From a virus, in IMG/VR virus record IMGVR_UViG_3300005590_000085, positions 1 through 20,906 of that record: a stretch of 20,906 bases of DNA, one strand, 5' to 3'. The number at the start of each line of letters is the position of its first letter. Position 1 is the stretch's first letter. Positions 1 through 20,906 of this stretch are shown here, piece by piece. Made by a program: the position numbers and the translations under genes. The notes under the pieces are model-generated. The model saw only the letters and a program-made list of their open reading frames with translations, had not been told where the DNA came from and searched no databases.

Positions 1-210
1 TATTTGCTGGGCTTTAAATTCCTCAGCATCTACGGCTGCTTTAAATCTATTGATTCGATTCATCTCGAGAAGACGTTTTGCTTGCTTCCTTTGAAGTCTA
101 GCCTGTCTTCTCCTAGCCTTAGCTCTCGCTTTGGCTGCCTTAGACGCTCCAAATCCTCCAATAATACTGGAGGCTGCTGAAGCTATTGCCATAGTTTCTA
201 GTACTGCCAT
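1..210 (-). CDS. Internal virion protein, T7 gp14-like (N-terminal 70 residues, cut by window edge)
   Basis: The frame is open from the ATG at 210 to the left edge without a stop, so only the N-terminus is present. It starts with a short hydrophobic, Ala/Gly-rich stretch (residues 2-22) and continues as a strongly basic helix full of Arg, Lys, Ala and Gln (residues 23-50). This is the layout of T7 gp14, an internal core protein ejected with the DNA to build a channel across the cell envelope. The start overlaps the stop of the gp13-like gene by one base (TAATG), so translation is probably coupled. The assignment rests mainly on synteny (11-12-13-14 order) and on the hydrophobic-then-basic N-terminus; no catalytic motif is available in this fragment. 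Confidence 0.6.
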   Translation of the reverse strand, partial: MAVLETMAIASAASSIIGGFGASKAAKARAKARRRQARLQRKQAKRLLEMNRINRFKAAVDAEEFKAQQI

Positions 211-620
211 TACTCAAACCTCGCATAAAGATAAGCATCTTGCTTCTCTTCCGTGTAGTATTTTACAACTCCCTCAAACTCGAATCCGAGGGACTCAGCC
301 CATTTCATGTTCCGCTTGTCCACGTACATCTCGAGTCTATGGAGATTATATTCTGGGATACAAAAAGCCAGTAGCTCTTTAGTCATTCCTTGAAATTCTT
401 CCTTGTAGTCACCGATATGGATCGATCCGTACATGAAGGCCTCGGCCACTCCCTCATGTTTATAGAGAAGACCGAAAAGGCCTAGAACAGTATCTCCAGC
501 AAAAACCGTAACCATTGGCATAGTAAGGAGATTCTCTGGCTCCACTTTCTTCCAATTAGGATCTCGACACTCAAAGTTAGTCAAATGTCTTAGCTCGAAT
601 GTCTTAACATCAACGGTCAT
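210..620 (-). CDS. GNAT-like protein in the T7 gp13 position
   Basis: A 136-residue protein with the look of a GNAT acetyltransferase fold. There is a central beta stretch around residues 35-53 (VTVFAGDTVLGLFGLL), a helical region, then LHRLEMYVDKRN followed by KWAESLGFEFEGVVKYYT, which matches the late-domain pattern where a helix ends in a LGF-E-G turn. T7 gp13, also 138 residues and in the same slot, is a virion-associated protein of this fold class. Whether this copy acetylates anything is unknown, because the pyrophosphate-binding Q/RxxGxG/A loop is not clearly present. It overlaps tail tubular B by 11 bases and has a GAGGA site 8 bases before its ATG. Fold and position are fairly secure; enzymatic activity is inference. 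Confidence 0.68.
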   Translation of the reverse strand: MTVDVKTFELRHLTNFECRDPNWKKVEPENLLTMPMVTVFAGDTVLGLFGLLYKHEGVAEAFMYGSIHIGDYKEEFQGMTKELLAFCIPEYNLHRLEMYVDKRNMKWAESLGFEFEGVVKYYTEEKQDAYLYARFE

Positions 621-3138
621 TTGTTTGTCCTCTGGCTACAACGCCAAGAATGGTTAATGGATAAGCTCCATCAGCTGCAATTTTTATCTTAGCTCCATCT
701 TCTCGAGGGCCCTGAGGAAAGTCAAGAGGGAATGTCCCAGTCTTTAACTCAGATATTAGATCTTTAACTGGATCTTGTTTACCTAGAGGATGTCCAGCTC
801 TTACTCCCCGAGATCTATAAACTAAAACTTGGAGTCTATCTATTCTCTGAGTAAGGCCTAAACTAGTCCCAAACTGCCCACCAGCATTGAGATCGTTAGT
901 TTCTACATAGGATTCATAGGGAATCCCAGCCACTAAAAATTTGGCACTATTCTTTGTGGCCGTAACCGTTCCACCAGCTACAGTGGCCACACTATCAAAC
1001 TCTCCATCAACGTAGATATGTACCTCTTCTCCCTCTAAATGATCCATATTAATAGTGTCATTAACTCCCACTAAAACTTTAGAGGAATCAAGGAAATTAG
1101 GGATATCGTCTACATTATCCAGAACATCAGATAAGAAGTCCTTTCCAATTTTTTCTACGTGAAGTCTTCTCTCCCCATCAATGAATCTCTCGAGTAACAT
1201 CCAGATCTCATCGACATCTCCATTCTGGGATGGAATGGCCACAGCACCATGAACTTTGGCCCCTAAAGGGAATCTGTGCCAAGCCATAACTCCATTGGCT
1301 GGAGAATATGTAAACCCTATAAGCTCATCATTTGATGTAACCGCTAGGACAATATTTCTAGTAGTACAGTATTCTAATACTCTAAACTGTTTATCGGCTG
1401 CTGGATCTCCAAAAGTATTCACATCTACAATATGATCAGCATGGAGAGTCAGATCGTTAGAAAGGAAAGATCCATTCCTCTCAGAGAATTTAAAGTTATA
1501 AGCTGATCTACCATCTCGGAGGATATAGACAACTTCATCATCAGCTCTTACAGGCATGATAGGAGATCCACCTCTAGTAGTCTGTCTCCTAAAGGCCACT
1601 GACGTAGCCGAAAGAGCTTTATTCCCTCCAGATACCACATACTCAGCTCCAAGAGTTCCCATCATAAGGGCCTGTCCAGAGGATAACCACTGGATAGCAT
1701 TGATCTCATTTGATGATGGCCTGAAACTTACTGGATCCGTTTCAAGATTTACGGCTCCAAAAATATCTACAACCTTGTCTTTATCTGGAATATTGACAGG
1801 TACAAAGTTATTTAACTTAGTTACATCGGTTCCAGCTCCATCTTGAGTGAAACGAGTCCCTAGCATAACGAATATGTTCCCAGTACGGGAAGTTCTAATA
1901 GTATCAACTTCTTTCTTAGTTCCCCCAAAGACAGCTCGTTGCTCAAAAAAGCAGCAAGATCTAGGAAAACCTTGAACATCATCCCAAGCCGACTCCGACC
2001 AATTGTCTGTAGCTGCGAACGCAGCGGGTGCTGTGGTAGCCACATTATCAGGAAATGGCCCATCGAAAGCATCGATAGTAAAATCTGATGTGTGGAATCT
2101 GGACGTAATTGCTAAACATACGTAAGGCGAGTTTTCGAGAGGGTTGCCCGAGGGCGGCTGTGGATAATCTACATCAACTACAACAAAGTCTATAGTTTTA
2201 ATTGCGGCTCCGACAAGAGCTTCTATTTTAAAAGTAGAACCTAATTTGGCATCTGTAAATATTGGTTTCTTGCTTTCTAGTTTGTAGACATCATAAAGGT
2301 TTACATCTCCAAAAGTAACTGCTGGGCCCCCTGACGGTGCGATGTCAATTCTATGAGTCTCAATGAAAGTACCTTTAATAGTAGTGTCCGTGGTATTCGG
2401 AGTGAGAAAAGGAACTCTCATAATATTAGTGTAGAAGTGTTTCGTTTGATCCACTCCAAAGAAAGTTTTCAATCTAAATAAGTGGAACCATTCCACCTCA
2501 AACTCGTCCTCATCAGTCCTAGCAATAACTATAGGAGGAATCTCTCCAGACTCATGAGTAAGGAGCATAATATCCCCAGACTGAGCATAGTGAAAGCCTC
2601 TAGCATCAGCTCCGGCTAATTTGAATTGGCCCTTATAAAAAGGAGCATAGTAAAATAAACTATTATTTATAGCTGAGACATCAGTATAAGTTGAGATATT
2701 GTTCCACTCAGTCCCGAGATCCCCCGAAACATTGGCATTTGTCCCATCGTTCTTAGTTACCACTATGAAGTTGGAAGCTGGCATGTTGTGGAATAGTGTA
2801 TTATCATCTCCCTTCCCTAGTACATTTGTCCTATTAAGAACGCTGGCTGGAGCTGGTATCAGGTTAGATGGGTGGAGAGTGATATGGTAAGCTTCTCTTT
2901 TTGAAAATATAAAAGGTATTGATCGGGCCTTTCCATCACCTTGAAGAGGATTAGGCTCAAAAATTCTATGGATATACTCGAGGCCCTTTCTACGATTAAC
3001 CCCTCCCTGTTTCATAGGGAACATATTTACAACTCTCTCACAAGAGCTGTTATATTCTTCAACTTCAGTACGAGCCGACATCTTAGGAGAAAACTCTCCA
3101 GATTTAAAGCTATTAACTAAGTCGTTAAATTTTGACAT
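610..3138 (-). CDS. Tail tubular protein B (T7 gp12-like nozzle protein)
   Basis: An 842-residue protein, close to the 794 residues of T7 gp12, which forms the tail nozzle below the gp11 ring. The N-terminus has the family hallmark: NSFKSGEFSPKMSAR, then ERVVNMFPMKQGGVNRRKGLEYI, the conserved segment of podovirus tail tubular B / stabilisation proteins. The central part carries the expected FPRSCCFFEQRAVFGGT segment and TFGDPAADKQFRVLEYC. The C-terminus ends in beta-rich sequence with a run of Gly and Thr. It starts by TAATG overlap with the tail tubular A stop and ends inside the gp13-like start. Family assignment is confident from the N-terminal signature plus length and order. Confidence 0.92.
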   Translation of the reverse strand: MSKFNDLVNSFKSGEFSPKMSARTEVEEYNSSCERVVNMFPMKQGGVNRRKGLEYIHRIFEPNPLQGDGKARSIPFIFSKREAYHITLHPSNLIPAPASVLNRTNVLGKGDDNTLFHNMPASNFIVVTKNDGTNANVSGDLGTEWNNISTYTDVSAINNSLFYYAPFYKGQFKLAGADARGFHYAQSGDIMLLTHESGEIPPIVIARTDEDEFEVEWFHLFRLKTFFGVDQTKHFYTNIMRVPFLTPNTTDTTIKGTFIETHRIDIAPSGGPAVTFGDVNLYDVYKLESKKPIFTDAKLGSTFKIEALVGAAIKTIDFVVVDVDYPQPPSGNPLENSPYVCLAITSRFHTSDFTIDAFDGPFPDNVATTAPAAFAATDNWSESAWDDVQGFPRSCCFFEQRAVFGGTKKEVDTIRTSRTGNIFVMLGTRFTQDGAGTDVTKLNNFVPVNIPDKDKVVDIFGAVNLETDPVSFRPSSNEINAIQWLSSGQALMMGTLGAEYVVSGGNKALSATSVAFRRQTTRGGSPIMPVRADDEVVYILRDGRSAYNFKFSERNGSFLSNDLTLHADHIVDVNTFGDPAADKQFRVLEYCTTRNIVLAVTSNDELIGFTYSPANGVMAWHRFPLGAKVHGAVAIPSQNGDVDEIWMLLERFIDGERRLHVEKIGKDFLSDVLDNVDDIPNFLDSSKVLVGVNDTINMDHLEGEEVHIYVDGEFDSVATVAGGTVTATKNSAKFLVAGIPYESYVETNDLNAGGQFGTSLGLTQRIDRLQVLVYRSRGVRAGHPLGKQDPVKDLISELKTGTFPLDFPQGPREDGAKIKIAADGAYPLTILGVVARGQTNDR

Positions 3139-3728
3139 TAATACCTCTCGTAAGTTGAAGGGTAGTCGGACTCTGCAAAGTGAGCATCCAAAAATTGATT
3201 TGAATGAGCAGTATCTAAGTAGTCCTCTTGGGCATCTGTGGCCGCTGCATCTAATGTGAAACTTTTAGCTTTCTTCTCCATTGACTCCCCTAAAGATACA
3301 GATTGTACCAGAGGATAAGCCCATTCAGCAGCCAGCCTATAAGCTAAGGCCTCGCTAAATTTAGAAGTAAAAGTGGCTGGATTGTGGTTTCTCCACACGT
3401 ATAATAGATTGGCCTCACTCACATTACTTGTGATTAAAAAGCCAGATTCTATTTTGTAAGGATAATTATTAAGTAATCGGATTGGCCTTTCCATATCAGC
3501 TGGAAGAACAAATTTACTCCCTCCTCCTATGGCTGGAGTTGGATCTAGTGCAAGAGCTTGTCTCTTAATTGCAAAGTTCCAGTAGTGATCATAAAGGAGA
3601 GCATCTAAAATAACGTAGAAAGTTCGATTGGCCAACCGTCCCGCTTTGCTCTCTTCAGATAAAGATGCGATAGGCTCGACACCTATTTTCGAGAGGGCTG
3701 AATTAACTATTCCTACTACGCTTCCCAT
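3138..3728 (-). CDS. Tail tubular protein A (T7 gp11-like adaptor)
   Basis: The protein is 196 residues, identical in length to T7 gp11, the ring that joins portal to nozzle. It begins VVGIVNSALSKIGVEPIASL, the characteristic opening of the family, and continues with DHYWNFAIKRQALAL and FVLPADMERPIRLLN, both typical conserved blocks (aromatic W-x-F followed by LPxDxxR). The C-terminal third is helical (ALAYRLAAEWAYPLVQS). An AAGGAG ribosome site lies 7 bases before the ATG. A 25-base hairpin at 3749-3773 sits just upstream in the mRNA leader. It is translationally coupled to tail tubular B. Confidence 0.92.
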   Translation of the reverse strand: MGSVVGIVNSALSKIGVEPIASLSEESKAGRLANRTFYVILDALLYDHYWNFAIKRQALALDPTPAIGGGSKFVLPADMERPIRLLNNYPYKIESGFLITSNVSEANLLYVWRNHNPATFTSKFSEALAYRLAAEWAYPLVQSVSLGESMEKKAKSFTLDAAATDAQEDYLDTAHSNQFLDAHFAESDYPSTYERY

Positions 3729-3748
3729 AATGTACTCCTTGCACCTAT

Positions 3749-3773
3749 AAAGCCCCAGACTAGCTGAGGCTTT
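3749..3773. terminator. Hairpin between capsid-neighbour gene and tail tubular A, terminator-like on both strands
   Basis: AAAGCC pairs with GGCTTT and CAG with CTG around a 5-base loop, with one C/A mismatch. On the + strand it is followed directly by five T residues, so it could stop antisense transcription. On the coding (-) strand only a short TTT follows, so partial termination or an RNA processing role is as likely. It lies 20 bases upstream of the tail tubular A start codon. Confidence 0.5.
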
Positions 3774-3809
3774 TTAGTTTAATATCGACTTGGGAGAAGA
3801 TACAAACAT

Positions 3810-3829
3810 CCCACCCTCGAAAGAGTGGG
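3810..3829 (-). other. GNRA-capped RNA hairpin downstream of the 144-aa gene
   Basis: CCCA pairs with TGGG and CTC with GAG, closing a GAAA tetraloop when read on the + strand, with a CC bulge. Read on the coding strand the loop is TTTC and the stem is the same. A T-rich but interrupted sequence (ATGTTTGTATC) follows on the - strand, so it may be a weak terminator or an mRNA end-stabiliser for the capsid transcript. Confidence 0.4.
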
Positions 3830-3841
3830 AGGGGGTTATAA

Positions 3842-4276
3842 TTATTCTACTGAAAGAATTACAAAACCTTCGATCTTCCCAGCGGCATTAACAGAGGCCT
3901 CGGTACATTCGATCATTAAGTAATCATTACCTTCAGTAATGTAACCAATGTCGTTTGAGTCCTTGTCGGCTCTTTCTAAAACATCTTGTCCACCAGCATC
4001 CGCTACAGGGATAAGGCTGTCAGAGTCCTCAGCACCGTCTTTGCTAAGTCCCATTGAAACGATACCCGTAGCACCTAAACTAGGTAACTTAATGATAGCA
4101 TCTACAATAAGAGCGTTTTTAGGAAGTTTCAATCCGTAGATCTTATCTCCAAGAGCTAAAACAGCTGCAAGAGTAAACTCGATCTTCATAATTCTAAGCT
4201 TCCCGTAGTTTTCATACGACGGAGTTTTTTTAGCAAAATCTGCTGCATCCGTACTTAATCTATCTTGATAGTTCAT
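3842..4276 (-). CDS. Small virion-type protein next to the major capsid gene (possible head decoration)
   Basis: A 144-residue protein that I do not recognise by family. It has a polar N-terminus (residues 1-28), then a beta-rich body with alternating hydrophobic residues (IMKIEFTLAAVLALGDKIYGL; ALIVDAIIKLPSLG; IEGFVILSVE at the C-terminus) and an acidic middle. It sits directly downstream of the capsid gene, where decoration or head-stabilising proteins are commonly encoded. It has its own AGGAG site 6 bases before the ATG, preceded in the leader by a 7-bp hairpin (4293-4315). Isolation between two hairpins suggests that its dosage is set separately from the tail genes. A decoration role is inference from position and apparent beta fold. 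Confidence 0.72.
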   Translation of the reverse strand: MNYQDRLSTDAADFAKKTPSYENYGKLRIMKIEFTLAAVLALGDKIYGLKLPKNALIVDAIIKLPSLGATGIVSMGLSKDGAEDSDSLIPVADAGGQDVLERADKDSNDIGYITEGNDYLMIECTEASVNAAGKIEGFVILSVE

Positions 4277-4292
4277 AGTATCTCCTACTATA

Positions 4293-4315
4293 GCTGAGGC
4301 TTATCAAACCTCAGC
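4293..4315 (-). other. Perfect 7-bp hairpin in the capsid / 144-aa gene leader
   Basis: GCTGAGG and CCTCAGC flank a 9-base loop. On the coding strand the hairpin is followed by TATAGTAGGAGATACTATG, so it abuts the ribosome site of the 144-aa gene and has no T tract. It therefore looks like an RNA processing or translation-control element rather than a terminator. Confidence 0.5.
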
Positions 4316-4332
4316 CAGATAAAAATTAATTA

Positions 4333-5283
4333 TTATTTTTGCTTACAAAGAATTTCTACTACTTTAACCTCTTCCATTCTTACAGCACCAACTGAGTGTC
4401 TTACGTAAACAAGAGTAGAGAATCTCTTAGTATCCATTTCCTTAACTCTAGCGAACTGCTCCTCTCCAATTGATGAAAGCATTCCGTCTTTTTGCCAAGC
4501 AAAACATCTTCTCCAGTTCTCACCAGCACCACCTGAATAAGTACCGCCAGCATTGAAAGTTCCATCAGCTTCCCACTCGATAGAAGTTGGATCTAATACA
4601 AATGGAAGTCTTTCACTTCTTACAAACTCAAATCCCATAAAGGTATTGATTTGACCTGTAGTAAGGGCCTTAACTGAAGCATAGTCAGAAGACGTAGCTT
4701 TAGTTCTGTTAAGTAATGCTTGCTTCTGAGAACTTGACCAAGCTAAAAATCTCATTTCCTCTTCAACATCAGCATTATCAAATTTCTCTTGGATCTTTGT
4801 TAATGTGTATACGTTGAAGTTTTCAGGATCTCCAGAGAGATCGTCTTTAACACAAACAACTTTTTGGCTGTCTGGGAAAATTACTGGAACATCCCCGTCC
4901 TCACCAGTCATGGCCGTACCAAGAGCTGCTGTGATGAAGATATCATCTTTCTTATGGTTAAGAGCTTCAACGGCTCTAATTGCATAAGCGTTTGTAGGTT
5001 CGATCAGAGTTCTAATCTGATCCATTTTATCTACAAGCGTACCAAAGTCAGCATCTTTCAATGTAACTTGTCTACGGCTATGAGGAACATCAAGGATCGG
5101 AGTATCACCATGTCTATTGGTAATATCTACAGCCTCAACACCACCTAACTGCTCGTAGTGATCCACTTTACTATTTTGAGATTCCATACGAGCTTTATAA
5201 AAAAGTCTCGCTTCTTTCTGCTGAGATAACATATAAATGTTTGATTTAAACCCCTCAACGTGAGCTACTGTTATTGTAAACAT
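4333..5283 (-). CDS. Major capsid protein
   Basis: A 316-residue protein placed immediately downstream of the scaffold gene, as T7 gene 10 follows gene 9. It opens MFTITVAHVEGFKSNIYMLSQQ, then YEQLGGVEAVDITNRHGDTP and DADFGTLVDKMDQIRTLIEPTNAYA, a pattern I associate with the Pfam Phage_capsid_2 group of HK97-fold capsid proteins. Later blocks include the FMGFEFVRSERLP segment, typical of the P-domain, and a CFAWQKDGM stretch. The start is taken at 5283 because GTGGAGGATAAAATG places a GGAGG site 4 bases before this ATG; a GTG 4 codons upstream would lie within that site. It has its own leader with hairpins (5341-5375) and a terminator between it and the scaffold, consistent with high, separately controlled expression. 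Confidence 0.88.
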   Translation of the reverse strand: MFTITVAHVEGFKSNIYMLSQQKEARLFYKARMESQNSKVDHYEQLGGVEAVDITNRHGDTPILDVPHSRRQVTLKDADFGTLVDKMDQIRTLIEPTNAYAIRAVEALNHKKDDIFITAALGTAMTGEDGDVPVIFPDSQKVVCVKDDLSGDPENFNVYTLTKIQEKFDNADVEEEMRFLAWSSSQKQALLNRTKATSSDYASVKALTTGQINTFMGFEFVRSERLPFVLDPTSIEWEADGTFNAGGTYSGGAGENWRRCFAWQKDGMLSSIGEEQFARVKEMDTKRFSTLVYVRHSVGAVRMEEVKVVEILCKQK

Positions 5284-5340
5284 TTTATCCTCCACGGATT
5301 TTTAGTTAATAATAATTTCCAAAAATTTTCGATTGATTGT

Positions 5341-5375
5341 CTCTAACGAGGTCTATCTGATAGGAGTTGTTAGAG
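5341..5375 (-). other. 35-base imperfect hairpin in the capsid mRNA leader
   Basis: CTCTAAC pairs with GTTAGAG and CTAT with ATAG, with a symmetrical 5x5 internal loop that includes further wobble pairs and a 3-base apical loop. The shape (long, bulged, upstream of capsid) resembles RNase III processing sites of T7 transcripts; that role is inference. Confidence 0.45.
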
Positions 5376-5440
5376 GTCTGAGAAGATTGTCTCGCCCCTA
5401 TCTTGAGTATATGATGTAAGAAAATTTATAGTGTGTCAAA

Positions 5441-5480
5441 TAAAAAGAGGGAGAGCCGCACGATCAGGTTAAGCTCTCCC
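5441..5480 (-). terminator. Intrinsic terminator after the scaffold gene
   Basis: On the - strand GGGAGAGC pairs with GCTCTCCC over a 16-base loop and is followed by TCTTTTTATTT. It lies 37 bases past the scaffold stop and ahead of the capsid gene, so it would reduce or end readthrough from upstream genes into capsid unless the phage polymerase ignores it. Confidence 0.72.
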
Positions 5481-5517
5481 CTATTATGGAGATTGAGGTG
5501 AGTGATTACCTCAAACT

Positions 5518-6453
5518 TTAAGCGTGTAAGTTTAACTTACGAGAAGCTGCAACCTCATTGAGTTTATGAAGCCTTTTCTGGTGGAAAACATAACTAGGGT
5601 TTGTCTTGTCACCTTTCATAAGAACTGCATAAGATTCTCTGTACTGGGCCTTGATTTGTTCAACATTGTCCAGAGTTTCTCCTCCTCCACCATCGAGAGT
5701 TTTATCGTCGAGAATTTTCTTCCCTACAGTATTGAGCATCTTGATAACAGCTGGATCCGTGAGAAGTCCCGCTTTTTGATAGGCCGCTTGCTCCTCTTCA
5801 CTGAAAACTTTTTTGAAAGCTGTCTCAGCAATCTTGGCCTCTTTATCAAAATTGTCTCCCCAGTCTCCTTTGAGTTTGGCCACTTCAGCTTCATAGGCCT
5901 TGTCAGCCTCAGCATCAGATCCCTCAGCCATCTCAGCTTGGGCCTTTGCATAGTAACTAAAAAGAGCCTCAGCCTGTTTTGGAAGAACTCCAGCTTTGTG
6001 GGCCTCTTCTAAGAATCCTTTATTTATTGGATCCTCTGCGTTAAATCCGTCGATATTGAGCTTATAGTCCTCTGGTTTCTCAGGACGGCCCAATTGATTA
6101 TATATTTTATCCCACTCCTCTGGAGTAGTGGCATCTGAAGGTTTAAGAATTTTATCGGCCCCTACTAATTTCTGGGCGTGGATATTGGAAAGAAGTACTT
6201 TCCCTAGATCAAAATTCCCTGATTCCTTATCAAGAAACTTCATAATAGTTGGATTGTCGTGGTATTCCTTTGGAAAGTTCTCAGGGTAATTTACCTGTGG
6301 CCCATCCGCTGGGGGTGTGTCAGCTGGAGGTGTATCAGCCGGAGGAGTATCCGCTGGAGGTGTATCAGCCGGAGGAGTATCCGCTGGAGGTGCTCCCCCG
6401 CCTCCCCCAATAAGGTCAGCTCTATTCATAATTCTCTTAAATTCTCTTATCAT
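5518..6453 (-). CDS. Scaffolding / capsid assembly protein (T7 gp9-like)
   Basis: A 311-residue protein (T7 gp9 is 307), located between portal and capsid genes. After a short basic N-terminus and a run of five Gly (residues 16-20) comes a proline-rich stalk of six PPAD[TG] units (residues 22-51). The rest is acidic and highly helical with many Ala, Glu and Lys (FLEEAHKAGVLPKQAEALFSYYAKAQAEM, around 145-175), ending in a basic C-terminus (FHQKRLHKLNEVAASRKLNLHA), which is where scaffold proteins usually contact the capsid. The start overlaps the preceding stop (TAATG) and has a GGGAGAAG site. Role assigned from order, length and composition; the proline stalk is unusual. Confidence 0.85.
   Translation of the reverse strand: MIREFKRIMNRADLIGGGGGAPPADTPPADTPPADTPPADTPPADTPPADGPQVNYPENFPKEYHDNPTIMKFLDKESGNFDLGKVLLSNIHAQKLVGADKILKPSDATTPEEWDKIYNQLGRPEKPEDYKLNIDGFNAEDPINKGFLEEAHKAGVLPKQAEALFSYYAKAQAEMAEGSDAEADKAYEAEVAKLKGDWGDNFDKEAKIAETAFKKVFSEEEQAAYQKAGLLTDPAVIKMLNTVGKKILDDKTLDGGGGETLDNVEQIKAQYRESYAVLMKGDKTNPSYVFHQKRLHKLNEVAASRKLNLHA
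6301..6390 (-). repeat. In-frame 15-bp tandem repeat coding PPADT x5 + PPADG
   Basis: Six units of 15 bp. Adjacent units differ in synonymous positions, but a 30-bp two-unit block is duplicated almost exactly, which points to recent expansion by slippage. The repeat encodes the Pro-rich linker of the scaffold protein. Confidence 0.9.
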
Positions 6454-6731
6454 TATTCTTCTCCCTCATCGTCGTAATTATCCGATGTAAATAATTTTAG
6501 GACATTGGTATAGTCCATCTCTAAAGTGTTAAAAATTGCAATGATTACAGCACGTTGGCCCTCTTTAAAAGCTAATTTCTGAGGATTTAGTTCGGGGGCT
6601 GGGCTAAACAGATTGGCATTTTTGGCCATGTCTAAAAGAACAGATCTTCCCTGTTCTCCTTTAAAAACGGCCTTATAGTTTCTAACTACCTGTGCGGCCT
6701 CTTTTGCTTCCTTTGAAGGATTGTCGTTCAT
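6453..6731 (-). CDS. Bbp19-like small virion-region protein
   Basis: A 92-residue protein with the pattern YKAVFKGEQGRSVLLDMAK ... LAFKEGQRAVIIAIFNTLEM. This resembles the Bbp19-type phage domain found beside portal genes in several podoviruses (F..F.t..GR.VL..L, then F.EG.R.V...I...L). Function is unknown. The start is set at 6731 because GGGAGAAGAT precedes that ATG; the TTG 4 codons upstream overlaps the ribosome site. It ends in an acidic tail (DNYDDEGEE) whose stop overlaps the scaffold start by one base. Family call is by eye. Confidence 0.75.
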   Translation of the reverse strand: MNDNPSKEAKEAAQVVRNYKAVFKGEQGRSVLLDMAKNANLFSPAPELNPQKLAFKEGQRAVIIAIFNTLEMDYTNVLKLFTSDNYDDEGEE

Positions 6732-6757
6732 ATCTTCTCCCAAGTCGATATTAATGC

Positions 6758-8344
6758 TTATACAGTTTGTCCAGCTTTACTCTCTATATCCGCTTCAATG
6801 CTTTCTTTCTCCAGCTCTTGAGCTTCAGCAGCAGCTTGAGAATCGGCCTCTCTCTTGTCGTCAATCTCCTCTTTATTCCTAAAGATAGAAGCATCTATTC
6901 CGTCCAATTGAGCTGTGAGAGACAGGGCCTCATCAAAATTGATTGGATCAAGGATAGATGGATTTTGGAGAGTTGTCGAGAGATTTACGGCCTGAGCTAT
7001 AAAATTTTGAACATTTCTACTTTCATTAGACTTTTGAGCCTTAGCGATCTGAGATCTATAGAAAACTTTAAGAGCCAGATCTTCAAGTTCCTCAGGGATA
7101 TCCTCTGGAACTTTCTTCTCAGCAATCATAACTTCCATGATTCTCCCGATCATAGGCTCGAGATATTCACTATGTAGCCTACCGAGAATAGGTGATAGTA
7201 GTCTTAAGTTCTCGTCATTACGGATATTTACCTCAAGCTCAGTCATTCTATCTGATCCACCTAACTGGAGTTGATCGATAAAAAATCCTTGCTTGATAGT
7301 TGATCTAACTTGATTAATGATCTCAAGGCCAATATCTGGACGGGCTCCTGATTGAAGAGGAGAAATTGTTTCTTGCATCCCTTGACGTACAGCAGTAATC
7401 CCACCAGCGGCTAGATTCATTCTACCTAAAACAGAGTCATGAGATACTAGCATCGGAGGATCAATAGCTTTTTGAGCTCCTCTGATTGTGGCCTTCATCA
7501 TCTGGTTAAGCATTTTAATATCTGGGAGAGTCTTCATAGTAGGAGATCTACCATAAGTCTCATTCCCTAATTTTGTCCATCTAGCTACAATCCACGGATT
7601 CTTATCGAAACCATCTTCTTTGAGCATTATTTTATGTTCTTTCCAAATATGGTAAGAGGCAAAAGGTTTGTTCAACTTATCAACTTTCCCTTTAAGTCTA
7701 TTCTTTCTCGGGGTTACCATGTGGATAACTTCAATTTTATCTCCGGCCTTTCTATTTTTTAGCTGCTGAAGTTTGTCCTCAGGGATATTTTCTTCTCCAT
7801 ATTTCTCGATGAGCTGCTCAGCTGACATCTTAATTATTCGAGAAACAGTATCAACGATACCTTTATGATTCTCTCTAACGTACAATTCAAATATGGCTAC
7901 AGTTAAGAACCTTAAGATATCATCTTCATCCTCATCAATGTACATGGCCCCTGTCCCAAGTGTGGCCAATTCCATATAAAACTCATGAGCTTCAGTTTGA
8001 AAATTTGTATTGTTTAAAACATCGTGAACTCTAGTAACAAGTTTCTTGATGTACTTTCTAACTCTCGTTTTCCGATCAGTTTCAGTAACCCCAGTAGAAA
8101 GGCCAAACCATTCTACACTTGGATTGGTGAGCATGGAGTGAAGTGCTGAGGAAAGTAACTCAATAAAGTGTTGAGCTGAAGAGTCGTAAAGCCGTTGGCC
8201 TCTCTTCTCTCCAGTAGTATTATTGTAGATTCTATTCTTGTGGGGAGCTCCATATCTTAAAGCATCCTCCCAATGATCAGTCCAGTTAGACCTCTCGGCT
8301 ACCATCTCATCGTGTAATTTACATACCTTTACAGGATCACTCAT
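6758..8344 (-). CDS. Portal / head-tail connector protein (T7 gp8-like)
   Basis: A 528-residue protein (T7 gp8 is 536), in the expected place before the scaffold. Conserved blocks of the head-tail connector family (Pfam Head-tail_con) are visible: RSNWTDHWEDALRYGAPHKN and GEKRGQRLYDSSAQHFIELLSSALHSMLTNP near the N-terminus (residues about 18-75), then the GTGAMYIDED segment, NPWIVARWTKLGNETYGRSP around residue 250, and the stem-forming GPLQ-type helices further on (ELEVNIRNDENLRLLSPILGRLHSEYLEPMI). The C-terminal 60 residues are a Glu/Ala-rich helix. The ATG at 8344 is preceded by a weak AGGTAGAT site, so translation may depend on coupling to the upstream gene, which stops 3 bases away. Confidence 0.93.
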   Translation of the reverse strand: MSDPVKVCKLHDEMVAERSNWTDHWEDALRYGAPHKNRIYNNTTGEKRGQRLYDSSAQHFIELLSSALHSMLTNPSVEWFGLSTGVTETDRKTRVRKYIKKLVTRVHDVLNNTNFQTEAHEFYMELATLGTGAMYIDEDEDDILRFLTVAIFELYVRENHKGIVDTVSRIIKMSAEQLIEKYGEENIPEDKLQQLKNRKAGDKIEVIHMVTPRKNRLKGKVDKLNKPFASYHIWKEHKIMLKEDGFDKNPWIVARWTKLGNETYGRSPTMKTLPDIKMLNQMMKATIRGAQKAIDPPMLVSHDSVLGRMNLAAGGITAVRQGMQETISPLQSGARPDIGLEIINQVRSTIKQGFFIDQLQLGGSDRMTELEVNIRNDENLRLLSPILGRLHSEYLEPMIGRIMEVMIAEKKVPEDIPEELEDLALKVFYRSQIAKAQKSNESRNVQNFIAQAVNLSTTLQNPSILDPINFDEALSLTAQLDGIDASIFRNKEEIDDKREADSQAAAEAQELEKESIEADIESKAGQTV

Positions 8345-8346
8345 AT

Positions 8347-8745
8347 CTACCTATCTGTTAAAATTAATTGTTTTCTACCTTGTATTTGCTCTTGTCGGAC
8401 AAGGCTCGATTGCCTTTGTCTGAATCTAGTAACAAGAGTTTTTAATTGATCTTGAGTTACATCAGCAAAGAAAGCTTTCCTTTCCTCTTCATGTTTTTGT
8501 CTTCTCTCCTCTAGTCGCTTTCTATCGGCCAACTTTTGAGAGTCTGTTCTTTTATCATCTCTAAATGAGAAAGGAGATCTACCTTTAAACTTTTCAAATT
8601 TACCTGATACATCTTGAGTAAAGTCGGTAAGGGAGTTGAACTCTCCAGCCTGAGTTAAACCTTTTTCAGTTAGGGCCTCAAACTTCTCTCGGGAAATACC
8701 TCTATGAAATTTATCTCGTTTTCTTGAAGAACTACCTGTACTCAT
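8347..8745 (-). CDS. Highly charged small protein between terminase and portal
   Basis: A 132-residue protein, about a third Lys, Arg, Asp and Glu. It contains a helical segment KRLEERRQKHEEERKAFFADVTQDQLKTLVTRFRQRQ (in two parts, residues about 78-113) and ends GRKQLILTDR. Its position between terL and portal is shared by small proteins of unknown role in other podoviruses, some of which also end in a Gly-Arg-(x)-x-x-(L/V)LT motif. It may be a head-assembly or virion protein, but I do not recognise a family. The ATG follows the terminase stop directly (TAAATG). Confidence 0.7.
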   Translation of the reverse strand: MSTGSSSRKRDKFHRGISREKFEALTEKGLTQAGEFNSLTDFTQDVSGKFEKFKGRSPFSFRDDKRTDSQKLADRKRLEERRQKHEEERKAFFADVTQDQLKTLVTRFRQRQSSLVRQEQIQGRKQLILTDR

Positions 8746-10335
8746 TTAATGCTCCAATTCATCATAATCTAAATTTGCAGTCATAGGTTCGTTATTATTG
8801 TAGTTATTAAATAGCTCATCGTCTTGATCGTCAAGAGATGAGTAACCAAAGGAGTCCGAACCGTGAGAACTCCAGTCATGCTTAGGGGTAGACTTGAACA
8901 TCATTAGCTTAGAATCGTATTCCTTTTGGTAATTGAAAAGGCAATCGAGGCCCCTAGCACATTTTACTTTATCAAATTTAGAAACCCTTAGTCTAATCCT
9001 ACTTGCATTTATTCTATCTTCAACTGACTGTTTAGGTTGTATATACACGGGCCAAAGGCCGTTCTTTCTAGCCGACTCTTGTCTCGTAACACCAGTACCA
9101 AATTCTCGAGCCCTACCATCATGAGGCCAAACGTGCCTTACAATGTTATATGGTTTCTTATTAATTTCCTTTGCTATCTCTGGAACCCCAAGGCCATCAA
9201 CTTCTAGATAATCGATATAGTGCCAGAACCTTCCAACTTTTTGTCTAAACCAGACAGTACATTTATCTTTAATCCCAATATCCCAGAACGTAGATACTGG
9301 ATAGTTAGGATCATAAGGGAGCTCACATATCTGTCCAGCAGCCGTGATGTCGTTCATGATCTTCCCATAATAGGATCCAAGAATGGCCGCTGCAAAATCA
9401 CACTCAAGCTCTTGAGCTACTTCAGCCTCTTGAAGATCTTCAGTCATTTCATCAATTTCCGACTGAGCTAGGACTCCAGTTTCAGAGGCCTTATAGATTG
9501 CTCCATACCAATTTTTATTGGCAAGGTAAGTTCTATACCTCTTATATTGCTTTACAGTAAGCTTATTCTGCTTCTCATAGATTGCATCTCTATCTCTCGT
9601 AGGCATATCTTCAGTCAGCCCGAGAGACTTTTCAAACTTCTCCCACTTGGCTATTTGATAAGCCACATCATACCTAGCCTCATAATTGGCCACAAAATCC
9701 ATTGCCCCAATTGCTTGCATATATCTTCTATGAAAGTGATTCTTCCCTTTCGGAGTTCCTAGAAAAATCGCCCACGGCTCAAGAGTCCTACCTCTCAGAT
9801 CCACAAATACACCCATATCATTAGCAATCTTCTTTCTATCCGCTAATGCTGGACGAATAATCTGTCCCCAGATAATCGGATCACATTGAGCAAATTCATC
9901 CAGAACAGCTCCATCTAAATAAAGCCCCCTGAGCGAATCCGGACTATCCGAACCAATCAACATGAACTTCACATGGTCAGGATCCGACTCTCCAGTAACA
10001 GGATCTTTTCTCCAAGGCCTTGGAATAACTATCTCCAAGTCCCCTTTATTAGGTTTAGTATTTGGAATATGTCTCGTAAAATCTAGGAAATATTGCCATG
10101 CAATTTGTTTGGCTTGCTTATAAGTAGGAGCCACATACGCATATTGCGGATTCCTAAGTGGATTCGTTAATCCTCGATCAATGATCTCATTAACTGTAAG
10201 TACAGTCTTTCCAAAACGTCTATGACAAACCAGAACATTAAAACGCTTTAGAGTAAGGTGTACTTCTTTTTGGAATCTTCGGGGCTTGTAAAGAGGCTTT
10301 AACCTCTTTACTTCCCCATCAGATTTAGAGCTCAG
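8746..10335 (-). CDS. terL: Terminase large subunit, start codon non-canonical or frameshifted
   Basis: The DNA-packaging motor: N-terminal ATPase and C-terminal nuclease. Reading the frame from 10335 gives about 529 residues. YKPRRFQKEVH (residues 16-26) is followed by the Walker A motif VCHRRFGKT (36-44) and YVAPTYKQAKQIAW. Walker B is GLYLDGAVLDEFAQ, and the coupling motif is IFLGTPKGKNHFH. The nuclease part shows FWDIG, then WPHDG, and finally HDWSSHGSDSFGY with the late acidic residues. No in-frame ATG, GTG or TTG exists between the upstream in-frame stop (10339-10341) and the Walker A motif. The first conventional start (GTG at 10134) would delete Walker A, so translation must begin at CTG 10335 or ATC 10338, 6-9 bases after GGAAGAAG, or arrive by +1 frameshift from the overlapping 88-aa gene. 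The identity is certain; the start is not. Confidence 0.93.
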   Translation of the reverse strand: MSSKSDGEVKRLKPLYKPRRFQKEVHLTLKRFNVLVCHRRFGKTVLTVNEIIDRGLTNPLRNPQYAYVAPTYKQAKQIAWQYFLDFTRHIPNTKPNKGDLEIVIPRPWRKDPVTGESDPDHVKFMLIGSDSPDSLRGLYLDGAVLDEFAQCDPIIWGQIIRPALADRKKIANDMGVFVDLRGRTLEPWAIFLGTPKGKNHFHRRYMQAIGAMDFVANYEARYDVAYQIAKWEKFEKSLGLTEDMPTRDRDAIYEKQNKLTVKQYKRYRTYLANKNWYGAIYKASETGVLAQSEIDEMTEDLQEAEVAQELECDFAAAILGSYYGKIMNDITAAGQICELPYDPNYPVSTFWDIGIKDKCTVWFRQKVGRFWHYIDYLEVDGLGVPEIAKEINKKPYNIVRHVWPHDGRAREFGTGVTRQESARKNGLWPVYIQPKQSVEDRINASRIRLRVSKFDKVKCARGLDCLFNYQKEYDSKLMMFKSTPKHDWSSHGSDSFGYSSLDDQDDELFNNYNNNEPMTANLDYDELEH

Positions 10336-10591
10336 GATCTACTTCTTCCGAAACAGCTTCTAGGATATCAATAAGATCTCCTTTCTTAGCTGACTTTGGA
10401 TATTCAATATTAAGCTCATCCAGCTTAGCCTGTAGTTCTTTTACAGTCATCCCTTCATACCCCGATGGATTCTCATCCACTGGTGGAGCTTCTGGAGCTG
10501 GTGATTCAGCATTAGCTTTAGCAGTAATGCTTGGTGGTAAATCCTTGTGCGAAACAAGTCGATTGTTAATTAAGTATCGCTTCTTAGCCAT
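10325..10591 (-). CDS. Small SAP/HeH-like protein upstream of terminase
   Basis: An 88-residue protein. The N-terminus is basic (MAKKRYLINNRLVSHKD), the middle is a Pro/Glu-rich linker, and the C-terminal part YEGMTVKELQAKLDELNIEYPKSAKKGDLIDILEAV (in sequence, residues about 45-80) has the two-helix pattern of SAP/HeH/LEM-type domains, also seen in Rho N-termini, which bind nucleic acid. The gene has a clear GAGGAGAAA site before its ATG. Its stop lies inside the terminase reading frame (overlap about 11 bases). It could assist packaging; that is inference. If a +1 frameshift occurs near the end, it would form the N-terminal extension of the large terminase. Confidence 0.75.
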   Translation of the reverse strand: MAKKRYLINNRLVSHKDLPPSITAKANAESPAPEAPPVDENPSGYEGMTVKELQAKLDELNIEYPKSAKKGDLIDILEAVSEEVDPEL

Positions 10592-10649
10592 AGCTTTCTC
10601 CTCTGGTTTATCAGTCCAAAGGATATGAACTATTTTTTAATATGGCAAG

Positions 10650-11147
10650 TTACAAGTCTAAAGGTTCTCGAAGTACGACCAACTTCCCTTTAAGACCACT
10701 AGACCTCACACTGGCTATATTGTCTTGACCGTAAACCACCAAACAACTGGGGGCATTGGCCGATTGCCCTTGTACCCCGTTTACATGGTAAAATTTAATT
10801 CTTCCCTTAAAAAAGAAAACAGCGTCAGCCCTGTCCCATATCTGCTCATGAAAGCCTATTGTCTCAGTCCTAGCAAATATCAAAGCAACACCATCTCCAT
10901 GTGCGGCCAACTTGCTGAGCCATTTAAAAGTCTCTTTCCCATAAGGAGGGTTACACCAAACTCTACCTGTCCAATCCTTATTCAACCCGTCAAGTTCTTC
11001 CCAGTAGTGGTTGTTAGCTGTAGGCCACGGCCTCCTATCTGGATGAGGACTACAAGGATCTAAGTCAAAAACCCCCAAAGACTTTATAAGCTCAGGAGGC
11101 GTTAACCACTCATCCTTGTTCTCTGTATTAGTATTAAAATTGCTCAC
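10650..11147 (-). CDS. dam: Phage DNA N6-adenine methyltransferase (Dam family)
   Basis: A 165-residue protein with the signature of the short phage Dam family (Pfam Dam): DEWLTPP (residues 12-18), FDLDPCS (27-33), a YWEELDGL segment, and the catalytic WCNPPYG (64-70). ALIFARTET and FFFKGRIKF follow, as in the family. These enzymes transfer a methyl group from S-adenosylmethionine to adenine in DNA; target specificity cannot be read from the sequence. It is the first gene of the leftward block and may protect phage DNA from host restriction or mark DNA for packaging. The start is GTG at 11147, with AAGGAGAG 5 bases upstream and no better ATG nearby. Confidence 0.9.
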   Translation of the reverse strand: MSNFNTNTENKDEWLTPPELIKSLGVFDLDPCSPHPDRRPWPTANNHYWEELDGLNKDWTGRVWCNPPYGKETFKWLSKLAAHGDGVALIFARTETIGFHEQIWDRADAVFFFKGRIKFYHVNGVQGQSANAPSCLVVYGQDNIASVRSSGLKGKLVVLREPLDL

Positions 11148-11282
11148 AATCTCTCCTTTTTAGTTTCTCACAGTTTACCGCCCAACTTCTGTGGCTACCA
11201 GCTCTTTCCTCCCCCTAAGTAAAATTTACATATCCTTTAGAAACTCTCCCCGACAGGGGCATAGTCCTTGGAAGCATGTTGT

Positions 11283-11297
11283 TATGTTTTAAACATA
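11283..11297. promoter_or_regulatory. 15-bp palindrome, operator-like
   Basis: TATGTTT-T-AAACATA is a perfect palindrome about a single central base, immediately upstream of the tandem repeat array. It is a plausible binding site for a dimeric regulator. Confidence 0.45.
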
Positions 11298-11298
11298 G

Positions 11299-11417
11299 CG
11301 TTAAACCCTTAGGTGCTTTTTTGCCTCGAAGTTTTATAGGGTGCGTTAAACCTTTAGAGGCTTTTTGTCCCAATGATGTTTTATAAGGTGCGTTAAACCT
11401 TTAGAGGCTTTTTGTCT
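11299..11417. repeat. Three tandem copies of a ~45-bp unit
   Basis: Copies start at 11299, 11343 and 11390 (spacing 44 and 47). The core is GCGTTAAACC-(T/C)TTAG-(A/G)GGCTTTTTG, with copies 2 and 3 nearly identical. On the - strand the core folds as AAGCCT-CTAA-AGGTTT, and the spacers on that strand contain TATAAAAC. On the + strand each core ends in a T run and looks like a very small terminator. Candidate promoter, terminator or protein-binding array. Confidence 0.75.
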
Positions 11418-11591
11418 CTAAGTTTTCCCCCAGACGGTGCTCAAGGCTTTCCTAGGGGGTTTTGACTTCGTATATACAACATAGAATCTCCGTATATATA
11501 GACTTTTAAGTGTCCGATACTACGTGAAAAAATAGGCTCACTGACTTCTGGGCACGGTTGCCTCTGTGATATCGATAGGATACAAGGATTA

Positions 11592-11623
11592 AAACGCACT
11601 ATAGTCATTATTATCGTGCGTTT
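11592..11623. repeat. Inverted repeat AAACGCAC / GTGCGTTT
   Basis: An 8-bp perfect inverted repeat separated by 16 bases containing TATAGTCATTATTA. It shares the GCGTT core with the tandem units upstream. Confidence 0.6.
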
Positions 11624-11636
11624 CATAGAATATACG

Positions 11637-11666
11637 TTGACCATTAGGACATACTCTTTAGGTCAA
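11637..11666. repeat. Inverted repeat TTGACC / GGTCAA
   Basis: 6-bp arms around 18 bases. Each arm resembles a -35 hexamer, one per strand, but neither has a good -10 at the correct distance. Confidence 0.45.
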
Positions 11667-11716
11667 GGCGTTTCATGATAGTTTGGTGATAAGTAACTAA
11701 TAACTCGTCAAACGCC
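11667..11716. repeat. Inverted repeat GGCGTTT / AAACGCC
   Basis: 7-bp arms separated by 36 bases; a further pair of the GCGTTT motif family in this control region. Confidence 0.5.
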
Positions 11717-11864
11717 ACTAAGACTCTCAATACGATATCACTCCCAACCCTACATATTGTGTAATTAAGCATCCCACCAATAAAAACACCACTACATATA
11801 AGGACAAATTGACGTTATTAAAAAAGTGCTAGGTGATATCCTTAACACCGTGTATAATACAAGC

Positions 11865-12038
11865 ATGACTATACTTATCACATCGACACTATTTTACATG
11901 AGTACTCAGCTTGTAACACCTTACAACTCTTGTATCAAGAGCCTGAGAAATGACCCTAGATTCCATGAGTCTATAAATGAAAAGACTTATAACAAGTTTA
12001 GGAAGTTCTGCAAAAAGTATAAAAAAAGAATTGCATAA
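11865..12038 (+). CDS. Possible small membrane protein, first gene of the rightward block
   Basis: From ATG 11865 the frame gives 57 residues: a hydrophobic N-terminus (ILITSTLFYMSTQLVTPY, about residues 3-20) and a very basic C-terminus (NKFRKFCKKYKKRIA), which suggests a single membrane segment. The frame extends 13 codons upstream to a GTG at 11826. Neither start has a recognisable ribosome site. A TATAAT at 11853-11858 would put transcription start at about the ATG, meaning a leaderless message. Function unknown, and the gene itself is uncertain. Confidence 0.4.
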   Translation: MTILITSTLFYMSTQLVTPYNSCIKSLRNDPRFHESINEKTYNKFRKFCKKYKKRIA

Positions 12039-12114
12039 ACTGAAAAGAGCCAAAAAAGCCTATCGACTCTAAAGTGTTGAAACAAGGCAAAAATCGAAAA
12101 TAAAAATAAAATAC

Positions 12115-12143
12115 TTGAAAAAAGTGTTTTTTTCTCTTGTAAT
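12115..12143 (+). promoter_or_regulatory. Sigma70-like promoter
   Basis: TTGAAA (12115-12120), a 17-base spacer and TGTAAT (12138-12143). The expected start is near 12150, giving a short leader to the 46-aa gene and the following operon. This is one of the two clearest host-type promoters in the window. Confidence 0.7.
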
Positions 12144-12170
12144 TAATAACGCTCCGTGCAATAATCATAG

Positions 12171-12207
12171 ATACCAAAAACAAAACTAACTAACTATCGA
12201 GGTAACT
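12171..12207 (+). promoter_or_regulatory. Repeated A/C-rich translation leader, copy 1
   Basis: The mRNA leader of the 46-aa gene: GATACCAAAAACAAA, then TAAC repeats, then ATCGAGGTAACT before the ATG. It has almost no G before the GAGG site, so it is probably unstructured. Near-identical leaders precede the genes at 12392 and 12931. Confidence 0.65.
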
Positions 12208-12348
12208 ATGAAAAAACTACTTACACTAATTGCACTCTGTTCTATCCTATCAGCATTTCAAAACATGACATCAGAAGACGCTAAACTAGCTAAGAAATTC
12301 AAGTATGAGAATACATCTATCAACATGTACATGCTTGCAACTGAATAA
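12208..12348 (+). CDS. 46-aa secreted or membrane mini-protein
   Basis: A short gene with a convincing ribosome site (GAGGT, 5 bases before the ATG). The product starts MKKLLTLIALCSILSAF, a textbook signal-peptide or membrane-anchor start: two Lys, then a hydrophobic core of about 14 residues. A polar Lys/Asn/Thr-rich tail with three Met follows. No lipobox is present, because the residue before Cys11 is Leu. It lies directly downstream of the promoter at 12115-12143, so it is probably strongly expressed early. Function unknown; an envelope-acting host-takeover peptide or superinfection factor is possible but unproven. Confidence 0.65.
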   Translation: MKKLLTLIALCSILSAFQNMTSEDAKLAKKFKYENTSINMYMLATE

Positions 12349-12355
12349 AATATCG

Positions 12356-12391
12356 ATACCAAAAACAAACTACTAACTAAAGAGGTGAAAA
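12356..12391 (+). promoter_or_regulatory. Repeated A/C-rich translation leader, copy 2
   Basis: Starts with the same ATACCAAAAACAAA as copy 1, followed by ACTAACTAA and an AGAGGTGAAAA ribosome site before the ATG at 12392. Confidence 0.6.
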
Positions 12392-12712
12392 ATGAGTAGA
12401 TCTAGAAACTATCAATTAGACAAAGATTTAAACCAAAAACTAAGAACTAAGAAATTAAATGATTCTCAAGATGTGAAGGACTTCTTTTTTAGTATGAGTC
12501 CTAATATCATAACTCCAAACTTCATTAAATCAGGATCGAGAAGAAATTACTCTTATATCTATGAAGTTACTGGAGGGACTGACTTTCAAAATAAAACTAT
12601 TTTCGGACTGACTGTATATCTTTGGGACGGCTCTGAATATGTAAGCCATGATAGTAGTGGAATAAAGTATACTATGAAGGAAGTCGATGAGACTTTAAGG
12701 GATTTGGAATAA
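12392..12712 (+). CDS. Hypothetical protein, 106 aa
   Basis: I do not recognise the family. The N-terminal 30 residues are basic and polar (SRNYQLDKDLNQKLRTKKL); residues 30-106 look like a small beta-rich domain (YSYIYEVTGG, TIFGLTVYLWDGSEYVSHD) ending in an acidic helix (MKEVDETLRDLE). Good AGAGGTGA ribosome site within a repeated leader. It overlaps the next gene by one base (TAATG), so the two are translationally coupled. Confidence 0.75.
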   Translation: MSRSRNYQLDKDLNQKLRTKKLNDSQDVKDFFFSMSPNIITPNFIKSGSRRNYSYIYEVTGGTDFQNKTIFGLTVYLWDGSEYVSHDSSGIKYTMKEVDETLRDLE

Positions 12713-12909
12713 TGAAATTTTCAAAGAGTCCTTTCAAATTCAAAAATATACTTCCTACGTGGATTAGTTTCGAGACTCAAAAATATAGAATAGGCGTACA
12801 GTTTGGAGATTATAAAGAGTTCTATATTTTTGAAGTGAAACTACTTAATAAGATGAGATACTGCTTCCGATTTTTCGAGGTGATAACAGTAAGAAAAACC
12901 AAAAACTAA
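12712..12909 (+). CDS. Hypothetical protein, 65 aa
   Basis: A small basic, aromatic-rich protein (FKFKNILPTWISF, YRIGVQFGDYKEFYIFEV, MRYCFRFFEV), probably beta-rich. It is coupled to the upstream gene through TAATG. Its end runs into the leader copy of the clamp-like gene. No family recognised. Confidence 0.62.
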   Translation: MKFSKSPFKFKNILPTWISFETQKYRIGVQFGDYKEFYIFEVKLLNKMRYCFRFFEVITVRKTKN

Positions 12910-12930
12910 CAACTAACTATCGAGGTAACT
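12898..12930 (+). promoter_or_regulatory. Repeated A/C-rich translation leader, copy 3
   Basis: ACCAAAAACTAACAACTAACTATCGAGGTAACT in two parts: the last ~20 bases (CTAACTATCGAGGTAACT) are identical to copy 1 and place a GAGG site 7 bases before the clamp-like ATG. The leader begins within the last codons of the upstream gene. Confidence 0.65.
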
Positions 12931-13830
12931 ATGACAACATTTAAGAAAGTAAAGCCACTATTTAACTTTATAAAAAAAGAGTATAGACAAACTCTTCAAA
13001 AAATACGTATTGACGAGAAAGGCATGAGTTGCACCGACTTAGAAACCTATCTAAGAATAAACGATACATTTGACCTTCAAAAAGGTTTTCAGGATATTCA
13101 AACCTTTGGGCTAGTCGATAGCGTGGAAGATTTTGAAAACTTCCCTATTTTTGATTTTACTATCGATACTATGAGAAATGATAAACTAAAAATAAGTGTT
13201 GACACTTTAAGTTATATTCTAAAATTTGCTAGTAAGGATGAAACTAGATTGCATCTTAATGGCGTGGCTCTTTATAGAGACTTATTGGTTGCTTGTGATG
13301 GTCATACAATGTCTTATATTGAGCACGGGTTAGAAAATAACGATAATTATATTATGCCCAGAACATCCATAGCACTACTAATAAGAGCTTGTAAGGCTTA
13401 TAAATTAAAAGAAATTGAATTGCAGTTTGGTGACGATTTTACAATAGTAGAGAGTGAGTTTTTCTCTTTTAAAATGAGAAATATCTATAGGGAATACCCT
13501 AACATTAAAACTGTGATTCCTACTAGGTTTACTCATACGTTAGAGGTTACTAATTGGGTCAATATGAAAGAACTTAAGTCTTTATTTTGCCCTCATTTCA
13601 AATGTAAGTTAAAAGAAGTTGAAGGCAGTCTAGTTTTGATTCCTAAACAATACCCAGATAACCAGTATATAATTGGGAAGTGTAGTCTTCCTAATTTTGA
13701 AATGTTTTTCAATGCTTCTTATATTGAAAGAGCTTCAAATGGTTTAAAAGAATTTGAAATTAAAATAAATAACGACTTAACTCCCACTATGATAAATGGC
13801 TCTATAGTCATGCCTCAGAGGGATGTTTAA
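12931..13830 (+). CDS. Diverged DNA polymerase sliding clamp (beta-clamp-like)
   Basis: A 299-residue protein that reads like a compact bacterial beta clamp. Residues 24-45 (KIRIDEKGMSCTDLETYLRI) match the domain I pattern in which a strand is followed by TDLE. Residues 87-132 (LKISVDTLSYILKFASKDETRLHLNGVALYRDLLVACDGHTMSYIE, here in pieces) match the domain II hallmark R..L.GV......LVA-DGH. IMPRTSIALLIRACK and FKMRNIYREYPNIKTVIP match the iIP and G-x-YP-x-x-x-VIP segments. A clamp encircles DNA and tethers the polymerase; this fits the replication genes 6 kb downstream. E. coli DnaN is 366 aa, so this is a shortened form. It sits in a short operon with its own leader and ends at a strong terminator. 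The call is by motif, without a search. Confidence 0.7.
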   Translation: MTTFKKVKPLFNFIKKEYRQTLQKIRIDEKGMSCTDLETYLRINDTFDLQKGFQDIQTFGLVDSVEDFENFPIFDFTIDTMRNDKLKISVDTLSYILKFASKDETRLHLNGVALYRDLLVACDGHTMSYIEHGLENNDNYIMPRTSIALLIRACKAYKLKEIELQFGDDFTIVESEFFSFKMRNIYREYPNIKTVIPTRFTHTLEVTNWVNMKELKSLFCPHFKCKLKEVEGSLVLIPKQYPDNQYIIGKCSLPNFEMFFNASYIERASNGLKEFEIKINNDLTPTMINGSIVMPQRDV

Positions 13831-13859
13831 GGCTCTATAGTTAGAGTTTTGGTATATTC

Positions 13860-13896
13860 GAGGGTTGGGAAGTAGTTAGCCCAACCCTCACTTTTT
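13860..13896 (+). terminator. Strong intrinsic terminator after the clamp-like gene
   Basis: A perfect 10-bp stem GAGGGTTGGG / CCCAACCCTC with a 10-base loop, followed by ACTTTTT. It closes the rightward operon that starts at 12115. Confidence 0.9.
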
Positions 13897-13943
13897 AAGC
13901 TGGTCACGTAGTGAGTAGCAAACAACTAACAATCGGAGAAAAT

Positions 13944-14246
13944 ATGTATAAAGGGATAAAAATAAATTCTACAGGTGATGTATCCAGAGATATTGAAATT
14001 AAGGGATCTTATAATTACAGTGGATCTGGATTAGGAAGTTTCAATAACTTCAGTCAGTGGCCTTCAATACAGGCTAGGATTCCAATGCCAGCGGGTAGGG
14101 AAGACTTGAGAGATAAACTGGCTAATAAAATAGTCGAACTAGTAAATAGTTTTATAGAGGAAAATGATTTATTGAATGACCAAACTGTCAGAACAAGAGA
14201 GAATACTAGAGAAGAAGTTTGGGCTGAATATGGGTTAGAAGAATGA
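13944..14246 (+). CDS. Hypothetical protein, 100 aa
   Basis: The start is set at ATG 13944 because CGGAGAAAAT precedes it; an in-frame GTG at 13911 has no ribosome site. The leader (AGCAAACAACTAACAATCGGAG) is of the same A/C-rich style as the three repeated leaders upstream. The protein has a Gly/Ser/Asn-rich first half (GSYNYSGSGLGSFNNFSQW) and an acidic helical second half (REDLRDKLANKIVELVNSFIEENDLL). It shows no family I recognise. Its stop overlaps the next mini-gene by ATGA. Confidence 0.7.
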   Translation: MYKGIKINSTGDVSRDIEIKGSYNYSGSGLGSFNNFSQWPSIQARIPMPAGREDLRDKLANKIVELVNSFIEENDLLNDQTVRTRENTREEVWAEYGLEE

Positions 14247-14329
14247 AAAGAATAATTGCAGTCCTATCAATAACCGCCCTGTATTGGGCGGCTTTTTATA
14301 TCCAAAATTTCAGTGAGGTGAAACTATGA
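14243..14329 (+). CDS. 28-aa membrane mini-protein containing a terminator in its reading frame
   Basis: ATG at 14243 overlaps the previous stop (ATGA) and its own stop overlaps the next ATG (ATGA at 14326), so it fits exactly between two genes. The peptide has two basic residues, then a hydrophobic segment (IIAVLSITALYWAAFYI) and a short polar tail, as in phage membrane peptides. No separate ribosome site is evident, so translation would be coupled. The frame contains a full intrinsic terminator (14274-14297). Either the peptide is real and translation controls termination, or the frame is a fortunate open stretch across a terminator. Confidence 0.5.
   Translation: MKRIIAVLSITALYWAAFYIQNFSEVKL
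14274..14297 (+). terminator. Intrinsic terminator inside the mini-ORF
   Basis: CCGCCC pairs with GGGCGG around a 6-base loop, followed by CTTTTT. Strong GC stem plus T5 tract. It would separate the 13944 gene from the zinc-finger gene unless ribosomes melt the stem. Confidence 0.75.
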
Positions 14330-14568
14330 AAAACTGGTGTAAAAATCCCAATTGTATGAACTATCGAGAAAATAAATACTCTCCTAAACAAAGTTTTTGC
14401 ACTCCCCATTGTAGGGACGATTATCAAGTAGAACATTTTAAAAGAGTGATGGCAGTTAAGAATATAAAGTTAACTGCTGATAGACTTGAAATAACAGAGA
14501 AAAAAGCCCGCACTTGGCTTTACAGGTACTTCCAAACAGGTGTTAAGCCTAAAATATCTAGTTTATAA
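14326..14568 (+). CDS. Zinc-finger and helix-turn-helix protein
   Basis: An 80-residue protein with four cysteines arranged C5-x4-C10-x14-C25-x3-C29 (WCKNPNC ... FCTPHCRDDY), a zinc-knuckle or treble-clef-like arrangement. A segment that looks like a helix-turn-helix follows (LTADRLEITEKKARTWLYRY, residues about 49-68). It is probably a small DNA-binding regulator; the target is unknown. GAGGTG ribosome site; coupled by ATGA to the mini-gene. Its last 6 bases overlap tail to tail with the leftward terminase small subunit gene (14563). Confidence 0.72.
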   Translation: MKNWCKNPNCMNYRENKYSPKQSFCTPHCRDDYQVEHFKRVMAVKNIKLTADRLEITEKKARTWLYRYFQTGVKPKISSL

Positions 14569-15141
14569 GTCCCACGGCTCCGATTCATTGTCGGAGTCTT
14601 TCACATCTTCACCCTTGGAGCCGATAGGATTCACTACTATTTCAGCATCTTCAATAACAGGCTCGTCTAAGAATGATTCATAGGGTAGAGCCTGTTTATT
14701 CAAGGTCAAGGCGTTCTCAGAAATTTTCCCAGCTCCAACTTCATCATGGTCAAGGTGTTTTGGAACTATTTGTCCTTCAACGTCTGGAAGTGCTGTAGGA
14801 ACTCCAGTATCAATAACAATAGTAAGGCCTTCCTTTCCAATGAGAGCTGTATTCTCTTTGAATTGATCTGGAAAGAAGTTTTTAAGAGCAAAAATTGTAG
14901 TGGCCGGAGCACCTTTGATAGTCCCATCAGATTGCTGAAGTACAATATCTTCCCACTTACTCATCTGACATAACATTCCAAGCTCTTTAGCGTTGGCCCA
15001 TTCAGGTATATGTTTCTCCCACCTTTTCATAGTACTCAAGGTAACTTTAATTTCAGCTCCAAACGTAGCATAAGACTTTCCCTTGCTCATGTGTACAAGT
15101 AAGTCTTCACAATATAGTAAATCAAATTTAGTAATTCCCAC
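14563..15141 (-). CDS. terS: Terminase small subunit
   Basis: A 192-residue protein with the small-terminase pattern: a helix-turn-helix region SYATFGAEIKVTLSTMKRWEKHIPEWANAKELG (in pieces, residues about 23-55), then MSKWEDIVLQ, and ATTIFALKNFFPDQFKEN, the usual FALKN(R/F)(F)P..(W/F)KE segment. The C-terminal third is acidic and probably disordered (GEDVKDSDNESEPWDL). It recognises the phage DNA packaging site and regulates TerL. The GTG start at 15141 has GGGAGAAG 5 bases upstream, inside the HNH gene, with which it overlaps by 14 bases. It is on the opposite strand from its neighbours and about 4 kb from terL, an uncommon layout. Confidence 0.85.
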   Translation of the reverse strand: MGITKFDLLYCEDLLVHMSKGKSYATFGAEIKVTLSTMKRWEKHIPEWANAKELGMLCQMSKWEDIVLQQSDGTIKGAPATTIFALKNFFPDQFKENTALIGKEGLTIVIDTGVPTALPDVEGQIVPKHLDHDEVGAGKISENALTLNKQALPYESFLDEPVIEDAEIVVNPIGSKGEDVKDSDNESEPWDL

Positions 15142-15532
15142 GGCTGCTTCTCCCTCTTAAGCCTTTCTTCTTACCTCTAAAACGCATAGTCTTATTGGCA
15201 TGACATCCCTTACATAATACTTGAAGATTATCTTTATCGCAAAACAGGGCTTTTATCCAGAGAATGAGACTCTCCTCATCCATTTTTGAAGGTGTTGGGA
15301 GATTTTTGGCCACTTCAACGATATGGTCAACTTCCACATTGTCATTATCAAAAAGATTTTTACAATCATTACATCTAAATTTAACTTTATATTTAATCTT
15401 CCCATTTTTGTGCCGTCCAATTTTTACACGTTTCTTAGATTCTGCTAACACTTCATTGCGAACATGCCATATAATAGAAGCCTGTCTCAATTGGTTCTGG
15501 ATTAATTTGACTGTTCTGGTATCAATGTGCAT
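15128..15532 (-). CDS. HNH endonuclease beside terminase small subunit
   Basis: A 134-residue protein with a zinc-stabilised HNH fold: FRCNDC (C54, C57), VEVDHIVEVAKN (D69-H70), then DNLQVLCKGCHANKT (N102, C107, C110, H111). The N-terminal 50 residues are basic and the C-terminus is a run of basic residues (RFRGKKKGLRGRSSRG). HNH proteins next to terminase genes are required for DNA cleavage at packaging sites in several phages, which makes a packaging role likelier than a homing role here; that is inference. It has no good ribosome site before its ATG and starts only 35 bases from the divergent gene at 15568. Confidence 0.88.
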   Translation of the reverse strand: MHIDTRTVKLIQNQLRQASIIWHVRNEVLAESKKRVKIGRHKNGKIKYKVKFRCNDCKNLFDNDNVEVDHIVEVAKNLPTPSKMDEESLILWIKALFCDKDNLQVLCKGCHANKTMRFRGKKKGLRGRSSRGNY

Positions 15533-15567
15533 GATGTATTTTTAACAGTAACAACGGGAGAAGTAAA

Positions 15568-16116
15568 ATGAAGATCAGTTTAGAAGATTTTAAGAAAGGC
15601 TGTAACGAGGTCAAATGGGACGGGAAAGTCCACCATCCACCACTAACCTACAATTTCAATGTGCATGGTGCTCGAGTTGATTTACGAGATTTTGTAAGGA
15701 CTTGCTTGAGTTTTACGGCCATTACAATTATGAGTGAGAAATTTCAAGATGTTATTTTAGATAGTAATGCTTTCACTCAGTATGGTTTGAGTAATCGAGA
15801 AGTTTATCGAAAGTTAATTACTGGGGAAGGATTCTATACTGGGGAAGAACTTGAGACAGATATCTCGTTAGAAGAGGATCCAACTAGAACTAAGTTCAAC
15901 TACTGTGATGAGTTTATAAGTGATGTTACTTTCTTAACTCAAAACTCAGTATTTAGAAGAATTGAAACTATATCTCAAATCGTTGAGAAGATTGTGTCTG
16001 AGTATTGTTTTAGCTATGTAACTCAAGAATGGTATTTGGTAGAGGAGATCTCAAAAGCCGCTAAATATATCTCTGTGGCCCTTATGACTAGAAACGTAGA
16101 GAACGGTGATAAATGA
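15568..16116 (+). CDS. Hypothetical protein, 182 aa
   Basis: No family recognised. Mixed alpha/beta look: a polar N-terminus with a GKVHHPPLTYNFNVHGARVDLRDFVR block, a hydrophobic LSFTAITI stretch, and a helical C-terminus (RRIETISQIVEKIVSEYCF). It has a GGGAGAAG site 5 bases before the ATG, in an A/C-rich leader like those at 12.2-13.9 kb. Its stop overlaps the regulator gene (ATGA), so they form a pair. Confidence 0.8.
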   Translation: MKISLEDFKKGCNEVKWDGKVHHPPLTYNFNVHGARVDLRDFVRTCLSFTAITIMSEKFQDVILDSNAFTQYGLSNREVYRKLITGEGFYTGEELETDISLEEDPTRTKFNYCDEFISDVTFLTQNSVFRRIETISQIVEKIVSEYCFSYVTQEWYLVEEISKAAKYISVALMTRNVENGDK

Positions 16117-16442
16117 CACTCAGAGAGTTTATTAAAGAGTATGGAATAGTGGCCACTGATATGGCTCGGGCGTGTGAGATTGAATACTCTACGTTCCGAA
16201 CTTATATTGGAGGCCATCGTACTCCTAACCTTAGAGCCGCTATTAAAATCGTTTTACAGACTGGTGGACTTGTTACTATGGAAGACCTCTTAAGAAAGGA
16301 TCAGCCCTTAATGAGAGAGTCTAATCCACTGGAGAGATGGGAGCCTAGAAAGCTTAAAACTAATCGTAAAGTTAAGATAGCTGGAGACATTAGAAAGGGC
16401 CATTATCGTAAGATTTATTTTCATGCTCATAGTCAACTATAA
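16113..16442 (+). CDS. Cro/CI-like helix-turn-helix regulator
   Basis: A 109-residue protein. Residues 2-60 (LREFIKEYGIVATDMARACEIEYSTFRTYIGGHRTPNLRAAIKIVLQTGGLVTMEDLL, in pieces) have the XRE-type pattern of five helices, with an ATDMARACEIEYSTFRTYI helix-turn-helix and the GGHRTPNLRAA third-helix end. The C-terminal 45 residues are strongly basic (RKLKTNRKVKIAGDIRKGHYRK) and may bind nucleic acid. It probably regulates the neighbouring non-coding region, which has a 15-bp palindrome (16837-16851). Its stop is immediately followed by a sigma70-like promoter. Confidence 0.85.
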   Translation: MTLREFIKEYGIVATDMARACEIEYSTFRTYIGGHRTPNLRAAIKIVLQTGGLVTMEDLLRKDQPLMRESNPLERWEPRKLKTNRKVKIAGDIRKGHYRKIYFHAHSQL

Positions 16443-16443
16443 A

Positions 16444-16471
16444 TTGACAATACATATTTTTCTGATATTCT
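16444..16471 (+). promoter_or_regulatory. Sigma70-like promoter with extended -10
   Basis: TTGACA (16444-16449), a 16-base spacer and TATTCT (16466-16471), preceded by TGA that gives an extended TGn -10. It begins at the regulator stop codon and reads into the repeat region. Confidence 0.75.
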
Positions 16472-16555
16472 AAACGGGTTTCAACTTCAAATTGGAACTC
16501 AAAATACCGCAAACAAAAAACCTAAAAAACCATAAAAATTAAAAAAGTGAAAGTT

Positions 16556-16819
16556 CGTGTCCCGAGGGTGGGGACACAAAAATATATATAGAAGTATTTA
16601 TATAAAAAACACCTATAGGAATCAACTACTTACAGCTCTAAAGGGACACGGGGACACGAAAAACAGCGATTTTTCAAAAAACGTGGGGACACGAAACGTA
16701 TATTCCGGCCAAAATTTCGAGATAAACCCTTTTTGTTTAGATGAGATTTCAATAAGTTAAACAGTGTAAACATGTTTTATACGGTGCATAACGGGACACG
16801 AAAAGGGGCCTCGTGTCCC
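16556..16819. repeat. Seven dispersed GGGACAC(G) repeats (iteron-like)
   Basis: Copies: 16556-16563 (-), 16571-16577 (+), 16643-16650 (+), 16651-16658 (+), 16686-16693 (+), 16793-16800 (+) and 16812-16819 (-). Most extend to GGGGACACGAAA. The first two and the last two form inverted pairs (hairpins with 7- and 11-base loops), and copies 3-4 are directly adjacent. AT-rich tracts (16578-16615, 16700-16780) lie between them. Such spacing suggests binding sites for an initiator or repressor, or REP-like elements. Confidence 0.85.
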
Positions 16820-16835
16820 CACGTTTTTCGTTTTT
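16793..16835 (+). terminator. Hairpin of the last repeat pair, terminator-like
   Basis: GGGACACG and CGTGTCCC pair over an 11-base loop; T5 tracts follow at 16824-16828 and 16831-16835. The distance from stem to first T tract is longer than ideal. It could end transcripts from the 16444 promoter, leaving a short non-coding RNA of about 350 bases. Confidence 0.45.
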
Positions 16836-16836
16836 G

Positions 16837-16851
16837 ATCTAATTATTAGAT
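16837..16851. promoter_or_regulatory. 15-bp palindrome ATCTAAT-T-ATTAGAT
   Basis: Perfect palindrome about one base, just upstream of a weak promoter. Plausible operator for the Cro-like protein encoded at 16113. Confidence 0.5.
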
Positions 16852-16857
16852 AGATCT

Positions 16858-16884
16858 TTGTTCAACGATAGCAATTCTTATACT
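16858..16884 (+). promoter_or_regulatory. Weak promoter upstream of the replication operon
   Basis: TATACT (16879-16884) with TTGTTC 15 bases upstream. The overlap with the palindrome region suggests repression. Spacing is not ideal. Confidence 0.35.
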
Positions 16885-16942
16885 GTACGGCCCGAGTCTG
16901 ATCCGATACTTTTGCTTCAACAAAAATTAAGTTTTGACAACC

Positions 16943-16965
16943 GAGAGGTGATTCACCCCGCCTCT
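16943..16965 (+). ncRNA. Structured RNA segment upstream of the tRNA-like element
   Basis: GGTG-att-CACC forms a short hairpin nested in AGA...TCT, or alternatively AGAGG pairs with CCTCT. A second paired element, GGGAGGG/CCCTCCC (17015-17021 with 17055-17061), follows. Together with the tRNA-like element they suggest a structured leader transcript; no known RNA family is recognised. Confidence 0.3.
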
Positions 16966-17067
16966 TGATCCAACCGCTTAGGTTTCTGGGTTTGTTGACT
17001 TGTAACTTGGGGAAGGGAGGGTAAGTATAGGAGGCCTTGAGCTGACCTAGAAAGCCCTCCCACTTAT

Positions 17068-17178
17068 GGCCTAGAGTAGCGTGAACAGAGGAGTGATCGC
17101 CAAAGCTAGATATTGAGTTTAGGTAGAGACTAGCAGACTCTTTGACCTGATCTTACGGTTCGAATCCGTCCTAGGCCC
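17068..17178 (+). tRNA. tRNA-like element, unusually long, anticodon unresolved
   Basis: GGCCTAG (17068-17074) pairs perfectly with CTAGGCC (17171-17177) as an acceptor stem. It sits directly against a canonical T-arm (ACGG-TTCGAAT-CCGT, 17155-17169), followed by CCA-like CCCA. The total of 111 bases is well above a normal 75-95. A D-arm-like element (GCG...CGC, 17079-17100, with TA before it) is present. Two anticodon-arm candidates exist: 17106-17122, 5 bp with loop TATTGAG but lacking U33, and 17125-17141, 4 bp plus a mismatch with loop CTAGCAG and a normal U33. It could be a class II-like, degenerate or regulatory tRNA mimic. The ligase-Ia-like gene starts 18 bases later. Confidence 0.42.
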
Positions 17179-17195
17179 CACTTTATTGGAGAGAG

Positions 17196-17456
17196 ATGTT
17201 TGAATTAAATAATGAAGAGAGATGCAAAATAACAAATGCCATTCACTGTACTTATAAGTTTGAGAGAACTGAAGAGGGCGTGGATAAATTGGAGCAGCTT
17301 ATTTTGATGGCCAAAGATTGTTACTACGCTGGCTATCCTTTTCTAACTGACAGTGCTTATGATCAGCTAGAAGAATTATTGAGAAAGAGAAGACCGGACA
17401 GCAAAGTGCTAGAGAAAGTAGGCCATGATATTGGCGAGAGTGAATGGGATCTGTAG
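17196..17456 (+). CDS. Stand-alone protein like domain Ia of NAD-dependent DNA ligase
   Basis: 86 residues. DCYYAGYPFLTDSAYDQLEELLRKRRPDSKVLEKVG (in pieces, residues 41-76) matches the N-terminal Ia domain of LigA: paired Tyr (43-44), TD-x-x-YD (51-56), then P-DS...VG. In LigA this domain binds the nicotinamide part of NAD+. Here the adenylation and OB-fold domains are absent, so the protein cannot ligate by itself. It could act with another ligase piece, bind NAD or host LigA, or be a domain reused for another role. Good GGAGAGAG ribosome site; first gene of the replication operon. Confidence 0.62.
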   Translation: MFELNNEERCKITNAIHCTYKFERTEEGVDKLEQLILMAKDCYYAGYPFLTDSAYDQLEELLRKRRPDSKVLEKVGHDIGESEWDL

Positions 17457-17467
17457 GAGATATATAT

Positions 17468-17674
17468 ATGAAAGAAAGAATTAAGTTTGATTTTCATGGA
17501 GTGATGGTAACTGGAACAGCTATAGCCTATGAAGGCAGTGAAGTGGGAGAATATTTTTTAGTAAGGCTGGACGCTAGATGTGTAGAAGAGGGGGGGAGTT
17601 TCTACGTGTTTTGTCCTATTGTTGAAGCTCAGCCGATTGAACTTAACGATTGCAAAGCGGGGTTAGACCTATGA
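17468..17674 (+). CDS. Hypothetical protein, 68 aa
   Basis: The start is set at ATG 17468, 8 bases after TAGGAGA; an ATG 8 codons upstream would overlap the previous gene and has no ribosome site. The sequence is beta-rich (KFDFHGVMVTGTAIAYEG, EYFLVRLDARCV, SFYVFCPIVEAQPIEL), probably a small barrel. No family recognised. Stop overlaps the next start by ATGA. Confidence 0.72.
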   Translation: MKERIKFDFHGVMVTGTAIAYEGSEVGEYFLVRLDARCVEEGGSFYVFCPIVEAQPIELNDCKAGLDL

Positions 17675-17913
17675 ATCATAAGAAAAATTATTACGTTATC
17701 AAAGGCTATAAATTAAAAATAAATAAACTTGAAAAAGAAAAGCAAGACTTGCAAAAGAAGTTAAAAGAAATTGAGGATTACTGCACTACAAGCAGAGGAT
17801 TTAATTTAAGCGTTATGTGGGCCGCAGTTATTTATGCCATCATTAACGGGATAAGTTTTACGGACTCTCCTAGACACTATGTAAATAAACTATTGATGGA
17901 GGAGCAACAATGA
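17671..17913 (+). CDS. Coiled-coil small protein, 80 aa
   Basis: The start at ATG 17671 overlaps the previous stop (ATGA). Residues 12-37 (KLKINKLEKEKQDLQKKLKEIED) have a strong coiled-coil heptad pattern, followed by a hydrophobic segment VMWAAVIYAIINGISF that could be membrane-embedded or a helix core. No family recognised. Coupled to the next gene by ATGA after GGAGGAG. Confidence 0.72.
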   Translation: MNHKKNYYVIKGYKLKINKLEKEKQDLQKKLKEIEDYCTTSRGFNLSVMWAAVIYAIINGISFTDSPRHYVNKLLMEEQQ

Positions 17914-18092
17914 GTGATGCAGCCTACGTAAAAGAACTTCAAAACTATGTGGACAGACTTTTGATACATAAAAAGAGATCCAACAACAAAGAAAAAATTG
18001 CTGTCTTAGATAAGAAAATAAGATCAACTCAGTGTGTGATCGACCTATATGAAAAAATGGGCGTTACACCTACAAATAAGAAATTGAATTAA
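17910..18092 (+). CDS. Hypothetical helical protein, 60 aa
   Basis: Two predicted helices with Lys/Asp-rich sequence (AYVKELQNYVDRLLIHKKRS; EKIAVLDKKIRSTQCVIDLYEKM). It has a GGAGGAG site and a 4-base overlap with the upstream coiled-coil gene. Function unknown. Confidence 0.7.
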   Translation: MSDAAYVKELQNYVDRLLIHKKRSNNKEKIAVLDKKIRSTQCVIDLYEKMGVTPTNKKLN

Positions 18093-18101
18093 GGAGAGAA
18101 T

Positions 18102-18428
18102 GTGAGGGAATCGAATTTTATAAAAAAATGTGATAGAGCTGCTGAGTACTCTCTTACTCAGACAAGCGGAGGGGCTTGCAAAACACTAGGCGAGGTTTTT
18201 GGGAATAAAGTTTTCTGGGGAGAGCACCTACCTACTGATGGAGTTAAAAGGGGAGAGTATGGATGGGACAATCGACTGAGAGACCTTTACTACAATCTAT
18301 TCAAGCCCTTCACCTCCTCGATTTTTTGGTGGGCTGACAATTCAAAAGAGAGTCAAGAGGAGAGGCTATATACTATCCTCTTGTTTAAAGAATATTGTTT
18401 AACAACTGAAATTTATAAGGAGTGGTAG
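18102..18428 (+). CDS. Hypothetical protein, 108 aa
   Basis: GTG start at 18102 with AAGGAGAG a few bases before it; an ATG at 18100 is followed directly by a stop. Aromatic-rich (GEYGWDNRLRDLYYNLFKPF, SIFWWADNSKES). No family recognised. Its TAG stop overlaps the next GTG by one base. Confidence 0.72.
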   Translation: MRESNFIKKCDRAAEYSLTQTSGGACKTLGEVFGNKVFWGEHLPTDGVKRGEYGWDNRLRDLYYNLFKPFTSSIFWWADNSKESQEERLYTILLFKEYCLTTEIYKEW

Positions 18429-18652
18429 TGAATAGTCAGACGTGGTACGAGCAAATATTGGTAAGAATGGAGAAGCTAAGAAAAAGACTTGATATAGTTA
18501 AGGGCTCCGATAAGATTTGTAAAAGAGATGCTGAGCAAAGTTTAAAGTCAGCAATATATAATTTAAGTAGGTGGAAGCTTTTTATGGAAGAATATCCCCA
18601 ATTCAAAACAATAACTACACCCTATAGAGAAAGATTAACTGAGGCTAACTAA
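18428..18652 (+). CDS. Hypothetical helical protein, 74 aa
   Basis: The start is set at GTG 18428, 5 bases after AAGGAG and overlapping the previous stop; the GTG two codons upstream falls inside the ribosome site. Helical and basic (EQILVRMEKLRKRLDIVKG, DAEQSLKSAIYNLSRWKLFMEEY). TAATG overlap with the helicase gene suggests linked expression, perhaps as a small partner. Function unknown. Confidence 0.72.
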   Translation: MNSQTWYEQILVRMEKLRKRLDIVKGSDKICKRDAEQSLKSAIYNLSRWKLFMEEYPQFKTITTPYRERLTEAN

Positions 18653-20166
18653 TGAACTCGCTAGATTTAGCGGAAGTGATAATAGATAAGTTCCCTATTA
18701 ACCGCAAGACCGCTGCTAACTATTTCTTTGAAGATGGTACTAGAAAGAATCGTCTTAAGTTTGGAGAGGAAATTTTCGACCTCAACAATCTTATGGAGTT
18801 TGCTCCTGAGGCTGCTATGGAATTTGGAAAGAAGTCAGCCGATGCTAAGAAGAAATATAAGCAAAGAACTATGGCCAAAGTCGATGAGATTGTCTCGGAA
18901 ATATCGAGTAGGACTCATACCAATATAGATCCTAGCCAATTAAAGGAACTTCATATTGTAGATACTGCCTTTGATTTTGAGAAGTTCATACTTTTTAAGA
19001 ACATGACTAAAGGAAAGTATGCTGGGGAGTCAGTAGTATTCTCTCTACCTGATAGACAGATCACGGACATTGATCCTGAGATTTATTTAGATTCTATGAG
19101 TAGAGAAATGAGAGCTAACTATAGACCTATCCAATGTATCTTTAAATACGATCCGTACAACATCTCTCCGATTAATCAAGGGATGCTATATGGACAGACA
19201 ATCAATGAAGTAAATATTTATAAACCACCAAAGTGGAGACTTGAGAACTACCTTTCTAAAGGAGAGGAGAAAGTTCCAGCGGTTATAGCTAAATTTTTAA
19301 AACATCTATTCCCAGATAGAGAGGTAAGACTTTTTGTCTGTGCATGGCTTAAGAACGCATTACTCTACAGATCTGAAACTTACTTAGTTCTCAACGGGGC
19401 AAAGGGAGCTGGTAAAGGACTCTTTGTAGAATTATGTCGTAACTTAGTTGGTAAGGAAAACTTTGGGAAAGCTCCAAAGTCCTTACTTACTAAGGAATTT
19501 AATACAGTCTTAGAAGACAAGAGATTGATCTTTATGGACGAGCTTAGAATCGATAAGCCAGCTTACAATAGACTAAAGGACTTGATTAATGAAGACCATA
19601 ATATTGAAAAGAAAGGTAAGGACGCTAACAATCTTACTAAAACTTTTAATAGTTTTATTATCAACAATAACGATATACAAGATGTACGGGTAGAGCACGA
19701 CGATAGAAGATTCTCTTGTACTGAAATTACAAACAAACCTCTTAAGGAAGTTTATACTCAAGAGGAAATTAGAGAGCTAGTAGAAGCTTTCCAAGATGAA
19801 GACATTATTAGAGAGTTTGGAAATTGGCTTATCCAGTACGAGCACCCTGTTTATCACGATCCATTTTATATGTGGAAGGGAGAGAAGTTTCATAGTCTTG
19901 TTTTCTCTTCATTATACGGCTGGCAACAATACATTGTTGAGAAGTTACTTGAGGATAATTATAAAGACCTTCCAATCAGTGTGCTTAAAATGGATGCTGA
20001 AGATGCTGGGAATAAGTTCCCTAGTTCTAGTACAAAGATCGATAGCTTCCTTCAGAACTATTTCCATCGCGGAGAGAAGAGACTGGGAAGGCTTAAGAAA
20101 GTTAAGAACGTGTGGACGCTATATAAGTTTAGAGTTGGACAAGTGGAAGAGGAGTTAGATCTGTGA
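18652..20166 (+). CDS. SF3-type DNA helicase (DUF5906-like replication protein)
   Basis: 504 residues. The C-terminal half is a superfamily 3 AAA+ helicase: Walker A NGAKGAGKG (248-256), Walker B LIFMDEL (292-298), motif C/sensor FIINNND (335-341), and an arginine finger at DDRRFS (350-355). The block AVIAKFLKHLFPDREVRLFVCAWLKNALL (in pieces, 210-238), upstream of Walker A, is typical of DUF5906/D5-type phage proteins. The N-terminal 200 residues do not show a clear primase catalytic motif (no obvious AEP hDhD). It probably unwinds DNA at the origin. It is preceded by small genes and followed by an HNH gene and a polymerase-like gene in one overlapping operon. Confidence 0.85.
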   Translation: MNSLDLAEVIIDKFPINRKTAANYFFEDGTRKNRLKFGEEIFDLNNLMEFAPEAAMEFGKKSADAKKKYKQRTMAKVDEIVSEISSRTHTNIDPSQLKELHIVDTAFDFEKFILFKNMTKGKYAGESVVFSLPDRQITDIDPEIYLDSMSREMRANYRPIQCIFKYDPYNISPINQGMLYGQTINEVNIYKPPKWRLENYLSKGEEKVPAVIAKFLKHLFPDREVRLFVCAWLKNALLYRSETYLVLNGAKGAGKGLFVELCRNLVGKENFGKAPKSLLTKEFNTVLEDKRLIFMDELRIDKPAYNRLKDLINEDHNIEKKGKDANNLTKTFNSFIINNNDIQDVRVEHDDRRFSCTEITNKPLKEVYTQEEIRELVEAFQDEDIIREFGNWLIQYEHPVYHDPFYMWKGEKFHSLVFSSLYGWQQYIVEKLLEDNYKDLPISVLKMDAEDAGNKFPSSSTKIDSFLQNYFHRGEKRLGRLKKVKNVWTLYKFRVGQVEEELDL

Positions 20167-20570
20167 AAAAAGAAAAGTGGAAGAGATTGAAGCAAGAGAG
20201 AGGATTTATAGTCAGCTCTTGGGGTAGAATAGTAAACCTTCAGACAGGTAAGCTAGTTAGCCCATTCATTCATAAGTCCCGATCAAATAAATATTTGAGA
20301 GTTAATATAAAAGATAAGAAGTATATGCTCCATGTCTTAGTTGGAACAAACTTTAAAGGTAAGGAGTATAGAGAGTTGAATCATAGTATCCCTTATAAGG
20401 AAATTGAATGGAATCATGAAGATAGAAATACATTGAATTGCAATGCTTCCAATATCTCCCCTATCTCCAAGAGTAAGAACATTAGACATTCTTACTACAC
20501 CAATCAAATCCAATTCAATGGGAGAGAGTACAAACTGAGTGGAGGCCAAGTTGAGGAAAGCACTAATTAA
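20163..20570 (+). CDS. HNH endonuclease (homing type)
   Basis: 135 residues. The N-terminus KRLKQERGFIVSSWGRIVNLQTGKLVSP has the look of a NUMOD4-like DNA-contact motif (W-x-x-x-x...Y/F-x-v-S..G-r-v...tG..). It is followed by MLHVLVGTNF and WNHEDRNTLNCNASNISPISKSKNIRH (in pieces), matching the HNH_3 pattern nH.D....N....NL. It starts at GTG 20163, overlapping the helicase stop (GTGA), with GAGGAG 8 bases upstream. Free-standing HNH genes between replication genes are usually homing endonucleases. Confidence 0.8.
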   Translation: MKKEKWKRLKQERGFIVSSWGRIVNLQTGKLVSPFIHKSRSNKYLRVNIKDKKYMLHVLVGTNFKGKEYRELNHSIPYKEIEWNHEDRNTLNCNASNISPISKSKNIRHSYYTNQIQFNGREYKLSGGQVEESTN

Positions 20571-20769
20571 ACAGGTTACAAAAGAAGTAACGGCAAGAAT
20601 AAAAAAGAAGATACCTAACGCTACTGTAGAAGTTGTGGACTACGGAGCTAGGTTTAAGTTAGTAGTTACACAATCTGATACTGGCTTTAGAGGATTCGGT
20701 TATTTTACTTTGAATCATAACAATGCACTGGACTCGATCCTTATGGAGCATAAGCTATATGAAGAATAA
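20551..20769 (+). CDS. Hypothetical protein, 72 aa, probable TTG start
   Basis: The frame extends to a GTG at 20539, but GGAGG at 20541-20545 lies 5 bases before TTG 20551, so TTG is the better start. The N-terminus is basic and helical (RKALIKQVTKEVTARIKKK), followed by a beta-like stretch (ATVEVVDYGARFKLVVTQSD, RGFGYFTL). It overlaps the HNH gene by 20 bases and the next start by 11 bases. No family recognised. Confidence 0.62.
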   Translation: MRKALIKQVTKEVTARIKKKIPNATVEVVDYGARFKLVVTQSDTGFRGFGYFTLNHNNALDSILMEHKLYEE

Positions 20770-20906
20770 TAAATTTATAGATCTCGATTTTGAATTTAAT
20801 AAGTCTAGGAATAGACGACTCAACTTAATTTCTGTCGCTTGGAAAGTTAGAGATACTGGGGAGCGTGGAAAGCTTTGGCTCCATGAGCATGGGCACGATC
20901 CAATAC
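20759..20906 (+). CDS. DNA polymerase-like protein, N-terminal 49 residues (cut by window edge)
   Basis: ATG 20759 begins a frame open to the right edge: FIDLDFEFNKSRNRRLNLISVAWK. This resembles exonuclease motif I (D-x-E within a strand, followed by a short gap and a second strand LISVAW) as found at the start of phage family A DNA polymerases. A Gly/His-rich stretch follows. Location after helicase and near a predicted clamp supports a polymerase. Only 49 residues are visible, so a stand-alone exonuclease is also possible. Confidence 0.55.
   Translation, partial: MKNNKFIDLDFEFNKSRNRRLNLISVAWKVRDTGERGKLWLHEHGHDPI

Follow-up and report, generated by a model that had tools for sequence, protein, structure and literature searches.

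The window studied here, a 20,906-nucleotide stretch of DNA from an uncultured tailed phage (IMG/VR record IMGVR_UViG_3300005590_000085), raises the question of how a large terminase, TerL, is translated when its reading frame appears to offer no start codon. The terL open frame lies on the minus strand at 8746–10338, comprises 530 codons counted from the codon after an in-frame TAG (10339–10341), and matches PHROG 2 (E 3e-33). Its product is a large terminase that is ~36–43% identical to those of HTVC010P-like and related phages, in which the Walker A motif HRRFGKT is present and alignments confirmed the conserved motor and nuclease domains. With the HTVC010P-like podoviruses and their relatives the window shares the PHROG 2 family, the YxPR block, Walker A and the order terL, small gene, portal, its portal/head-tail adaptor gene being at 6758–8344 (PHROG 332, E 9e-128). 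It differs from the isolates in that only ~36–43% of residues are identical and in having no canonical terL start, and from the HTVC-type terminases in long insertions in the middle of TerL (residues ~180–280, at ~9500–9800), which are common to the window and the relatives L018, L098, L101 and L214.

Translation of 10341–8740 on the minus strand gave a stop followed by ILSSKSDGEVKRLKPLYKPRRFQKEVHLTLKRFNVLVCHRRFGKT, with no ATG, GTG or TTG ahead of Walker A, which confirmed the earlier note's claim that none occurs between the in-frame TAG and that motif. The first start listed mechanically for terL, GTG 10134, lies beyond Walker A and was rejected, as its use would cost the protein this motif. 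Read-through of the TAG was also rejected: the frame upstream of it soon runs into more stops, and TAG ends two of the 26 listed genes. A mechanical survey, scoring ATG, GTG or TTG before the YxPR block, found the canonical start to be missing in the window alone among 167 homologous regions with the upstream stop in view; L133, scored at one point as a second start-less terL, turned out to have a normal ATG. In isolated phages an ATG or TTG lies a few codons ahead of the YxPR block. In random sequence of similar composition ~60% of 34-nt stretches have no in-frame start, and the absence is thus ordinary for non-coding DNA and exceptional for a real gene start.

Immediately upstream, and overlapping the terL frame, is an 88-aa gene with a good SD (10325–10591, minus strand) that ends at TAA 10327–10325. 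The earlier note had called it SAP-like; its matches were to HeH/LEM (PF12949, E 1.1e-8) and Rho_N, not to SAP, whereas the observation that terL is in the +1 frame relative to it was correct. The upstream gene of L214 also matched the HeH family above the cut-off (E 2.3e-10), that of L018 gave a weak match below it (9e-4), and the Pfam search of the L215 gene gave no match.

The nearer kin of the window were brought in by scans with alignments; a single-query TerL search of viral contigs, a search with the HeH protein, and degenerate and exact DNA pattern searches for the start region returned nothing useful. The sister of the window is L214 (63% identity, clade support 100/100). As in the window, L214 has a HeH gene upstream of terL, terL in the +1 frame, and an overlap between the two genes. 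Its terL frame has no ATG or GTG, but two TTGs fall in the HeH tail in that frame, the nearer of which is the closest usable start and aligns exactly with the window TAG (GAA GTT GAA TCA GAG in L214, GAA GTA GAT CCT GAG in the window). The earlier note had expected a conserved absence of ATG with a retained overlap to favor recoding, and an ordinary start in the same place in relatives to speak against its reading. L214 bears out part of each: ATG and GTG are absent from its terL frame and the overlap is retained, and a TTG stands at the position of the window TAG. The alignment of this TTG with the TAG is suggestive only, since a HeH Val codon followed by Asp or Glu always yields TNG in the terL frame, so that a TTG opposite the TAG would be a one-in-four chance event. 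Between the HeH stop and YKPRR the window and L214 differ in length by 24 nt. A difference divisible by three is what translation of this stretch in the terL frame would predict; the chance of such a difference is 1/3.

In nine further relatives (L018, L098, L099, L101, L215, L217, L220, L229 and L237) terL starts at ATG or TTG, and these starts adjoin, overlap or slightly follow the stop of a short upstream gene, either overlapping it or sitting within ~20 nt of it (e.g., L098 at +6 and L099 at +11). TTG is a common terL start codon in this clade (L018, L215, L217 and L237). Several terL starts have no SD (L099, L101, L222 and L236) and others have one of about −1 kcal/mol (L098, L227, L229 and L237), and these mostly SD-poor starts fit restart by ribosomes fresh off the upstream gene. 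In the window, strong SDs of about −5 to −9 kcal/mol precede most genes.

Based on these comparisons, the reading that we favor, at a probability of roughly 0.4, is that TerL has its own initiation site in the HeH tail, used through stop-coupled reinitiation, with CTG 10335 or ATC 10338 as the probable start codon. On this view, terL would be an ordinary gene with its own start inside the HeH tail, as in L214, and ribosomes that finish HeH would reinitiate there without a good SD. Where L214 has its TTG the window reads TAG, and the codons that follow, ATC (10338–10336) and CTG (10335–10333), would be those most likely used; either would overlap the HeH gene by 11–14 nt. The weak SD-like GGAAGAAG within the HeH gene (10342–10349) gives these candidates an energy of −3.5 kcal/mol. 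It had been placed 6–9 bases from them; in fact 3 nt separate its end from ATC and 6 nt from CTG.

A near-cognate terL start is plausible but unproven. Such a codon is not kept in L214, which has its TTG just before the position of ATC/CTG and no near-cognate counterpart. CTG and ATC starts are rare and weak, and in the window they come with only a weak SD. A CUG start in E. coli gives 0.86% of the AUG level, and CUG makes up 0.024% of bacterial starts (PMC11497404). Because a CUG start is weak in E. coli, terL expression would be low, which may be tolerable for a motor needed in few copies. The seven residues ILSSKSD encoded upstream of the GEVK codons were not significantly similar to the N-termini of relatives (P 0.13); a candidate homology of SSKSD to L018 and L099 was dropped at this value, and coding upstream of the GEVK codons is for this reason not demonstrated. 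A further point against the favored reading is an out-of-frame ATG (10319–10317), overlooked in the earlier note, which lies 5 nt past the HeH stop, one base off the terL frame, and opens a mini-ORF, ATG GGG AAG TAA (10308–10319), in the same register as one in L214. Its SD energy is −1.9 kcal/mol, and an AUG at +5 would compete for the reinitiating ribosome.

Directly after the HeH stop, folding and shuffle tests identified an RNA hairpin (10275–10324, minus strand), with an inner stem at 10311–10302/10297–10288 (GTAAAGAGGT/GCCTCTTTAC) and an outer stem at 10318–10314/10284–10280 (TGGGG/CCCCG). The fold has −26 kcal/mol for 76 nt, with a z of −3.8 against dinucleotide shuffles and of −4.0 to −4.6 against synonymous-codon shuffles (0 of 2000 in one test). 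Ranked against synonymous shuffles among 172 homologous regions, the window was first and L215 second; eight of the 172 had a z below −2.5, compared to two of 172 in a downstream control. The L214 hairpin (GTAGAGGG...CCCTCTAC, at homologous codons) had a z of −2.5. A sliding window that began at the presumed start, at the 5′ end of terL, gave P ≤ 0.05 in 11 of 19 clade members, and in the downstream controls 2 of 18 fell below a z of −1.8. These statistics describe a pattern found post hoc, in clade members that are related to each other. The hairpins lie at ~719–757 in L214, ~1511–1556 in L215, ~1403–1430 in L222 (stem GGCCCTAAC...GTTAGGGCC) and ~262–288 in L018, and no signal was seen in L217, L101, L221 or L238. 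What recurs is a stem soon past the upstream stop, while sequences and loop sizes vary between members. The hairpin region matched no Rfam family. The recurrent hairpin is a previously unreported feature and a new lead.

Under the favored separate start in the HeH tail, the hairpin just past the HeH stop would perhaps hold ribosomes. We put forward, as a doubtful extension, that a hairpin behind the upstream stop keeps ribosomes in place as they terminate, which would let terL restart with no SD and even from a near-cognate codon. This would be a bacterial-phage counterpart of viral termination-reinitiation, setting a low motor dose and letting start codons drift across the clade. In bacterial stop-coupled reinitiation, as here, the start is at most a few nucleotides from the upstream stop and genes overlap (PMC6728339, PMC10666635), and coupling depends on short stop-start distances (PMC10666635); the window differs in what would be a near-cognate start, in the mostly weak or absent SDs and in the hairpin that follows. 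The termination-reinitiation of caliciviruses and influenza B resembles it in the restart beside a stop, the tolerance of non-AUG codons and the structured RNA (PMC5972666, PMC3035654). In eukaryotes, a poor start was used more when a stem-loop lay downstream of it (PMC5972666). The calicivirus and influenza B systems use eukaryotic ribosomes and an upstream 18S-binding motif, making the analogy functional only, and the origin of non-AUG restart tolerance in eukaryotic systems counts against the favored reading.

The alternative that survives best, possible though we hold it to be somewhat unlikely, is that the record has one erroneous base, or that the assembled genome carries a private mutation, and that the TAG at 10341–10339 is TTG, an ordinary start. 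It explains the facts almost as well as separate initiation at a near-cognate codon: L214 has TTG at exactly that codon, the difference (GTT-GAA versus GTA-GAT) is synonymous in HeH, TTG starts are frequent in the clade, and all the surveyed relatives have a canonical start. The one-in-four chance of a TTG opposite the TAG, the terL codon being bound to read TNG, weakens the first of these points. A second IMG/VR record of this virus (3300010392_001141, L012/L294; 15,675 nt) had 0 differences from the window over 8,567 nt; provided that the two assemblies are independent, this bounds the error rate at ~3.5e-4 per base. The agreement speaks against an error, but the match stops at window position 8567 and does not reach the terL start.

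Two further explanations turn on the out-of-frame ATG, and we consider both improbable. In the first, ribosomes would reinitiate at ATG 10319 and then slip by −1 on GGGG (ATG GGG to GGG GAA) at the hairpin, yielding M-G-E-V-K... The ATG is where relatives such as L098 and L099 start, full re-pairing is possible on GGGG, and the hairpin is at the site. A programmed −1 frameshift is marked by a conserved slippery site and a structure 5–9 nt downstream, but L214 has the same out-of-frame ATG without the GGGG run, and the window hairpin overlaps the site instead of lying at that distance. The ATG itself may simply result from conserved Asp-Gly codons (GAT GGN). In the second explanation the G run was miscounted, and a true GGGGG (or GG) would make ATG 10319 an ordinary start giving M(G)EVKRLK. 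Consistent with this, the relatives L148 and L104 begin MEVK (MEVKHISTGY in L148), L215 has an in-frame ATG at an equal distance from the YxPR block, and ~5% of the simulated stretches that lacked an in-frame start showed such a near miss. The independent record L214 carries ATG GAG ATG AAG TAG, likewise out of the terL frame by the same offset (5 versus 8 nt to the GTA codon). This shared offset looks inherited, which makes a miscount in the window less likely.

The weakest alternative, the earlier note's +1 frameshift at the HeH end (CTC-TAA) producing a HeH-TerL fusion, was not supported and appears very improbable: the +1 offset of both the window and L214 and the hairpin downstream of the stop are in its favor, but terL lies, with respect to the upstream gene, in frame 0 (L098, L215, L217 and L220), +1 (L101, L214 and the window) or +2 (L018 and L099) in a clade with ordinary starts, which argues against a conserved fusion or shift, no common shift site exists (CTC-TAA versus GTA-TAG in L214), and re-pairing would be poor (CTC to TCT, and GTA to TAT in L214). 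The +1 frameshift of prfB (RF2) takes place at CTT-TGA-C, with an SD 3 nt upstream. The window resembles it in that a Leu codon precedes the stop and the downstream frame is +1, and differs in that CTC-TAA has no SD at the prfB-like spacing of 3 nt and is not conserved in L214.

If the sequence as recorded is correct, an essential gene of the phage is without any canonical start codon, the relatives suggest how this loss can be tolerated, namely by restarting where the preceding gene ends, with little SD support and a hairpin ahead, and the locus would offer a compact system for studying start-codon looseness during bacterial reinitiation. If one base is wrong, terL is an ordinary gene.

Gene callers will shorten such terminases to a start beyond Walker A, and GenBank has precedents for this. 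The annotated terL genes of HTVC203P, Skadi-7 and HTVC100P (L002, L004 and L011) begin downstream of Walker A, and in all three an in-frame ATG or TTG lies ahead of the YxPR block, indicating that the annotated starts are misplaced.

Elsewhere in the window, a tRNA scan gave nothing useful, and ~1.2 kb between the two transcription directions (~11150–12390) has no convincing gene. A terS-like gene (PHROG 309, E 7e-4) and an HNH gene lie at 14563–15532 on the minus strand, separated from terL by plus-strand genes. The plus strand carries a sliding-clamp-like gene (12931–13830, PHROG 947) and a primase/helicase-like gene (18652–20166, DUF5906). Short tandem repeats at 6304–6392 encode PPADT repeats near the N-terminus of the protein encoded at 5518–6453.
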